From positions 1-64,000 of the forward strand of contig CAJTFB010000011.1 in the NCBI GenBank assembly GCA_910575665.1: a stretch of 64,000 nucleotides of DNA, given 5' to 3'. Below the pieces are notes generated by a model. That model was not told the DNA's origin. It did no database searches and saw only the letters and a list, made by a program, of their open reading frames with translations. Source of the stretch: Eubacteriaceae bacterium (GTDB lineage: Bacteria > Bacillota > Clostridia > Lachnospirales > Lachnospiraceae). Of the stretch, positions 1 to 64,000 are shown one piece after another (position 1 is the first letter of the stretch; every line of letters begins with the position of its first letter). Position numbers and translations under genes: made by a program.

Positions 1-68
1 TTCGACAGTCCCAAAAACATAAAACCGACAAAAACCTCTTACATATCTAATTCTTATCAGGAAAGTCT
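1..68 (+). mobile_element. Right end of an IS256-type insertion sequence
   Basis: Bases about 20-68 match the 3' end of the IS256-type copy at 47880-47926. Both read AAAACCGACAAAAA, then a run ending in ATTCTTATCAG, then AAAGTCT. The transposase itself would lie before the window. The following bases turn into the coding tail of a restriction gene, so the element probably interrupted it. The exact element boundary is inferred from where the two copies stop matching. Confidence 0.6.
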
Positions 69-79
69 AAAATCCATAG

Positions 80-436
80 ACACAAGATTTTTTACAGCCT
101 CATCTTTCGACTTTTTTTGTCCAAAGTATTGACATAGGTCCACTTCTTGAAAAGTACATTAAGTTAGCAAAAAATGTTGAACACCCAGAACAGAACGAGG
201 ATTACCCAGAGAGCATCAGAAAGAGCAAAGCTATGCAGGCACTTTATGATTATGTCGGTGGCGATGAAGTGTTAGCTATTAAACTGCATAGGGCTGTTAT
301 GGATAACAAGATGAGTGGATTTCGCGGCGATTCGATTAAAGAAAATCGAATTAAGAGTGCGTTATTTGCCATTCTCAATGATGATGCGGAGGTTGAACGA
401 CTGTTTAAGATTATTGTAAAGCAGGAGGAATATTAA
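80..436 (+). pseudogene. hsdR: C-terminal remnant of type I restriction endonuclease R subunit
   Basis: This open frame lacks the beginning of the gene and reads through residues such as VQSIDIGPLLEKYIKLAK, ALYDYVGGDEVLAIKLH and ERLFKIIVKQ, which resemble the extreme C-terminus of HsdR-type restriction/helicase subunits of type I systems. The ATG at 233 is internal to that reading frame and has no good ribosome site, so it is unlikely to be a true start. A stop at 77-79 and the IS256-type end just upstream suggest that the helicase and nuclease domains were removed by insertion or deletion. The stop at 434-436 is followed 3 bases later by the next gene, as is common for hsdR followed by a YgjP-like gene. 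The fragment cannot be an active restriction enzyme. Family assignment rests on short similarity remembered from the family. Confidence 0.6.
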
Positions 437-439
437 TAG

Positions 440-1159
440 ATGAGTATTGTGATATCGGGCATATCGATTGATATTCAAAAAAAGAATATTAAAAACATGC
501 ATCTTCAGGTAAAACCACCGGATGGACATGTTGTGATCTCAGCACCGTCATCAATGGATGATAAGGCAATCGAAGTGTATGCTCGAACCAATCTCAGCTG
601 GATAAAAAAGCAGATTGAAAAGTTTCAGCAGCAGAATCGAAGTGCAAAGCGTCAGTTTGTTAGTGGTGAAACAATGTATATCTGGGGAAAACAATATTTT
701 TTGTCCTTTGTTCCAAATTCTCAAAAGAATGGCTTTGAGATACAGGGTGATAAAGTAATCCTCTCTATGAGAGAAGAGAGTACGGTTAGGCAAAGGGAGA
801 ATTACGTTCGTGAACAGTATCGCCGTTTGCTTAAGTCTGAGATAGAAAGGCTTCTGCCTAAATGGGAAAGGATAACGGAGCTTCACTGTGATTCATGGCA
901 GACAAAATACATGGTTACACGCTGGGGGACATGCAACACCGATAAAAAGAAACTCTGGTTCAATTTGCAATTGGCTCAAAAGCCACTGGAATGTTTGGAG
1001 TATGTTATTCTTCATGAATTAATTCATTTGCGTGAGCGAACACACAATGCCACGTTTATAGCATATATGGATTTGTATATGAAGAATTGGAGAGCTATTA
1101 AGAAAGAACTTAATGATTCAAGATTGGATTATTATGACACTAGCATGTACCAAGAATAG
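440..1159 (+). CDS. YgjP/DUF45-type zinc metallopeptidase
   Basis: This 239-residue protein carries the metallopeptidase signature HELIHLRERTHN around residues 192-203, where the two histidines and the glutamate of HExxH would bind zinc and activate water, with a further histidine nearby. An upstream WGTCN-type segment and the overall length fit the YgjP-like (M48-related, SprT-like) family. A GGAGG lies 11 bases before the ATG. It follows the hsdR remnant by 3 bases, and such proteases are frequently encoded inside type I restriction operons, so it was probably part of one. Its physiological substrate is not known. The DNA is visibly more AT-rich than the arg genes that follow, which is consistent with accessory DNA. 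Confidence 0.82.
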   Translation: MSIVISGISIDIQKKNIKNMHLQVKPPDGHVVISAPSSMDDKAIEVYARTNLSWIKKQIEKFQQQNRSAKRQFVSGETMYIWGKQYFLSFVPNSQKNGFEIQGDKVILSMREESTVRQRENYVREQYRRLLKSEIERLLPKWERITELHCDSWQTKYMVTRWGTCNTDKKKLWFNLQLAQKPLECLEYVILHELIHLRERTHNATFIAYMDLYMKNWRAIKKELNDSRLDYYDTSMYQE

Positions 1160-1335
1160 TATTTGTGAGATAAAGGAGATGAAACCTAATGAAAGGTTCA
1201 GAATGTAGAATAATAGAAATTGGCTTTAGATGGCAAAATCCCACGCAGAGTGGAGCAAAAAGTTCTATGATGTGATTGTGCCATATCTTAGTATATGAAT
1301 ATTATGTTAGACGTTTGTGAAAGGAGGTACAGCAC

Positions 1336-2685
1336 ATGGTATTCAATTACTTTATAAAATGTCAGGTATGTGGAAGCATAACTAGAGTACGTTTACAGGT
1401 TGGTTGGCAAAAAGAACATCCTATTATCGTAACTTGCGGAAAATGTGGAACCTCCTTATTAGGAAGTATACAAATAGACCAAGATAGACCAGAATTAAAA
1501 TTTGATTTTGATAATGCGGATAATGTTGATGATGAATCAGCGGATTATATGGTCGAATGTTCTGGTGAATTTCCAACGTTAAAACAATGCAAAGCTACAG
1601 AAGCAGAAGGTATAATAATAACACCATTTATACGTGCAATGAATAGTATGAAAGATGATGATTCATACGAAAAGTTTGGTAAGACGGTTTCTCAGCTTAA
1701 ATCAACTGCTGATAAGTGGAAAGATTATAAAAGGATTATTGATCTATTCCAAAATAAAAGCGAGTATTTAGTTCAGGAAATTAAAAAAGAATTCTCTGGA
1801 GAGTATTTTCAATGCCGGGATGAGTCAGAAATATTAAGAGCTGTTCACATGATTGAGGTTCAAGGTTTTTATTCACCGCTTAAAAGAGAAATATTGGATA
1901 ATTTATCTTTTAGTGGGAATATCTTGAGGCTAGATACTACACAGATGAAGAAATTAGTCGATTTTTTGAATTCGCATGATGGATTTCATCTCGATCAATT
2001 ACAGTCAGTTATCTACAAACTGTATGGAGAATTTATAGAAATTTATCGAGAACTTATTCCGGCTCTAGTGATTCAGTATTGCAAGGAAGGTGCAATTGAT
2101 TATGAACTTGAAGGGTCAACGACAAGTACTTTTGATAGTGTAAAGCAGTTCTATTTAGATGTATATGAAGCTTTAGGAACTTTATTGATAATTCCAGTGG
2201 CTCTTAATAATATAAAATATAGGTCTGATATACATCAGATGAATCTGGTTGAAAAGAAAGTATCCTCATTGGATGATTTTATTAGATTAACAAAAGCGTC
2301 GAGATATCATTTTTGTTTAGAAGAAGAATCGTATACTGAATTTTTAAACATTGTTGGAAATGCAAAATTGAGAAATGCTATTGGACATAATGATGTGGAA
2401 TATGATACCGTTGAACAGTTGATTACTTACATACCGGATCCAAAGGACAGAACAAAAAAGAAAACCGAGTATCTTCTTGAATTTGAAAATGAAGCAGTTC
2501 ATATGTTTCAAGGAATTTTAGTGATATCGGAATATTTATATCGATTAAGAGAACTATCACTTATGTACGAAGGAAAAGTCCCAATTATGTTTCAGGAGTC
2601 AATTAAGAAATCAAAGAAAATAGGACGGAATGCTCCATGCCCATGTGGAAGTGGTAAGAAGTATAAGTTCTGTCATGGAAGGTAA
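1336..2685 (+). CDS. Zinc-ribbon and SEC-C motif protein of unknown function
   Basis: The 449-residue product begins with a zinc-ribbon pattern (C9xxC12 and C34xxC37) and ends with a SEC-C motif, PCPCGSGKKYKFCHG, at about residues 435-448, a C-x-C...H-C type zinc site best known from the SecA tail. The middle (about 80-420) is helical and shows no domain I recognise; a stretch around residue 345 (LRNAIGHND) recalls HEPN-like or RNase-like helical proteins, but this is weak. The ATG is preceded by AAAGGAGGT at a good distance. It lies in AT-rich DNA next to restriction-modification remnants, so an accessory or defence role is possible but is inference only. Confidence 0.7.
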   Translation: MVFNYFIKCQVCGSITRVRLQVGWQKEHPIIVTCGKCGTSLLGSIQIDQDRPELKFDFDNADNVDDESADYMVECSGEFPTLKQCKATEAEGIIITPFIRAMNSMKDDDSYEKFGKTVSQLKSTADKWKDYKRIIDLFQNKSEYLVQEIKKEFSGEYFQCRDESEILRAVHMIEVQGFYSPLKREILDNLSFSGNILRLDTTQMKKLVDFLNSHDGFHLDQLQSVIYKLYGEFIEIYRELIPALVIQYCKEGAIDYELEGSTTSTFDSVKQFYLDVYEALGTLLIIPVALNNIKYRSDIHQMNLVEKKVSSLDDFIRLTKASRYHFCLEEESYTEFLNIVGNAKLRNAIGHNDVEYDTVEQLITYIPDPKDRTKKKTEYLLEFENEAVHMFQGILVISEYLYRLRELSLMYEGKVPIMFQESIKKSKKIGRNAPCPCGSGKKYKFCHGR

Positions 2686-2817
2686 AATAATTGATAATTT
2701 ATAATAAATAAGAATCATCCAAAACCTCATGGATAGACAAGGATATGTCAATAGATTCTATCAATCATTTAGAGGAATGGATGCACTTAAATAAATTATT
2801 ATGATTACATGACAACA

Positions 2818-2856
2818 GAGTCCCCAGCTATGGTTTTAAATCATAGCTGGGGACTC
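2818..2856. terminator. Strong hairpin between convergent SEC-C gene and argG
   Basis: GAGTCCCCAGCTATG (2818-2832) is perfectly inverted at 2842-2856 with a 9-base loop. It sits between two convergent genes, so it probably ends transcripts from both sides, although neither side has a long T run. Confidence 0.7.
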
Positions 2857-2886
2857 CCCTTTCAATGTATCATTAACAAATATTTT

Positions 2887-4101
2887 TTACTTCTCCAATT
2901 CCTGCTGCTTCATGGCGCGAACCTTTGTGGAGAGACCGAAGAGATTGATAAAGCCTTCTGCGTCATGGTGATCATAGAGGTCACCGGTGGTAAAGGATGC
3001 GATGCTCTCATTGTACAGAGAATATGGCGAGGTGGTGCCGGCCTTGATGATATTTCCTTTGTAAAGTTTAAACTTCACTTCACCGGTAACGTATTTCTGG
3101 GTGGACTCAATAAATGCCTGTACTGCCTCGCGCAGCGGGCTGAACCATTTTCCCTCATAAACGATCTGAGCCAGTTTATTGCCCATGTCCATCTTCATGG
3201 CATAGGTGTCACGGTCGAGGATCAGCTCCTCTAACTGTTGGTGGGCTTCATAGAGGATCGTTCCACCGGGGGTCTCATACACACCGCGGGATTTCATGCC
3301 GACTACGCGGTTTTCCACGATATCTACAATACCAACGCCGTGTTTGCCGCCCAGACGGTTCAGTTCACGGATAATGTCAGAGACTTTCATTTCTTTGCCG
3401 TTTACCGACTTTGGAACACCCTGCTCAAAAGTCATCGTCACAACCTCTCCCTCATCTGGCGCTTTCTCCGGTGTGGTGCCGAGAACCAGAAGATGGTCAA
3501 AGTCTGGCTTGTTGGAAGGATCTTCCAGTTCCAGACCTTCATGGCTGATATGCCACAGGTTGCGATCGCGGCTGTAGCTGGAATCTGCCGAAAACGGAAG
3601 ATCGATGCCGTGTGCCTTACAGTATTCGATCTCGGACTCACGGGAATCCATAGTCCATTTGTCGCTCCTCCAGGCAGCGATGATCTTCAGGTCAGGAGCC
3701 AGCGCCTTGATACCAAGCTCAAAACGGATCTGATCGTTTCCTTTTCCTGTAGCGCCGTGGCAGATCGCAGAAGCGCCCTCTTTGCGGGCGATCTCTACGA
3801 GACGTTTTGCAATGACCGGACGTGCCATCGAAGTTCCCAAAAGATATTTATTTTCATATACAGCATGTCCCTGTACACAGGGAACAATATACTCGTCACA
3901 GAACTCGTCGGTTACATCTTCTATGTAGAGCTTGGAAGCTCCACAGAATTTAGCGCGTTCTTCTAGTCCGTCCAGTTCCTCTTCCTGTCCACAATCCACA
4001 CAGACACAAACGACTTCATAATCAAAATTCTCCTTCAGCCATGGAATGATCGCTGTGGTATCCAGACCGCCGGAGTAGGCAAGAATAACTTTTTCTTTCA
4101 T
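2887..4101 (-). CDS. argG: Argininosuccinate synthase
   Basis: The 404-residue enzyme joins citrulline and aspartate using ATP to give argininosuccinate, the next-to-last step of arginine synthesis. The N-terminal ATP pyrophosphatase loop AYSGGLDT is at residues 8-15, and the family signature residues GATGKGNDQIRFE and the substrate region SPYSLYNES are present. I chose the ATG at 4101 because an ACGGAGGT ribosome site lies just before it; the frame is open 10 codons further upstream but without a site. It is transcribed away from argCJBD, sharing the 300-base divergent control region. No argH is seen in the window, so argininosuccinate lyase must be encoded elsewhere. Confidence 0.97.
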   Translation of the reverse strand: MKEKVILAYSGGLDTTAIIPWLKENFDYEVVCVCVDCGQEEELDGLEERAKFCGASKLYIEDVTDEFCDEYIVPCVQGHAVYENKYLLGTSMARPVIAKRLVEIARKEGASAICHGATGKGNDQIRFELGIKALAPDLKIIAAWRSDKWTMDSRESEIEYCKAHGIDLPFSADSSYSRDRNLWHISHEGLELEDPSNKPDFDHLLVLGTTPEKAPDEGEVVTMTFEQGVPKSVNGKEMKVSDIIRELNRLGGKHGVGIVDIVENRVVGMKSRGVYETPGGTILYEAHQQLEELILDRDTYAMKMDMGNKLAQIVYEGKWFSPLREAVQAFIESTQKYVTGEVKFKLYKGNIIKAGTTSPYSLYNESIASFTTGDLYDHHDAEGFINLFGLSTKVRAMKQQELEK

Positions 4102-4245
4102 GATAAGACCTCCGTAAAATAATTTAATCACAGCCCAAAGCAGTATCGGGCTTGTTTTCTTTTCTAAATATACAACATAAATGAATAATATGCAAGAGAA
4201 AAAATTATTTTCCGGCGGAAAAGTATCCCTAATAATAATTTATAC

Positions 4246-4274
4246 TTGCGTAATATTTTCCAGAGGTGTATAAT
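4246..4274 (+). promoter_or_regulatory. Promoter of the argCJBD operon
   Basis: TTGCGT (4246-4251) and TATAAT (4269-4274) are separated by 17 bases. Transcription would begin near 4281, directly at the ArgR-like box. Confidence 0.7.
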
Positions 4275-4283
4275 AAGAGTGCT

Positions 4284-4349
4284 TATGAATATATTGCATA
4301 AAAATAAGTTTTATACATAAAAATATTCATTTTGACAAAGTTTATGCAA
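4284..4349 (+). promoter_or_regulatory. Probable ArgR operator region
   Basis: TATGAATATATTGCATA (4284-4300) resembles an ARG box and overlaps the predicted start of transcription. A TTGCATAAA arm (4294-4302) is exactly inverted at 4341-4349 (TTTATGCAA), and ATTCAT lies between. Arginine repressors bind such AT-rich TGAAT/ATTCA half sites in pairs. A GC hairpin follows at 4376-4398 (TCCCAGG/CCTGGGA) in the leader, without a T run. The binding itself is inferred. Confidence 0.5.
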
Positions 4350-4439
4350 AATCAAAGTTGGCTTTGGCACCATCGTCCCAGGGAGATTCGTCCTGGGATG
4401 TGCGGAAGACAGTTCTGAAAAAACAGGAGGATTTAATAA

Positions 4440-5480
4440 ATGATAAAAGCAGGTATTATTGGTTCCACCGGATATGCCGGTCAGGAGCTTGTGAGATTAT
4501 TGTTGCAGCACAAGGAAGCAGAGATCGTATGGTATGGTTCCAAAAGCTATGTGGATGAAAAATTCAGCCGTGTATTTGGCAATATGTTTCAGATCGTAGA
4601 TAATCTGTGCCAGGGGGACGATCTTCATGCCCTTTGCCGGGAGGCAGATGTAATTTTTACGGCGACCCCCCAGGGCTATCTTGCCTCTGTGATTGACGAG
4701 GAAATTCTCAGTCAGTGCAAGGTAATCGACCTAAGTGCGGATTTCCGGATCAAAGATGTGGCAGTATATGAAAAATGGTATGGAATCCAGCATAAAAGCA
4801 GCCAGTTCATCGATGAGGCGGTGTACGGGCTCTGCGAGCTGAACCGGGAGAAGATCAAAGGGGCGCGGCTGGTGGCAAATCCGGGCTGTTATCCCACTTG
4901 TTCCACCCTTGCCATAGCTCCTATGGTGAAGGAAGGGTACATCGATACGAAGACACTGGTGATCGACGCTAAGTCTGGTACTAGCGGTGCCGGGAGAGGG
5001 GCAAAGGTTCCGAATCTTTATTGTGAAGTCAATGAAAATATTAAGGCATATGGTGTGACCAGCCACAGGCACACCCCGGAGATCGAGGAGCAGTTGTCCT
5101 ATGTGGCCGGAGAGCCGGTTATGCTGAATTTTACACCCCATCTGGTTCCGATGAACCGTGGTATTCTGATTACGGCATACGCCAATTTAAAGCCTGGTGT
5201 GACGAAAGAAATGGTCTATGCTGCTTATCAAAAGGCATACAAAGAAGAGTATTTTGTCCGGGTTCTCGAAGAGGGGACCTGCCCAGAGACGAGATGGGTA
5301 GAAGGAAGCAATTTTGTTGATGTGTGCCCCAAGGTGGATGAGCGCACCGGCCGGGTGATTATGATGGGAGCCATGGATAATATTACGAAGGGTGCCGCCG
5401 GGCAGGCAGTTCAGAACATGAACCTACTCTTCGGGCTGGAGGAGACGGAAGGACTTCGCCTGGTTCCGGTATTTCCGTGA
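4440..5480 (+). CDS. argC: N-acetyl-gamma-glutamyl-phosphate reductase
   Basis: This 346-residue protein reduces N-acetylglutamyl phosphate to the semialdehyde with NADPH, the third step of ornithine synthesis. The N-terminal Rossmann motif GSTGYAGQE (residues 8-16) and the catalytic cysteine segment NPGCYPT (about residue 150) are clear. AGGAGG precedes the ATG by seven bases. It is the first gene of argCJBD and is the usual length for the family. Control is probably by the ArgR-like box upstream. Confidence 0.97.
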   Translation: MIKAGIIGSTGYAGQELVRLLLQHKEAEIVWYGSKSYVDEKFSRVFGNMFQIVDNLCQGDDLHALCREADVIFTATPQGYLASVIDEEILSQCKVIDLSADFRIKDVAVYEKWYGIQHKSSQFIDEAVYGLCELNREKIKGARLVANPGCYPTCSTLAIAPMVKEGYIDTKTLVIDAKSGTSGAGRGAKVPNLYCEVNENIKAYGVTSHRHTPEIEEQLSYVAGEPVMLNFTPHLVPMNRGILITAYANLKPGVTKEMVYAAYQKAYKEEYFVRVLEEGTCPETRWVEGSNFVDVCPKVDERTGRVIMMGAMDNITKGAAGQAVQNMNLLFGLEETEGLRLVPVFP

Positions 5481-5533
5481 TGATTCGTGAGAATAAGCCG
5501 GGGCAATGATTGTACTTAGTAACATACATAAAA

Positions 5534-5575
5534 ATGATGTTGGGGCCCAAAGATATTTTGCCCCCAACGAATGAT
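5534..5575. repeat. Palindromic repeat between argC and argJ
   Basis: ATGATGTTGGGGCCCAAA, then GATA, then TTTTGCCCCCAAC forms a hairpin (GTTGGGG 5539-5545 with CCCCAAC 5562-5568). It is clearly related in sequence to the longer palindrome in front of hydF (58341-58386), so it is a dispersed repeat rather than a gene-specific site. Confidence 0.65.
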
Positions 5576-5585
5576 GGAGGAAGAT

Positions 5586-6824
5586 ATGATAAAACAGATG
5601 GATGGGGGCGTGACAGCAGCCCAGGGATTTCAGGCGGCAGGAGCAGCTGCCGGGATAAAATATGAAAATAGAAAGGACATGGCACTGGTGTACACAAAAG
5701 AACCTGCTGTGGCGGCGGGAACGTTTACTACAAATGTAGTAAAGGCGGCTCCTGTGTTGTGGGACAAAGAGCTGATTGAAAAAGGTAAACCGGTTCATGC
5801 TGTCGTGCTGAACAGTGGAATTGCCAATGCCTGTACGGGAGAGGAAGGAGAAGAGAACAATGCCCAAATGGCGGCAGCAGTGGCGGAGGAACTGTCTGTC
5901 TCTGCCCAGGAAGTCCTTACCTGTTCCACCGGCGTCATCGGGATGCAGCTGAAGATGGAGCCGGTAAAGAGAGGCGCTAAATTGTTAAAGGAGGCGCTGG
6001 CAGATACGAGAGAGGCGGCTATGGCAGCAGCAGAGGCGATCATGACTACGGATACCTGTCCGAAGGAATGTGCAGTAGAATTTGAGACAGAGGGAAAGAA
6101 CGTGATCGTCGGCGGCATGTCTAAGGGATCTGGTATGATCCACCCAAATATGGCGACGATGTTAAGTGTGATAACGACGGACGCCTGCATTGGACAGGAT
6201 CTTCTTTTGGAGACTCTCCAGAGCGTGGTGGGGGATACCTTCAATATGATTTCGGTGGACCGGGATACTTCTACCAATGACACCTGTATCGTGCTGGCAA
6301 ATGGAATGTCTGGGATTTCTGAGATCAAAAAAGGGACGGAGGCATATGAAGCATTCCGGGAGGCGCTTCTGCATGTGGCGCGAGAGCTGGCGAAGCAGAT
6401 GGCCGGTGATGGCGAGGGCTGTACGAAGCTTCTGGAAGTAAAGGTGGAAAATGCGGCGACAGTGGAGGCAGCAAAACAGCTCAGCAAGTCTGTTATCACC
6501 TCTAATTTGGTTAAGACCGCCGTCTATGGAAGCGATGCCAACTGGGGAAGAATTCTCTGTGCTTTAGGGTATGCCGGGGTGGAATTTGATCCGGAGACGG
6601 TGGATCTGACCATATGTGCCGAAGGCGAACAGGGCATGGAGTCTATCGTGCTTGTAAAAGACGGAGTGGCGACGGGGTACAGTGAAGAAGAGGCTACCAA
6701 GCTTCTCAGTCAAAGTGAGGTATCGGTGATCTGTGATATGAAGCAGGGAAATGCATCCGCTGTGGCATGGGGATGTGATCTGACCTATGATTACGTGAAA
6801 ATCAATGGGGATTACCGGTCTTAA
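5586..6824 (+). CDS. argJ: Bifunctional ornithine acetyltransferase / N-acetylglutamate synthase
   Basis: ArgJ moves the acetyl group from N-acetylornithine to glutamate and so recycles it; many versions can also use acetyl-CoA. The protein is made as a precursor that cleaves itself before a threonine, and the motif HPNMATML is present with the nucleophile Thr at about residue 191. The conserved CSTGVIG segment is also present. I place the start at the ATG at 5586 (412 residues), five bases after GGAGG; earlier in-frame ATGs at 5571 and 5574 overlap that ribosome site. It lies between argC and argB, and no separate argA was seen here. Confidence 0.95.
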
Positions 6825-6856
6825 TAGATAAAAAAACAGAAAGGTTATGGAGAACA

Positions 6857-7759
6857 ATGGAAGAATTTATGCATGAGGTGCTGATCAAAGCGGAGACGCT
6901 GATTGAAGCGCTCCCTTATATCAGGGATTTTAATAATAAAAAAGTAGTGGTAAAATACGGTGGCAGCGCCATGCTGGATGAAAAACTCCAGCAGAGTGTG
7001 ATCAAAGATGTTGCCCTGCTGAAGCTGGTGGGAATGAAGCCGATCATCGTCCATGGCGGCGGAAAGGAGATCAGCAAGTGGGTGAAGCTTATGGGTAAGG
7101 AGCCGGAGTTTGTAGAGGGGCTTCGGGTGACGGATGATGATACCATGGAAGTGGCGGAGATGGTATTAAATAAAGTAAACAAACATCTGGTGCAGATGAT
7201 GGAGAAGCTTGGCGTCCGGGCTGCCGGAATCAGCGGAAAGGATGGCGGCACGATCCACTGCGATAAGAAAATGGTAAATGGCAGGGATATCGGTTATGTA
7301 GGTGATGTAAAAGAAGTAAACTGCGAGCTTATCGATACTCTTCTGGAAAATGATTTTGTACCGATCATCGCCCCCATCGGTCTCGGAGATGATTTTAAGT
7401 CCTATAATATTAACGCCGACGATGCGGCGTGTGCCATCGCTAAATCCATCAAGGCAGAGAAGCTGGCCTTTATGACTGATATAGAAGGGGTGTGCCGGGA
7501 TGCTGGAGATCCCTCTACGCTGATGTCCGTGCTGACACTGGATGAGGCAAATAAGCTGATCGAGGACGGCTTTATCGGCGGCGGCATGCTTCCCAAACTG
7601 CGAAACTGTATCGATGCGGTAGAGGGCGGCGTGAGCCGGGTGCATATCCTTGATGGGCGGAGGGATCACTGCCTTCTTCTTGAATTCTATACGAAAAAAG
7701 GAATTGGTACGGCGATCATCCATAACGAAGAGAATCTGTATGCCCATGAAACAGAGTAG
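6857..7759 (+). CDS. argB: Acetylglutamate kinase
   Basis: The 300-residue amino-acid-kinase-fold protein phosphorylates N-acetylglutamate and is usually the step inhibited by arginine. Visible motifs are KYGGSAM (about residue 34), the HGGGKEI loop near residue 62 and the C-terminal GGMLPKL segment. The gene follows argJ by 32 bases with a weak ribosome site (TATGGAGAAC). A hairpin repeat follows before argD. Length and order are standard for argCJBD operons. Confidence 0.97.
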
Positions 7760-7792
7760 CGCAACGGCGGGTTCAAATTCGCGCCGTTGAGC
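7759..7792. repeat. Hairpin repeat between argB and argD
   Basis: CAACGGCG (7762-7769) pairs with CGCCGTTG (7782-7789). The unit, including the flanking TTGAGCTAAT, recurs with small changes after argD at 9040-9075, so it is a duplicated intergenic element. No T run follows, so it need not end transcription. Confidence 0.6.
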
Positions 7793-7821
7793 TAATATAA
7801 CATAAAGTGAGGTTTGTTGAA

Positions 7822-9012
7822 ATGATGAAAAATAGCATAGATGAGGCGGAAACATATCTGATCCATTCCTACAACCGCTATCCGGTGGAACTGGATCACG
7901 GACAGGGAGTATATCTGTTTGATACGGAGGGAAAGAAATACCTTGATTTCGGCGGCGGTATCGCCGTATGCGCCCTTGGTTACAGCGATGAGGAATTTAA
8001 AGAGGCGCTGAAAGAACAGATTGACAAGGGACTGCATTTTTCCAATTACTTTTATTCAGAGCCATTGAAGAAGGCCGCCCAGGGACTGGCGAAGGCTACG
8101 GGGCTGGATAAAGTATTTATGGCAAACAGCGGAACAGAGGCCAACGAAGGGGCGTTAAAGCTGGCGAGAAAATATGCCCTGATGAGAGGTTACGCGGACC
8201 GGACGGAGATCGTCTCTATGAATAAGGCATTTCATGGAAGAAGTATGGGAGCGTTGTCTGTGACAGGCACCAAGAAGTACCGGAAACCTTTTGAACCGCT
8301 GATCTCTGGTGTTCATTTTGCAGATTACAACGATCTAAAGAGTGTGGAGCAGAGCATATCGGACAAAACATATGCGGTTATCCTGGAGGCAGTCCAGGGT
8401 GAGGGCGGTATTTATCCGGCGGAGGAAGCATTTCTAAAAGGCATCCGCGAGCTCTGCCATAAGCATGATATTATGATGATCTGCGACGAGATCCAGTGTG
8501 GAATGGGACGTACGGGAACGATGTTCGCCTATGAACATTATGGTATAAAGCCGGATATCGTCACGATGGCGAAGGGAATTGGAAATGGCATCACCGTGGG
8601 CGCTATTGCGGCGACGGAAGAGGTGGCAAAAGCGCTGGTGCCGGGAGACCACGGTACGACTTTTGGCGGAAATCCCCTTGCCTGTACTGCCGTCGTCAAA
8701 TCTCTTGAAATATTTGAAGAAAAGAAGATTCTGGAACATGTAAATACCATGGGAAAATATCTTGAGGAAAAACTCTCCGGGCTTGTGGATACATATGCTG
8801 TGGCGAAGGAGACGAGAGGACTAGGGTTGATGCGCGGTCTGGAGTGCGATGCGCCAGTGGGAGAACTCTGCAGCAAAGCGCTGGAAAAGGGATTGATCCT
8901 GATGAGCGCCGGAACCAATGTGATCCGTTTTGTCCCTCCACTGGTGGTAGAGACATGTCACATAGATGAGATGACAGATATCCTCGAACAGATCCTTTCA
9001 GAATATCAGTAG
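7822..9012 (+). CDS. argD: Acetylornithine aminotransferase
   Basis: This PLP-dependent class III aminotransferase converts N-acetylglutamate semialdehyde to N-acetylornithine, with glutamate as amino donor. The PLP phosphate loop (SGTEANE, about residue 102), the aspartate in ICDEIQ and the Schiff-base lysine in TMAKGIGNG are visible. The start at 7822 (396 residues) uses GTGAGG as its ribosome site; reading from the upstream GTG at 7807 would place the start inside that site. It is the last gene of argCJBD; argF (ornithine carbamoyltransferase) is absent from this window. Confidence 0.95.
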   Translation: MMKNSIDEAETYLIHSYNRYPVELDHGQGVYLFDTEGKKYLDFGGGIAVCALGYSDEEFKEALKEQIDKGLHFSNYFYSEPLKKAAQGLAKATGLDKVFMANSGTEANEGALKLARKYALMRGYADRTEIVSMNKAFHGRSMGALSVTGTKKYRKPFEPLISGVHFADYNDLKSVEQSISDKTYAVILEAVQGEGGIYPAEEAFLKGIRELCHKHDIMMICDEIQCGMGRTGTMFAYEHYGIKPDIVTMAKGIGNGITVGAIAATEEVAKALVPGDHGTTFGGNPLACTAVVKSLEIFEEKKILEHVNTMGKYLEEKLSGLVDTYAVAKETRGLGLMRGLECDAPVGELCSKALEKGLILMSAGTNVIRFVPPLVVETCHIDEMTDILEQILSEYQ

Positions 9013-9023
9013 TTTGGGTTATG

Positions 9024-9090
9024 CAAGGCCCGCGCAGTTAGTTCAATGGCGCCAATTTGTGCCGTTGAGTTAATTTGCCGGGCTTTTTTC
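9024..9090 (+). terminator. Terminator of the arg operon
   Basis: GCCCG (9028-9032) pairs with CGGGC (9079-9083) followed by seven T. The stem encloses a second copy of the argB-argD hairpin repeat (CAATGGC 9044-9050 with GCCGTTG 9061-9067). Confidence 0.75.
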
Positions 9091-9177
9091 TTTTCTCTGA
9101 AACTTTTTAATCTCTTTGGAGCGTCTAACAGATAGAAACAACACAGGGAGCTGACGATCATATTTGATAAATATAAC

Positions 9178-10296
9178 TTACTGAATGATGATGCTGGCGC
9201 ACTCCAGATCATCTGCCAGATTATATACATTTCCGGTTTTTAAGCCGACTACGGTTGGTCTCAGGACGGAGTGCTTGTTATTCTTAACCACTCTTGCGTC
9301 TTCCCCGATACTGAGTGTCACGGTGGAATTCACCGGATAGAGGATAACACTTTCTAGAAAACATTTCATGGCGGAGATATCAAGTTCCTCCGTCATGGAC
9401 ATGATCATCTCCACGGCGGTACGCTGTGAAAAAGATTTCTTGTAAGGGCGCTCTGTCACGAGAGCATCGTATACATCTGTCACGGAAAGAATTTTGGCAA
9501 AGGGAACGATCTTTTCAGCGGTGCAGCCAAGAGGATATCCTTTCCCGTTCATTTTTTCATGGTGTTGCAGCACCGACAGAGAAATAACATTAGAAATCTC
9601 TTTTTTTCCTTTTAAAATCTCATAGCCAAGGGTGGAGTGAGACTTCATAATGGAAAATTCTTCTTCGCTTAATCTGGCCGGTTTATTCAGGATCTCCAGC
9701 GGAATTTTTGATTTGCCCATGTCGTGGAGCAGCCCGGCGATTCCGATATCGTATACTTCTTTTTGGGAAAGCCCTTTGTTTCTGGCGATGATCATAGACA
9801 GTGTAGCCACATCCACACTGTGTTTAAAGGTGTATTCGTCACTGGTCTTTAACGCACTGATATCCACGGCGAGAGCATCGTTGTCATCGATAGCTTTCAT
9901 CAGATCTGCGGTGATCTTATTGGCAGTATTGGTAAACTGTTCTGAGTTGGAATTGTTATAGAGATATTGTATCCCCTCAGAGACACGTTTTTTTACACTT
10001 TCAGAAAGCTTGACCTTGGCGGGATCCTTTGCCTTATATTTTTCTATATTATTGCGCACAAAATCTGGAAGAGGGGGTTCCGACCTGTCCGGTTCTGGAT
10101 CTTCTTCCCCTTCCTGTATGTAGACACCAGTGATTCCGCGTTTTTTCATTCCATCGATAAGAAACTCGTCCAACAGGGTGCCGCGGGCGATCAGGGTGCG
10201 GTCCATCCGATCCTTGATTGTTTGATCTATTTTCATTCCCTCTTTTAGGGCGCTAATGCGTACATAATAACGTCTAATCAATCCATCCACCACCAA
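9178..10296 (-). CDS. HD-GYP domain protein, putative cyclic-dinucleotide phosphodiesterase
   Basis: The 372-residue protein has an N-terminal region of unknown fold (1-110), then an HD-GYP domain at about 150-300 with HDMGK and HHEKMNGKGYP. This family hydrolyses cyclic-di-GMP through a metal centre; both the HD and GYP signatures are intact, so activity is plausible. No membrane segment or receiver domain was seen, so it is probably a soluble cytosolic enzyme. The start is uncertain: the frame opens with two GTG codons, and a TTG five codons later has GGTGGTGG before it. It stands alone, converging on the arg operon terminator. Confidence 0.85.
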   Translation of the reverse strand: MVVDGLIRRYYVRISALKEGMKIDQTIKDRMDRTLIARGTLLDEFLIDGMKKRGITGVYIQEGEEDPEPDRSEPPLPDFVRNNIEKYKAKDPAKVKLSESVKKRVSEGIQYLYNNSNSEQFTNTANKITADLMKAIDDNDALAVDISALKTSDEYTFKHSVDVATLSMIIARNKGLSQKEVYDIGIAGLLHDMGKSKIPLEILNKPARLSEEEFSIMKSHSTLGYEILKGKKEISNVISLSVLQHHEKMNGKGYPLGCTAEKIVPFAKILSVTDVYDALVTERPYKKSFSQRTAVEMIMSMTEELDISAMKCFLESVILYPVNSTVTLSIGEDARVVKNNKHSVLRPTVVGLKTGNVYNLADDLECASIIIQ

Positions 10297-10328
10297 TTTT
10301 TTCGTGTATCATATATCCAAAGCATTAG

Positions 10329-10480
10329 TTGTTTCACAACTCTCGCTTCTCCGCTACGCTTCGGTCGGTGCTAAACGAACGTTCACTGAACGCTCAGCAC
10401 CCTTCAAATGCGAATAAGTTCGTCAGAACTTATTTTTCATGCAAGCATGAACGACATTTTGACCTTTTGACCCTAGCATC
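10329..10480. repeat. Chain of short palindromes upstream of gltB
   Basis: This non-coding stretch holds several consecutive inverted repeats: GGTGCT (10367-10372) with AGCACC (10396-10401), AATAAGTT (10413-10420) with AACTTATT (10427-10434), and CATGCAAGCATG (10438-10449), followed by ATTTTGACCTTTTGACCC. The TTTTGACC core resembles the hydF palindrome. It looks like a REP-like element. The remaining AT-rich bases to 10650 hold nothing else I recognise. Confidence 0.55.
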
Positions 10481-10657
10481 ATGTCCAAAGTGTATAGTAT
10501 ACCTTATATATCGACAGAAATGGAAATATTATGAATATGAAAAGAAAACTTAAACTTGTAAAAATCTTTATGAGAAAAGAAATAATAAAGAAAAAGTGTT
10601 TAAAAACTTTATTTTATAAAGTAAAATAAATAATTAATTAAAAAAACAAAAAAGTAC

Positions 10658-10686
10658 TTGAATTGTTATAAAAATTATAGTATAAT
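10658..10686 (+). promoter_or_regulatory. Promoter of the gltB operon
   Basis: TTGAAT (10658-10663), a 17-base spacer and TATAAT (10681-10686). Transcription would begin near 10692, only a few bases ahead of a terminator hairpin. Confidence 0.75.
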
Positions 10687-10699
10687 GCATTCAGACAAA

Positions 10700-10751
10700 G
10701 GTGTCAGAGAAGAAATACATACCCAAAGTGTTTCTTTCTGGCACCTTTTTT
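10700..10751 (+). terminator. Intrinsic terminator/attenuator in the gltB leader
   Basis: GGTGTCAGAGAAGAAA (from 10700) pairs with TTTCTTTCTGGCACC (to 10745) with one mismatch and two wobbles, then TTTTTT follows. It lies between the promoter and the gltB start, so most transcripts should stop here unless something prevents it. The ANTAR protein NitR encoded in the same operon is a natural candidate, but no second hairpin of an ANTAR target was recognised. Confidence 0.75.
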
Positions 10752-10850
10752 GTTTCAGCAGAGATAGAAAGAATCAAATCAAATGCGCATTATTTTCCAG
10801 GGTATGGTGATGTCGGTCTTGTGAAGAAGCGTGAGAATGGAGGAATTGGT

Positions 10851-13800
10851 ATGAGTGGCACATATATAGAGGAAACAAAAAGAAAAGCTATTGGTATGTA
10901 TGATCCAAGCTTTGAACATGATAACTGCGGGATCGGAGCGATCGTTAATATTAAAGGAAAGAAAACTCATGACACAGTTAAAAATGCACTGGAGATCGTG
11001 GCTCACTTAGAGCACAGAGCCGGGAAGGACGGAGAGGGAAAAACAGGAGACGGCGTTGGCATCCTGCTGCAGATTTCCCACAAGTTCTTTCAGAAGGTGG
11101 CAGCCGGCATGGGCATTGAGATCGGGGAGGAAAGAGAGTATGGTGTGGGTATGTTTTTCTTTCCCCAGGATGAACTTAAACGAAACCAGGCAAAGAAAAT
11201 GTTTGAAACCATTGCGGATAAAGAGGGGCTGGCATTTCTGGGCTGGCGTGAGGTACCCATCTCGCCCCGTATCCTGGGAAAAGCAGCGGTGGAGTGTATG
11301 CCGTGTATCATGCAATGTTTTATAAAAAAACCGGTGGAGATAGAAAAGGGGCTGGAGTTCGACCGAAAGCTCTATATCGCCCGCCGTGTGTTTGAGCAGT
11401 CCAATGAAAACACCTATGTGGTATCTCTTTCAAGCCGAACCATTGTATATAAAGGAATGTTTCTGGTGGCACAGCTGAGACAATTTTTTGATGATCTGCA
11501 GGATCCGGACTATGAATCTGCCATAGCCATGGTTCACTCCCGTTTCAGCACCAATACCCAGCCGAGCTGGCAGCGCGCCCATCCGAACCGTTTCATCGTG
11601 CACAATGGCGAGATTAATACCATCCGAGGAAATGCGGATAAAATGCTGGCAAGAGAGGAGACGATGGAGTCGGATCATCTGACCGGAGAACTTCATAAGG
11701 TGCTTCCGGTGGTAAATACCGAGGGTTCCGATTCCGCTATGCTGGACAACACACTGGAATTTCTTGTGATGAGCGGCATGGAACTTCCTCTCGCCGTGAT
11801 GATCACGATACCGGAACCCTGGGCGAATAACCGATATATCAGTGATAAGAAAAAGGATTTTTATCAGTACTATGCCACGATGATGGAGCCCTGGGATGGG
11901 CCTGCCTCCATCCTGTTTTCAGACGGAGATATTATGGGAGCGGTGCTGGACCGCAACGGACTTCGTCCTTCCCGCTATTATATCACCGATGACGACCAGC
12001 TGATCTTGTCCTCTGAGGTAGGGGTTATGCCCATCCGTGAGGAACATGTAGTGAAAAAAGACCGCCTGCGTCCAGGAAAAATGCTTTTGGTGGACACGGT
12101 GAAGGGTGAGTTGATCGATGACGATGAACTGAAAGAGACCTTTGCGTCAAAACAACCTTATGGAGAGTGGCTGGATACCAATCTCGTGTGTCTGAAAGAT
12201 CTTCAGATCCCGAATAAACGGATCGAAACTTACGATCCCGAGGAGAGCCTGCGGCTTCAGAAAGCATTTGGTTATACCTATGAGGAAGTGAAGTCTTCCA
12301 TCCTTCCGATGGCAAAAAACGGTTCTGAACCTATAGCGGCGATGGGACATGACACGCCGCTGGCGGCGCTGAGCGGCCAGCCTCAGCCTTTGTATAATTA
12401 TTTCAAACAGCGTTTTGCCCAGGTGACGAATCCACCCATTGATGCTATAAGGGAAGAGGTTGTGACTTCCACTACGGTATACATTGGGGATGCGGGAAAT
12501 CTGCTGGAAGAGAAGGCAGAAAACTGCCATTCACTCAAGATTGACGATCCAATCCTTACGAATACCGATCTCCTAAAGATCAAGTCCATGCATGTACCTG
12601 GCTTTAAGGTGGCGGTTATTCCCATCACCTATTATAAAAATACCTCTCTGGAAAAGGCGATTCATCGTCTCTATCTGGAGGCAGACCGGGCCTATAAGGA
12701 CGGCGCCAACATTCTGATCCTCTCCGACCGGGGAGTGGATGAAAACCATGTGGCGATTCCGGCACTTCTGGCGGTATCTGCCATGCAGCAGCATCTGGTC
12801 AATACGAAGAAGCGAACCTCCCTTTCCATGATCATAGAGAGTGCGGAACCAAGAGAGGTGCATCATTTTGCGACGCTGCTCGGATTTGGCGCTACCGCTG
12901 TCAATCCTTACCTTGCCCTGGATACGATCCGCAGTCTGATCGACAGCCGTGTGTTGGATAAAGATTATTATGTGGCAGTGAATGATTATAATTCTGCGGT
13001 TCTTCACGGTATTGTAAAGATTGCTTCCAAAATGGGAATTTCTACGATCCAGTCCTATCAGGGAGCCAAGATTTTTGAGGCGGTGGGACTGTCTAAAACA
13101 TTAATTGATCCCTACTTTACGGGAACCGTTTCCAGGATCGGCGGACTGGATATTGAGGACATTCAGAACCAGGTAGAGATGCTTCATGATAAAGCATTTG
13201 ATCCGCTGGAACTGGGTACAGATATCACTCTTGACAGTATTGGAAACCACAAGAGCCGCAGTGGAAAAGAAGAGCACCTCTATAATCCGAAGACCATTCA
13301 TCTTCTGCAGGAGGCGACAAGAACCGGTGACTACAAGAAGTTCAAGGAATACTCCCATGAGATCGACCGTGAGGACCTTTACGTGAACTTAAGAAGTCTC
13401 CTTGACTTTAACTTCCCGAAGAAAGGAATCGCCCTTTCCAAAGTGGAAAGTGTGGAGGAGATCGTGAAACGCTTTAAGACCGGTGCGATGTCCTACGGCT
13501 CCATATCCCAGGAGGCCCATGAGACCCTTGCCATCGCCATGAACCGGCTTCATGGAAAATCAAACAGTGGTGAGGGAGGAGAGAGTCTGGAACGGCTCAC
13601 CGTGGGAAAAGACGGATTAAACCGCTGTTCTGCCATTAAGCAGGTGGCTTCGGGACGCTTTGGCGTGACCTCCAGATACCTGGTCAGTGCCAAGGAGATC
13701 CAGATCAAGATGGCACAGGGCGCAAAGCCGGGAGAGGGCGGACATCTGCCAGGGAAAAAAGTATATCCCTGGGTGGCAAAGACGAGACACTCCACACCAG

Positions 13801-15413
13801 GAGTATCCCTGATTTCGCCGCCGCCGCATCATGATATTTATTCCATCGAAGATCTGGCACAGCTGATCTATGACCTGAAAAACTCCAACCGGGATGCGAG
13901 GATATCGGTGAAACTGGTGTCTGAGGCGGGCGTCGGCACCGTGGCAGCTGGTGTGGCGAAAGCCGGTGCGGGGGTGATCCTGATCTCTGGTTATGACGGT
14001 GGTACCGGCGCGGCGCCGGGAAGCTCCATTCACAATGCTGGGCTTCCCTGGGAGCTGGGACTGGCAGAGACCCATCAGACGCTTTTGATGAACGGACTGC
14101 GGTCTAAGGTGGTTATTGAGACCGATGGAAAGCTGATGACTGGGCGTGATGTTATGATCGCTGCTCTTCTTGGGGCGGAGGAATTTGGATTTGCTACAGC
14201 TCCTCTTGTGACCATGGGATGTGTTATGATGCGGGTATGTAACCTGGATACCTGTCCGGTGGGTGTGGCGACGCAGAATCCGGAACTTCGCAAGAGGTTT
14301 AAGGGAAAACCGGAATACGTAGAGAATTTTATGAGATTTATCGCGGAAGAAGTTCGGGAGCTGATGGCGAAATTTGGTGTGGCTACGTTGGATGAATTGG
14401 TGGGACGTTCCGATCTTCTGAGAGTGCGGGAGGACATTGATAATGAGAGAGCTGGAAAACTGGATCTCTCCGCGATCATCGAGAACCCTTTCGTGAAGGA
14501 GAAAAAGAGTAAGTTCAACAGCAGAGATATCTATGACTTTAAGTTAAATAAAACCATAGATGAAAAAGTCTTTTTGAAAAAATTTGCAGAGAATCTGGAG
14601 ACCGGGGAAAAGAAGACCATTACAGCGAAGGTGACCAATATCGACCGTTCCCTGGGAACGATCTTTGGATCCCAGATCACAAAGAAACTGGGAGACAATC
14701 TGAAAGAGGATACCTTTAGGATAAAATGTACCGGAAGCGGCGGGCAGAGCTTTGGCGCCTTCATCCCCAAAGGGCTGACTCTGGAGCTTGAAGGTGACAG
14801 CAATGACTACTTTGGCAAGGGGCTTTCCGGAGGAAAACTTATCGTGTATCCGCCAGAAAACATCCAGTATAAGCCGGAGGATAACATTGTCATCGGTAAT
14901 GTGGCGTTATATGGTGCCACCAGCGGTACCGCTTATATCAATGGTGTGGCAGGGGAGCGGTTCTGTGTTAGAAACTCTGGTGCTCACGCTGTTGTGGAGG
15001 GCGTGGGCGAACATGGATGCGAGTATATGACCGGAGGCTGTGTGGTGATCCTCGGTTCTACCGGAAAGAACTTTGCCGCAGGGATGAGCGGCGGTATCGC
15101 CTATGTTCTGGATGAGAACAGCGATCTGTATCTGAAACTGAATAAAGAACTGGTTTCCTCAGAAGCAGTGTCCAATAAATATGATGTCATGCAGTTAAAG
15201 GATATGATCACGGCGCATGTAGAGGCGACGGGTTCAGAAAAGGGTAAAGAAATTCTTGAGAACTTCAAAGAGGTTCTTCCGAAGTTCAAGAAGATCATAC
15301 CTCATGACTACAAGAACATGCTGCAGAAGATTGCCATAATGGAAGAGAAAGGGCTGAGCAATGAGCAGGCCCAGATCGAGGCATTTTATGAGACCCAGAA
15401 GGAAATTTCCTGA
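10851..15413 (+). CDS. gltB: Glutamate synthase large subunit
   Basis: GltB (1520 residues from this start) takes ammonia from glutamine and passes it through a tunnel to 2-oxoglutarate, giving glutamate. Visible parts in order: a class II glutaminase domain whose nucleophile is Cys26 in HDNCGIGA, normally exposed by removal of the short propeptide; the central domain; the FMN/synthase domain with the iron-sulfur cysteines in CNLDTCPVG; and a C-terminal GXGXG beta-helix. The ATG at 10851 follows GGAGG by seven bases. The frame stays open to 10701, but that extension is the leader terminator and so is not translated from there. It forms the complex with GltD encoded next. Confidence 0.96.
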   Translation: MSGTYIEETKRKAIGMYDPSFEHDNCGIGAIVNIKGKKTHDTVKNALEIVAHLEHRAGKDGEGKTGDGVGILLQISHKFFQKVAAGMGIEIGEEREYGVGMFFFPQDELKRNQAKKMFETIADKEGLAFLGWREVPISPRILGKAAVECMPCIMQCFIKKPVEIEKGLEFDRKLYIARRVFEQSNENTYVVSLSSRTIVYKGMFLVAQLRQFFDDLQDPDYESAIAMVHSRFSTNTQPSWQRAHPNRFIVHNGEINTIRGNADKMLAREETMESDHLTGELHKVLPVVNTEGSDSAMLDNTLEFLVMSGMELPLAVMITIPEPWANNRYISDKKKDFYQYYATMMEPWDGPASILFSDGDIMGAVLDRNGLRPSRYYITDDDQLILSSEVGVMPIREEHVVKKDRLRPGKMLLVDTVKGELIDDDELKETFASKQPYGEWLDTNLVCLKDLQIPNKRIETYDPEESLRLQKAFGYTYEEVKSSILPMAKNGSEPIAAMGHDTPLAALSGQPQPLYNYFKQRFAQVTNPPIDAIREEVVTSTTVYIGDAGNLLEEKAENCHSLKIDDPILTNTDLLKIKSMHVPGFKVAVIPITYYKNTSLEKAIHRLYLEADRAYKDGANILILSDRGVDENHVAIPALLAVSAMQQHLVNTKKRTSLSMIIESAEPREVHHFATLLGFGATAVNPYLALDTIRSLIDSRVLDKDYYVAVNDYNSAVLHGIVKIASKMGISTIQSYQGAKIFEAVGLSKTLIDPYFTGTVSRIGGLDIEDIQNQVEMLHDKAFDPLELGTDITLDSIGNHKSRSGKEEHLYNPKTIHLLQEATRTGDYKKFKEYSHEIDREDLYVNLRSLLDFNFPKKGIALSKVESVEEIVKRFKTGAMSYGSISQEAHETLAIAMNRLHGKSNSGEGGESLERLTVGKDGLNRCSAIKQVASGRFGVTSRYLVSAKEIQIKMAQGAKPGEGGHLPGKKVYPWVAKTRHSTPGVSLISPPPHHDIYSIEDLAQLIYDLKNSNRDARISVKLVSEAGVGTVAAGVAKAGAGVILISGYDGGTGAAPGSSIHNAGLPWELGLAETHQTLLMNGLRSKVVIETDGKLMTGRDVMIAALLGAEEFGFATAPLVTMGCVMMRVCNLDTCPVGVATQNPELRKRFKGKPEYVENFMRFIAEEVRELMAKFGVATLDELVGRSDLLRVREDIDNERAGKLDLSAIIENPFVKEKKSKFNSRDIYDFKLNKTIDEKVFLKKFAENLETGEKKTITAKVTNIDRSLGTIFGSQITKKLGDNLKEDTFRIKCTGSGGQSFGAFIPKGLTLELEGDSNDYFGKGLSGGKLIVYPPENIQYKPEDNIVIGNVALYGATSGTAYINGVAGERFCVRNSGAHAVVEGVGEHGCEYMTGGCVVILGSTGKNFAAGMSGGIAYVLDENSDLYLKLNKELVSSEAVSNKYDVMQLKDMITAHVEATGSEKGKEILENFKEVLPKFKKIIPHDYKNMLQKIAIMEEKGLSNEQAQIEAFYETQKEIS

Positions 15414-15494
15414 CAGCGACCCGGACAGGGGCCGAGGGGAAAGACGTTGCATTGCAGATATAATTAATTTATAATGAAGAAAGGGTTGAAAGAT

Positions 15495-16976
15495 ATGGGA
15501 AAACCAACCGGATTTTTAGAATACGACCGCAGGGGAAATACCGAAACCAGCCCCCTTGAACGGATCCAGAACTTCAATGAATTTCATGTGCCTATGGGAG
15601 AGGAGGAGCGCCGGTGCCAGGCGGCCAGATGTATGGACTGCGGCGTGCCCTTCTGCCAGTCAGGAATGATGATTGGCGGGATGGCTTCTGGGTGCCCGTT
15701 AAACAATATGTGCCCCGAATGGAACGATCTGATCTATCTGGGAAATTATACAGAGGCATTGGGAAGGCTGCTTAAGACCAATAATTTTCCAGAGTTTACC
15801 TCCCGGGTCTGCCCGGCGCCCTGTGAGGCGGCATGTACCTGCGGGTTGAACGATACGCCGGTCACCATTAAGGAAAATGAAAATGCCATCATTGAATACG
15901 GTTACGCGAATGACCTGATGGTGGCAAAGCCGCCTAAGGTGAGGACAGGGAAAAAAGTGGCGGTGGTGGGCTCCGGCCCCTCTGGACTGGCGGCGGCAGA
16001 CCAGTTAAATAAGCGGGGACACAATGTGACGGTGTTCGAGCGCTCCGACCGCCCCGGCGGGCTTCTGATGTACGGGATTCCGAACATGAAGTTAGAAAAG
16101 ACAGTGATCGAAGGCAGGGTTAAGATCATGGAAGAAGAGGGAGTAGAATTTAGAACGGGAATAAATGTTGGAGTTGACGTGAAAGCAGAAGAACTTCTGA
16201 AGGAATATGACAGGGTGATCCTCACCTGCGGCTCATCGAAGCCCAGAGACATCAAAGCGCCGGGCAGAGAGGCAGAGGGAATTTATTTTGCCGTAGATTA
16301 TCTCACAAGGGTGACAAAACATGTGATGGACCCGGAGTATAAAGATGTGATCGATGCCAAAGGAAAAAATGTACTGGTGATCGGCGGTGGAGATACTGGA
16401 AACGACTGTGTGGGATCTTCCATTCGACAGGGGGCAAAAAGTGTAGTACAGTTGGAGATGATGCCAAAACTGCCGGAAGAGCGCGCCGACAATAACCCCT
16501 GGCCGGAGTGGCCCAAGGTACTGAAGACCGATTATGGCCAGCAGGAAGCCATCGCCGTGTTTGGCAGCGATCCGCGGATCTATGAGACCACGGTAAAAGA
16601 ATTTATCAAAGATGAAAAGGGCTGTCTGACTAAGGTGAAGGCAGTGAAGCTGGCCTGGACCAGGGATGAAAAGACAGGACGCATGAACATGAGTGAAGTA
16701 CCGGGCAGTGAATACGTTTTAGATGTAGATCTCGTATTGATCGCCGCTGGATTTCTGGGAACCCAGGAATATATCGCCGAGGATTTTGGCCTGAAACTGA
16801 CTGAACGGTCTAATGTGTTTACCAAACCAGGTCAGTATAAGACAAATGTAGAACGTGTATTTGCTGCCGGCGATATGCACCGTGGACAGTCCCTGGTGGT
16901 ATGGGCGATCCGGGAAGGCCGGGAGGTGGCGAGAGAAGTAGACGAGGATCTGATGGGATACTCGAACTTAAATTGA
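15495..16976 (+). CDS. gltD: Glutamate synthase small subunit
   Basis: GltD (493 residues) oxidises NAD(P)H with FAD and feeds electrons through iron-sulfur clusters to GltB. The N-terminal cysteines ([14 protein letters not shown] and CPLNNMC) would hold [4Fe-4S] centres, and two Rossmann motifs follow: GSGPSGLAA for FAD and GGGDTGND for the pyridine nucleotide. The ATG at 15495 gives the usual [10 protein letters not shown] start and has AAAGGG before it; an in-frame ATG at 15474 is less likely. No terminator lies between this gene and glnA. Confidence 0.96.
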
Positions 16977-17051
16977 ATGTAATTTAAAGGTAACATGAAG
17001 TGAGATGGATTGGGGAAGGACATCCTGTACTGTTTATAAGGAGGAGAAAAG

Positions 17052-18365
17052 ATGGGAAATTATACCAAACAGGACATTATACGGTTGGTGGAGGAAGAAG
17101 ATGTGGGATTTATCCGTCTGCAGTTTGTGGACAGTTTTGGCGGGTTAAAAAATGTGGCGATGACCAGTGATCATCTCGATCAGATTCTGAACAACCGCTG
17201 TATGTTTGACGGAGCCGCCATTCAGGGATATGACACCAAGGAATTATCAGAATTTATCCTGGCTCCAGATCTGGATACTTTTACCATTTTTCCCTGGCGG
17301 CCCCAGAGAGGAAGGGTGGCGAGGTTCATCTGCGATGTGCTCAATCCGGACGGCACGCCCTATGAGGCAGATCCGAGATATATATTAAAAAAGGTAACAA
17401 CAGAGGCAGAGAAAGAGGGTTTTTCTTTCCATGTGGGACCGGAAAGCCAGTTTTTTCTCTTTGATACCGACGAGAACGGACAGCCCACGACAAATTCCAG
17501 GGAAAAGGGCGGATTCTTTGATATCGGGCCGCTGGATTCCGGGGAAAATGCGAGACGCGACATGATTCTTTCCTTGGAGGAGATGGGCTTTGTCATGGAA
17601 AGTTCTTATCACTCCAATGAGGTGGCACAGCACTGCATCGATTTTATGTGCGATGAGGGACTGCGCACTGCGGACAATATCATGACTTTTAAGCTGACGG
17701 TCCGCACGGTGGCGAAGCGGCATGGCCTGCATGCTACTTTTATGCCAAAACCGCGATATGGATTAAAAGGATCTGCGATGATGCTTAACATGTTTTTGAG
17801 CAAAGATGGGGATAATATATTTGCCGATGAGAGTGCGGCGGATGGCATGAGCAAAAGGGCATATCATTTTATGGCGGGCATCATTCGTCATATCAAGGGG
17901 CTCACTTTGATTAATAATCCTATCATTAATTCCTATAAACGGCTGGTGCCAGGTTACAACGCACCGGTGGAGATCACCTGGTCCCGCACCAGCAGAACTC
18001 CTCTGATCCGTATCACCAACATAGGCGTGATCGGTCCCAGAGTGGTACTGCGGAGCCCGGATGGCGCCAGCAATCCTTATTTGGTTCTGGCGGGCTGTCT
18101 GGCTGCTGGGCTGGAGGGAATCCGGGAGAAGTTGGAGCCGCCGGTGAGCATGGATGACATCAGCGGGGAACGAGATTCCCAGTTTGACATTTTGCCGAGA
18201 TCGTTACGGGAGGCGATCCATGCTTTTGAAGAGGATACATTTTTACAGAATGTGTTTGGAAAAACTCTCTCTGAGATTATTATCAGCGAAAAGAAAGAAG
18301 AGTGGGAGGAGTTTTCCCGGCAAGTGACAGCCTGGGAGGTGGAAAAATATCTTGACCGTGTATAG
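17052..18365 (+). CDS. glnA: Glutamine synthetase, type I
   Basis: GlnA (437 residues) makes glutamine from glutamate, ammonia and ATP and is the entry point of nitrogen with GltBD. The N-terminal beta-grasp domain includes DSFGGLKN, and the catalytic domain shows FMPKPRYG-type and NPYLVLAG segments of the GSI-alpha group, which lacks the adenylylation loop tyrosine region and is normally controlled by feedback and GlnR-like or antitermination factors. AAGGAGGAG precedes the ATG. It is followed by an ANTAR regulator gene at 37 bases, an order described in Clostridium (glnA-nitR). Confidence 0.96.
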
Positions 18366-18402
18366 TGTGCCAGCCTGGTATAATAGGAGGTGAACATCTG
18401 CC

Positions 18403-18945
18403 ATGCGGATCCTTGTTGTGTTTCCGAATCTGGAGGATGCAAAAAAATTGAAAAATGTTTTAAACCGCGGCGGTTTTGATGATATACTAGCCTGCAATAG
18501 TGCGTCTCAGGTGATCAGTGTGGCAAATGATTCCGATGGAGGTATTGTGATCAGTGGTTATAAACTGCCAGATATGCACTACAGTGAATTGTTCGGTTAT
18601 TTGCCGAGAGAATTTTCCATGCTTCTGGTGGCAAGCCCTGTCAGATTGGAGGACTGTTACAGCCGGGAGATTGTGTGTCTATCCATGCCGGTTCACTCCC
18701 GGGAGCTGATCAATACCGTACATATGATGACCATGGATCTCGCCAGGGAATTGAGACGGCGGAATAAAACGCTGCCGAAAAGGCGGTCGGCGGAGGAACA
18801 AAAAACCATTGATGCGGCGAAAGCTCTTTTGATGGAGCGCAATCAGATGACAGAAAGTGATGCGCACAAATATATCCAGAAGCTCAGTATGGACAGTGGA
18901 AATAATCTGGTGGAAACAGCGGAAATGATCCTGGCGTTTGAATAA
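18403..18945 (+). CDS. nitR: ANTAR-domain antitermination regulator (NitR-like)
   Basis: The 180-residue protein has a receiver-like N-terminal half (1-110), in which the usual phospho-acceptor aspartate is not obvious, and a C-terminal ANTAR domain (about 125-180, with AKALLMERNQMTESDAHKY). ANTAR domains bind paired RNA hairpins and stop formation of intrinsic terminators. AGGAGGTG lies before the ATG. It sits directly after glnA, as does NitR in Clostridium saccharobutylicum, and the terminator in the gltB leader upstream is a plausible target. The product's ligand or signal is unknown; a degenerate receiver would suggest control by a partner rather than by phosphorylation. Confidence 0.85.
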   Translation: MRILVVFPNLEDAKKLKNVLNRGGFDDILACNSASQVISVANDSDGGIVISGYKLPDMHYSELFGYLPREFSMLLVASPVRLEDCYSREIVCLSMPVHSRELINTVHMMTMDLARELRRRNKTLPKRRSAEEQKTIDAAKALLMERNQMTESDAHKYIQKLSMDSGNNLVETAEMILAFE

Positions 18946-18967
18946 TGGAATGGAGGCAATACAATAT

Positions 18968-20071
18968 ATGAAAGCTTATTTGATTCTGGAAGATGGAACT
19001 GTATTTACCGGAAAAAGTATCGGAAGTACAAGGGAAGTGATCAGTGAGATCGTATTTAACACTTCCATGACCGGATATCTGGAAGTGCTGACAGATCCCA
19101 GCTATGCGGGACAGGCGGTGGCAATGACTTATCCGCTCATTGGAAACTATGGCATATGCCGCAGGGATATGGAATCAAAGAGATCCCGTGTGGATGGCTT
19201 TATTGTCCGTGAATTGTCCAGGCTCAGTAGTAATTTCCGGGATGAGCAGAGTGTACAAAAGTTTCTGGTGGAACAGGATATTCCGGGAATTGAAGGCATC
19301 GATACACGGGCTCTCACCAAGATTCTGAGGGAAAAGGGAACGATGAATGGCATGATTACCACCAATGCAGCTTATGATCTGGATGTGGTCACCAGCCAGT
19401 TAAAACAATATAGTGTCCTCGGTGTCGTTGACAGGGTGACAACAAAAGAAGTTGTGTCCTATCGACCAGGGGATTTCGATACAGATAGCAGCATTCCGAT
19501 CACGAAGAAGGTTGCTATTCTTGACGTGGGGACGAAATTTAATATTGCAAGATGTTTGCTGAGACGTGGCTGTGAGGTGACGGTCTATCCCGCGCGGACG
19601 AAGGCAGAGGATATTCTGGCGGAGAACCCCGACGGCATCATGATCACCAATGGTCCAGGGGATCCAAAGGACTGCGGGGAAGTGATCGAGAACTTGAAAA
19701 TCCTGTATGATTCCGATGTGCCGATCTTTGCCATCTGTCTTGGCCATCAGCTGATGGCCCTTGCCATGGGGGCGGATACCGAGAAGATGAAGTATGGACA
19801 CCGGGGCGCGAATCATCCGGTGAAGGATCTGGAGACAGGCAGAGTCTATATCTCATCCCAGAACCACGGGTATGTTGTAAAAGAGGATACCATTCCGGAG
19901 GGAGTGGCGAAGACGGCTTTTGTCAATGTAAACGATGGAAGTGTGGAGGGACTGAGATATTTAGGAAAGAATATATTTACAGTGCAGTTTCACCCAGAAG
20001 CATGTGCCGGACCAAAGGATTCTGAAATATTATTTGAGCGGTTTATGAGTATGATGAAGGAGGAAGCGTGA
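18968..20071 (+). CDS. carA: Carbamoyl-phosphate synthase small (glutaminase) subunit
   Basis: CarA (367 residues) releases ammonia from glutamine for CarB. The class I glutaminase nucleophile is in AICLGHQL and the histidine-glutamate pair in FHPEA near the C-terminus. I chose the ATG at 18968, 11 bases after GGAGG, because MKAYLILEDG is the normal family start; the frame is open ten codons earlier, overlapping nitR. It follows nitR without a terminator, so carbamoyl phosphate formation is tied to the glutamine operon. Confidence 0.96.
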   Translation: MKAYLILEDGTVFTGKSIGSTREVISEIVFNTSMTGYLEVLTDPSYAGQAVAMTYPLIGNYGICRRDMESKRSRVDGFIVRELSRLSSNFRDEQSVQKFLVEQDIPGIEGIDTRALTKILREKGTMNGMITTNAAYDLDVVTSQLKQYSVLGVVDRVTTKEVVSYRPGDFDTDSSIPITKKVAILDVGTKFNIARCLLRRGCEVTVYPARTKAEDILAENPDGIMITNGPGDPKDCGEVIENLKILYDSDVPIFAICLGHQLMALAMGADTEKMKYGHRGANHPVKDLETGRVYISSQNHGYVVKEDTIPEGVAKTAFVNVNDGSVEGLRYLGKNIFTVQFHPEACAGPKDSEILFERFMSMMKEEA

Positions 20072-20072
20072 T

Positions 20073-23000
20073 ATGCCTAAGATGGAAGGAATACAGAAGG
20101 TTTTGGTGATCGGCTCCGGTCCGATCGTCATTGGGCAGGCAGCAGAATTTGATTATGCGGGGACCCAGGCATGCCGTTCCCTGAAAGAAGAGGGGATGGA
20201 GGTTGTTCTGATCAACTCAAATCCCGCTACCATCATGACCGACAAAGATATTGCGGACAAGGTTTATATCGAGCCGCTGACGGTGGACGTGGTAAAAAAT
20301 CTGATCCGAAAGGAAAAACCGGATAGCATCCTGCCCACGTTGGGGGGACAGGCGGCATTGAATATCGCCATGGAGCTGGAAGAGTGCGGATTTCTGGAGG
20401 AGGAGAAAGTACGATTGATCGGGACCACCTCCATGACGATAAAAAAAGCCGAAGATCGTCTGGAATTCAAACAGACCATGGAAAAGATCGGTGAGCCCAT
20501 CGCTGCCAGTGAAGTGGTAGAGACCGTGGAAGACGCGGTGGCATTTACAAACACCATCGGCTATCCCGTGGTGATCCGTCCGGCATACACCCTGGGGGGC
20601 AGCGGAGGCGGTATCGCTGACAGCGAGGAAGAACTGAGGGAGATCTGCGCGGGTGGCCTGCGTCTCTCCCGGGTGGGACAGTGCCTCATCGAGCGCTGCA
20701 TCGCCGGCTGGAAAGAGATCGAGTATGAGGTGATGCGGGATGCCGGCGGTAACTGCATCACGGTCTGTAATATGGAAAATCTCGATCCTGTGGGCGTCCA
20801 TACGGGAGACAGTATTGTGGTGGCGCCATCCCAGACCCTGTCGGATAAAGAATATCAGATGCTCCGGTCCTCAGCGTTGAATATCATCACTGAACTAAAC
20901 ATCACGGGAGGCTGCAACGTACAGTTTGCCCTCCATCCGGAATCTTTTGAGTACTGTGTCATTGAGGTAAATCCGAGAGTCAGCCGTTCTTCCGCCCTCG
21001 CATCAAAAGCTACGGGGTATCCTATCGCCAAGGTGGCGGCGAAGATTGCCCTGGGCTATACTCTGGATGAGATCCCCAATGCCATCACCGGCAAGACCTT
21101 TGCCAGCTTTGAGCCTGCATTGGATTATTGTGTGGTGAAGATTCCAAGATTGCCTTTTGATAAGTTTATCAAGGCGAAGAGGACCCTGACCACTCAGATG
21201 AAGGCCACAGGAGAGGTCATGAGCATCTGTACCAATTTTGAAGGGGCTCTGATGAAGGCGCTGCGTTCCCTGGAGCAGCATATCGACAGCCTGGATATCG
21301 GCAGATATACAGACCGTTCCAAAGAGGAGCTGTTAGAGCGTATCCGTATCGTGGATGACCGGAGGATCTATATTATAGCGGAACTGATCCGAAAGGGAGC
21401 GAGCTACGATGAGATTCATGAGATCACAAAGATTGATCGCTGGTTTATCGATAAAATAGCCATTCTTGTGGAGATGGAGCATCGTCTTAAGAGGGAGACG
21501 CTGACGCCGGAACTTCTTGCGGAGGCAAAACGGATTGAATTTCCTGATAAGGTCATCGCCGGCTATGCCGGAATGACAGAGCGGGAAGTGCATGACCTGC
21601 GTATTGCCAATGGCATTACCGCCGCCTTTAAGATGGTGGATACCTGCGCGGCGGAATTTGAGGCGGCAACCCCCTATTATTACAGCTGCTTTGGCAGTGA
21701 GTGCGAGGCGGATGCGGTAAAAACAAAGAAAAAAGTGATGGTGCTTGGTTCTGGTCCCATTCGCATCGGCCAGGGCATCGAATTTGATTTTTGTTCAGTG
21801 CACAGCGCTTGGTCGTTAGAACAGAGCGGTTATGAGACCATTATCGTAAATAACAATCCGGAGACCGTAAGTACAGATTTTGATGTGGCAAATAAACTGT
21901 ACTTTGAGCCTTTGACTCCGGAGGATGTAGAAAATATCGTAGACATTGAAAAACCCGACGGAGCTGTCGTTCAGTTTGGCGGACAAACCGCCATCAAGCT
22001 CACCCAGGCATTGATGGAGATGGGGGTTCCGATTCTTGGAACCAGCGCAGAAAATGTGGATGCCGCAGAGGATAGGGAGCTGTTTGATCAAATTCTGGAA
22101 GAGTGTGGGATTCCGAGACCGAAGGGGCATACTGTGTTTACCACCGAAGAGGCGTTGAAGGCGGCGAATGAGCTGGGATATCCGGTACTGGTGCGCCCTT
22201 CCTATGTGCTGGGGGGACAGGGAATGCAAATCGCCATCAATGACGACGATATCATTGAATTTATGTCCATCATCAACCGCCATATACAGGAACATCCGAT
22301 TCTTGTGGATAAGTATCTGATGGGGAAAGAGGTAGAAGTGGATGCTGTGTGTGATGGTGAAGATATTCTCATACCTGGTATTATGGAACACATTGAGCGC
22401 GCCGGGATTCATTCGGGAGACAGTATCTCCGTCTATCCGGCCCAGAGCATAAAACCAGAGATTCAGGAGGTGCTGGTGGATTATACGAGAAAGCTCGCCA
22501 GATCTCTCCATGTCATCGGACTGATCAACATACAGTTTATCGTGTATCACGAGGACGTCTATGTGATCGAGGTCAATCCCCGTTCTTCCCGGACGGTGCC
22601 GTATATCAGCAAGGTAACGGGGATTCCCATTGTGAAGCTGGCTTCCCAGGTGATCCTGGGAGCGAAGATCAGAGAACTTGGATACGAGACAGGACTGGCG
22701 AAAAAGGCAGATTATATCGCCATCAAGATGCCGGTATTTTCCTTTGAAAAACTCCGTGGCGCCGAGATCAGCCTTGGGCCGGAGATGAAGTCCACCGGGG
22801 AGTGTCTCGGTATCGCCAGAACCTTTTATGAGGCGCTGTCAAAGGCATTTCTCGGCGCCGGAATCAATCTGCCAAAACATAAAAAAATGATCCTCACAGT
22901 GCGTACTCAGGAGCAGGAAGATGCAGTACCCATCGCCAGACGTTTTCTTGCCTTGGGGTATGAGATCTACGCTACCCTGGGAACGAAAAAAGCACTTGCC

Positions 23001-23276
23001 AGGGCGGGCGTCGAGGTGATCGGCATCAATAAGATTGAACAGGAAGCGCCGACGCTGATGGATCTGTTACTAGAACATGAGATCGATCTGGTGATCGATA
23101 TTCCCAAGCAGGGAGAGCATTCCCACGATGGTTTTCTGATTCGGCGGACTTCCATTGAGACAGGCGTTACCTGTCTCACCTCCCTGGATACGGCAAATGC
23201 TTTGCTGACTTCTTTGGAACATGTGGATAAGACTCAGATGTCACTGATCGATATTGCAGCTATCAAGGGGCGTTAG
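20073..23276 (+). CDS. carB: Carbamoyl-phosphate synthase large subunit
   Basis: CarB (1067 residues) uses two ATP to make carbamoyl phosphate from bicarbonate and ammonia. It is a tandem of two ATP-grasp units (about 1-400 and 550-930; each shows GSGPI and a glycine-rich loop, PAYTLGGSGGG and PSYVLGGQGM) and ends in an MGS-like allosteric domain. The ATG comes one base after the carA stop, so the two are probably coupled. The product feeds arginine synthesis and PyrB. The stop codon lies in a 12-base palindrome, TAGTGTACACTA, shared with the stop of the convergent ktrA; no terminator was seen here. Confidence 0.97.
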   Translation: MPKMEGIQKVLVIGSGPIVIGQAAEFDYAGTQACRSLKEEGMEVVLINSNPATIMTDKDIADKVYIEPLTVDVVKNLIRKEKPDSILPTLGGQAALNIAMELEECGFLEEEKVRLIGTTSMTIKKAEDRLEFKQTMEKIGEPIAASEVVETVEDAVAFTNTIGYPVVIRPAYTLGGSGGGIADSEEELREICAGGLRLSRVGQCLIERCIAGWKEIEYEVMRDAGGNCITVCNMENLDPVGVHTGDSIVVAPSQTLSDKEYQMLRSSALNIITELNITGGCNVQFALHPESFEYCVIEVNPRVSRSSALASKATGYPIAKVAAKIALGYTLDEIPNAITGKTFASFEPALDYCVVKIPRLPFDKFIKAKRTLTTQMKATGEVMSICTNFEGALMKALRSLEQHIDSLDIGRYTDRSKEELLERIRIVDDRRIYIIAELIRKGASYDEIHEITKIDRWFIDKIAILVEMEHRLKRETLTPELLAEAKRIEFPDKVIAGYAGMTEREVHDLRIANGITAAFKMVDTCAAEFEAATPYYYSCFGSECEADAVKTKKKVMVLGSGPIRIGQGIEFDFCSVHSAWSLEQSGYETIIVNNNPETVSTDFDVANKLYFEPLTPEDVENIVDIEKPDGAVVQFGGQTAIKLTQALMEMGVPILGTSAENVDAAEDRELFDQILEECGIPRPKGHTVFTTEEALKAANELGYPVLVRPSYVLGGQGMQIAINDDDIIEFMSIINRHIQEHPILVDKYLMGKEVEVDAVCDGEDILIPGIMEHIERAGIHSGDSISVYPAQSIKPEIQEVLVDYTRKLARSLHVIGLINIQFIVYHEDVYVIEVNPRSSRTVPYISKVTGIPIVKLASQVILGAKIRELGYETGLAKKADYIAIKMPVFSFEKLRGAEISLGPEMKSTGECLGIARTFYEALSKAFLGAGINLPKHKKMILTVRTQEQEDAVPIARRFLALGYEIYATLGTKKALARAGVEVIGINKIEQEAPTLMDLLLEHEIDLVIDIPKQGEHSHDGFLIRRTSIETGVTCLTSLDTANALLTSLEHVDKTQMSLIDIAAIKGR

Positions 23277-23282
23277 TGTACA

Positions 23283-23936
23283 CTAGTTTGTCTTTGCTGA
23301 CAATTTGAACACATCGGAGGATTTTCCGATCACAACGATATGGTCATCCTTCTGAAAAGTATAGTCCCCTTTGGGCATGGGATCGATGGACTGTCCGTTT
23401 TTGATAGCAATGATATTGACGTTGTACTCCTGGCGGACATTGATGTCGATGATGGTCTTGCCGATCCAGTCTGGGATAATCGGAATTTCAAAAATCGAAC
23501 AATCCGAGGTCAGTTCGATGTAATCGAATATATTCGTGGCATTGTAGCGAACCGCAAGTTTTTCGGCAATTTCTTTTTCTGGGTAAAATACTTCGTCAGC
23601 CCCAATCTTTTTCAGGAATTCGGCCTGACGGAGTCGTTTTGCTTTGGACACCACAAAGGTAGCCCCCAGTTCCTTGAGAATGGAGGTAATCTCCAAGGAG
23701 GCGTAAAAATCTTCTCCGATGGCCACAAAGCAGTAGTCAAAATTGTTCACGCCGATGCTTTTGAGAACGGCGGGATTGGTGCAGTCCCCGGCGATGGCGT
23801 CGCCAAATATGGTGGAGAGCTCCTGGATCTTTTCCTCGTCTTTGTCTATGATCATGACATCATTTCCTAACTCCTGCATTTTTGCGGCAAGGCAGCGGCC
23901 AAGCATCCCCATTCCAATTACTAATATTGATTTCAT
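23283..23936 (-). CDS. ktrA: KtrA/TrkA-type potassium channel regulatory subunit
   Basis: The 217-residue protein has an N-terminal RCK Rossmann fold (GMGMLGRCLA at residues 7-16, with the acidic DKDEE at the end of strand 2) and a C-terminal RCK_C domain from about 135. Such proteins form a ring under the membrane channel and gate it on binding ATP/ADP or cyclic-di-AMP. It lies 60 bases downstream of ktrB in the same direction. The length and single-repeat form suit KtrA rather than the double-repeat TrkA of proteobacteria. Confidence 0.9.
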   Translation of the reverse strand: MKSILVIGMGMLGRCLAAKMQELGNDVMIIDKDEEKIQELSTIFGDAIAGDCTNPAVLKSIGVNNFDYCFVAIGEDFYASLEITSILKELGATFVVSKAKRLRQAEFLKKIGADEVFYPEKEIAEKLAVRYNATNIFDYIELTSDCSIFEIPIIPDWIGKTIIDINVRQEYNVNIIAIKNGQSIDPMPKGDYTFQKDDHIVVIGKSSDVFKLSAKTN

Positions 23937-23996
23937 TTTTATTTCCTTTCTTTTTCGATAATATTATATATTTTAGTATTATGCCATCCTAATGAA

Positions 23997-25343
23997 TTAG
24001 CCGATCAGAATTTTTTCCTTCGGTCGTTTGAGCGGCGGCTTTTTATCACATTCTCCAAATACCAGCATCAGGGTGAAACCGCCGATGCGCCCGCTGTACA
24101 TAAGAAGAATCAGTATGATGTGGGACAGAGCGCTCAAGGTAGGAGTGATGCCCATGGTGACGCCGACGGTACAGGTGGCGGAGATCACTTCAAACTGAAC
24201 GACAGAAAGATCTATACCCTCAATGTGGCAGATCAACATAGCGCCCAGGATCACATAGGCGAGATATACGATCACGATCACCGCTGCCTGCTTGACCAGA
24301 TCCTTCCCCAGTCGTTTCCGAAATATCGTGCTATCGGAGTATCCGCGGGACATGGTGACCATAGAGATAAATATAACTGCTAGAGTTGTGGTCTTTATGC
24401 CCCCGGCTGTGGAACCGGGACTTCCGCCGATCATCATAAGGGCATTGGAGAGAAGGACGGAAGAAGGGGACATTTGGCTGTAGTCAATGGTATTGAAACC
24501 CGCTGTGCGCATGGTGGTGGAGGCAAAAAAGGATTTGATGATCCGTTCTGGAATGCCGTCACCTTTCATGGTATAGCTGGACTCAAAGAAAAAATAGCCC
24601 GCTGTTCCCAGGATCAGGAGAATTCCTGTGGTGATCAGAATCAATTTGGCGTGGAGAGAATATTTGGAAAAATGAAGCTTGTTTTTCAACACATCTTCCC
24701 ATACCAAAAAACCGATGCCGCCGATAATGATCAGCAGGGAGAGAGTCATACCCACTAGCCAGTCGTCCTGATAGGCGGTAAAAGAAGAATAGCGTTCGTA
24801 TTTTCCCATCAGGTCAAAGCCGGCATTACAGAAGGCGGACACCGAGTGGAACACAGCGTAGTACAGTCCCTGTCCCCAGCCCATCTGTGGGACGAACCGG
24901 ATGGCGAGAAAAAGAGCCCCGATGCCTTCTAAAATGGCAGTGCCGGCGAGGATTCGCTTGACAAGACGAACCATGCCGCCCACCTGGACATTTCCCGCCG
25001 CCTGCATCAGAAGCATGCGTTCCTGCATATTTAATTTTTTCTTCATCATAATAAAGATCATGGAAATAATGGTCATAAGTCCGATGCCGCCGATCTGGAT
25101 CATGGTTAGTATGACCAGCTGACCAAAGATGGACCAGTTCGTATAGGTGTCGGCGATGATTAGTCCTGTCACACAGGTTGCACTGGTGGAAGTGAACAGT
25201 GCATCTAAAGGAGTGGTCCATTGCCCGCTCCGGGAGGATACCGGAAGACATAACAAGAGAGTTCCCGTCAGGATAACGAGAATAAAGCTCATGGCGATGA
25301 TCCGGGTAGGACTGATTTTGTGCATCCACTGATAGAATAACAT
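23997..25343 (-). CDS. ktrB: KtrB/TrkH-type potassium uptake channel
   Basis: The 448-residue integral membrane protein has the four-fold pore repeat of Ktr/Trk channels. Selectivity filter stretches appear as TSATCVTGL, FCNAGFDL, TAGFNT and TCTVGVT, and many hydrophobic helices fill the rest. GGAGGT lies just before the ATG. It is transcribed together with ktrA and imports potassium (often with sodium) for turgor control. It is divergent from rpsO. A leader hairpin repeat lies upstream; I saw no clear cyclic-di-AMP riboswitch. Confidence 0.92.
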   Translation of the reverse strand: MLFYQWMHKISPTRIIAMSFILVILTGTLLLCLPVSSRSGQWTTPLDALFTSTSATCVTGLIIADTYTNWSIFGQLVILTMIQIGGIGLMTIISMIFIMMKKKLNMQERMLLMQAAGNVQVGGMVRLVKRILAGTAILEGIGALFLAIRFVPQMGWGQGLYYAVFHSVSAFCNAGFDLMGKYERYSSFTAYQDDWLVGMTLSLLIIIGGIGFLVWEDVLKNKLHFSKYSLHAKLILITTGILLILGTAGYFFFESSYTMKGDGIPERIIKSFFASTTMRTAGFNTIDYSQMSPSSVLLSNALMMIGGSPGSTAGGIKTTTLAVIFISMVTMSRGYSDSTIFRKRLGKDLVKQAAVIVIVYLAYVILGAMLICHIEGIDLSVVQFEVISATCTVGVTMGITPTLSALSHIILILLMYSGRIGGFTLMLVFGECDKKPPLKRPKEKILIG

Positions 25344-25403
25344 TGGTGTGACCTCCTATATGTTTGTACAAGTTCTTATGGTTTTTTGACCTTTGGCTGA
25401 TGA

Positions 25404-25450
25404 CTGGTATGATACCACGAATTGCTCCGCACGAACGTGCTCCTGCAATT
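25404..25450. repeat. Two adjacent palindromes in the ktrB leader
   Basis: TGGTATGATACCA (25405-25417) is followed by a longer symmetric element in which ATTGC (25421-25425) pairs with GCAAT (25445-25449) and GCACG with CGTGC. A GGTCAAAA-type tail, read on the minus strand, lies beside it, as at 10.4 kb. It may be another copy of a REP-like family, or a structured leader of ktrB. Confidence 0.5.
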
Positions 25451-25535
25451 ATTATACATTATACACCTTTTGCAGAATTATTGCACCTTATTTTCAAAGT
25501 CACTGTAAAAGATATGGAAAATTAAGAGAAAAAAC

Positions 25536-25564
25536 TTTACAGATCCCGGGATATGTGGTAAGAT
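25536..25564 (+). promoter_or_regulatory. Promoter of rpsO
   Basis: TTTACA (25536-25541) and TAAGAT (25559-25564) with a 17-base spacer. A structured 80-base leader follows (AACCAACCAAT with GGTTCTTGGTAATTGG), which may be used by S15 to control its own translation, as in other bacteria. Confidence 0.55.
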
Positions 25565-25654
25565 AATCGAGTTGAACCAACCAATACTCAGAATCAGGAC
25601 AACTCCGACCGGTTCTTGGTAATTGGCATTTAAAAAATATGGAGGTACAAGATT

Positions 25655-25921
25655 ATGATGACAACAGAGAAAAAAGCAGAGATCATTAAAGAGTTTGGAA
25701 GAACACCAAACGACACAGGTTCACCTGAGGTTCAGGTGGCTCTTCTGACAGAGCGGATCAATACGCTGACAGAACATTTGAAGGAGAACAAAAAAGACCA
25801 TCACTCAAGAAGAGGTCTTTTGAAAATGGTAGGAAAAAGACGTGGTCTTCTGGATTATCTGAAGAAAACAGATCTGGAGGGATACCGTGCCCTGATCGCA
25901 AGACTTGGTCTGAGAAAGTAA
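25655..25921 (+). CDS. rpsO: Ribosomal protein S15
   Basis: S15 (88 residues) binds 16S rRNA early in 30S assembly. The sequence [15 protein letters not shown] and HHSRRGLL are characteristic. GGAGGT lies nine bases before the first of two adjacent ATG codons, so either may serve. It is followed by its own terminator, then the NUDIX gene, and pnp lies further on; rpsO close to pnp is a widespread order. Confidence 0.97.
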
Positions 25922-25947
25922 GAATTGTTTGCTCGGTAGAGCGGTGG

Positions 25948-25998
25948 AAAATGATAGGTGTGGCCAATGGATATTCTATAGCCGCAACTATCATTTTT
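25948..25998 (+). terminator. Terminator of rpsO
   Basis: AAAATGATAGGTGTGGC pairs with GCCGCAACTATCATTTTT, giving a stem of about 16 pairs with two mismatches that ends in a T run. Confidence 0.75.
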
Positions 25999-26037
25999 GT
26001 CTATATCGTAAAACTTCTAAAGCAATGGAGGTGGCCT

Positions 26038-26502
26038 ATGAAAAGAGACAGAAGTCAGTCCATGGTGATCCGGGGAGACCGGATTCTTCTCGTAGAGCAT
26101 GAATTGTTTGGACGGGATTTTTATAATCTTCCTGGTGGAGGAATTGAGGAAGGAGAGACGCCGGAGCAGGCGGCGCTGCGGGAACTTGCGGAGGAATGTA
26201 ATGTACAGGGAAGGATTCTGAGACCGCTGACCATCGAGTATAAGCCGGATCTCGAAAGCCGGGTTTATACATTTCTGGTTGAGATCCCAGAGGATGCAGA
26301 AGCAGTAAAGGGGCTTGACCCCGAACTTTCCCCAGAGGAGCAGTCCATCATAGCAGTCAAATGGATGCGTTTGGATGAGATTGCAGAGAGAGACCGGGCA
26401 TATTTGTTTGGTGCAGGACTGATGCGGGTACCATTCTTTCATGATGAAGTTCTGTTGTGGGACGGAGAGGATATTAGTTATCCAGGAAAAAAAATGGTGT
26501 GA
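26038..26502 (+). CDS. NUDIX hydrolase
   Basis: The 154-residue protein carries a complete NUDIX box, GGIEEGETPEQAALRELAEE, at about residues 34-53, which binds magnesium and cleaves nucleoside diphosphates linked to another group. The substrate cannot be told from sequence. I use the ATG at 26038, which follows GGAGGT by six bases; the open frame before it crosses the rpsO terminator. Nothing in the neighbours fixes its role. Confidence 0.88.
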   Translation: MKRDRSQSMVIRGDRILLVEHELFGRDFYNLPGGGIEEGETPEQAALRELAEECNVQGRILRPLTIEYKPDLESRVYTFLVEIPEDAEAVKGLDPELSPEEQSIIAVKWMRLDEIAERDRAYLFGAGLMRVPFFHDEVLLWDGEDISYPGKKMV

Positions 26503-26603
26503 TGACGTGGCTGCTGTGTTATGTGGCTGCATGATTAAAAAAAATGTTTCCTTTACGGAGATATTATGTTATACTTAATATGTATGTGTAAAAAACAAAT
26601 ATA

Positions 26604-26680
26604 GAGATTTGTCCGAGACTTCTGAAAAGTGCATTATCTGAGAGGGCGGATAATGTGCTTTTCAGTTGTTTCGGGATCTC
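26604..26680 (+). ncRNA. Long leader hairpin of pnp (likely autoregulatory)
   Basis: A 77-base nearly continuous stem: GAGAT (26604-26608) pairs with ATCTC (26676-26680) and CTGAAAAGTGCATTATC pairs with GATAATGTGCTTTTCAG using two wobbles. It lies about 30 bases before the pnp ATG. In E. coli a similar double-stranded pnp leader is cut by RNase III and then lets PNPase shut off its own synthesis; the same is inferred here. Confidence 0.65.
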
Positions 26681-26712
26681 TAGTTTAATTAAGAATGTAA
26701 GGAGAAAAAAAT

Positions 26713-28809
26713 ATGTACAAGACATTTTCAATGGAGCTTGGGGGAAGAACACTTTCTGTGGATATTGGAAGAGTAGCTGCCCAGGCGAATGGTGCAGCAT
26801 TTATGCATTATGGAAATACTGTTGTTTTATCAACGGCTACGGCATCGGAAAAGCCGAGAGAGGGCATCGATTTTTTCCCACTCAGTGTGGAGTATAATGA
26901 AAAAATGTATTCCGTGGGAAAGATTCCTGGCGGATTTACAAGGCGAGAGGGAAAACCCTCTGACAATGCGATTTTGACCTGCCGTGTGATCGACCGTCCG
27001 ATGCGTCCACTGTTTCCAAAAGATTATCGGAATGATGTGACTCTTGAAAATCTGGTAATGTGTGTAGACCAGGACTGTAGTCCGGAGCTTACGGCGATGC
27101 TTGGTTCTGCTCTTGCCACATGTATTTCAGATATTCCTTTTGATGGACCGACGGCAGCGACACAGATCGGTCTGGTGGACGGTGAGCTGGTGATAAATCC
27201 TACCGCTGATCAGAGACAGGTTTCCGATCTCGCTCTTACGGTGGCTTCCACCAGGGAAAAGGTGATCATGATCGAGGCAGGTGCTAACGAAGTGCCGGAG
27301 GACCTCATGATCGAAGCGATCTATAAGGCTCACGAAGTAAATGGACAGATCATCGAATTTTTTGATAAGATCGTTGCTGAGTGCGGGAAAGAAAAGCACG
27401 AATATGAGCACTTTGATATACCAGAGGATCTGTATGAGGACATGGTTTCCTTTGTCACTCCGGAGGCCATGGAAGAGGCTGTGTTTACAGATGTAAAACA
27501 GGTTCGTGAGGAAAATATCCGCAAGATCAAGGATCAATTGGAGGAGCGTTATGAAGAGGCGCATCCAGAGTGGATGGAGCTGATTGATGAAGCTGTTTAT
27601 AAATTTCAGAAGAAGACTGTCCGTAAGATGATCCTTAAGGACCACAAACGTCCGGATGGTCGTGAGGTGACTCAGATCCGTCCCCTAGCAGCAGAAATTG
27701 ACGTGCTTCCTACGGTTCACGGTTCGGGACTGTTCTCCAGAGGACAGACACAGGTGCTCAATGTGACGACGCTGGCACCGCTGGTTGAAAAACAAAAACT
27801 GGATGGATTGGATGAGCATATCACATCCAAGAGGTACATCCATCATTATAATTTCCCATCCTATTCGGTAGGTGAGACAAGACCGAGCAGAGGTCCGGGT
27901 CGTCGGGAGATTGGACATGGAGCGCTGGCAGAGAGAGCGCTTGTACCAGTGATTCCTTCCGAGGAAGAATTCCCTTATACGATTCGTACGGTATCGGAGA
28001 TCATGGAGTCCAATGGTTCTACTTCCCAGGGAAGTATTTGTGCTTCCACGCTGTCATTGATGGCGGCAGGTGTGCCGATCAAAGCTCCAGTAGCAGGTAT
28101 TTCTGTAGGTCTGGTGACCGGAGATTCCGATGATGACTATCTGATCCTTACGGATATCCAGGGACTGGAAGATTTCTTTGGCGATATGGACTTTAAGGTT
28201 GCTGGTACTCATAAGGGAATCACAGCTATCCAGATGGACATTAAGATTCATGGTCTCACCCGTGAGATTGTCGAAGGTGCCATCCGTCGTACCAAAGAGG
28301 CGAGAACTTATATTTTGGATGAAGTTATGATAAAAGCCATCGCAGAGCCGCGTAAGGAAGTCAATGAATTTGCTCCAAAGATCAAGCAGATTATGATCGA
28401 TCCAGCAAAGATCGGTGATGTGGTTGGTCAGAGAGGAAAGACCATCAATACTCTGATCGAGCGCACTGGCGTGAAGATCGATATTACCGATGACGGTGCG
28501 GTGTCGGTATGTGGTACGGACAAGGCGATGATGGATGAGGCTCTCCGTCTGATCCAGATCATTGTGACAGATTTTGAGAAGGGACAAGTTTTGGAGGGAA
28601 CCGTTGTAAGTATCAAAGACTTTGGTGCTTTCATCGAATTTGCTCCTGGCAAGGAAGGTATGGTTCATATTTCTAATATCTGCAAGAGAAGGATCAATCA
28701 TGTGGAAGATGAGCTGACATTGGGCGACAAAGTAAAGGTTGTCTGCCTTGGAAAAGACAAGATGGGCAGAATTTCTTTTAGTATGAAAGATCTCAATGAA
28801 AATGCCTAA
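26713..28809 (+). CDS. pnp: Polyribonucleotide nucleotidyltransferase (PNPase)
   Basis: PNPase (698 residues) degrades RNA from the 3' end with phosphate. Two RNase PH-like domains surround a helical linker; the second holds the catalytic segment TSQGSICASTLSLMAAG near residue 437. A KH domain (about 550-610, with GDVVGQRGKTINTL) and an S1 domain (about 620-695) follow and bind RNA. AAGGAG precedes the ATG. The leader hairpin suggests RNase III-dependent autoregulation. Confidence 0.97.
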   Translation: MYKTFSMELGGRTLSVDIGRVAAQANGAAFMHYGNTVVLSTATASEKPREGIDFFPLSVEYNEKMYSVGKIPGGFTRREGKPSDNAILTCRVIDRPMRPLFPKDYRNDVTLENLVMCVDQDCSPELTAMLGSALATCISDIPFDGPTAATQIGLVDGELVINPTADQRQVSDLALTVASTREKVIMIEAGANEVPEDLMIEAIYKAHEVNGQIIEFFDKIVAECGKEKHEYEHFDIPEDLYEDMVSFVTPEAMEEAVFTDVKQVREENIRKIKDQLEERYEEAHPEWMELIDEAVYKFQKKTVRKMILKDHKRPDGREVTQIRPLAAEIDVLPTVHGSGLFSRGQTQVLNVTTLAPLVEKQKLDGLDEHITSKRYIHHYNFPSYSVGETRPSRGPGRREIGHGALAERALVPVIPSEEEFPYTIRTVSEIMESNGSTSQGSICASTLSLMAAGVPIKAPVAGISVGLVTGDSDDDYLILTDIQGLEDFFGDMDFKVAGTHKGITAIQMDIKIHGLTREIVEGAIRRTKEARTYILDEVMIKAIAEPRKEVNEFAPKIKQIMIDPAKIGDVVGQRGKTINTLIERTGVKIDITDDGAVSVCGTDKAMMDEALRLIQIIVTDFEKGQVLEGTVVSIKDFGAFIEFAPGKEGMVHISNICKRRINHVEDELTLGDKVKVVCLGKDKMGRISFSMKDLNENA

Positions 28810-28816
28810 TTCATTT

Positions 28817-29614
28817 ATGAAGATAGCACTTACTAGCATGGACATAGCGTGGGAAGATAAGTCTGTGAACCAGGAAAAATGTGCAGAACTGATAAAGCGG
28901 GCCTCGGAATCTGGGGCTCGCCTTATCCTTTTTCCAGAGATGACCCTGACAGGATTTACTATGAATGTTCAGGGCTGTGGGGAGACGGAAGGCCGGTGTC
29001 AGTACTGTTCTACGGTGGCTTTTTTTCTGGAGCAGTCAGAGAGGTATGAGATGGCGGTGGGATTTGGCTATATCCACCGGGAAGAAGAGAAGGGAACGAA
29101 CCATTTTGTGGTGGTTGACAAAGGGAAGGTCATTGCGGATTACATCAAGTTACATCCTTTTTCTTATGGTGGTGAGGACCGGGTTTATATCCCCGGTAAT
29201 GAGCTGGTTTCGGCAGAACTGAACGGCATTCGTATGGGGCTTTTCATCTGCTACGATTTGCGGTTTCCAGAGATCTTCCAGGCGGCCAGTGAGGACTGTG
29301 AAATGCTGGCGGTGATCGCTAACTGGCCCAGAGAGCGGATTCATCACTGGCACTGTCTGCTCCCGGCAAGGGCCATAGAAAACCAGTCCGTAGTTTTGGG
29401 AGTGAACTGCAAAGGTTGGGGCGGTGGAATCGAGTATGTGGATTCCAGTGAGGCATATGACGGTGAGGGAAACCGGATTCCATGTCAGCGGATCACCACC
29501 AAGGCAGGAGACGACTGTATTTTGTGTGAGGTGGATGTCCGGAGACCACGGCAACTGCGCAGAGAATTTCCGGTAAAACAGGATCGCAGAAAAAAATGGT
29601 ATAAAAGTCTGTAG
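28817..29614 (+). CDS. Carbon-nitrogen hydrolase (nitrilase family)
   Basis: This 265-residue protein has the Glu-Lys-Cys triad of the nitrilase superfamily: Glu in FPEMTLTGF, Lys in YIKLHPF and Cys in FICYDLRFPE. It would hydrolyse an amide; the closest remembered relatives are YafV/Nit-type omega-amidases, but the substrate is not established. The start is uncertain: MKIALTSMDI at 28817 is the typical beginning, yet ATG codons at 28796 and 28802 overlap the end of pnp and might be used. No clear ribosome site is visible, which suggests coupling to pnp translation. Confidence 0.85.
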   Translation: MKIALTSMDIAWEDKSVNQEKCAELIKRASESGARLILFPEMTLTGFTMNVQGCGETEGRCQYCSTVAFFLEQSERYEMAVGFGYIHREEEKGTNHFVVVDKGKVIADYIKLHPFSYGGEDRVYIPGNELVSAELNGIRMGLFICYDLRFPEIFQAASEDCEMLAVIANWPRERIHHWHCLLPARAIENQSVVLGVNCKGWGGGIEYVDSSEAYDGEGNRIPCQRITTKAGDDCILCEVDVRRPRQLRREFPVKQDRRKKWYKSL

Positions 29615-29671
29615 TCGGACAGTACTATAAGTCACAGGGATCGTGGAAAAGACGTATAAAGATCAGAATAA

Positions 29672-29729
29672 ATGTCACACTATGAGTAGGCCGAGGGCCT
29701 GTAATAATCAGAAAAGGTGTGTGTGACAT
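29672..29729 (+). promoter_or_regulatory. Long-range hairpin covering the tepA start
   Basis: ATGTCACAC (29672-29680) is the exact inverse of GTGTGACAT (29721-29729), which includes the first two bases of the tepA start codon; an AGGCC/GGCCT hairpin sits in the loop. Pairing would partly hide the start site. Function is inferred. Confidence 0.4.
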
Positions 29730-30357
29730 GGGAACAGACAATATCAAAGAATACGGACAATGCCAGCTGGGCGGGATCCAGTTGCTATCTATCATTGGAG
29801 AAATCGAGGGACATGAGTGTGTCTCAGAGAATACAAAATCTACAAAATATGAACATCTGCTTCCTCTATTGGCGACTGCAGAGCACGACGAGGAAGTCAA
29901 GGGAATTCTATTTTTGGTCAATACAGTGGGCGGGGATGTGTCCTGCGGCCTTGCACTGGCAGAGATGATCGCCGGTCTGAGCAAGCCGACGGTGTCGCTG
30001 ATCATTGGTGACAGCCATTCCATCGGTGTACCTCTGGCGACGGCTACCGATCATTCTTTTATTGTGCCCAGCGCGACGATGATCATACATCCAGTACGTA
30101 TGAGTGGCATGGTGATCGGGGCTCCCCAGACCTACGGACAGTTTCAGCAGATCCAGGATCGGATCATCGATTTTATTGTGCGGAACTGTGAGGCGAAAAA
30201 AGAACGGATTGAAGAGCTTATGATGAATACCTGCATGCTTTCTAAAGATCTTGGAACGGTTCTTGTGGGGAAAGAGGCAGTGGAGGAGAAGCTGGTGAAT
30301 GAAGTTGGCAATCTCTCTTCTGCGCTGGCCTATCTGAAAAAAGTGATTCACGCCTGA
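29728..30357 (+). CDS. tepA: ClpP-like (TepA-type) serine protease
   Basis: The 209-residue protein is of the ClpP/crotonase fold. The nucleophile serine lies in GDSHSIGVPLA and the histidine in MIIHPVRM, matching the TepA/YmfB group, which lacks the ClpX/ClpA docking features of true ClpP. TepA of Bacillus was linked to protein export. The gene stands directly before the ftsK/spoIIIE-type gene, which is also the order in Bacillus (ymfB next to spoIIIE). The ATG at 29728 has AAAAGGTG before it and lies inside an inverted repeat. Confidence 0.85.
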   Translation: MGTDNIKEYGQCQLGGIQLLSIIGEIEGHECVSENTKSTKYEHLLPLLATAEHDEEVKGILFLVNTVGGDVSCGLALAEMIAGLSKPTVSLIIGDSHSIGVPLATATDHSFIVPSATMIIHPVRMSGMVIGAPQTYGQFQQIQDRIIDFIVRNCEAKKERIEELMMNTCMLSKDLGTVLVGKEAVEEKLVNEVGNLSSALAYLKKVIHA

Positions 30358-30395
30358 GAAGCGGCGTTGAAGGAGAGGGAAAGGTTTGAAGAAAA

Positions 30396-32885
30396 ATGGC
30401 AAATAAGAAGAGAAAACCTGTAAAAAAAGTTCAGGATGCGTCTCCTCTGGCAAGAGAGATCATACTTTTGGTGATCATCGTATTTTCCATCTTGTCACTG
30501 TTGAGTCTGTTTGATCTGTGTGGCGCCGGGGGAAGGCTCCTAAGCGGGCTGTTGTTTGGACTTTTTGGTGCTGTCTCTTATATTTTTCCAATCTGCCTTC
30601 TGGTGGCAAGTGGATTTTTAATATCCAACCCGGACAATTCCGAGCTGAAACGTAAGATCATATACAGTGCGGGATTGTACATATGTCTTTGTGGTATTTT
30701 CCAGTGGGTGATCGATAGCAAGGCAGAGGGATTGATCGAAGTATTTAAGATCTGTAGCAGCGAGCGGACCGGTGGAGGTCTTTTGGGAGGGATACTTTCG
30801 TACCTATTGACACTTCTGGCAGGAAGAGCGGGTTCCCTGGTGATCATACTCGGACTGGCTCTGCTTTTTGTGATGCTTATTACGAGAAAGCTGATCTTTG
30901 CGGCGATTCGTGATCTCTATGAAGAAAAGACATCAAAAAAGGACTACATAGAATATGAGGATTACGAAGAGCAGGAGGAAGAGCCAGCACAGCGGCAGAT
31001 GAAGGTACACACCTTTGATAAGAAGAAAGGAAAAGAGACAAAAAGAAAACGGAAAAAGGCGCAGATGCAACCGGTGGAGCCGGAAGTGCAAGAGGAAGAA
31101 AAGGCAGAGCAGGAACAACCATCCGATGCGGTTACTGAGGAGCCAGGGCTCCCGAACATATCGATTATTCGAGGGGGTTCATCGGATTCTGCTGGAAATC
31201 CTGTGTATCAGGAGGAACTTGATACAAAATTTGGAAATCACAAGAATGATCAGAAGTCAGAAAGCAAAGACCCAGCACCTAAGGGACAAAAGACAAAAGA
31301 AGCAAAGACAGGGGAGTCTGGGAAAAAAGAATTAAAAATGGAGGATCATCAGGCAGAGATTCAGCAGATCGAGGAAGAGATCAAGAAACCGGAACCCCAG
31401 CAAGAAAATGCGTATGTAATTCCGTCTCTGGATCTTCTCTCCCAACCCAAGGCGGGGAATAAAGGTCTCAGCGATAAGGATTTGATCGATACAGCAGCCA
31501 AACTTCAGGGAACATTGGAAAGTTTTGGCGTCAAGGTGAAGATGGGAGATGTGAGCTGCGGACCGAGCGTCACCCGGTATGAGCTGGTGCCGGAGCAAGG
31601 AGTAAAAGTCAGCAGCATCACCAGACTTGCGGATGATATCAAGCTGAGCCTGGCGGCTTCGGATATAAGGATCGAGGCGCCGATCCCCGGCAAGGCGGCA
31701 GTGGGCATCGAGGTGCCGAATGCCAAACGGAATATGGTGACTCTTCGTGAATTGCTGGAGAGCAGGGAATTTCAGAGCGCCAAGTCCAATGTGTCCTTTG
31801 CTGTGGGAAAGGACATTAGCGGCAAGACTATTGTCACAGATATTGCCAAAATGCCCCATATGCTCGTGGCAGGGGCGACCGGCTCTGGTAAATCGGTGTG
31901 TATCAATACGCTGATCATGAGTATTATTTATAAGGCGGATCCCAATGACGTCAAATTTATTATGGTGGATCCGAAGATGGTGGAACTGACCGCCTATGCG
32001 GATATCCCCCATCTGATGATCCCTGTGGTGACAGATCCGAAGAAAGCTTCAGCGGCTCTGAATTGGGCGGTGCAGGAGATGACAGTGCGCTACAATAAAT
32101 TTGCAGAGCTGGGCGTCCGGGACATCAAGAGTTATAATAAAAAGATTGCCGGTCTCAAATACAACGAAGAGAATACCTATGAAAAGATGTGCCAGATCGT
32201 TATTATCGTGGACGAGTTTGCCGATCTGATGATGGTGGCTCCGGGAGAGGTTGAAGATGCAGTCTGCCGTCTGGCGCAGCTGGCGAGAGCGGCGGGAATC
32301 CATCTGGTATTGGCGACCCAGCGGCCTTCCGTCAATGTCATTACCGGTCTGATCAAGGCGAATATTCCATCCCGTATCGCCCTGTCGGTCTCTTCGGCCA
32401 TTGATTCCCGGACGATCATCGACAGCGCCGGGGCAGAGAAGCTCCTGGGAAATGGAGATATGCTTTTTGCGCCCCAGGATTATCCAAAGCCTGTGCGTAT
32501 TCAAGGGGCCTTTGTATCCGATGAAGAGCGAGACGACGTGGTGGCATTTTTGAAACAACAGCAGTCGGGACCATCCTATGATGAGGAGATCACAAAACAT
32601 ATCGAGGAAAATCCGGTGGGAGCCAAGGCAGGAGCTGCCGGGGGTGCACCGGGTGGAAATGAAAGAGATGAGCTTTTTGTAGAAGTGGGACGTTTTATCA
32701 TCGAAAAGGATAAGGCATCCATTGGAATGCTCCAAAGGGTATTCCGCATTGGCTTTAACCGTGCCGCCCGTATTATGGATCAGCTCTGTGATGCCGGTGT
32801 GGTAGGGCCGGAGGAGGGAACGAAGCCGAGGACGATCCTTATGTCCATGGAACAGTTTGAGAATTATCTGGAAACCGAGGGGTGA
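30396..32885 (+). CDS. ftsK: FtsK/SpoIIIE DNA translocase
   Basis: The 829-residue motor pumps chromosomal DNA through the closing septum. About four membrane helices lie in residues 15-165, then a long charged linker (about 180-350), then the alpha, beta and gamma motor domains. The Walker A loop GATGSGKS is near residue 492 and Walker B VDEFADLM near 602. The C-terminal winged helix gamma (about 760-829) would read polarity sequences. An ATG at 30396 starts within the preceding intergenic region with weak AGGTTTGAAG. Two ATP-grasp genes follow closely. Confidence 0.95.
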
Positions 32886-32898
32886 GAGGGAGGATACA

Positions 32899-33774
32899 TT
32901 GAGAGGATGGCTTGTGGTAAACGGTTTTTTATACACCGGTAAATTTACGGAACTGACTCAAATGTTTGTGGCGGCGGCAGAAAGAAAAGGGATCTGCCTG
33001 GAGGTGAGATCCAATACGGAGATTTATACCGGAATCTTTGAACTGGATCCCGCTGTTTCCAAACCAGATTTCGTGTTGTTCTGGGATAAGGATGTGATCC
33101 TGGCCAGATATCTGGAGTTATCGGGAATTCCAGTGTACAACAGCAGCCGTTCCATTGAAGTCTGTGACGACAAAAGGAAAACTTATCTCGCCCTGCTGGA
33201 AGCAGGGATTCCGATCCCCAGAACGATCTCTGGTCCCATGACCTATGAAAATGTGGGATTTCCGACTTTGGATTTTGTGGACGGCCTGGAAGGAGGGATG
33301 GGATATCCTCTGATCGTCAAGGAAGCTTTTGGTTCCTTTGGGGAACAGGTCTATATGGCGGAAAACCGTGAGGATCTGGAGCGTATGCTGAAAGCCATCG
33401 AGAGGAAACCTTTTCTTCTTCAACAATATATTTCTGCCAGTCGAGGTCAGGATGTGCGGCTACAGGTGGTGGGAGATCAGGTGGTGGCGGCGATGCGGCG
33501 TTATTCAGACAATGATTTTCGCGCCAATATCACCAGTGGAGGCCATATGGAAAGGTATGAGCCAGAGGAAGCAGCCTGCCTTCTGGCAGTCCGAGCGTGC
33601 CAGGCGACGGGATGTGACTTTGCCGGGGTGGATCTTTTGTTCACAGAAAATGGCTTCCTGGTATGCGAGGTAAATTCCAATGCCCATTTTAAAAATCTCT
33701 ATGACTGTACCGGAATAAATACAGCAGATTATATTATGGAGTATATCTATTCCAGACCGCTGAAAATGGCCTGA
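32899..33774 (+). CDS. RimK-like ATP-grasp ligase, copy 1
   Basis: The 291-residue protein has the ATP-grasp layout of RimK-type ligases, which join an amino acid or peptide carboxylate to an amine. ATP-binding lysines are in PLIVKEAFGSFGE, and the magnesium site is in the C-terminal CEVNSNAHFKN. The start is probably the TTG at 32899, six bases after GGGAGG; an ATG frame opening at 32857 overlaps ftsK. A second, divergent copy follows 17 bases downstream, which suggests they act on related or shared substrates. The substrates are unknown. Confidence 0.8.
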   Translation: MRGWLVVNGFLYTGKFTELTQMFVAAAERKGICLEVRSNTEIYTGIFELDPAVSKPDFVLFWDKDVILARYLELSGIPVYNSSRSIEVCDDKRKTYLALLEAGIPIPRTISGPMTYENVGFPTLDFVDGLEGGMGYPLIVKEAFGSFGEQVYMAENREDLERMLKAIERKPFLLQQYISASRGQDVRLQVVGDQVVAAMRRYSDNDFRANITSGGHMERYEPEEAACLLAVRACQATGCDFAGVDLLFTENGFLVCEVNSNAHFKNLYDCTGINTADYIMEYIYSRPLKMA

Positions 33775-33791
33775 AAGTTAGGAAAAGCGCT

Positions 33792-34721
33792 ATGAAACTA
33801 TGGATGATCTATGACAGAGAAGGAATGGAGCGGAACGCTTCTTATATTCAGATGTATCGGGAGCGGTGCCGCACCTATGAGATTCAGGTGGAACCGGTGC
33901 TGGCAGAAACTCTGCCCCGGCGTCTCCGGGATGGTCAAATGCCGGTTTGTGCCCTGGTACGAACCATTTGCCCGGAGATCAACCAGATGCTGGAGCAGGC
34001 GGGGATTCCGGTCTTCAATTCATATCAGGTCAGTTATGTCTGCAATCACAAGGGGCGGACGCTGGAATATTTTAAGGACCAGGTGCTGTCGGTGCCCTCT
34101 CTGACTTTTTCTGGAAAGGACCTTGCGGACATTCTTTCAAAAAAGCCAGAAGAGCTTGCCAGCCTGTTTGAAAAACAGTTTTGTTACAGCAATTCCTTTG
34201 AACAGGAGGAGCGGAAACTGATCTGCAGGGCTTCTGAATATGTCATAAAAGCGGTGGATGGCCACGGGGGGACACAGGTGTTTTCCATCGAGGAGGACAA
34301 AAGACAGGTTTTGGCTGGGATCGGCGGGCATGATTTTGTGCTGCAGCCGATGATCGGTGGCGGGTCCTCCACAGAGGGCAGAAAGAGTCAGGATGTGAGA
34401 GTTTATGTGGTGGGAAAGAAGATCTTTGCTGCAGTGATGCGGAGTTCTTTCAGGGATTTCCGTGCCAATTTCTCCCTGGGAGGAGAGGTGCGCCGGTATG
34501 AACTTTCCGGCCATGAGATCCGTATCGTGAAAACTGTTCTGGATAAGATGGAGTTTGGCATGGCGGGCATCGATTTTATCGTGGATGGCAGGAGACGGTT
34601 GATTCTCAATGAGATCGAGGATGCAGCGGGAGCCAGAATGTTGTACCAGTGTGCCCCGGAGCTGGATATCGTCCAGGAGTATCTCCAGTATATTCTGAAA
34701 GAGAAATTACCCCAGACTTAA
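33792..34721 (+). CDS. RimK-like ATP-grasp ligase, copy 2
   Basis: This 309-residue protein is a divergent paralogue of the preceding gene. It shares the order of motifs: a Rossmann-like N-terminus, VIKAVDGHGGTQVF (ATP-binding lysine and glycine loop), SQDVRVYVVG and the metal-binding LNEIEDAAGARM. Both copies contain FRANFSLGG/FRANITSGG near the active site. The last segment differs in that the NSNAHFKN of copy 1 becomes ENEDAAGARM-like, so the acceptor probably differs. No precursor peptide or carrier was seen nearby. The gene is followed by the fhs promoter. Confidence 0.78.
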   Translation: MKLWMIYDREGMERNASYIQMYRERCRTYEIQVEPVLAETLPRRLRDGQMPVCALVRTICPEINQMLEQAGIPVFNSYQVSYVCNHKGRTLEYFKDQVLSVPSLTFSGKDLADILSKKPEELASLFEKQFCYSNSFEQEERKLICRASEYVIKAVDGHGGTQVFSIEEDKRQVLAGIGGHDFVLQPMIGGGSSTEGRKSQDVRVYVVGKKIFAAVMRSSFRDFRANFSLGGEVRRYELSGHEIRIVKTVLDKMEFGMAGIDFIVDGRRRLILNEIEDAAGARMLYQCAPELDIVQEYLQYILKEKLPQT

Positions 34722-34754
34722 ATTATATTCACTAATCTACTGACATTTTGACGG

Positions 34755-34782
34755 TTGAGTTATCATGATAATGTGGTATACT
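34755..34782 (+). promoter_or_regulatory. Promoter of fhs
   Basis: TTGAGT (34755-34760) and TATACT (34777-34782), spacer 16 bases. Confidence 0.5.
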
Positions 34783-34856
34783 TATGCTATAAACGTAGCT
34801 AGAAATGGAGCTGTCAGATGGCTCCGCGCAACGAAATCACCAGAAGGAGAGGTAAG

Positions 34857-36527
34857 ATGAAATCAGATATTGAGATTGCTTTGGAAGCGGAACTTCAGCC
34901 GATTCAGGAGGTTGCAAAAAAACTGGATATCCAGGAAGAGGATCTGGACCTTTATGGAAAATATAAGGCGAAGTTGACGGATGATCTTTGGGAAAAGATC
35001 AAGGACAGAAAGGACGGCAAGCTGATTTTGGTGACTGCCATCAATCCTACCCCGGCAGGGGAAGGGAAGACGACGACCACCGTCGGTCTTGGCCAGGCGA
35101 TGGATAAGCTGGGGAAGAAAACGGTCATCGCACTGAGAGAGCCTTCTCTTGGTCCATGTTTTGGCATTAAGGGGGGAGCTGCCGGGGGCGGTTATGCCCA
35201 GGTGGTTCCGATGGATGAACTGAATCTTCATTTTACCGGAGATTTCCATGCCATCACCTCCGCCAATAACCTGCTGGCGGCTATGCTGGATAACCACATT
35301 CATCAGGGGAACGCCCTTGGCATCGATACAAAACAGATTGTCTGGAAGCGCTGTGAGGATATGAATGACCGGGTGCTCCGAAATATTACCGTTGGCCTCG
35401 GAAGAAAAGTGGACGGTGTCACCAGAGAGGATCATTTCATTATTACGGTGGCTTCGGAGATTATGGCAATTCTCTGTCTGGCGGAGAATATGAGTGATCT
35501 GAAAGAACGTCTTGGACGAATTATTGTTGCTTACAATTATGAGGGAGAACCGGTGACGGCTCAAGAACTGAATGCGGTGGGTGCTATGGCAGCGCTTCTC
35601 AAAGAGGCATTAAAGCCAAACTTGATCCAGACGCTGGAGCACACACCAGCGATCGTCCACGGTGGACCCTTTGCCAATATTGCTCATGGCTGTAACAGTA
35701 TGCGGGGAACGAAGACGGCATTAAAACTGGCAGATTATACGATTACTGAGGCAGGTTTTGGCGCAGATCTCGGCGCTGAAAAGTTTTTTGATATCAAATG
35801 CCGGATGGGTGGCTTTCGTCCGGATGCGGTGGTTTTGGTTGCCACAGTACGGGCTCTTAAGTATAATGGTGGTGTTGCGAAGACAGATCTTGGGCAGGAA
35901 AATCTGGAAGCTCTGAAAAAGGGAATTGTGAATCTGGAAAAGCACATAGAAAATGTAGCAAAATACAATGTTCCCTGTGTGGTCACCCTGAATCAGTTTG
36001 TGACAGACACGGAGGCAGAGCTGGAATATGTGAAAAGTTTCTGCGAGGAGCGAGGCTGCCGTTTTGCTTTGTCCCAGGTATGGGAGAAGGGCGGTGAAGG
36101 TGGTATCGAGCTGGCGAAGAAGGTGGTGGAGACCGTTGAGACGGAGGAAAGCCATTTCCAGTGCCTTTATGAAGATTCTCTTTCTCTCCGGGAAAAGATG
36201 GAGACGGTGGCGAAAGAGATTTATGGGGCGAGAGAGGTCATATATGATAAGGTGGTGCAGGCTCAGATCGATCGTCTGGAGGCTCTGGGCTTTGGAACGA
36301 TGCCGGTTTGTATGGCGAAAAACCAGTACTCCCTGTCAGATGATCCCACACTGCTTGGCCGCCCCAGAGATTTTTCCATCCACATCCGCGATGTGTATGT
36401 ATCGGCGGGAGCCGGTTTTGTAGTGGCGATCACGGGAACGGTTATGACGATGCCAGGGCTTCCGAAAGTACCAGCGGCAGAGCACATCGATGTGGACGAA
36501 GACGGAAAAATCACGGGATTGTTTTAG
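34857..36527 (+). CDS. fhs: Formate-tetrahydrofolate ligase
   Basis: The 556-residue enzyme activates formate with ATP onto tetrahydrofolate, supplying C1 units for purines or the methyl branch of the Wood-Ljungdahl route. The P-loop-like [11 protein letters not shown] (residues 60-70) and the [14 protein letters not shown] segment are characteristic. The ATG at 34857 follows GGAGAGGT; an in-frame ATG at 34818 has no site. FolD, which continues the path, is at 61240. The gene alone does not prove acetogenesis. Confidence 0.97.
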
Positions 36528-36535
36528 TGGTAAAA

Positions 36536-36566
36536 ATGTCAACTTGTTAAAAAGATAAGTTGACAT
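36536..36566 (+). promoter_or_regulatory. BirA operator 1
   Basis: ATGTCAAC (36536-36543), 15 bases, GTTGACAT (36559-36566): a perfect inverted half-site pair of the kind bound by BirA repressors in Firmicutes. It overlaps the predicted -35 TTGACA (36560-36565), whose -10 is TATTAT (36583-36588) with a 17-base spacer. Confidence 0.8.
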
Positions 36567-36589
36567 TCTTGTTAAGCTATGTTATTATA

Positions 36590-36620
36590 ATGTCAACTTA
36601 AAGAAAAAAGAGGTTGACAT
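36590..36620 (+). promoter_or_regulatory. BirA operator 2
   Basis: ATGTCAAC (36590-36597), 15 bases, GTTGACAT (36613-36620). It repeats operator 1 and ends one base before the bioY ATG, between the predicted promoter and the start codon. Two operators 54 bases apart suggest cooperative repression when biotin is abundant. Confidence 0.8.
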
Positions 36621-36621
36621 T

Positions 36622-37194
36622 ATGAACATTTCTAAAAGAACGTTAATGATTACGAAGATTACCCTGATGACGGCATTTCTTATCGTGGCATCTTACATTG
36701 TCATTCCCTTACCTTTTGCCGTGGCATCGATCAGCCTTCAGACATTGGCGGTAAACCTTATCGCCTTGTTGCTTTCCCCGCTGGAAGCCGGCATATCCAT
36801 TGTAGTGTACATTCTGCTCTGTGCGGCGGGAGTACCGGTGGCAAATGGAGGAAAGGGCGGACTGACCTATCTTATGGGACCAACCGGCGGTTTTTTTATA
36901 GGTTTTCTGGTGGCAGTGGTGCTGATTTCTCTGTTAAAAGGTAAAATGTACAGCATACCAAGATATCTCTTGACCACGATCTGCATTGGCATACCGGTGA
37001 TGTATCTTTTTGCCATGATCTGGATGGTGGCAGTGACAGGACTGCCTCTGAAGGCGGCATTTTTGACTGGCTGTGCGCCATTTCTTCCGTTGGATGCGGT
37101 GAAATGTGTGGCGGCGAGTCTGATGGCGAGACCGTTAGTAAAGGTGATGAATCAATATGAGCAGAATAGAGGAATTGCAAAAGAAACTGTATAA
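36622..37194 (+). CDS. bioY: Biotin transporter BioY (ECF S component)
   Basis: BioY (190 residues) is a hydrophobic protein with about six membrane helices that captures biotin for an energy-coupling factor transporter. The segments PLPFAVASISLQTLAVN and GPTGGFFIGF are typical of the family. The start lies one base after the second BirA operator; a ribosome site AAGAGG is embedded in that operator, so repressor binding to DNA and translation signals overlap. No ECF ATPase genes are present nearby, so it probably shares the common ECF module. Confidence 0.93.
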   Translation: MNISKRTLMITKITLMTAFLIVASYIVIPLPFAVASISLQTLAVNLIALLLSPLEAGISIVVYILLCAAGVPVANGGKGGLTYLMGPTGGFFIGFLVAVVLISLLKGKMYSIPRYLLTTICIGIPVMYLFAMIWMVAVTGLPLKAAFLTGCAPFLPLDAVKCVAASLMARPLVKVMNQYEQNRGIAKETV

Positions 37195-38119
37195 GGGTGG
37201 CGCATGCTCTAAAATGGAGATCATGAGTCTGGCAGAGGAACCGCTGGAGGAGATCTGCCAGGCGGCCGATGAGATTCGAAGGCATTTTTGCGGAAATGCC
37301 TTCGATCTTTGTGCTGTGATCAGTGCCAAGGGAGGTCCCTGTTCGGAAGACTGTAAATTCTGTGCCCAGTCGGGAACCAATCCTTCCTGTCGCGAAGTGC
37401 CGCGTTTTCCCCTTCTGGGAACCGGCAGGCTGCTGGAAGACGCCATGGAAAAGGACAGCCGGGGGATGATGGCATATGGGATCGTTTCCTCGGGAAGAGT
37501 TCTGCCCAGTGAAGATGTGGAAGAGCTTTGTCATTCTCTGCGCCAGCTTCGGCAGAAAACCTGTCTGCGGCTCTGTGGCTCCCTGGGGCTGCTGGGGAGG
37601 AAAGAACTGGAAAAATTAAAGGCTGCAGGAATGCAGATGATACATAATAACCTGGAAAGTTCAGAAACTTATTTTCAAAAAATGTGTACCACTCACACAT
37701 ATGAGGAGAAGAAGGCTACGATCCGGGCTGCAAAGGAGGCGGGGCTTGCCGTATGCAGCGGCGGGCTTTTCGGTATCGGTGAGACGCTGGAGGACCGCAT
37801 CGAACTGGCAGTAAATGAACGGGAGCTGGGGGTGGACTCGGTGCCGGTAAATCTGTTGGATCCGGCTCCGGGAACCCCCTTTGAAGGGGCGGAGCCCCTC
37901 CGGGAAGAAGAGGTTCGCAGAACGATTGCCCTGCTGCGGTTTGCCCTTCCGCATGTATTTATCCGTTTGGCCGCGGGAAGGGAATACTTGCCGGATAAGG
38001 GTAGATCCTGTTTTTTGTCCGGAGCAAATGCGGCCATCAGCGGAGACTTTCTGACCACGATGGGAATATCCATAGATACGGATCTGAAAATGCTGCGAGC
38101 ATTGGGGTATGAGATTTGA
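37157..38119 (+). CDS. bioB: Biotin synthase
   Basis: BioB (320 residues) is a radical SAM enzyme that inserts sulfur into dethiobiotin. The iron-sulfur cysteines are in CSEDCKFCAQS near residue 60, followed by the SAM-binding and substrate regions. It overlaps the end of bioY by 38 bases in a different frame, so the two are coupled, with AAAGGTG as ribosome site. The pathway genes bioA, bioD and bioF are not in this window, so it may use imported dethiobiotin or genes located elsewhere. Confidence 0.93.
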   Translation: MSRIEELQKKLYKGGACSKMEIMSLAEEPLEEICQAADEIRRHFCGNAFDLCAVISAKGGPCSEDCKFCAQSGTNPSCREVPRFPLLGTGRLLEDAMEKDSRGMMAYGIVSSGRVLPSEDVEELCHSLRQLRQKTCLRLCGSLGLLGRKELEKLKAAGMQMIHNNLESSETYFQKMCTTHTYEEKKATIRAAKEAGLAVCSGGLFGIGETLEDRIELAVNERELGVDSVPVNLLDPAPGTPFEGAEPLREEEVRRTIALLRFALPHVFIRLAAGREYLPDKGRSCFLSGANAAISGDFLTTMGISIDTDLKMLRALGYEI

Positions 38120-38128
38120 GGAACAACA

Positions 38129-38157
38129 TTGAATTATCCCCAAATATATGTTATAAT
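38129..38157 (+). promoter_or_regulatory. Promoter of the carbonic anhydrase gene
   Basis: TTGAAT (38129-38134), a 17-base spacer and TATAAT (38152-38157). Confidence 0.75.
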
Positions 38158-38242
38158 CTGCACAAAACAAACGAGTCCGGTGGAATTGGTCAGGCGTGGT
38201 ATGCATGCTGGATTCACAGGACGGAAATGGAGGATAGTATTT

Positions 38243-38812
38243 ATGCAGGAACAAAAGGTAACAGCAGCGGAGGCAATGGATAAACTGATAGAGGGAAATA
38301 AACGTTATCTGACAGCGATGACAAATCCAGGAGATGTATCTCCGCAGATCAGGCAGGTTACTTGCGATGAGGGACAGAGTCCTTATGCCATCGTGATAAC
38401 ATGTTCGGATTCCCGGGTTATTCCTGAAAGTATTTTTAGCGCAGGCATCGGTGAATTGTTCGTCATCCGTGTGGCTGGAAATGTTATGGATAATCACCAG
38501 CTCGGCAGTGTCGAGTATGCGGCGGGCCACCTTGGAACCAAACTGGTAGTAGTGCTGGGCCACAGCCATTGTGGTGCCGTTGGTGCAGCGCTTCACCAGG
38601 AGCCGGATGGTTATACCAAGTTTATCACGGATGAGATCCGCAAGGCGATCGGCGGGGAGAAGGACGAATACCGCGCATGCTGCTTAAATGTTGAGAGAAG
38701 CGTGTCTATCATCAAAGAAAGCCTTGGTATTCATGAAGTGGATAACGATGGATTAAAGGTATGTGGTGCGGTATATCATATTGACAATGGTTCCGTGGAA
38801 TTTTTAGATTAA
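38243..38812 (+). CDS. Beta-class carbonic anhydrase
   Basis: The 189-residue enzyme hydrates carbon dioxide to bicarbonate, which carbamoyl-phosphate synthase and carboxylases need. The zinc ligands Cys and Asp are in CSDSRV (about residue 54) and His and Cys in GHSHCGAV (about residue 111). The ATG at 38243 follows GGAGG by nine bases; the frame opens 38 codons earlier at the promoter, which rules that start out. A strong terminator follows. Confidence 0.93.
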   Translation: MQEQKVTAAEAMDKLIEGNKRYLTAMTNPGDVSPQIRQVTCDEGQSPYAIVITCSDSRVIPESIFSAGIGELFVIRVAGNVMDNHQLGSVEYAAGHLGTKLVVVLGHSHCGAVGAALHQEPDGYTKFITDEIRKAIGGEKDEYRACCLNVERSVSIIKESLGIHEVDNDGLKVCGAVYHIDNGSVEFLD

Positions 38813-38864
38813 AGAAATAATGCGTACATAGGGAATTATCCCCAAATATGCGTAAACCTCCAAA

Positions 38865-38902
38865 CTGATATAAGATAAGTTTATACAGTTTGGAGGTTTT
38901 AT
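38865..38902 (+). terminator. Terminator of the carbonic anhydrase gene
   Basis: AACCTCCAAACTG (38865-38877) pairs perfectly with CAGTTTGGAGGTT (38886-38898) and is followed by TTATTT. It isolates the next island from the upstream genes. Confidence 0.9.
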
Positions 38903-38944
38903 TTGTGCAAAGTATTTCAAAATTTTTCTTTTTTTTGATAATTA

Positions 38945-38973
38945 TTGACATATTTACCAATTTATGTTAGAAT
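38945..38973 (+). promoter_or_regulatory. Promoter of the epipeptide gene island
   Basis: TTGACA (38945-38950), a 17-base spacer and TAGAAT (38968-38973), close to the housekeeping consensus. It precedes the ABC ATPase gene by about 36 bases. Confidence 0.85.
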
Positions 38974-39008
38974 CAAAATAATTTTAAAATTATAGTGAGG
39001 GAAAGATA

Positions 39009-39617
39009 TTGAAGCTAAGTAATTTTAATTTAAGCATTAAGAACAAAAAATTATTGACTGACGTAAATATTGAATTTTCAGATGGAAAAATAAATCATAT
39101 TCTTGGGAAAAATGGTGTGGGAAAATCGCTATTTGCAAAGAGTCTCATGTTTGACAATGAAAATATTACTGTTATAGGTAGCTATTCGAATGTTCCTGAA
39201 GATATAACCTTTAACGAATTGAAAAAAGTGCTGATAAAGAAGTTTGGCAGGGATAAGGTGGAACGCTTGTGCAGGATTTTAAACATATCTAATATAGATG
39301 AAAAGACGATACTTAAGAAGCTGAGCGATGGGCAAAGACAAAAAATCAAGATAATCGTATTTCTGCTATTTGATAAAGATATTATTATACTTGATGAAGT
39401 TACAAATGCCTTGGATAAAACAACTTCAAACGAAATTTATGACTTATTTAATGCTTATATAAAGAAGAATCCTAAAAAGGTAATTCTTAACATAACCCAT
39501 AATTTGTCAGATTTAAATAACATGGATGGAGAGTACTATCTTTTTGAAGATTACGATATTAAGAAATATAGTAACAGAAAAGAATTGATAGACTTATATA
39601 TTAATGGAGGTAACTAG
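39009..39617 (+). CDS. yydI: ABC transporter ATPase (YydI-like)
   Basis: The 202-residue ATP-binding protein has Walker A GKNGVGKS (33-40), signature LSDGQ (105-109), Walker B IIILDE (125-130) and a switch histidine in NITHN. With the next gene it should form a small half-size ABC transporter. The start is the TTG at 39009, seven bases after GAGGG. Length and position suit YydI of the B. subtilis yydFGHIJ operon, which exports or detoxifies an epipeptide. The whole island is much more AT-rich than the flanking genes, a sign of transfer. The role is inferred from context. Confidence 0.82.
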   Translation: MKLSNFNLSIKNKKLLTDVNIEFSDGKINHILGKNGVGKSLFAKSLMFDNENITVIGSYSNVPEDITFNELKKVLIKKFGRDKVERLCRILNISNIDEKTILKKLSDGQRQKIKIIVFLLFDKDIIILDEVTNALDKTTSNEIYDLFNAYIKKNPKKVILNITHNLSDLNNMDGEYYLFEDYDIKKYSNRKELIDLYINGGN

Positions 39618-40336
39618 TGTTTTATCTAGAATTTAAAAGAAGCATACATAATAAAACAATTATATATCTTATGACAGTAACTGCAGCAGCTTTTGTGATG
39701 GGGTGGGCGCTCCCTTTTAGTTTGGAGCATATAACAACTATCAAGTATGATTATTATATGTTCAGCACATATACAGTTTTTACGCAGTTCGGTTTTCTGC
39801 TTTTCGGTTTTGTAACTTCATATTTTTTCAATAAGGATTATAAGGATAGAAATACTATTTTTTACACGTGTTTTAAAATTAATGTTTTAAAATACTATTT
39901 GATTAAGATAACAATACTATTTTTTGAAGAGATTATATGTATTGCTGGAGGACTGCTAATTGTTGGTGCACTATTTAGTTCTTTCAAATATTTTCTACCA
40001 TGTCTTTTGCTTTATACAGTGGTAGTGTTTCAGTATTTTATTGTGGTTGGAGCAATCTCCCTTATATTTAAAAGTCTATTAATGTCACTTGGAATAAGTA
40101 TTATATATTGGATTAGCTCAATCGTCATTGTATCATTTGGTGGTATATGTAAGTATTTTGCGGTATTTGATGCCTCAAATTCGTTATATAGCTATGTTGA
40201 AAAATATTTTAGTCAGGGGATATCTGTGCAAGCAGCAGAATTTACAGATCCAGTTATTGGATTTGGACTTTTAATTGTTGTTGCTCTGATAATTATATTT
40301 GGTACTTCGAAAAAATGGATAATAAAAGGATTATAA
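39617..40336 (+). CDS. yydJ: ABC transporter permease (YydJ-like)
   Basis: The 239-residue protein is a plain membrane protein with about six hydrophobic helices (roughly 15-35, 55-75, 100-125, 130-155, 160-180 and 215-235). The GTG start shares one base with the TAG stop of the ATPase gene, so the two are translationally coupled and should make one transporter. Size and position fit YydJ, the permease partner in epipeptide operons, which is thought to give self-protection or export. No other signature was seen in the protein, so the identity rests mainly on its neighbours. Confidence 0.78.
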   Translation: MFYLEFKRSIHNKTIIYLMTVTAAAFVMGWALPFSLEHITTIKYDYYMFSTYTVFTQFGFLLFGFVTSYFFNKDYKDRNTIFYTCFKINVLKYYLIKITILFFEEIICIAGGLLIVGALFSSFKYFLPCLLLYTVVVFQYFIVVGAISLIFKSLLMSLGISIIYWISSIVIVSFGGICKYFAVFDASNSLYSYVEKYFSQGISVQAAEFTDPVIGFGLLIVVALIIIFGTSKKWIIKGL

Positions 40337-40343
40337 AGTTGAT

Positions 40344-41273
40344 ATGAGTAATTCGGTAGATATAAATATTGGTGCAAAATGTACAGCAAGTTGCAGGCAT
40401 TGTTGTTTTTCATGCACACCAGATTCATCAGAATGTTTAAGTGATAAAGAAATTGATGGGATTTTAGATTTTATAGAATCAAATAAAAATATTACATCTG
40501 TTTCAATAACAGGGGGAGAACCTCTGTTAAGATATGAAAAGGTTAAAGAAATAGTAAGAAAGTGTCATGGCTTCCCAAAGACTGTTTCTCTTATTACAAA
40601 TGGTTTTTGGGGGAAAAAATTGGAGAATGCCTTAAGTATAACTAAAGAACTAAAAAACTGCGGATTGGATATTATAACGCTTAGTTATGACGATTATCAT
40701 AAAGAATATATTCCACCCCAATACATATCCAATGCATTAATGGCAATCAAGGCAGTCAACATAAAGGCAGCATTAAACATCACCGTAGATAAAAACAGAC
40801 ATAATCTTAATCTTGTTGAAGAACTGGGTGAGGCAGTCTTTGGTATTCAACTTGGAATAATGCCAGTTTGCAGGACAGGTAATGCTAATGATATAGATGA
40901 AACAGAATTATATGTGCATGAAAGCAATATGATATCTAAACGTTGTCCAGCTTTCCAATGGGAGATTGCTATACATCATGATGGATATGTCTATCCATGT
41001 TGTTCACCAATGGTTTTTGAAACAGGGTTGAGATTAGGCAATATAAGAAAGCAGTCTTTAGCTGAAATTGCGCATAATATAGAAACTAATGGTCTATTAT
41101 ACATAATTAAAAGAGAAGGGTTAATGTGGTTTGAAGAAAGGTTGGGCTTGGATTTATCAGAAAAGAAATATGTAAATACATGTGAAATATGCAAGGCTAT
41201 ATTTTCTGATAGTGATAATATTTCAAAGATAACGCCAAGTGTCGTAGAATATTATGAAAATAAAATTTTATAA
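40344..41273 (+). CDS. yydG: Radical SAM peptide epimerase (YydG-like)
   Basis: The 309-residue enzyme has the radical SAM cluster CTASCRHC (C13, C17, C20) and the SITGGEP motif at 54-60. The C-terminal part has further cysteines (C201, C219, C220, C280, C283) like the SPASM-type region that holds an extra iron-sulfur cluster. In B. subtilis YydG, a cysteine in this region gives the hydrogen atom when L-Val and L-Ile of YydF are turned into D-residues; C219 or C220 are the candidates here. It lies eight bases after the permease gene and overlaps the next gene. The precursor encoded downstream supports epimerase rather than thioether chemistry, since that peptide has no cysteine. Confidence 0.85.
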   Translation: MSNSVDINIGAKCTASCRHCCFSCTPDSSECLSDKEIDGILDFIESNKNITSVSITGGEPLLRYEKVKEIVRKCHGFPKTVSLITNGFWGKKLENALSITKELKNCGLDIITLSYDDYHKEYIPPQYISNALMAIKAVNIKAALNITVDKNRHNLNLVEELGEAVFGIQLGIMPVCRTGNANDIDETELYVHESNMISKRCPAFQWEIAIHHDGYVYPCCSPMVFETGLRLGNIRKQSLAEIAHNIETNGLLYIIKREGLMWFEERLGLDLSEKKYVNTCEICKAIFSDSDNISKITPSVVEYYENKIL

Positions 41274-42021
41274 GTATGAAGATACAAAAAATGAAATAAT
41301 ATCAGATGGAACGACCTGTATGACTATAAAGGATAAGACCACTGGAAGGTATTATGAAGTTCCTGTTAATGATAGCAACTGTAACAATTTTGAAAAAATA
41401 TCATGGGATATAAAGGAAACCTATCATTCGTTTGTTCTTCTGTGTATTTATTGGGTTGTGTTTATTGCATTAACAATGATGAATATACATATGATTGTAG
41501 CTGCGTCGATAATAGATAAAGTTTTATCAGGGAAATTTATCGCTGCATTGTTGATTTATTTGTTCATATTTATAATATTTCATGAACTTGGGCATCTATA
41601 TATGTTATATATAAGTGGAAGAAAGGCGAACAAGATAGGCTTCAAATTTAATTACATATTTCCGTCTTTTTATGTACAGATTAATGAAATTTATATGCTT
41701 GATAAAATCCAAAAGTTGTATATACATTCAGGCGGATTAATGGCTAGTCTTATAATGAATGTTGGAACATATGTGATGGGATGTATTTTCAATATTAATG
41801 TGCTTATGGCAGTTTCTACATATATGTCTGTAACCATTGTGTATAATATGATTCCATTAATGAATTCCGACGGCTATAAAATTTTAATAACTTTTTTGAA
41901 TAGAGCAGAGAAAAAGGATGCAAAAAATAATTGTAAGTTAATAAGTATTATCAGAGTTATTAACATCTTGTTTACTATAGCTTATACAATTGCATTTTTC
42001 TCAAATATTATTAATGATTAA
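41254..42021 (+). CDS. yydH: Intramembrane metallopeptidase of M50 type (YydH-like)
   Basis: The 255-residue membrane protein has the zinc motif HELGH (110-114) at the end of a hydrophobic helix and a second metal-ligand motif NSDGYK (204-209), the form seen in M50 site-2-type proteases. Several further helices are visible, and residues 1-55 are soluble. It overlaps the radical SAM gene by 20 bases. In the YydFGHIJ system the membrane peptidase YydH is thought to cut the leader from the modified precursor. The same role is inferred here; the cutting site would lie just before Trp33 of the peptide. Confidence 0.82.
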   Translation: MKIKFYKYEDTKNEIISDGTTCMTIKDKTTGRYYEVPVNDSNCNNFEKISWDIKETYHSFVLLCIYWVVFIALTMMNIHMIVAASIIDKVLSGKFIAALLIYLFIFIIFHELGHLYMLYISGRKANKIGFKFNYIFPSFYVQINEIYMLDKIQKLYIHSGGLMASLIMNVGTYVMGCIFNINVLMAVSTYMSVTIVYNMIPLMNSDGYKILITFLNRAEKKDAKNNCKLISIIRVINILFTIAYTIAFFSNIIND

Positions 42022-42275
42022 AAGGTTTAATAATAAAACATTAGATGTAAAGGAGATATTACAATTATGGAAAAAGAAGTATTAGATCAGAGCCTTAATA
42101 TGGACAAAATTGCGGAATTAATGACAGAAGCTAATGAGTTAGAGGATGTAAATGACCTTGCATGGTATTTTATCAAGGGTGCTGGTAATCGTTGGATCAT
42201 TGGTGCATACTAAGAAATACTAAATACCTGAGAAATTTTTATTAGTAACTATATAAAATAATTATTAAACCTTTT
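42020..42275. repeat. 15-base inverted repeat flanking the precursor gene
   Basis: AAAAGGTTTAATAAT (42020-42034) is repeated exactly in reverse complement at 42261-42275, with the precursor gene between. In mRNA the two arms could pair and enclose the precursor coding unit. Confidence 0.85.
42067..42213 (+). CDS. yydF: Epipeptide precursor (YydF-like)
   Basis: The 48-residue peptide begins MEKEVLDQSL and ends WYFIKGAGNRWIIGAY. B. subtilis YydF ends WYFVKSKENRWILGSGH; W33, Y34, F35, K37, N41, R42, W43, I44 and G46 are identical at the same numbers, and VNDL stands just ahead in both. YydF carries D-Val36 and D-Ile44, and here Ile36 and Ile44 occupy those positions. AAGGAG lies eleven bases before the ATG. 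The acidic leader (1-32) would be removed to give a 16-residue product. The peptide has no cysteine, serine near the core or threonine in it, which argues against thioether or lanthionine types. It is the last gene of the island. Confidence 0.88.
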   Translation: MEKEVLDQSLNMDKIAELMTEANELEDVNDLAWYFIKGAGNRWIIGAY

Positions 42276-42282
42276 GATAAAT

Positions 42283-42320
42283 GGAGTTCAACGAGTGTAA
42301 CGAGTTGGACTCCTGTTTAT
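42283..42320 (+). terminator. Terminator after the epipeptide precursor
   Basis: GGAGTTCAAC (42283-42292) pairs with GTTGGACTCC (42304-42313), with one wobble, followed by TGTTTATTTC. It closes the island. Confidence 0.7.
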
Positions 42321-42386
42321 TTCTGGTAGTAATATGAACACAGAAAAAGGCTCTATATAATATAGCAAAGCAGCTTTTAATAAAAG

Positions 42387-42420
42387 GCCTCCTATGATTT
42401 TTATTTTATCATAGAAGACC
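42387..42420 (-). terminator. Terminator of pyrB-pyrI
   Basis: CTATGAT (42392-42398) and ATCATAG (42408-42414) form the stem, with extra GG/CC pairs outside. Read on the minus strand the stem is followed by CCTTTTATT. Confidence 0.65.
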
Positions 42421-42467
42421 AGTTATTTCTTTACTTTACAGAAAAAGTTCCCGAGTCTCACCAGAAT

Positions 42468-42899
42468 TCATTTAAACTGCCCTTTGAATTTCTGTTCACA
42501 GTATAGACAGCGGTAGATTCGGTTCTTTTTGTCTGTGAGTTTAAAGCGATGGGGCAACTCCTGTTCGATGGATGTAATGCAGCGGGGATTTTTACATTTT
42601 ATAATATTTGTGACGATATCCGGCAGCGTCAGCGTCCGTTTTTCCACGATTTTGTCATTCTCAATGATATTGATCGTTATGTGTTCGTCCAGAACACCGA
42701 GAATATCCAGGTCCACCCGGAGGGGGCCTTCTATTTTTATAATGTCCTTTTTTCCCATTTTATTGCTTTTCGCATTTTTAATGATTGCTACACTGCAGTC
42801 CAGTTTTTCCAGGTTCAGGTACTGATAGATCTCCATGGCATGTCCTGCTTTGATATGGTCGATCACGACACCTTGGTTCAGTCCACCGATATTTAACAT
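42468..42899 (-). CDS. pyrI: Aspartate carbamoyltransferase regulatory subunit
   Basis: PyrI (143 residues) binds nucleotides and transmits feedback to PyrB. The C-terminal zinc site that holds the two chains together is visible as CKNPRC and CLYC. It lies 42 bases after pyrB, the normal order for the pyrBI pair. It marks the enteric-like, allosteric form of the enzyme, which is also found in Clostridia but not in Bacillus. Confidence 0.95.
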   Translation of the reverse strand: MLNIGGLNQGVVIDHIKAGHAMEIYQYLNLEKLDCSVAIIKNAKSNKMGKKDIIKIEGPLRVDLDILGVLDEHITINIIENDKIVEKRTLTLPDIVTNIIKCKNPRCITSIEQELPHRFKLTDKKNRIYRCLYCEQKFKGQFK

Positions 42900-42941
42900 A
42901 TAAAGTTACCTCCCGTCGATAATATGTGAAAAATTTCTCTG

Positions 42942-43859
42942 TCAGATCTTGATCTGAAGTAGAGTCAGGATCAGCGCCATTCGTATATATACACCGTATT
43001 GTGCCTGTTTAAAATATACCGCCCTGGGATCGTTGTCTACTTCTGTAGAAATTTCATTTACCCTTGGAAGCGGATGGAGTACCAGCATGTCCTCCCTTGC
43101 CAGCTTCATTTTCGAGGTGTCTAGAATAAAACTGTCTTTTAAACGGATATAATCTTCTTCATTAAAGAAACGCTCCCTTTGTACCCTGGTCATGTACAGA
43201 ATATCCAGATCCCCGATAACGGCATCCAGATCGCTGACTTCCTGGTAAGGAATATGGTTTTCATCCAGGGTTTCTTTCCGCAGATAATCCGGGATCTTTA
43301 ATTCAGGAGGGGAGATCAGCACAAATTCCACCCCGGGATAACGAACCATGGCATCGATCAGGGAGTGCACAGTCCGACCAAATTTAAGGTCACCGCAGAA
43401 ACCAATTTTCAAGTGATCAAAATGCCCCTTGAGATTTTTGATGGTAAGCAGGTCAGTAAGTGTCTGCGTCGGATGATTGTGCCCGCCGTCCCCGGCATTG
43501 ATGACAGGGATGGAAGAATACATGGATGCCACAAGGGGCGCTCCTTCTTTTGGGTGTCTCATGGCACAAATATCTGCATAGGAAGAGATGACGCGGATGG
43601 TATCTGCCACACTTTCTCCCTTAGAAGCAGAACTCGAATCGGCAGAAGAAAAACCAAGGACACTGCCGCCAAGATTCAGCATAGCGGCTTCAAAACTAAG
43701 TCTTGTTCGTGTACTTGGTTCGTAAAAACAAGTTGCAAGCTTTTTTCCTTTACAACATTCGGTATATTTTTCCGGTGTTTCCATAATCTGTTCGGCAAGA
43801 AGGATCAGATTGTCCAGTTCCTCTACCGACAGATCCAGAGCATTCATAATATGTCGCAT
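42942..43859 (-). CDS. pyrB: Aspartate carbamoyltransferase catalytic subunit
   Basis: PyrB (305 residues) joins carbamoyl phosphate and aspartate at the first committed step of pyrimidine synthesis, using the product of CarAB. The carbamoyl phosphate loop [13 protein letters not shown] (about residue 50) and the HPLPRVNEI segment are clear. The start is the ATG at 43859; a GTG four codons ahead is part of the ribosome site GTGAGG. Confidence 0.97.
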
Positions 43860-43912
43860 AAAATACCTCACTCCGTTAGCAAAAACGGTTCTGTAACATT
43901 AATTTCTTAAAT

Positions 43913-43941
43913 ATTGTACAACAAATTATAATAAATTACAA
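43913..43941 (-). promoter_or_regulatory. Promoter of pyrB-pyrI
   Basis: Read on the minus strand: TTGTAA (43941-43936), a 17-base spacer and TACAAT (43918-43913). No clear PyrR site was recognised. Confidence 0.5.
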
Positions 43942-43978
43942 TATTGTTTTTTAGAGTTGTCGTATTTTTAAATTTTAT

Positions 43979-44007
43979 TTGCAAAATAAAAGGATAAGAA
44001 GTATAAT
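43979..44007 (+). promoter_or_regulatory. Promoter of the hydratase gene
   Basis: TTGCAA (43979-43984), a 17-base spacer and TATAAT (44002-44007). Confidence 0.7.
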
Positions 44008-44058
44008 ATTGAATCGAGATGGGTGAATAAAGGAACGCATTTTGAAAGGAGAGATAAG

Positions 44059-46344
44059 ATGATAAAGTTATATGACGGCGGAGCGTATCTTGTCAACGGA
44101 AATGAACTGATTCCCGATGGCAGTGAAGCAGCCGCTGCAGTGGAAAGCAGGACAGGCGTAAAAACAGACAAGCAGGAGGCTGCAAAGGGGACGATGGCAT
44201 ATCGCATTTTAAATGCACACAATACATCGGACAACATGCAGCAGCTTAAAATAAAATTTGATAAATTAACTTCTCACGATATTACCTTTGTGGGAATTTT
44301 GCAGACAGCAAGAGCTTCAGGGCTGGAGAAATTTCCGGTGCCCTATGTGCTGACGAACTGCCACAACAGTCTCTGTGCGGTAGGAGGAACGATCAATGAG
44401 GATGACCACGTGTTCGGTCTTTCCTGTGCAAAGAAATACGGCGGAATCTATGTGCCGCCTCATCAGGCAGTGATTCATCAGTTTGCCAGGGAAATGCTCG
44501 CCGGAGGCGGAAAAATGATCCTTGGTTCTGACAGCCATACAAGATATGGAGCTTTGGGAACCATGGCGATGGGAGAAGGCGGTCCGGAGATCGTAAAACA
44601 GCTTCTGGAGCAGACTTATGACATTCCGATGCCGGGAGTGGTAGCCATCCATCTGACCGGAAAGCCGCAAAAGGGAGTGGGTCCTCAGGATATCGCCCTT
44701 GCTATCATTGGCGCAGTATTTGAAAATGGTTATGTAAATAATAAAGTGATGGAATTTATCGGTGACGGCATTGACAACCTGAGTGTGGATTACCGTATCG
44801 GTGTGGATGTAATGACCACAGAGACCACCTGCCTGTCTTCCATCTGGAGAACGGACAGCCAGGTAAAAGAATTCTATGATATTCATGGAAGAAGCGAGGA
44901 TTTTGCAGAGCTTGCGCCGGAGAAAGTGGCGTATTACGATGGTGTGGTCGAGGTAGATCTGTCCGCTATCAAGCCGATGATCGCCATGCCATTCCATCCT
45001 AGCAATGTATATTCCATCGAGGAGTTAAACAGCAATCTGGAAGATATCCTTCGGGATGTGGAAAAGAAGGCGCTGGTGAGTCTGGACAACAATAAAGATA
45101 TCGACTTTACACTGACAGATAAGATTCACGACGGCAGATTGTATGTGGAGCAGGGAGTTATCGCCGGATGTGCCGGAGGTGGATTTGAAAATATTTGCGA
45201 TGCGGCAGACATTCTCCGTGGAAAATATATTGGTGCCGATGAATTTTCATTGAGTGTATACCCGGCAAGCCAGCCGGTATTTATGGAGCTTGTGAAAAAC
45301 GGTTCCATCGCAGACCTGATGGCGACAGGTGCCACCGTGAGGACGGCTTTCTGTGGACCATGTTTTGGCGCCGGAGATGTGCCAAGCAACCGTGGACTGA
45401 GTATCCGTCACTCTACACGTAACTTCCCGAACCGCGAAGGCTCTAAGGTGACAAGCGGCCAGATCGCTTCCGTTGCCCTTATGGATGCCCGCTCTATCGC
45501 AGCGACCGCCGCAAACCAGGGATACCTGACCGCGGCTACGGATATTGATGTGAATTTCAATAAGCCAAAATATTTCTTTGACAAGTCCATTTATGAGAAC
45601 CGTGTCTACAATGGCGTCGGAAAGGCAGATCCTTCGGTGGAGATCAAGTTTGGTCCGAATATCGTGGATTGGCCGGAGATGTTCCCATTGACAGACAATG
45701 TGCTTTTGAAGGCAGTTTCCATGATTCATGATCCGGTCACCACAACCGACGAGCTGATCCCGTCAGGAGAGACCTCATCCTACCGTTCCAATCCTCTGGG
45801 ACTGGCAGAGTTTACTCTTTCCAGAAAAGATCCAGCTTATGTAGGAAAGGCAAAAGAGGTACAGAAGGCAGAAAAAGCCCGTCTCGCCGGCGAAGATATC
45901 TATGTATTGGATCCAGAACTGAAACAGGTGTATGCGGCCGTGGCAGAAAAGTTCGATGTAAAACCAGAGGAGACAGAGATCGGAAGCGTGATCTTCGCAG
46001 TTAAACCGGGAGATGGATCCGCCAGAGAGCAGGCGGCGAGCTGCCAGCGAGTGCTGGGGGGCATGGCAAATATTGCCAGAGAATACGCTACTAAGAGATA
46101 CCGCTCCAACCTGATCAACTGGGGAATGCTGCCCTTTGTATTTGACGGTGAACTCCCATTTGACAAAGACGATTATATCTTTGTAAAAGATATTAAAAAA
46201 GCAATTGTTGAGAAAAACGATACTGTAAAGGCATATGTAGCAAATAAAGGCATGAAGGAGATGGAACTCCATCTCGGCGCCCTAACAGATGACGAACGAG
46301 AGATCATCCTCAAAGGCTGCCTGATTAACTACAACAAGCGTTAA
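44059..46344 (+). CDS. Aconitase-family hydratase
   Basis: The 761-residue protein belongs to the aconitase family: iron-sulfur ligand regions around TNCHNSL and [13 protein letters not shown], and substrate-loop segments such as [12 protein letters not shown]. The C-terminal domain (about 550-761) contains a swivel-like part with [12 protein letters not shown]. It is of the YbhJ-like type common in Lachnospiraceae, whose substrate is unproven, so I do not call it citrate aconitase. The ATG at 44059 follows GAAAGGAGAG; an earlier in-frame ATG at 44023 lacks a site. A strong terminator follows. Confidence 0.85.
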
Positions 46345-46368
46345 GCTACAAGCAACGCTGAAATCGTA

Positions 46369-46411
46369 AAAACACCATATTTGTGCTTGTACAATAATAT
46401 GGTGTTTTTTT
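46369..46411 (+). terminator. Terminator of the hydratase gene
   Basis: AACACCATATT pairs with AATATGGTGTT (46396-46406), followed by a T run. Confidence 0.85.
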
Positions 46412-46420
46412 GATTTCAAT

Positions 46421-46508
46421 GTGGCGCCAGCCACGTAAAAGTGCTGGGACAGCACTATGGCACTGTAAAGTGCCGAGGCGTTGCGAGCAGGATAAAGGGC
46501 GCCAGCCC
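46421..46508. repeat. Cluster of four short hairpins
   Basis: Four hairpins stand in a row: GTGGCGCCAGCCAC (46421-46434), AGTGCTG-GGA-CAGCACT (46440-46456), GGCACT-GTAA-AGTGCC (46459-46474) and GGGCGCCAGCCC (46497-46508). The first and last share a GCCA loop. It looks like a REP-type element or structured RNA. The bases from 46509 to 46627 contain only a possible promoter (TTTCAA 46567-46572, TATAAT 46591-46596). Confidence 0.6.
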
Positions 46509-46627
46509 GGAGAATGTAATTGCCATTGTTAAACATACCCCGTGGTAGATCTACATGTGATTTTTGTTTCAAGATGAGTACAGAAGCTGTTATAATATTT
46601 TGAGTTAAATAGCAGAACATGTAAAGC

Positions 46628-46789
46628 GAGGGATAGGTTATGGAACGAACTGAAAGAGTTGAATTGACAGTATTATGTTTAGTACACAGTGAAGATGCTT
46701 ATTTGTTGGAGGGATAGGTTATGGAACGAACTGAAAGAGTTGAATTGACAGTATTATGTTTAGTACACAGTGAAGATGCTTATTTGTTG
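46628..46789 (+). repeat. 81-bp perfect tandem duplication over a gene start
   Basis: Bases 46628-46708 and 46709-46789 are identical. The unit contains the ribosome site GAGGGATAGG, the ATG and the first 23 codons of the NUDIX gene. The length is a multiple of three, but the duplicated leader brings a TAG into frame. Confidence 0.95.
46640..46717 (+). pseudogene. Truncated duplicate of the NUDIX gene start
   Basis: Starting at the first copy of the ATG, 25 residues are read (MERTERVELTVLCLVHSED and so on) before TAG at 46715-46717, which comes from the repeated leader. It is a by-product of the tandem duplication. If translated, ribosomes would stop four bases before the intact start and might re-initiate there. 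Confidence 0.8.
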
Positions 46790-47170
46790 CAGGATAGAGT
46801 AAAAGAAGATTGGAAAGGCTATACCTTACCAGGTGGACATATTGAAAATGGAGAGTCGATTGTTCATGCCGTAGTACGTGAAATGAAAGAGGAAACAGGC
46901 TTAACAATTTTAAATCCAAAACTTTGTGGAGTAAAACAGTTTCCTATAGAAGATGGGCGGTATATTGTTTTCCTTTTTAAAGCAGATAAATATAAAGGAA
47001 AACTTACTTCTTCATCGGAAGGGAATATGCATTGGGTAAGAAGGGAAGAATTATCCAATGTGAATTTAGTAGGTGATTTTTATGAGATACTTCAAGTAAT
47101 ATTAGATGATAATTTAAATGAATTTCAATATATTTGTGAAGGTGATCAATGGAAAATTGAACTGAAATAA
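46721..47170 (+). CDS. NUDIX hydrolase (MutT-like)
   Basis: The 149-residue protein has a full NUDIX box, GGHIENGESIVHAVVREMKE, at residues 38-57, and the MutT-like spacing of strands. Relatives clean up oxidised nucleotides such as 8-oxo-dGTP, but the substrate here is not shown. The start follows the second copy of GAGGGATAGG. DNA is AT-rich compared with the neighbouring hydratase. It stands between a hairpin repeat and an insertion-sequence relic. Confidence 0.85.
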   Translation: MERTERVELTVLCLVHSEDAYLLQDRVKEDWKGYTLPGGHIENGESIVHAVVREMKEETGLTILNPKLCGVKQFPIEDGRYIVFLFKADKYKGKLTSSSEGNMHWVRREELSNVNLVGDFYEILQVILDDNLNEFQYICEGDQWKIELK

Positions 47171-47172
47171 GA

Positions 47173-47440
47173 ATGTTTATATTTACTATTTTTCCATATG
47201 CTACAGGTTTTTTACGGACTTCCGAAACAACAAAAATAGGTAGATTTGTATCCGATGAAGATATATTGAGTATTTTAGAAAGATTAATTCAACAAAATAG
47301 AGAAGTCTATAATGTACATTTTCTAAAATGGAGGTGTTTCAAAACATTAAGTTTTAATGTATTTAGAAAATGTTTTTTAGATTCCACAGGACACCATTTC
47401 GCACATGTGGAAAAAGAAATGAAAAGTTTGCTTCCATTAG
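47173..47440 (+). other. Unrecognised gene debris before the IS256 relic
   Basis: An open frame begins MFIFTIFPYATGF and passes through KIGRFVSDEDILSILERLIQ into the IS-derived sequence. It has no credible ribosome site and resembles nothing I can name; it is probably a fragment fused by insertion. Confidence 0.35.
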
Positions 47441-47926
47441 GTAGTGTAAATAAATTTGTGTTTCTGGAAATAAATGGCTCCTTTTTGGTAAAAATCAAGA
47501 TATGGAAATTTTTATCGAAAAGGAGTGTTTTTATGCCAGTAGCAAAGGAACAGATTCGACAGATTATCTCAGAAAACAACTTAAACAGCGTCACAGACGT
47601 CTACTCCCTCCTACGGGACAGTTTCAAGGACATCCTTGACATCCGCCGGATCATGTATACAACGAATATCATAGAAGGGCTGAACCGCCAGTACCGGAAA
47701 GTAACCAAGACAAAAAGCGTATTCCCAAGCGACACATCCCTGGAAAAGATGCTGTATCTGGCAAGCCAGAATATAACAAAGAAATGGACGCAGAGATACC
47801 GGAACTGGGATCAGGTGCTGAACCAGCTGGTTGTCCTGTACGGAGAGCGGCTTACGGATCATTTATAAAAAGATACGTAAAACCGACAAAAAATCTGTAC
47901 ATATTTTATTCTTATCAGAAAAGTCT
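47441..47926 (+). mobile_element. Internally deleted IS256-type element
   Basis: The right end (47880-47926) matches bases 20-68 of the window. The left end is placed near GTAGTGTAAATAAATTTGTG (47441) because AT-rich bases there loosely mirror the right end. The element keeps both tips but lost most of the transposase, so it could move only with a transposase from elsewhere. Confidence 0.6.
47533..47868 (+). pseudogene. IS256-family transposase with internal deletion
   Basis: The 111-residue frame joins the N-terminus of an IS256 transposase (MPVAKEQIRQIISENNLNSV) directly to its C-terminus (DIRRIMYTTNIIEGLNRQYRK to the end). A normal copy has about 400 residues, so most of the catalytic core, including the two DDE aspartates, is gone; the glutamate in NIIEGLNR remains. 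The joint lies at a repeated GACATCC (47629-47635 and 47638-47644), typical of a deletion by short homology. The frame is preserved, so a short protein could still be made. Confidence 0.85.
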
Positions 47927-48239
47927 GGGTTCTTGGCATCTCCTGTACGGGACGTACTACTTGTTCCGTGATGAAATGGTCACTTGTGGCGAAGCGTACG
48001 AAAATTTGCGTGTGGAGACCGTTTCCGCTTTTCGCTATATTAAACATGCCGTTGTAAGCTGTGTTCCAGAAGGCGACGCTATCAACAGAGTACGTTCTAT
48101 TGCCCGTCACTGCGGTGTGGATAATCCCCGTGTCATTGGCTGGGATTTTCAATTTGACGAGCCTATGTTGAATGTACTACGTTTGGAATACAATTTGGTC
48201 GTGCTTGTATATGGGCACCAGCATATACAAGAGATATAA
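47927..48239 (+). pseudogene. C-terminal fragment, possibly of an AraC-type regulator
   Basis: Just after the IS relic, about 100 codons (WHLLYGTYYLFRDEMVTCG, then AINRVRSIARHCGVDNPRV and IGWDFQFDEPMLNVLRLEY) read without a start of their own. The pattern recalls the ligand-binding half of AraC-family regulators, but I am not sure. The beginning was probably lost with the insertion. Confidence 0.4.
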
Positions 48240-48299
48240 AATGTGATTGGCCTGGGAAAATTATATAATTAACATTCTTAAGAATTGATATAGCAACAG

Positions 48300-48458
48300 A
48301 TGGATTATTTGATCTTTTGTCAATTGCCCAACGAGATCCAATTTGGCAGAGATATTGAATATATGGCGCCGCTAAATATGTATCAACTATGTAAGAATAA
48401 GATAGAGCAATCGTTTTCTTACATAGGTTCTGGTCTGCCTGACAAACAATTATACTGA
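48300..48458 (+). other. Short open frame without supporting evidence
   Basis: A 52-codon frame (MDYLIFCQLPNEIQFG start) lies in the otherwise empty 48240-48621 region. It has no ribosome site and no recognised family, so it may be debris. The rest of that region is AT-rich and shows nothing else. Confidence 0.2.
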
Positions 48459-48651
48459 TAAACTTTCAAAAAAGAGATACATAGGCGCCGTCGAGTCATA
48501 AAAGGCAGTAAAAAAATATATTGATTCTTACGAAAACAGTATGAAAAAATGAATTTATGATTTATAATAGTAGATAGAAATATCGGGGTATGGGAGGCGG
48601 AGGAAAGATTTTTCGTTTCCTATGATTTATGTGAATTGGAGGTCGATCGTT

Positions 48652-50118
48652 ATGTTGGGGCAGATTGATGTAAACAAGTCAATGCAAAAGAAAGAATACG
48701 ATGAGAAGATGGATCAGCTGGAGGTGCGATTTGGGGAGCTGCAGCGGGCGTGCAAGGAGAAACAGATTCCGGTCATGGTCGTATTTGAGGGGTTGGATGC
48801 GGCGGGAAAGGGGACGATGATAAACCGTATGATCCAGTCTTTGGATCCCCGCGGTTTTAAGGTGTTTACTGTGGGCAGGGATAAGGAAGATGAAGTGATG
48901 CGCCCCTATTTCTGGCGGTATTTCACAAAGACGCCGGAAAAGGGAAGGATGCACATCTTTGACCAGAGCTGGTATAAGGGAGTGTACGAGCAGATTATAT
49001 CAGAAAAGGAAGTGCTGGATTTTGAGGAAATGCTGACAGAGGACGGTTGTTTGATCATTAAATTCTTCCTGATGATCTCTAAACAGGAGCAGAAAAAGAG
49101 ACTGGAGAAACTGGAAAAAAATAATGAGACCAGCTGGAGAGTTACAGAAAAAGATATAGCAAACAACAAAAACTATGAAAAATGCCTGAAAGAATATGAC
49201 CGGGTTCTGGTTCATACCGATACAGCGAAGGCACCCTGGACCGTGGTGGAGGCCACAGATAAACAGTATGCCACCTGTAAAATAATTACTACAATGGTAG
49301 AAAGAATGGAACGTGCGGTGAGAGGAGTGGAAGAGCCTCTTTCCATAGAAGCAGATAAAAAGGGCGCCGGGAATAATGGAGCAATGTCCGATGTGGAGAG
49401 ATTCCGAAATGGTGTATTGCAAGGAATCGATCTAAGTAAGACCATGGAACGGGAAGAATATAAGAAAAAGAAAAAAGAATTGCAGAAGCGTCTTCTTGCT
49501 CTTCATAATAAAATGTATCTGAAAAGGGTTCCGGTTATTCTTGCATTTGAGGGCTGGGATGCTGGGGGAAAGGGCGGAGCCATCAAGCGACTTACCCAGG
49601 CCATGGACCCGAGAGGATATGAAGTGGTTCCTGTGGCGGCGCCCAACGATATAGAAAAGGCACATCATTATCTGTGGAGATTCTGGGAGCGGATACCAAA
49701 AGCCGGACACATGGCGATCTTTGACCGTACCTGGTATGGCAGGGTTCTGGTGGAACGCATTGAGGGATTTGCCAGAGAGCAGGAATGGAGCCGCGCTTAC
49801 AGCGAGATCAACAATATGGAAGAGCAATTTACGAATGCCGGTTACATTGTATTGAAGTTCTGGCTTCACATTGACAAGGAAGAGCAGGAGCGCAGATTCC
49901 GGGAGAGAGAAAACACACCAGAAAAGCAGTGGAAGATCACCGATGAGGACTGGCGAAACCGGGCAAAATGGGATTTATACGAAAAAGCCGTGGACGAAAT
50001 GATCGTCCGTACCTCCACGGAAGATGCTCCTTGGATCGTGGTGGAGGCCAACTCTAAGTATTTTGCCAGAATCAAAGTGCTGGAGACAGTGGTGAATGCG
50101 TTGGAAAAACGACTATAA
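48652..50118 (+). CDS. pap: Two-domain PPK2 kinase (polyphosphate:AMP phosphotransferase)
   Basis: The 488-residue protein is two PPK2 units in tandem (about 1-235 and 265-488). Each has a Walker A loop, GLDAAGKGT near residue 49 and GWDAGGKGG near residue 302, and a lid with the WYKG/WYGR arginine region. Double-domain PPK2 proteins of class II phosphorylate AMP to ADP from polyphosphate, the likely role here. The ATG at 48652 follows GGAGGT; the earlier in-frame ATG at 48622 lacks a site. Confidence 0.9.
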   Translation: MLGQIDVNKSMQKKEYDEKMDQLEVRFGELQRACKEKQIPVMVVFEGLDAAGKGTMINRMIQSLDPRGFKVFTVGRDKEDEVMRPYFWRYFTKTPEKGRMHIFDQSWYKGVYEQIISEKEVLDFEEMLTEDGCLIIKFFLMISKQEQKKRLEKLEKNNETSWRVTEKDIANNKNYEKCLKEYDRVLVHTDTAKAPWTVVEATDKQYATCKIITTMVERMERAVRGVEEPLSIEADKKGAGNNGAMSDVERFRNGVLQGIDLSKTMEREEYKKKKKELQKRLLALHNKMYLKRVPVILAFEGWDAGGKGGAIKRLTQAMDPRGYEVVPVAAPNDIEKAHHYLWRFWERIPKAGHMAIFDRTWYGRVLVERIEGFAREQEWSRAYSEINNMEEQFTNAGYIVLKFWLHIDKEEQERRFRERENTPEKQWKITDEDWRNRAKWDLYEKAVDEMIVRTSTEDAPWIVVEANSKYFARIKVLETVVNALEKRL

Positions 50119-50222
50119 GTGTTTTATAAAAGACCAATATTTGCAATCACTTTTCAAAGAAATGCAATCGTGATTTTATTGTGGATATTGTACAATAAAC
50201 AAAAAGAGAAGGAGATGATTTT

Positions 50223-53200
50223 GTGAAATATCACAGTTATAGACTGCGGCGTGTACTGGCAGCGGTTATAGCACTTGTTGTCATGGCGACAGCGGTAGTT
50301 GTACCAGAAGCAGCACATGCGGCGAAAAAGAAAGTAAAGAGCATTACGCTGTCTAAACCAGTGGTGAAGACGCTGGGAATGAAAAAGGGAGAGACATTCT
50401 CTCTCAAAGTGAAAGTGAAACCAGCAGGAATGAGTAAAAAAATAACCTACCGCTCCAATAAAAAAGCGGTGGTTTCTGTAGACAAAAAAGGAAAACTTAA
50501 AGCGAAGAAGGCAGGAAAAGCGGTGATCACGATTTCCAGCCAGACTAAGCCAAAGAAGAGTGTCAAAGTGACAGTTTCTGTATTTAAAGCATTTAAAAAG
50601 GCAAAGAAGGTGGCGCTGAATCAGAAACATGCGACACTTCGGGAAGGACAGAAGTTGCAGTTGAAAGCTTCAGTATCGCCGAAAAATGCTACTGTGAAGA
50701 ACGTGACATTTCTGAGTTCGGATACATCGGTTGCCAAAGTGACCAGTAAGGGTGTTGTGACAGCGAAAAAGACAGGAACCGTCAAAATCACAGCCTATGC
50801 TGCGGATGGAAGGGGAGCTAAGGGGGTTTGTACAGTTACTGTGGTAAAAACGTCGGATGACAGCAAAGTTACTGCGGCTCCACCACAGATCACAAATTCT
50901 GCTCCGCCTGTAACGGATCCAACTCCGCTGCCACAGAAACCTTTTACTTTGGCAGAGGGATTTGGCTATGTTTCGATCTACATAGATGATACAGGGGATG
51001 ATTACGAAGGGTTAAGTCTTGTAGCGGATTCTTTTGCCGGCGATATTGAGCAGGTTTTAACCAGTGAATGCAGACCTGATGTCGTCACAGATCCTGGTGA
51101 TATTATGGGAACTGCTATTTATGCAGGTTCTATTGGGAACAATCAAGTCATCGATTCGCTGATTGCAGCTGGTAAGCTGGATGTATCGGCTATTCAGGGC
51201 AAGAGAGAGACTTACAAGATTCAGATCGTAGATCAGCCGTCACCGGGGATTGAAAGAGGTCTTGTCGTGGTGGGAAGCGATAAGCGGGGGACCATTTACG
51301 GACTCTATCATATTTCTGAACTGATCGGTGTTTCGCCTTGGATTTTCTGGGCAGATGCTGTGCCGGATAAAAAGGACAGCATTGTTTTGCAAGCTTCTGA
51401 ATTGAATGTGACGTCAAAGGAGCCATCGGTAAAATACCGCGGAATATTCCTGAATGATGAGGCGCCTTCCTTGACAGGATGGGTGAATGCAAAATTCAAA
51501 GGCTATAATGAAGAATTTTATAAGCATGTATATGAATTAATACTGCGCTGCAAGGGAAATTATCTGTGGCCAGCGATGTGGTCCAATAATTTCAGTGAAG
51601 ATGGTAAATCCAGTAAAATTGCCAATGCAGAACTTGCTGACAAGTACGGTATTGTAATGGGCACCTCCCATCATGAGCCGCTGTGTCGTGCCGGTGTAGA
51701 GTGGCAGAGAATATACAAAAAATACGGTAACAGCAATAAATGGAATTTTAATACTAACGAAGAGGCCATCACAAAGTTCTGGCAGGACGGCGTAAAAAGA
51801 AATATGGCCTTTGAAAATGTATATACTCTGGGTATGCGTGGAGAGGCGGATTCCGCACTTTCCGGAACCGACGAGGAGAATATCGAGCTTCTGAAAAAAG
51901 TCATTACCGTTCAGAAAAATATACTGGAGAAAAATGACCTGTCAGAGGCACCACAGGTATTAACCGTATACAAAGAGGTAGAAAAGTTCTGGCATGGAAC
52001 TGAGAAAGCCGAGGGACTTAAGAAGTGGGATGTTCTGGATGATGTAACGATTATGCTCTGTGATGATAATTTTGGTAATATGCGTACTCTTCCTGACCAG
52101 GAGACGATAAACCGTCCCGGCGGCTGGGGGATGTATTACCACTTTGACTATCACGGTGGACCGACTTCTTATGAGTGGATTAATACCGTGGAGCTCAATA
52201 AGGTATGGGAACAGATGACCATGGCATATGAACATGGCATCGATGATATCTGGATCGTCAATGTAGGAGATCTTAAGCCGATGGAAATGAATATATCTTA
52301 TTTCCTGGATTTGGCATATGATTACGATACCTGGGGAAAAAATGGACTGAACCGGACCGAAGAATATATGAACCGCTGGGTAAGACAGCAGTTTGGTTCT
52401 TCTCTTGAAGAACAGCAGGTTCAGGACCTTCGTTTTCTGATCCAGGAGTACACGTGGCTTCATGGATCCTGTAAACCGGAAGTAATAAGTGCGAATACGT
52501 ACAATGTTTCCAATTATAACGAAGCAGTCAGAGTGCTGGATCGTGTCCAGAAGATGGAGCAGTTGGCAGAGGAGTATAAGGATGTGATTCCAGAAAGCCA
52601 TCAGGCAGCATATTTTGAACTGATCTATTACCCTGTAGTGGGAGCGGCGGCTGTAGCGAAAATGCAGATTGGCAAAGGACTGAACAAATATTTTTATGAC
52701 CTTGGCAGCATGAATGCAAATCTGTATGCGGCACTTGTGGAAGATTCCATTCAGCAGGATAAAGATCTACAGAATACATACAATAATGATATGCCAGGTG
52801 TGGGGGATAAATGGAAAAATATGATGAGTTCTCCACATGTAGGTTATGTTACTTGGAACTCTGATGGATGGAAATATCCAACAGCAAAGTGGCTGAGGGA
52901 ATCTGACCAAACGGGGCTTTCTGTCACCCTTGAAAATCAGGCAGAAGCTTATCGGGAGGGAGAATGCCAGTTGGATGAATTTACCAGTACTGGAAAGGAA
53001 ACCTATACGGTAACTTTAGCGAATATGGGAGAAAATCCACTGGATTATTCGGTGAAGAGCTCCGCCGACTGGATTCAGGTATCTAAGACTTCTGGACAGG
53101 TGGAGATGCAGGATAGTTTCCAAGTATCTGTTGACTGGAGCAAAAATCCAGAGGCTGCAGGAACGGTTCAGATCCAGAGCGGTACTCAGATTGTAACGAT

Positions 53201-53798
53201 TCAGGTGAAGACGAGAAAGATCAATACGGATGGATTGGCAGCGAATACGTTTATTTATGCCAATGGATATGCGTCGATACTGCCTGGGCATTTCAGCCAG
53301 AGCGGCAAGGGAACTAATGGAACAGAGATTTCCGTTATCCATAAATATGGGAAAACTGGAGAATCCTTAAAAGCTTTACCGACGGATGTAAAAACGGCTT
53401 CTGTTCCAGAAGATGCAGCCTGGGTAGAATACCTTGTTTCTGTGGAGAAGGCAGGCACCTACCAACTGACCTCCTATACGGCGCCATCCAACAATCTGTT
53501 GCGTGAAGACGTGGGAATCTATTATGGAGTATCTGTAAATGGAGGAAAAGCAGAAAAGCTCAATACGGTGGATCCGGCAACCTTCAAGGCAGGTGAGTAC
53601 AGTGGCTCATGGACAAAGGATGTTGAGGCAAATGGAAGAAAGACCCAGAGTGAAGTGGTGTTAAATGCCGGTGTCAATACGATTCGTATCTATGCTATGG
53701 ATCCAGCATTTGTCCTGCAGAAACTGGTGGTATCTGAAGCGCCTGTAGCGGCATCTCATCTGGGACCAGAAGAAAGTTATTATATTGGGAAAAAATAG
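50223..53798 (+). CDS. Secreted GH115 glycoside hydrolase with Big2 repeats
   Basis: The 1191-residue protein starts with a signal peptide (basic MKYHSYRLRR, then a hydrophobic stretch, cleavage expected after AHA near residue 33). Two bacterial Ig-like Big2 domains follow (about 36-125 and 127-210), then a proline-rich linker. From about 240 to 880 the sequence matches family GH115, with segments such as YRGIFLNDEAP, NYLWPAMW and GTSHHEPL; GH115 enzymes remove glucuronic acid side chains from xylan. A C-terminal beta-rich part (about 1000-1190) probably binds sugar. The start is GTG after AAGGAGATG. It has no sortase motif. It stands alone, with no other xylan gene around it. Confidence 0.88.
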   Translation: MKYHSYRLRRVLAAVIALVVMATAVVVPEAAHAAKKKVKSITLSKPVVKTLGMKKGETFSLKVKVKPAGMSKKITYRSNKKAVVSVDKKGKLKAKKAGKAVITISSQTKPKKSVKVTVSVFKAFKKAKKVALNQKHATLREGQKLQLKASVSPKNATVKNVTFLSSDTSVAKVTSKGVVTAKKTGTVKITAYAADGRGAKGVCTVTVVKTSDDSKVTAAPPQITNSAPPVTDPTPLPQKPFTLAEGFGYVSIYIDDTGDDYEGLSLVADSFAGDIEQVLTSECRPDVVTDPGDIMGTAIYAGSIGNNQVIDSLIAAGKLDVSAIQGKRETYKIQIVDQPSPGIERGLVVVGSDKRGTIYGLYHISELIGVSPWIFWADAVPDKKDSIVLQASELNVTSKEPSVKYRGIFLNDEAPSLTGWVNAKFKGYNEEFYKHVYELILRCKGNYLWPAMWSNNFSEDGKSSKIANAELADKYGIVMGTSHHEPLCRAGVEWQRIYKKYGNSNKWNFNTNEEAITKFWQDGVKRNMAFENVYTLGMRGEADSALSGTDEENIELLKKVITVQKNILEKNDLSEAPQVLTVYKEVEKFWHGTEKAEGLKKWDVLDDVTIMLCDDNFGNMRTLPDQETINRPGGWGMYYHFDYHGGPTSYEWINTVELNKVWEQMTMAYEHGIDDIWIVNVGDLKPMEMNISYFLDLAYDYDTWGKNGLNRTEEYMNRWVRQQFGSSLEEQQVQDLRFLIQEYTWLHGSCKPEVISANTYNVSNYNEAVRVLDRVQKMEQLAEEYKDVIPESHQAAYFELIYYPVVGAAAVAKMQIGKGLNKYFYDLGSMNANLYAALVEDSIQQDKDLQNTYNNDMPGVGDKWKNMMSSPHVGYVTWNSDGWKYPTAKWLRESDQTGLSVTLENQAEAYREGECQLDEFTSTGKETYTVTLANMGENPLDYSVKSSADWIQVSKTSGQVEMQDSFQVSVDWSKNPEAAGTVQIQSGTQIVTIQVKTRKINTDGLAANTFIYANGYASILPGHFSQSGKGTNGTEISVIHKYGKTGESLKALPTDVKTASVPEDAAWVEYLVSVEKAGTYQLTSYTAPSNNLLREDVGIYYGVSVNGGKAEKLNTVDPATFKAGEYSGSWTKDVEANGRKTQSEVVLNAGVNTIRIYAMDPAFVLQKLVVSEAPVAASHLGPEESYYIGKK

Positions 53799-53819
53799 AA
53801 GAGTGGAGTTTATAAAAAA

Positions 53820-53873
53820 GGTGCGGCTGAAAACCGCGCACCTCTAAAGAATTGCCTTCGGCCATTCTTTTGC
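53820..53873 (+). terminator. Tandem hairpins after the GH115 gene
   Basis: GGTGCG pairs with CGCACC (53820-53843), and AGAATTGCC-TTC-GGCCATTCTTTT follows (53849-53873) with a short T run. Confidence 0.7.
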
Positions 53874-53903
53874 TCCGCAAATCGAGAACTTTTCTATTAA
53901 GAT

Positions 53904-53940
53904 AAAAAGAGGTCAGTAGGGAGAGCTACTGGCCTCTTTT
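53904..53940. terminator. Second terminator hairpin between GH115 and blaI-like genes
   Basis: AAAGAGGTCAGTAG pairs with CTACTGGCCTCTTTT, ending in T; it could act in both directions. Confidence 0.65.
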
Positions 53941-53981
53941 AAACAGCCAGAGTGGCAACAGGTATAAAAAGTTTTGGAAAT

Positions 53982-54005
53982 AATAAATTAACAAGTGTTA
54001 ATTAT
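53982..54005 (+). promoter_or_regulatory. Likely BlaI-type operator
   Basis: TTAACAAGTGTTAA (53988-54001) is a palindrome with a two-base centre, extended by AATAA and TTATT on the two sides. It lies about 65 bases before the repressor gene and resembles the ACA-TGT operators of BlaI/MecI repressors. Confidence 0.5.
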
Positions 54006-54066
54006 TAATGCTTGTTATCCGATATACAAAGTGACACCATTGAAAGAGAATGACAGGAGGATTCAA

Positions 54067-54465
54067 ATGTCAAAAGAGGATAAGATACCAAGTGACAGTG
54101 AATGGCGGGTGATGGAAGTGCTTTGGGAGAGTGGGGCACCTCTCCCATCTTCTGAGATTATTAGACGTTTGGGAGAGCACAATATGACTTCCAGAATGGT
54201 CCGGGTTCTTCTCAACCGACTGTGTCAGAAGGAACTGGTTGATTATGTAGTTGATGAAAAGGATACAAGAGTGTATCACTATTTTTCCAGGAAGAGCAGG
54301 GCAGAGTGCAGAAGAGAAAAGAGCAGACGGTTTGTAGAATGTTATTTTGCCGGAAGCCAAACAGGGGCGATCGCTTCGCTTTTGCAGAGTGCTTCGCTCA
54401 CTGAAGAACAGATTAAGGAACTGGAAGCGCTGTTGGAAGAGAACAAGAGAAAGGGTGAAGAATAG
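54067..54465 (+). CDS. BlaI/MecI/CopY-family repressor
   Basis: The 132-residue protein has the winged-helix DNA-binding half (about 5-75, with DSEWRVMEVLWE and TSRMVRVLLNRL) and a helical dimer region, as in BlaI. In this family the partner protease cuts the repressor to switch genes on. AGGAGG lies five bases before the ATG at 54067; an earlier in-frame ATG has no site. The gene is followed two bases later by a BlaR-like protease gene, so the pair probably works together. Confidence 0.88.
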   Translation: MSKEDKIPSDSEWRVMEVLWESGAPLPSSEIIRRLGEHNMTSRMVRVLLNRLCQKELVDYVVDEKDTRVYHYFSRKSRAECRREKSRRFVECYFAGSQTGAIASLLQSASLTEEQIKELEALLEENKRKGEE

Positions 54466-54467
54466 CT

Positions 54468-55709
54468 GTGCTGGAAACCGGAAGAAGATTTCTGGAATAT
54501 CTGAATTGTTTTGTTGTTTATTATTCGATACAGCTTGGCAGATGTGTACTGGTTTCTTTTGCAGCCCTGGCGGTAGTACAGATCCTGCGGCATACTTGTT
54601 TCAAAAACCGATGCTTTTTGAAAGGAATGTGCTGGGCCTTATTTTTGGTCATTCCCTTTGTGGGGCGGTTGAGATTATTTTATCAAACATCTTGGATGGT
54701 TCGTATGTTTTGGTGGTGGAATCACGCATGTATGCAGTTTGCTTGGGTGCGATATGGTTATCTGGCAGGAATGCTTGTAACGGCAATGGTTATTTTTATC
54801 CGGCGCAGGCGCGTAAATAATTTTGTTTCTGGTATGAAAAAATGGGATTTGAATGGGTATAAGGTGTGGGTGGGAGATTTTTCATTTTCTCCCTTTGCCA
54901 CAGGACTGATCCATTATCGGATTGTTTTGCCCACAATTATGACAGAAACATTTTTGCCAGAGGAATTGCAGCTTGTTTATTTACATGAACGGACACATAT
55001 TCGTCTCGGGCATTTGTGGTTGTATTTTCTGTGGGACATTGTGTGCAGCCTTTTGTGGATGAATCCATTTTTAACTTTATGTACCAAAGCAGTACGGCAG
55101 GATCTGGAAGATATCTGTGATCAGGTGACCATCCAGAAAAGCGGCAAAAGCGCGTACGAATATGGGAAATTATTATTGAAAAGCATGTCACTGCTTCGAG
55201 CAGAAACCTTAAATCCAGGGGCAGCATTTGCCGAAACAAGAGAATACCAGATTACGAAAAAACGATTTACCCGCATCACTGAATTTCGACCATACAAAAA
55301 GCAAAGGGTATTTGCCATTTGTGTCGGTGGGATTGTGGCAGTACTTGGGTTGTTTTGTCTGATTCACCAGAATTCTTATCCGAACTATACGGAACATAAG
55401 GAAATTTTGATTCTCAGTGATGAAAATGAATTTGTGGAGATCAATAATAAAGCTGCTCTGTATCAAGCCATTGAAATCGGCCAAAAAGAGGTGATGGTGG
55501 ACCAGAGGGCAATGAACCAGATTTTTGAAGAGCAGGAAATTCATCTGGATTCTTATTTTATTTTATTTGGCGGTTTTATAAAAATGCCAGGAATCGGAGG
55601 CGGTGGGAACGCTGTGTATGTCGACAGAAAGCAAGGGGAAGGGCTGTTGCGGCTTTCCTACCAGAACAATGATGCCAGATTCATGACACTTCTTTTTAAA
55701 TGGATCTGA
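54468..55709 (+). CDS. BlaR1-like M56 membrane protease without sensor domain
   Basis: The 413-residue protein has about four membrane helices and the M56 zinc motif HERTH (about residue 171) facing the cytoplasm. True BlaR1 carries about 250 more residues, an outer penicillin-binding domain that feels beta-lactams; here only about 110 residues follow the last helix, and no SxxK-type sensor was seen. It therefore probably senses another signal. The GTG start is coupled to the repressor gene. No beta-lactamase gene is adjacent. Confidence 0.85.
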   Translation: MLETGRRFLEYLNCFVVYYSIQLGRCVLVSFAALAVVQILRHTCFKNRCFLKGMCWALFLVIPFVGRLRLFYQTSWMVRMFWWWNHACMQFAWVRYGYLAGMLVTAMVIFIRRRRVNNFVSGMKKWDLNGYKVWVGDFSFSPFATGLIHYRIVLPTIMTETFLPEELQLVYLHERTHIRLGHLWLYFLWDIVCSLLWMNPFLTLCTKAVRQDLEDICDQVTIQKSGKSAYEYGKLLLKSMSLLRAETLNPGAAFAETREYQITKKRFTRITEFRPYKKQRVFAICVGGIVAVLGLFCLIHQNSYPNYTEHKEILILSDENEFVEINNKAALYQAIEIGQKEVMVDQRAMNQIFEEQEIHLDSYFILFGGFIKMPGIGGGGNAVYVDRKQGEGLLRLSYQNNDARFMTLLFKWI

Positions 55710-55769
55710 TTTTCATATATGGTGATGCGTGCAAAAGCGGCGTGTTCATTACAGACAAGGAGGATTATT

Positions 55770-56483
55770 ATGGCTATTTCAAGTATAGGAACTTATAACA
55801 ATGTATATGAGGGTATTTCTGTAATGCAAAAAAAGGAAGGGGAGACTGATAAACAGAAGAAAACAGGCGATGTTTACAGAACATCTGGGATCATAATGGA
55901 GAAGACGGTGACGACGAAAGGAACAGATAACGAGGAATATCTCAAAAGCTTACAGAACCAGGTGCCATATACGAAGCTGGAGATTGGCTCTGCCCTTAAT
56001 ATGCAGAGAGACAAAAGGGCGGGGGTCATTACGGTAAATCCCAAACTTCTGGAGAAAATGCAGAAGGACCCGGAGGCGGCAGCGCAGTACACACAGAAAT
56101 TAAAGGATATTGAGCGGGCAGAACGAACAGCAAATGCGTATTACAATTCCCTTGGCGGTTGTGTGGAGCGGACCAGCCACTGGTATGTGGATGAAGAGGG
56201 CAATCATTATCATTTTGCTTTTACGCGCCGTGATGACCGGCTGAATAAAAAGATTCAGGAAGAGACGAAGAAAAATACTGAGAAACACATTGAGAAAACT
56301 CGCAAAAAAGTTCGTGAAAAGGCGGAAAAACTTGAGGAACAGTTAGGGAAAAAGGCAGAAGAGGCAAAAGAGAAGGAAGAAAACCAAGAAACGAAAGAGA
56401 CAGAAACACCTGTAATCCGGGAAGAGGTACAGCAGCTTATTGATAGGATTATGATAGAAGAAGGTTTGGATATAAAAATCTGA
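55770..56483 (+). CDS. DUF6033-like protein
   Basis: The 237-residue protein begins MAISSIGTYNNVYEG and ends in a charged coiled-coil rich in lysine and glutamate (about 170-235). It resembles the Lachnospiraceae family DUF6033, whose function is unknown. AAGGAGG precedes the ATG at 55770 by six bases. It has no signal peptide or membrane helix. Nothing around it suggests a role. Confidence 0.7.
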   Translation: MAISSIGTYNNVYEGISVMQKKEGETDKQKKTGDVYRTSGIIMEKTVTTKGTDNEEYLKSLQNQVPYTKLEIGSALNMQRDKRAGVITVNPKLLEKMQKDPEAAAQYTQKLKDIERAERTANAYYNSLGGCVERTSHWYVDEEGNHYHFAFTRRDDRLNKKIQEETKKNTEKHIEKTRKKVREKAEKLEEQLGKKAEEAKEKEENQETKETETPVIREEVQQLIDRIMIEEGLDIKI

Positions 56484-56595
56484 TAGTAAGGGTTTTTTGC
56501 CAAAAACATACTATCAGTATCGGACGGGTTTATCTGCTGGCTTATGAGTGAGAGCCAGCAGATAATTAACAGGAATAAAATATTGAAAAGAGAGC

Positions 56596-57756
56596 TTACT
56601 GTGGATTCGCCACACGGATTCCGTTGACCTCCACCTGGTCATTGCATTCAATGACGATACAAGGGATGCCATCGATGATCCTTGTGTCGATGAGATCTGT
56701 TCGCCCCGGATTGACCTGAATGGTTACATCTGGGGTTTTTAACTCAAATTTTCTGACATTGGCAATATTATCGGCTACCAGTTTGTGGTCTTCTCCTACA
56801 TTTTCAGTAAATTTCTCTTCAAAGGTCTCCATTTTTTCCTCTGGAACGCCGCTGGCTGTCAGCAGTTTTTTTACATCCTCCCGGTCTAATTCCAGAGGTT
56901 CCGGATTTTCTTTGTTCTCAGTGATCATTTCATTTAGATTTTCGTGTATGTTTCTTACCACTTCATAATCGCAGGTGGTACCGAGAGATTCCTCAACGAT
57001 GGTGGTAAATGTTTCCCGCTGTTCCTTTGCCGGGATCGGAAAGGTGCAACCCAGTAGGTCATAGGAAAAATCGATATCCGTATCATCAGCATTTTTGGCA
57101 AAATAGAGAAGATTATGTATGTCGGTATTGCGGTCGTTAAAGGCGGGAAATAAAAAACCATTTTCCGGCGGCTGCACCAGCCAGTCTCGCATACAGTCCT
57201 CGATGCTGTTTTTTTCTGGGTTGTAACAGAGACCTGCCTTGGATAATTTGACAGGGCAGATACTGCAAAGTATAAAATTATACACATAATCAGAGGCATC
57301 GATAGCAGGAAGCCCATTGTCGCTGTCTCCCAGGATCGTATTGCCGTCGGCAGTCACAGATGGGATGTCGTAAGCATCATGGATCAGTATGATAAAATAG
57401 TTGCCGTCGTAGTCGTAGGTTTGGATGACCATATCATAAAATTTGTCCAGAAGCTCATGGTTTTGTAGCCCGCTCTGAAGAAGTTCCATCAAAAATTTCT
57501 GTTTCCCCTCTTCCCCGGTTTCCTCATCAGAAGGAAATTCCATATTCATCAGGTTTTTTCCAAGTGTTCCAGAGAGGGTTTTGCGAAAAATTTCAACATA
57601 TTTAAACATCTCTTCTTCGGGTAGGGAATAAAAGGCCTCTCTCAGTTCCAGGCGCTTATTTTTTTCGGCGTCCACGTAACAGCCACAGATTCTTGTGATA
57701 CCATTATCATCTTTCTTAAATAATTTTTTGATCTCCGCGATTTCTTTTTTATTCAT
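56596..57756 (-). CDS. DUF4317 family protein
   Basis: The 386-residue protein matches the DUF4317 family (MNKKEIAEIKKLFKKDD start; RICGCYVDAEK; SICPVKLSKAGLCY). Function is unknown; it is common in Clostridia and contains no membrane segment. Its ATG overlaps the stop of the ogt gene by four bases (ATGA), so the two are translated in a coupled way. Confidence 0.85.
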   Translation of the reverse strand: MNKKEIAEIKKLFKKDDNGITRICGCYVDAEKNKRLELREAFYSLPEEEMFKYVEIFRKTLSGTLGKNLMNMEFPSDEETGEEGKQKFLMELLQSGLQNHELLDKFYDMVIQTYDYDGNYFIILIHDAYDIPSVTADGNTILGDSDNGLPAIDASDYVYNFILCSICPVKLSKAGLCYNPEKNSIEDCMRDWLVQPPENGFLFPAFNDRNTDIHNLLYFAKNADDTDIDFSYDLLGCTFPIPAKEQRETFTTIVEESLGTTCDYEVVRNIHENLNEMITENKENPEPLELDREDVKKLLTASGVPEEKMETFEEKFTENVGEDHKLVADNIANVRKFELKTPDVTIQVNPGRTDLIDTRIIDGIPCIVIECNDQVEVNGIRVANPQ

Positions 57757-58247
57757 TTTGTTTCTTCTCCATTCTCTCTCTGTGTTCTTTGTTCCAGTGC
57801 CAGCAGCTTCTCTTTGAGATCCAGACCGCCTCCGTAGCCGGTGAGGCTGCCATTCTTACCGATTACCCGGTGGCAGGGAATCAGGATCGGTAAAGGATTG
57901 CGATGATTTGCCATCCCCACAGCGCGGCATGCTTTGGGATTGCCCACAGCCTCCGCCAGCTGTCCATAATACCAAGTCTCTCCATAGGGGATCGTTTGGA
58001 GAGCTTCCCAAACCTGGATTTGAAAGTTGGTTCCCTGAAGGGAGAGGGGAAGGGAAAATATTTTTCGTTTACCAGAAAAATACTCATCCAGTTGATTTTT
58101 TGCCTCTATCAGAAAAGGAGAAACAGAGGTTTCTGGATATTCTACAGCTGTATGACAAAAGGCGAGACGGCAGATCCCTTGCTGGTTTGCTTCCAGCCTC
58201 AATGTTCCGATGGGAGAGGACAGGTAAAGGCTATCATTAGATTCCAT
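57753..58247 (-). CDS. ogt: Methylated-DNA--protein-cysteine methyltransferase
   Basis: The 164-residue DNA repair protein moves methyl groups from O6-methylguanine to the cysteine in IPCHRVIG and is used once. The residues GYGGGLDLK complete the active-site region. AAGGAG precedes the ATG at 58247; a longer frame upstream has no site. It overlaps DUF4317 by four bases. The partner is unexplained. Confidence 0.93.
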   Translation of the reverse strand: MESNDSLYLSSPIGTLRLEANQQGICRLAFCHTAVEYPETSVSPFLIEAKNQLDEYFSGKRKIFSLPLSLQGTNFQIQVWEALQTIPYGETWYYGQLAEAVGNPKACRAVGMANHRNPLPILIPCHRVIGKNGSLTGYGGGLDLKEKLLALEQRTQRENGEETK

Positions 58248-58315
58248 GTTAAACTCCTTATTAAGCAATTGTTGTAATAGTAAGTATAGTATGAAATGCA
58301 AAAAGATGCAAGAAG

Positions 58316-58344
58316 TTGCAGAATGAAAGAAAAAGAGATATAAT
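58316..58344 (+). promoter_or_regulatory. Promoter of hydF
   Basis: TTGCAG (58316-58321), a 17-base spacer and TATAAT (58339-58344). The -10 element overlaps the left arm of the palindrome that follows. Confidence 0.65.
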
Positions 58345-58386
58345 ATGATGTTGGGTCAAAAGGTATTTTGACCCAACATCATATTA
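58341..58386. repeat. Perfect 21-bp palindrome over the hydF transcription start
   Basis: Bases 58341-58361 are the exact inverse of 58366-58386, with a GGTA loop; the core reads TTGGGTCAAAA-GGTA-TTTTGACCCAA. It is related to the argC-argJ palindrome at 5534-5575. It could be a mobile repeat that now overlaps the promoter, or a regulator site. Confidence 0.85.
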
Positions 58387-58423
58387 TCAAAAACTTAGTT
58401 TATTTTACGGAAAGGAGAATCGT

Positions 58424-59623
58424 ATGGGACTAAATGATACACCATCTGCAGAGCGGATACATATTGGATTCTTTGGCTGCCGGAATGCGGGCAAATCCAG
58501 TGTGGTAAATGCCATAACAGGGCAGGAGCTGGCAGTGGTTTCGGATACACTGGGAACTACGACTGATCCGGTGATGAAAGCGATGGAAATCTTGCCCTTA
58601 GGGCCTGTGATGATCATTGATACGCCGGGATTTGATGATGTGGGTGAGCTGGGAGAGCTTCGCATAAGGAAGACCAGGAGCATTCTAAACCGGACAGATA
58701 TTGCTCTTCTGGTGGTGGACGCCACAATAGGTATGAAAGAGACGGACCATCAGCTGATTAGTCTGTTTAAGGAGAAACATATCCCATATCTTATTCTGAA
58801 TAATAAATCAGATCTTTTGCAGAAGATTCCAGAGACGGAAGAGCATGAGATGTATATCAGTGCGGTCACAAAAACCGGGATTCATGAATGCAGGGAAAGA
58901 ATTGGAAAAATGGCGCCCAGGGAGGAGAGGCAGGGAAGGATCGTGGGAGATCTGGTCCAGCCATCGGACTTCGTGGTGTTGGTGGTGCCCATTGATTCGG
59001 CGGCGCCGAAAGGCAGACTGATTCTGCCGCAGCAGCAGACCATCCGAGATCTGCTTGAAGCAGATGCCACTGTGCTGGCAGTGAAAGAAACTGGGCTGAA
59101 GAAGACGCTGGAACAGATGGGAAAGAAACCGTCTCTTGTGATCACCGACAGCCAGGTTTTTGCCAAGGTTTCGGCGGATGTGCCAGAGGAGATTCCGTTG
59201 ACATCCTTTTCGATCTTGATGGCGCGTTATAAAGGATATCTGGAAACGGCGGTAAAGGGAGTGTCGGCGGTGGAAAACTTGCGGGATGGAGATAAAGTGC
59301 TCATATCTGAAGGATGTACCCATCACAGGCAGTGTGATGATATCGGGAGTGTGAAGATTCCAAGGTGGCTCAGAAAATATGCGGAAAAGGATTTGCAGAT
59401 CGAACTCAGTGCGGGCAGAGAATTTCCAGAAGATTTGTCTCCCTATTCGCTGGTCATCCACTGTGGGGGATGTATGCTCAATGAAAGAGAGGTCAGATAC
59501 CGGATGAAATGCGCGGTGGACCAGAAGATACCTTTTACCAACTATGGTATCACCATTGCGTATATGCAGGGGATTTTGAAACGAAGCGTTGGGATATTTC
59601 CAGACCTGGCGGCCCTGATTTAA
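58424..59623 (+). CDS. hydF: [FeFe]-hydrogenase H-cluster maturation GTPase
   Basis: HydF (399 residues) is the scaffold that carries and inserts the di-iron part of the hydrogenase H-cluster. The GTPase domain (1-170) has GCRNAGKSSVVNA (P-loop), DTPGFDD and NKSD; the C-terminal domain has the cluster cysteines CTHHRQC and HCGGCM. AAAGGAG precedes the ATG. HydE, HydG and the hydrogenase are outside this window. It converges on the ferredoxin gene through a shared terminator. Confidence 0.95.
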   Translation: MGLNDTPSAERIHIGFFGCRNAGKSSVVNAITGQELAVVSDTLGTTTDPVMKAMEILPLGPVMIIDTPGFDDVGELGELRIRKTRSILNRTDIALLVVDATIGMKETDHQLISLFKEKHIPYLILNNKSDLLQKIPETEEHEMYISAVTKTGIHECRERIGKMAPREERQGRIVGDLVQPSDFVVLVVPIDSAAPKGRLILPQQQTIRDLLEADATVLAVKETGLKKTLEQMGKKPSLVITDSQVFAKVSADVPEEIPLTSFSILMARYKGYLETAVKGVSAVENLRDGDKVLISEGCTHHRQCDDIGSVKIPRWLRKYAEKDLQIELSAGREFPEDLSPYSLVIHCGGCMLNEREVRYRMKCAVDQKIPFTNYGITIAYMQGILKRSVGIFPDLAALI

Positions 59624-59644
59624 TATGTCAGGAAGGAAAAAGAG

Positions 59645-59697
59645 AAAAAAGAGATACGGCAGATTTGAGTTGTACTCAAAGGCGCCGTATCTCTTTT
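59645..59697. terminator. Bidirectional terminator between hydF and ferredoxin
   Basis: AAAGAGATACGGC pairs with GCCGTATCTCTTT, with A and T runs on the two sides and a TTTGAG/CTCAAA inner stem. Confidence 0.9.
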
Positions 59698-59703
59698 TGG
59701 ATT

Positions 59704-59892
59704 TTAATGAATCGAGATTGCATCCACTGGACAGCCATCTCTTGCCGTCTGAGCGTCCGCCTCGCATTCTGGCGGAATCTCATCCACCTGAGAAGATGCT
59801 TTTCCATTGTCATTGAAAGCAAATACCGTTTCACATGTGCCAACGCATAAACCGCAGGCAATACATGTATCTTCATCTACAACAGCCTTCAT
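59704..59892 (-). CDS. Single-cluster [4Fe-4S] ferredoxin
   Basis: The 62-residue electron carrier has three cluster cysteines in CIACGLCVGTC and the last in CPVDAI, the pattern of a single [4Fe-4S] ferredoxin. It is acidic, as usual. It may pass electrons to the hydrogenase matured by HydF, but the closeness alone does not prove it. Confidence 0.93.
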   Translation of the reverse strand: MKAVVDEDTCIACGLCVGTCETVFAFNDNGKASSQVDEIPPECEADAQTARDGCPVDAISIH

Positions 59893-60010
59893 TTATATGG
59901 TCTCCTTCCTGCTGAAATCTTAGAGATTCCGGGAAAAAGGCCAGTGTTTTGTGCCGGATTCCGGAAGCTCTTTTACAGAAGTATAGCCAAAAGGCTGGAA
60001 AAATATTCAT

Positions 60011-60280
60011 TTAATCTTCTTCAATTACCTGAATTTCCAGAAAATCAAAATCGATGGTTTCGATAAAATTATCACTGGTAAAACGGGTCTTATCAATGCG
60101 TTTAAATTCTGCAATATTATGTTCTAGCCATATGGGTTTTGAAAGATCAAATTCATAGCAGATTTCATCCATGGCGGCAAAAATTTTTTTTGTACGATTT
60201 AGGTCCGGTGAGGCGTTTTCCACCACCATATCCCGGAGCATGTGGTTGGAACGAAATTCTTTTGCCCACAGTCTGAACAT
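60011..60280 (-). CDS. Conserved small protein of unknown function
   Basis: The 89-residue protein begins MFRLWAKEFRSNHML and ends in an acidic tail. It looks like a small protein common in Lachnospiraceae, with no named domain I recognise. AAGAAGG lies before the ATG. It is divergent from the alarmone synthetase gene. Confidence 0.65.
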   Translation of the reverse strand: MFRLWAKEFRSNHMLRDMVVENASPDLNRTKKIFAAMDEICYEFDLSKPIWLEHNIAEFKRIDKTRFTSDNFIETIDFDFLEIQVIEED

Positions 60281-60376
60281 GGGATCCCTTCTTTCCTTAT
60301 ATTTTCATCTGTGTGTTTGTGCTTGTCCTGACACGGTTACAGTATACGTTGCCAGAGTTAAAAAGTAAAGAATTAT

Positions 60377-60405
60377 TTGACTTTATATTCATTTTCTTAT
60401 AAAAT
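60377..60405 (+). promoter_or_regulatory. Promoter of the alarmone synthetase gene
   Basis: TTGACT (60377-60382), a 17-base spacer and TAAAAT (60400-60405). Confidence 0.6.
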
Positions 60406-60476
60406 TAAGAAGGTGTGTTTATATGATACAGAAAAAGCAAAAAACTGTTTTTTCGTTGGAGAAGGAGTAAGGTACA

Positions 60477-61157
60477 ATGCTGGAACAGGAATTGGATACA
60501 TCGATGCTGAGACAGATTCATATTCCTATGGATGAATCCCATGTTTTTATTGACCAGGAAATGAAATTCCGGGAAATGATGATGATGTACAGTTGTGCGA
60601 TAAAGGAAGTGAAAACAAAACTGCAGGTGCTCAATGATGAGTTGTCGATCACAAGAAAAAGAAATCCTATTGAGTTTATTAAATCCAGGATCAAACAGCC
60701 CACGAGCATAGCTTCTAAATTAAAACGGAAGGGATGTCCTGTGACGGTGGAATCCGCCATGGATGTTCTGTCGGATGTAGCGGGGGTAAGGGTGATCTGC
60801 GCATTTATTGATGACATATACAAAGTGGCAGATATGCTGACGGCACAGGATGATATCGAGTTGATCAAGCGAAAGGATTACATTAAAAATCCGAAGATGA
60901 ACGGGTATCGAAGCCTCCATCTGATTGTGGAGGTTCCGGTTTTCTTTTCTGACCACAAGGAACTGATGCGGGTGGAAGTACAGATTCGGACCATTGCCAT
61001 GGACTTTTGGGCAAGTCTGGAACATCAGCTCAAATATAAAAAAGATATTGATGATGCGGAAAATATTATGTACGAACTGCGGGCCTGTGCGGATGTCATT
61101 AACCGCACCGATTACCATATGCAGTCGCTGAGAGACCGGATCGTTGAAAATTCATAA
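60477..61157 (+). CDS. Small alarmone synthetase (RelQ/YjbM-like)
   Basis: The 226-residue protein has only the synthetase (RelA_SpoT) domain: substrate-binding RKDYIKNPKMNGYRSLH (about 138-154) and EVQIRTIAMDFWASLEH (about 173-189). It lacks the hydrolase and the regulatory TGS/ACT parts of a full Rel. It would make (p)ppGpp from GTP or GDP and ATP when induced. AGAAGGAG precedes the ATG. Confidence 0.92.
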   Translation: MLEQELDTSMLRQIHIPMDESHVFIDQEMKFREMMMMYSCAIKEVKTKLQVLNDELSITRKRNPIEFIKSRIKQPTSIASKLKRKGCPVTVESAMDVLSDVAGVRVICAFIDDIYKVADMLTAQDDIELIKRKDYIKNPKMNGYRSLHLIVEVPVFFSDHKELMRVEVQIRTIAMDFWASLEHQLKYKKDIDDAENIMYELRACADVINRTDYHMQSLRDRIVENS

Positions 61158-61239
61158 CTATGACAGGTATAGTGCAAGGCGGTTCTGCAAATACATAAAG
61201 ATAGAACCGAAAGGATAGAAATGGAGGAAAAGGAAAATT

Positions 61240-62073
61240 ATGGCTACACGAATTGATGGCAAAGAAATCTCGCAGATGGTAAAGGATGAGCTCAAGGAAC
61301 GGGTGAAAAAAGAAAAGATCGAGGCGACACTGGCAGTGATCCAGGTCGGTAGCGATCCGGCTTCCACTGTTTATGTGGGAAATAAAAAAAAGGCGTGTGA
61401 GTACATTGGGATTCGTTCTCTTGCCTTTGAGCTGCCAGAAGAGACAAAAGAGGAAGAGCTTCTGGATCTGGTCAGAGAGTTGAATGACCGAGAAGATGTG
61501 GACGGGATTCTTGTTCAGCTGCCCCTTCCGACACATATGGACGAGGATAAAGTGATTCAGACGATTTCTCCGAAAAAGGATGTGGATGGTTTTCATCCTC
61601 AGAGTGTGGGAGCTCTCAGTATCGGTCAGCCAGGATTTGTCTCTTGTACGCCGGCGGGTGTCATACAATTATTGAAGCGTTCTGGCGTGGAGATCGAGGG
61701 AAAAGAATGCGTCATCGTGGGTAGGAGTAATATCGTAGGAAAGCCGATGGCCCTTCTTATGCTTCGTGAAAATGCCACGGTCACGGTCTGCCATTCCCGG
61801 ACAAAGGATTTAAAAGAGGTGACGAGACGTGCCGATATACTTATTGTGGCCATCGGGAAGCCAGGATTTATCACAAAAGAGTATGTAAAAGAGGGAGCCG
61901 TTGTGATCGATGTGGGAATTCACAGAGGTGCAGACAATAAGCTCTGCGGGGACGTGGATTTCGAAGAGGTTGAGCCGGTTGCTTCCGCAATTACCCCGGT
62001 TCCCGGAGGTGTAGGTCCGATGACCATCGCCATGCTGATGAATAACTGTGTAGAGGCGAAAGGACTACAGTAA
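61240..62073 (+). CDS. folD: Methylene-tetrahydrofolate dehydrogenase/cyclohydrolase
   Basis: FolD (277 residues) interconverts methylene-, methenyl- and formyl-tetrahydrofolate. It has the conserved lysine in YVGNKKKACE and the nucleotide-binding GRSNIVGKP. It is the partner of Fhs (34857) in the one-carbon pathway. It ends directly where rimO starts. Confidence 0.96.
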   Translation: MATRIDGKEISQMVKDELKERVKKEKIEATLAVIQVGSDPASTVYVGNKKKACEYIGIRSLAFELPEETKEEELLDLVRELNDREDVDGILVQLPLPTHMDEDKVIQTISPKKDVDGFHPQSVGALSIGQPGFVSCTPAGVIQLLKRSGVEIEGKECVIVGRSNIVGKPMALLMLRENATVTVCHSRTKDLKEVTRRADILIVAIGKPGFITKEYVKEGAVVIDVGIHRGADNKLCGDVDFEEVEPVASAITPVPGGVGPMTIAMLMNNCVEAKGLQ

Positions 62074-63411
62074 ATGATAGATATATATTTTGTATCACTT
62101 GGTTGTGACAAGAATCTGGTGGATAGCGAAAAGATGCTGGCGATACTGGATCATGCGGGGTACCGCCTGGCGCAGGAGCCAGAGCAGGCGGATGTGATCG
62201 TGGTCAATACCTGTGCGTTTATACATGACGCCAAACAGGAGAGCATCGAAACACTTTTGGAAATGGCGGAGTATAAAAAGAAGGGAACCTGCAAGGTACT
62301 TATTGCGGCTGGTTGTCTAGCGGAACGCTACAAAGAAGAGATCCAGAAGGAAATGCCGGAGATCGATGGGATCATCGGAACCACGGCCTATGATACAGTG
62401 GCGCAGGTGGTAGATCAGACTCTGACAGGCCAGACGACGGTCAGCATGAAAGAGCTCTCTTATATTCCTTCGGGACTGACAGATCGGATTCGGTCCGGCG
62501 CTGGACATGTGGGATATTTAAAAATAGGTGAGGGATGCAGCAAAAACTGTTCTTACTGTGCCATCCCTTCCATGAGAGGGCGGTATCGCAGTGTGCCCAT
62601 GGAAGAACTGATCGAAGAAGCGGTGAAGCTTACCACCAGCGGTGTAAAAGAACTGATCCTGGTGGCGCAGGAGACCACACTGTACGGGGTAGATCTATAT
62701 GGCGAGAAGAGACTTCCGGAACTTCTGGAACGGCTGGCACAGATCGAGGCGGTCAGGTGGATCCGTATCCTGTACTGCTATCCGGAGGAGATCACAGAAG
62801 AGCTTGCCGAAGAGATCAGTAAGAATAAAAAGGTCTGTCATTATCTTGATCTTCCAATACAGCACTGTAACGATGAAATCTTAAAAAAGATGGGGAGACG
62901 CACCGATAAAAAGCAGTTGATGGAAAAGATCGAGATGCTGCGGAAGAGGATTCCAGATATCGCGCTGAGAACTACATTGATCAGTGGATTTCCTGGAGAG
63001 ACAGAGGAACAGCATGAAGAATGTGTAGAATTTGTAAAGGCGATGCGATTTGATCGTCTCGGCGTGTTTCCCTATTCCCCGGAGGAGGGGACTAAAGCTG
63101 CTGGATTTGAGGGACAGCTGGAGGAAGAAGTGAAGAGACGGTGGGCAGATGAGATTATGGAGACGCAGCAGCAGGTAATCTTTGAAACCAATGAAAACAT
63201 GGTGGGAAGAAGGATCCCGGCGCTGGTGGATGGATATCTGCCAGAAGAAGACGTCTATGTGGCAAGAACCTACCGGGACACGCCAGAGATCGATGGATGT
63301 GTGTTTTTTCACTCATCCAGTGAGATCCTTTCAGGGACCATGGTAGAGCTGGAGGTAACGGACGCCAGCGGCTATGATCTAATTGGAATGTTATGCAGTG
63401 AGGAGGACTAG
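62074..63411 (+). CDS. rimO: Ribosomal protein S12 methylthiotransferase
   Basis: RimO (445 residues) adds a methylthio group to an aspartate of S12. It has the N-terminal UPF0004 domain with cluster cysteines (LGCDKN, NTCAF, AGCLAERY), the radical SAM motif CSKNCSYC and a TRAM domain at the end. The ATG immediately follows the folD stop, so the two are coupled. Confidence 0.95.
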   Translation: MIDIYFVSLGCDKNLVDSEKMLAILDHAGYRLAQEPEQADVIVVNTCAFIHDAKQESIETLLEMAEYKKKGTCKVLIAAGCLAERYKEEIQKEMPEIDGIIGTTAYDTVAQVVDQTLTGQTTVSMKELSYIPSGLTDRIRSGAGHVGYLKIGEGCSKNCSYCAIPSMRGRYRSVPMEELIEEAVKLTTSGVKELILVAQETTLYGVDLYGEKRLPELLERLAQIEAVRWIRILYCYPEEITEELAEEISKNKKVCHYLDLPIQHCNDEILKKMGRRTDKKQLMEKIEMLRKRIPDIALRTTLISGFPGETEEQHEECVEFVKAMRFDRLGVFPYSPEEGTKAAGFEGQLEEEVKRRWADEIMETQQQVIFETNENMVGRRIPALVDGYLPEEDVYVARTYRDTPEIDGCVFFHSSSEILSGTMVELEVTDASGYDLIGMLCSEED

Positions 63412-63414
63412 ACG

Positions 63415-63960
63415 ATGAATGTGCCAAACAGATTGACGATACTTCGGGTCATTATGATTCCGGTATTTATCCTGTTTATGCTATGGCAGACATTTCCGTA
63501 TTCGGATTATATTGCGGCGGGGGTATTTATATTAGCCTGTGTCACGGATTTTTTTGATGGGTACATTGCGAGAAAATATAATCAGGTTACTACCTTTGGC
63601 AAGTTTATGGATCCTCTGGCAGATAAGATCTTGGTCTGCTCGGCGTTGATCTGTTTCCTAGCAGAAGCGGATAGTCCGATGCCTGTGTGGGTTGTCATTG
63701 TAATTATCGGGCGGGAATTTATCATCAGTGGATTTCGGCTGGTGGCGGCGGAAAAAGGGGTTGTCATTGCGGCGAGTTACTGGGCCAAGGTAAAGACAAC
63801 CGTACAGATGATTATGGCGATCGTATTGATCTTTGATTTCAGACATCCGTTATTTGCCCTGTTGGAGCAGATACTGATCTATGCGGCACTGGTGTTGACG
63901 GTGATCTCACTGGTGGATTATATTTATAAAAATCGGACTGTTTTATCGGATGTATCATAA
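63415..63960 (+). CDS. pgsA: CDP-diacylglycerol--glycerol-3-phosphate 3-phosphatidyltransferase
   Basis: PgsA (181 residues) makes phosphatidylglycerol phosphate. It has several membrane helices and the CDP-alcohol motif DGYIARKYNQVTTFGKFMD (about 43-61). AGTGAGGAGG precedes the ATG, and it follows rimO by 3 bases, in the order rimO-pgsA. Confidence 0.95.
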   Translation: MNVPNRLTILRVIMIPVFILFMLWQTFPYSDYIAAGVFILACVTDFFDGYIARKYNQVTTFGKFMDPLADKILVCSALICFLAEADSPMPVWVVIVIIGREFIISGFRLVAAEKGVVIAASYWAKVKTTVQMIMAIVLIFDFRHPLFALLEQILIYAALVLTVISLVDYIYKNRTVLSDVS

Positions 63961-63991
63961 ATTTTTGTTTTTTCTCTAGGAGGTGCGTAAT

Positions 63992-64000
63992 ATGGAGACT
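63992..64000 (+). CDS. First codons of a gene cut by the window end
   Basis: ATGGAGACT follows TAGGAGGTGCGTAAT. Only three codons are present, so it cannot be identified; in many Firmicutes cinA and recA follow pgsA. Confidence 0.5.

Follow-up and report, generated by a model that had tools for sequence, protein, structure and literature searches.

A predicted divergent epipeptide operon with permuted gene order on a putative genomic island in a Lachnospiraceae genome

Within the window, the 64,000-nucleotide stretch of DNA that was analysed, five open reading frames on the forward strand at 39,009-42,213 encode homologues of YydI, YydJ, YydG, YydH and YydF, in that order; each lies where the initial annotation had placed it, with the CX3CX2C and HELGH motifs reported there. 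The first gene, yydI/epeA (39,009-39,617; TTG start, 202 amino acids), encodes the ABC ATPase of a putative epipeptide immunity/export transporter (NF058610, 249.5 bits, cut-off 240) and is followed by the ABC permease gene yydJ/epeB (39,617-40,336; GTG start, 239 amino acids; NF058605, 234.6 bits, below the cut-off of 270). Next come yydG/epeE, for a predicted radical SAM peptide epimerase (40,344-41,273; 309 amino acids; TIGR04078, 309.3 bits, cut-off 300), yydH/epeP, for a membrane M50-type metallopeptidase (41,254-42,021; 255 amino acids; NF058609, 197.2 bits, below the cut-off of 225), and yydF/epeX, for a 48-residue epipeptide precursor with the core WYFIKGAGNRWIIGAY (42,067-42,213; TIGR04077, 46.6 bits, cut-off 35).

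The NCBIfam models name all five proteins as yyd families, with E-values of 2.5e-74 (YydI), 1.4e-69 (YydJ), 3.2e-92 (YydG), 3.4e-58 (YydH) and 2.4e-12 (YydF), a five-family match that is far beyond chance. The curated cut-offs, which serve naming and do not define the class, are passed by three of the five proteins (YydI, YydG and YydF), with YydJ and YydH falling below them. The proposal that the locus is a complete epipeptide operon is largely borne out, including the existence of YydF homologues for the small peptide. Judged by its sequence, the operon is a divergent member of the known epipeptide class, not a new kind of system, and its predicted product is a small antimicrobial peptide resembling the Bacillus epipeptides and carrying two mirror-image amino acids. 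Its distinguishing features are the permuted gene order, a deep enzyme branch, one residue inserted where leader meets core, and an 18-nucleotide inverted repeat around yydF. Epipeptide loci are described in PMC7614699 as widely distributed in Firmicutes.

The genes are tightly arranged, though the overlaps originally described hold for only two of the junctions: yydI and yydJ share 1 nucleotide and yydG and yydH share 20, whereas gaps of 7 and 45 nucleotides separate yydJ from yydG and yydH from yydF. Ahead of yydI, a sigma-A-type promoter match (38,945-38,973, forward strand; TTGACA-17-TAGAAT with TG before the -10) agrees with 11 of 12 scanned positions, as a match to consensus only; it is the top-scoring site of the region, in which promoter-like sites overall occur at the level of shuffled sequence (28 versus a mean of 25.1). 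At the operon end, 3' of yydF, a terminator-like hairpin (42,276-42,321, forward strand; -19.5 kcal/mol, z -4.64) folds better than any of 200 shuffles; its T-run is modest, and the terminator scan did not list it. Rfam and tRNA searches gave no match in the window.

An 18-nucleotide inverted repeat brackets yydF, its left arm at 42,017-42,034 being 94% complementary to its right arm at 42,261-42,278 (both listed on the forward strand); a pair of such quality arose in 10 of 1000 shuffled islands. We considered the arms as ends of a repeated element and rejected this, as genome-wide only the two arms themselves match at up to two mismatches; nine further sites carry the pattern with three mismatches, and the backward control yields 20 matches versus 11. 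No comparable inverted repeat surrounds yydF in the six loci tested from the Paenibacillus, Enterococcus, Staphylococcus and Macrococcus-type set (L015, L016, L032, L033, L035 and L040). It is conceivable, if rather unlikely, that the permuted operon has in this way overcome having its precursor gene last: yydF would be a separately moved cassette within the repeat, and in the mRNA the arms would pair into a stem with the yydH stop codon at one end and the terminator hairpin at the other, so that processing leaves a stable yydF transcript in excess of those of the enzyme genes, the immunity genes yydIJ being transcribed first.

In an alignment of 16 precursors, the YydF core aligns at Trp33-Tyr-Phe, Ile36, Trp43, Ile44 and Gly46, with Ile36 and Ile44 in the columns that are epimerised in B. 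subtilis (Val36 and Ile44). Isoleucine in the first target column, where B. subtilis has valine, is also found in two Paenibacillus loci (L033 and L042). Relative to B. subtilis, an extra alanine (Ala32) precedes the first tryptophan of the mature peptide at the leader/core border, where it could shift cleavage, and the peptide ends in GAY rather than in the GSGH of B. subtilis-group loci. Cysteine is absent from the whole 48-residue precursor, so cysteine-based thioethers, as in sactipeptides, are excluded, and assignment to the sactipeptide class, which calls for a cysteine-containing core, was rejected. No second copy of yydF or yydG was found elsewhere in the genome; three weak YydG matches there, none better than E 1.6e-5, were attributed to further radical SAM genes or to a short interrupted frame.

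YydG contains Radical_SAM and SPASM domains, and its residues 3-306 match the solved structure of EpeE/YydG (PDB 8ai1, E 3.2e-52). The CX3CX2C motif is formed by Cys13, Cys17 and Cys20, which, together with Cys201, Cys219, Cys220, Cys280 and Cys283, are invariant relative to two Macrococcus enzymes. Comparison with 8ai1 shows that the enzyme retains the PCCSP motif of EpeE, the two cysteines being Cys219 and Cys220 here; allowing an offset of 25 for construct numbering, itself inferred, Cys220 would be equivalent to Cys223, the role of which is taken from PMC8326336. Identity to any YydG in the tree does not exceed 36% (30-36% to Bacilli YydG). The enzyme groups with YydG-type enzymes (support 87/85, 17 rows; 100/100 in a second tree, where the branch concerned is that to the chosen outgroup), in keeping with the family first assigned to it. 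It branches deeply there, falling neither within the Bacilli YydG clade (13 rows) nor within that formed by three YydG-like enzymes from the same bacterial family; trees that join it to the one or the other are not rejected by the AU test (p-AU 0.081 and 0.074).

These three relatives adjoin peptides other than YydF, and a YydG-like enzyme alone is therefore no proof of YydF chemistry. Together with the depth of the branch, such unrelated neighbouring peptides would fit an enzyme that modifies a YydF-like peptide in another way, such as by cross-linking. We regard this as very improbable given the cysteine-free precursor, the retained PCCSP cysteines and a TIGR04078 score above cut-off with the next family at only 52.9 bits, and prefer an epimerase.

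YydI and YydJ are 51% and 41% identical, respectively, to Macrococcoides homologues (plasmid-encoded in the case of YydI), and the hydropathy profile of YydJ has six hydrophobic peaks, two of them overlapping. YydH carries HELGH and NMIPLMNSDG motifs and scores 27.0 bits against PF02163, marginally under the threshold of 27.2. According to PMC10885120, deletion of epeP in B. subtilis does not fully abolish the product, and the YydH step is accordingly uncertain even in that organism.

The permuted order I-J-G-H-F that had been pointed out contrasts with F-G-H-I-J in all 14 Bacilli epipeptide loci examined, an order that is typical of the class without defining it; in none of the 14 is the precursor gene last, as it is here. 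The B. subtilis locus (yydFGHIJ/epeXEPAB) resembles the present one in its five gene families, its core with two target positions and its compact operon. Its relatives L036 and L037 share the overlap of yydG with yydH, which spans 17-35 nucleotides in the seven Bacilli loci measured from longest-frame starts. Paenibacillus, Enterococcus, Staphylococcus and Macrococcus-type loci (L015, L016, L032-L035, L040, L042 and L043) have the same five genes in the order F-G-H-I-J. A locus in genome G138 (L029), from another genus of the same family, has the internal order I-J-G-H in common with ours but places the peptide gene first (F-I-J-G-H); its YydF-like peptide scores 30.8 bits, under the cut-off of 35.

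The operon has a GC content of 29.9% against 45.1% for the window, as expected of the AT-rich island first described, and comparison with related genomes supports transfer more strongly than AT content alone. Of three congeners, one has nothing inserted at the corresponding chromosomal site and two have other DNA there: homology to G018 stops at 38,904 and homology to G004 resumes at 42,454, delimiting an approximate island (38,905-42,453) with no match at the site in any of the three. These comparisons support acquisition of the operon as a small genomic island. A phage origin, for which there were one weak phage match (an unannotated record) and two weak partial viral-contig matches, was rejected, as was a plasmid origin: annotated YydG occurs in two of 12 plasmid records, both Macrococcus-type, and identity in the remaining ten does not exceed 29%.

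At E 0.001, TIGR04078 is unspecific, with hits in 31 of the 61 genomes and in 11 of the 14 controls, and therefore only matches at cut-off level or supported by their neighbourhood were counted. The G138 locus is the single other epipeptide locus found in a 397-genome sample of the family, and only the genome studied here passes the YydG cut-off among 37 of its genus, itself included. Weak TIGR04077 matches (E about 0.002-0.01) in G611, in G897 and in seven of nine cases from one further search were treated as chance; the G611 contig holds no yyd gene other than a weak radical SAM match. A single-protein search of genome contigs found no relative. That the genus yields no other YydG above cut-off, together with the G138 locus, where yydG is broken by stops and the other four genes are open, might indicate that the present operon is a decayed or silent copy kept solely for its transporter, as protection against the epipeptides of others. 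That seems most unlikely where all five frames are open, the promoter match is strong and the peptide core is conserved.

We consider it highly probable, instead, that this is a complete, island-borne epipeptide operon. Epimerisation, cleavage, export, killing and immunity are here inferred from B. subtilis, as described in PMC8326336, PMC7026026 and PMC12871923. In E. coli, a large refactoring study recovered no modified peptide from the epipeptide clusters it included (PMC9576775). YydF would be synthesised as a 48-residue precursor, in which YydG would invert the alpha-carbons of Ile36 and Ile44 with Cys220 as the putative hydrogen donor. The membrane peptidase YydH may then cut at or adjoining Ala32/Trp33, releasing a product some 16-17 residues long, which would perturb Gram-positive membranes, and YydIJ would shield the producer.

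The locus represents an intact, divergent epipeptide operon outside the Bacilli; elsewhere in its family, YydG-like enzymes are paired with different precursors. Because its YydG, in the trees drawn, branches near the split between the Bacilli epimerases and these same-family relatives (joining to either not being rejected), it should be a useful test of the residues that govern target choice; the one-residue border insertion and the isoleucine at both target positions are directly testable. Should the product prove antimicrobial, competition among clostridia would be a candidate role for it.

The five genes that the initial annotation had read as a complete epipeptide operon lie where it placed them, adjacent on the plus strand at window positions 39009-42213, in the order yydI-yydJ-yydG-yydH-yydF (hereafter I-J-G-H-F). 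NCBIfam assigns each of them the name of an epipeptide component, with the scores of three of the five proteins passing their cut-offs: YydI (249.5 bits, cut-off 240), YydG (309.3 bits, cut-off 300) and YydF (46.6 bits, cut-off 35) fall above, and YydJ (234.6 bits, cut-off 270) and YydH/LiaK (197.2 bits, cut-off 225) below. A Pfam search of the five proteins gave matches above threshold to ABC_tran, Radical_SAM and SPASM, one slightly short of threshold to Peptidase_M50, and none for J and F. The genes had been described as packed with overlaps, which holds for I/J (1 nt) and G/H (20 nt) but not for J/G and H/F, where gaps of 7 nt and 45 nt intervene. The operon is AT-rich, as had been claimed (29.9% GC vs 45.1% for the window), and GC3 spans 0.23-0.33 across its five genes as compared with 0.45-0.57 across four flanking genes; a second AT-rich dip (GC 0.28-0.36) occurs at 46500-47749.

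The radical SAM protein falls within the YydG group in two trees. It matches the solved YydG chains 8ai1-8ai6 (E 3e-52 to 4e-51), and alignment to the solved enzyme shows that the C-x3-C-x2-C and PCCSP motifs are kept. The PCCSP cysteines would correspond to Cys222-Cys223 if, as we infer, the construct offset is 25; Cys223 is the proposed hydrogen donor of YydG (PMC8326336). Eight cysteines (C13, C17, C20, C201, C219, C220, C280 and C283) are common to the window enzyme and those of two Macrococcus-type plasmids. In the alignment to the solved chains, the window protein has Glu at a position that is Asp in 8ai1 and Ala in 8ai6. In both trees, the window enzyme sits outside the Bacilli clade (support 100/99, 13 rows) and outside three YydG-like enzymes of its own family. 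The node that excludes it is supported at 83/81 and 94/91 and is a point at which long branches join; neither alternative placement is rejected (p-AU 0.081 and 0.074).

The small peptide likewise proved to be a YydF homolog, its core aligning among 16 precursors. The motif VNDLWYF is found in 14 of the 16; the window precursor reads VNDLAWYF, with one residue inserted where leader and core meet, and that of G138, a genome from another genus of the family, reads VLSLWYF. In B. subtilis, a 17-mer is made after a 32-residue leader, with residues 36 and 44 epimerized (PMC8326336, PMC7026026). Both positions are Ile in the window YydF, and two D-allo-Ile are therefore predicted. The expected product is either the 16-mer WYFIKGAGNRWIIGAY or a 17-mer beginning at Ala32. 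Because the locus is homologous to the B. subtilis system, YydG would be expected to epimerize Ile36 and Ile44, YydH to cleave and release the peptide, the released peptide to perturb membranes, and YydIJ to protect the producer. The B. subtilis data behind this scheme come from PMC12871923; the role of EpeP, the YydH counterpart, carries a caveat, as some product remains upon epeP deletion (PMC10885120).

Gene order sets the window locus apart. A profile search of genome contigs, using a three-sequence alignment as query, yielded 20 loci, of which 12 hold all five genes as F-G-H-I-J (in Enterococcus, Paenibacillus, Staphylococcus, Bacillus, Heyndrickxia and Macrococcoides) and eight contain radical SAM relatives only, some with a scattered weak match. 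In one locus, L038, about 0.9 kb separates yydG from the peptide gene upstream of it. Two annotated Macrococcus-type plasmids share the F-G-H-I-J order, bringing the total to 14 of 14 Bacilli loci, not all of them independent, since identical enzymes are encoded at two Bacillus loci and a single precursor sequence is shared by two Macrococcoides loci. The window operon, by contrast, runs I-J-G-H-F, a permutation that the initial annotation had recognized; its reading of the sequence was correct. A second epipeptide locus in the family, in G138 (L029:3556-6783), is ordered F-I-J-G-H, sharing the internal I-J-G-H arrangement but with its peptide gene first rather than last. Its yydG is interrupted by two stops, its other four frames are open, and its YydF scores 30.8 bits, below the cut-off of 35.

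The operon lies between a carbonic anhydrase-family gene on its left (about 38243-38812; best NCBIfam model under its cut-off) and pyrI/pyrB on its right (42468-43871, minus strand; both above cut-off). Alignment with three congeners, G017, G004 and G018, ends on the left at 38831, 38869 and 38904 and resumes on the right at 42467, 42454 and 42470, respectively. The carbonic anhydrase and pyrI matches are 128 nt apart on a single contig in G017, and about 1.9 kb and 1.5 kb apart in G004 and G018, with other open frames between. The site is thus variable, and insertion there is the simplest account of the operon. We consider this a clear case, in agreement with the transfer proposed earlier. 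The sampled Bacilli are not a recent donor, as YydG identity is at most 36%. No tRNA was found within the window, and the island ORF list contains no further long plus-strand frame as an integrase candidate. By eye, a direct repeat, GAATTATCCCCAAATAT, immediately precedes and follows the carbonic anhydrase gene (38131-38147 and 38833-38849). The gap between the carbonic anhydrase gene and pyrI holds other open frames in two congeneric species (L060:1168-2989 and L061:1237-2614), making it a small variable site.

Of the single promoter and single terminator that had been proposed, the latter is matched by a strong hairpin 3' of yydF, and the former by a candidate at 38945 (11/12 match, extended -10) from a consensus scan, in which a match alone is no proof. 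An 18-nt inverted repeat (94%, one mismatch) flanks yydF (42017-42278) and is suggestive: a comparable pair arose in 10 of 1000 island shuffles, in a test set up after the repeat was noticed, and in the ten other loci tested (out of 15), the best pairs in the 100 nt flanking yydF on each side measured 9-12 nt. Folding of the complete yydF unit is only slightly better than that of shuffled sequences, 8 of 100 of which were equally good (z -1.59).

Within the family, YydG matches at E 1e-20 occur in 7 of 397 genomes, the window's own included. A YydF-like gene is present in two of these, the window's genome and G138, and other small peptides lie near the YydG-like gene in three whose neighborhoods were examined (G186, G337 and G308); the remaining two matches are in G147 and G152. 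The YydF model exceeds its cut-off in the window's genome alone in partly overlapping samples of the family (1/397), class (1/391) and phylum (1/398). In a class sample of 265 genomes, YydJ matched that of the window alone. Among 37 genomes of the genus (own included, several incomplete), no further YydG scored above cut-off. At L027:4534-6427 and L028:4499-6267, YydG-like and YydH-like enzymes adjoin two mutually similar small peptides, MDLTELEEMEALESPTCILGSWFFVYK and MDLSEFEEVPTVESSVCLVVGSGYVIVCK, which matched no NCBIfam model at E 0.01 and may represent a distinct class of epimerase-modified peptide within this family. L026 (11-5418) is a further YydG-like gene paired with an unrelated precursor: the enzyme adjoins a large ABC protein, a 50-aa peptide that has a GG-type leader and ends in GGVAPILGPIK, and another radical SAM-like protein, whose CX3CX2C motif was identified by eye. 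In G051, from the same order as the window, a short ORF (L011:1438-1818) resembles the C-terminal part of YydG, and adjoins an ORF that we take to be membrane-protease-like.

By its title, Popp 2021 reportedly finds the epipeptide locus widely distributed in Firmicutes. Enterococcus, Streptococcus and Staphylococcus are listed as further carriers in a review (PMC8326336), and the excerpted text of PMC10885120 describes no Lachnospiraceae locus of the present kind. The window locus belongs to an antimicrobial class already described, of which it is an intact, divergent and rearranged representative, inserted at a variable site.
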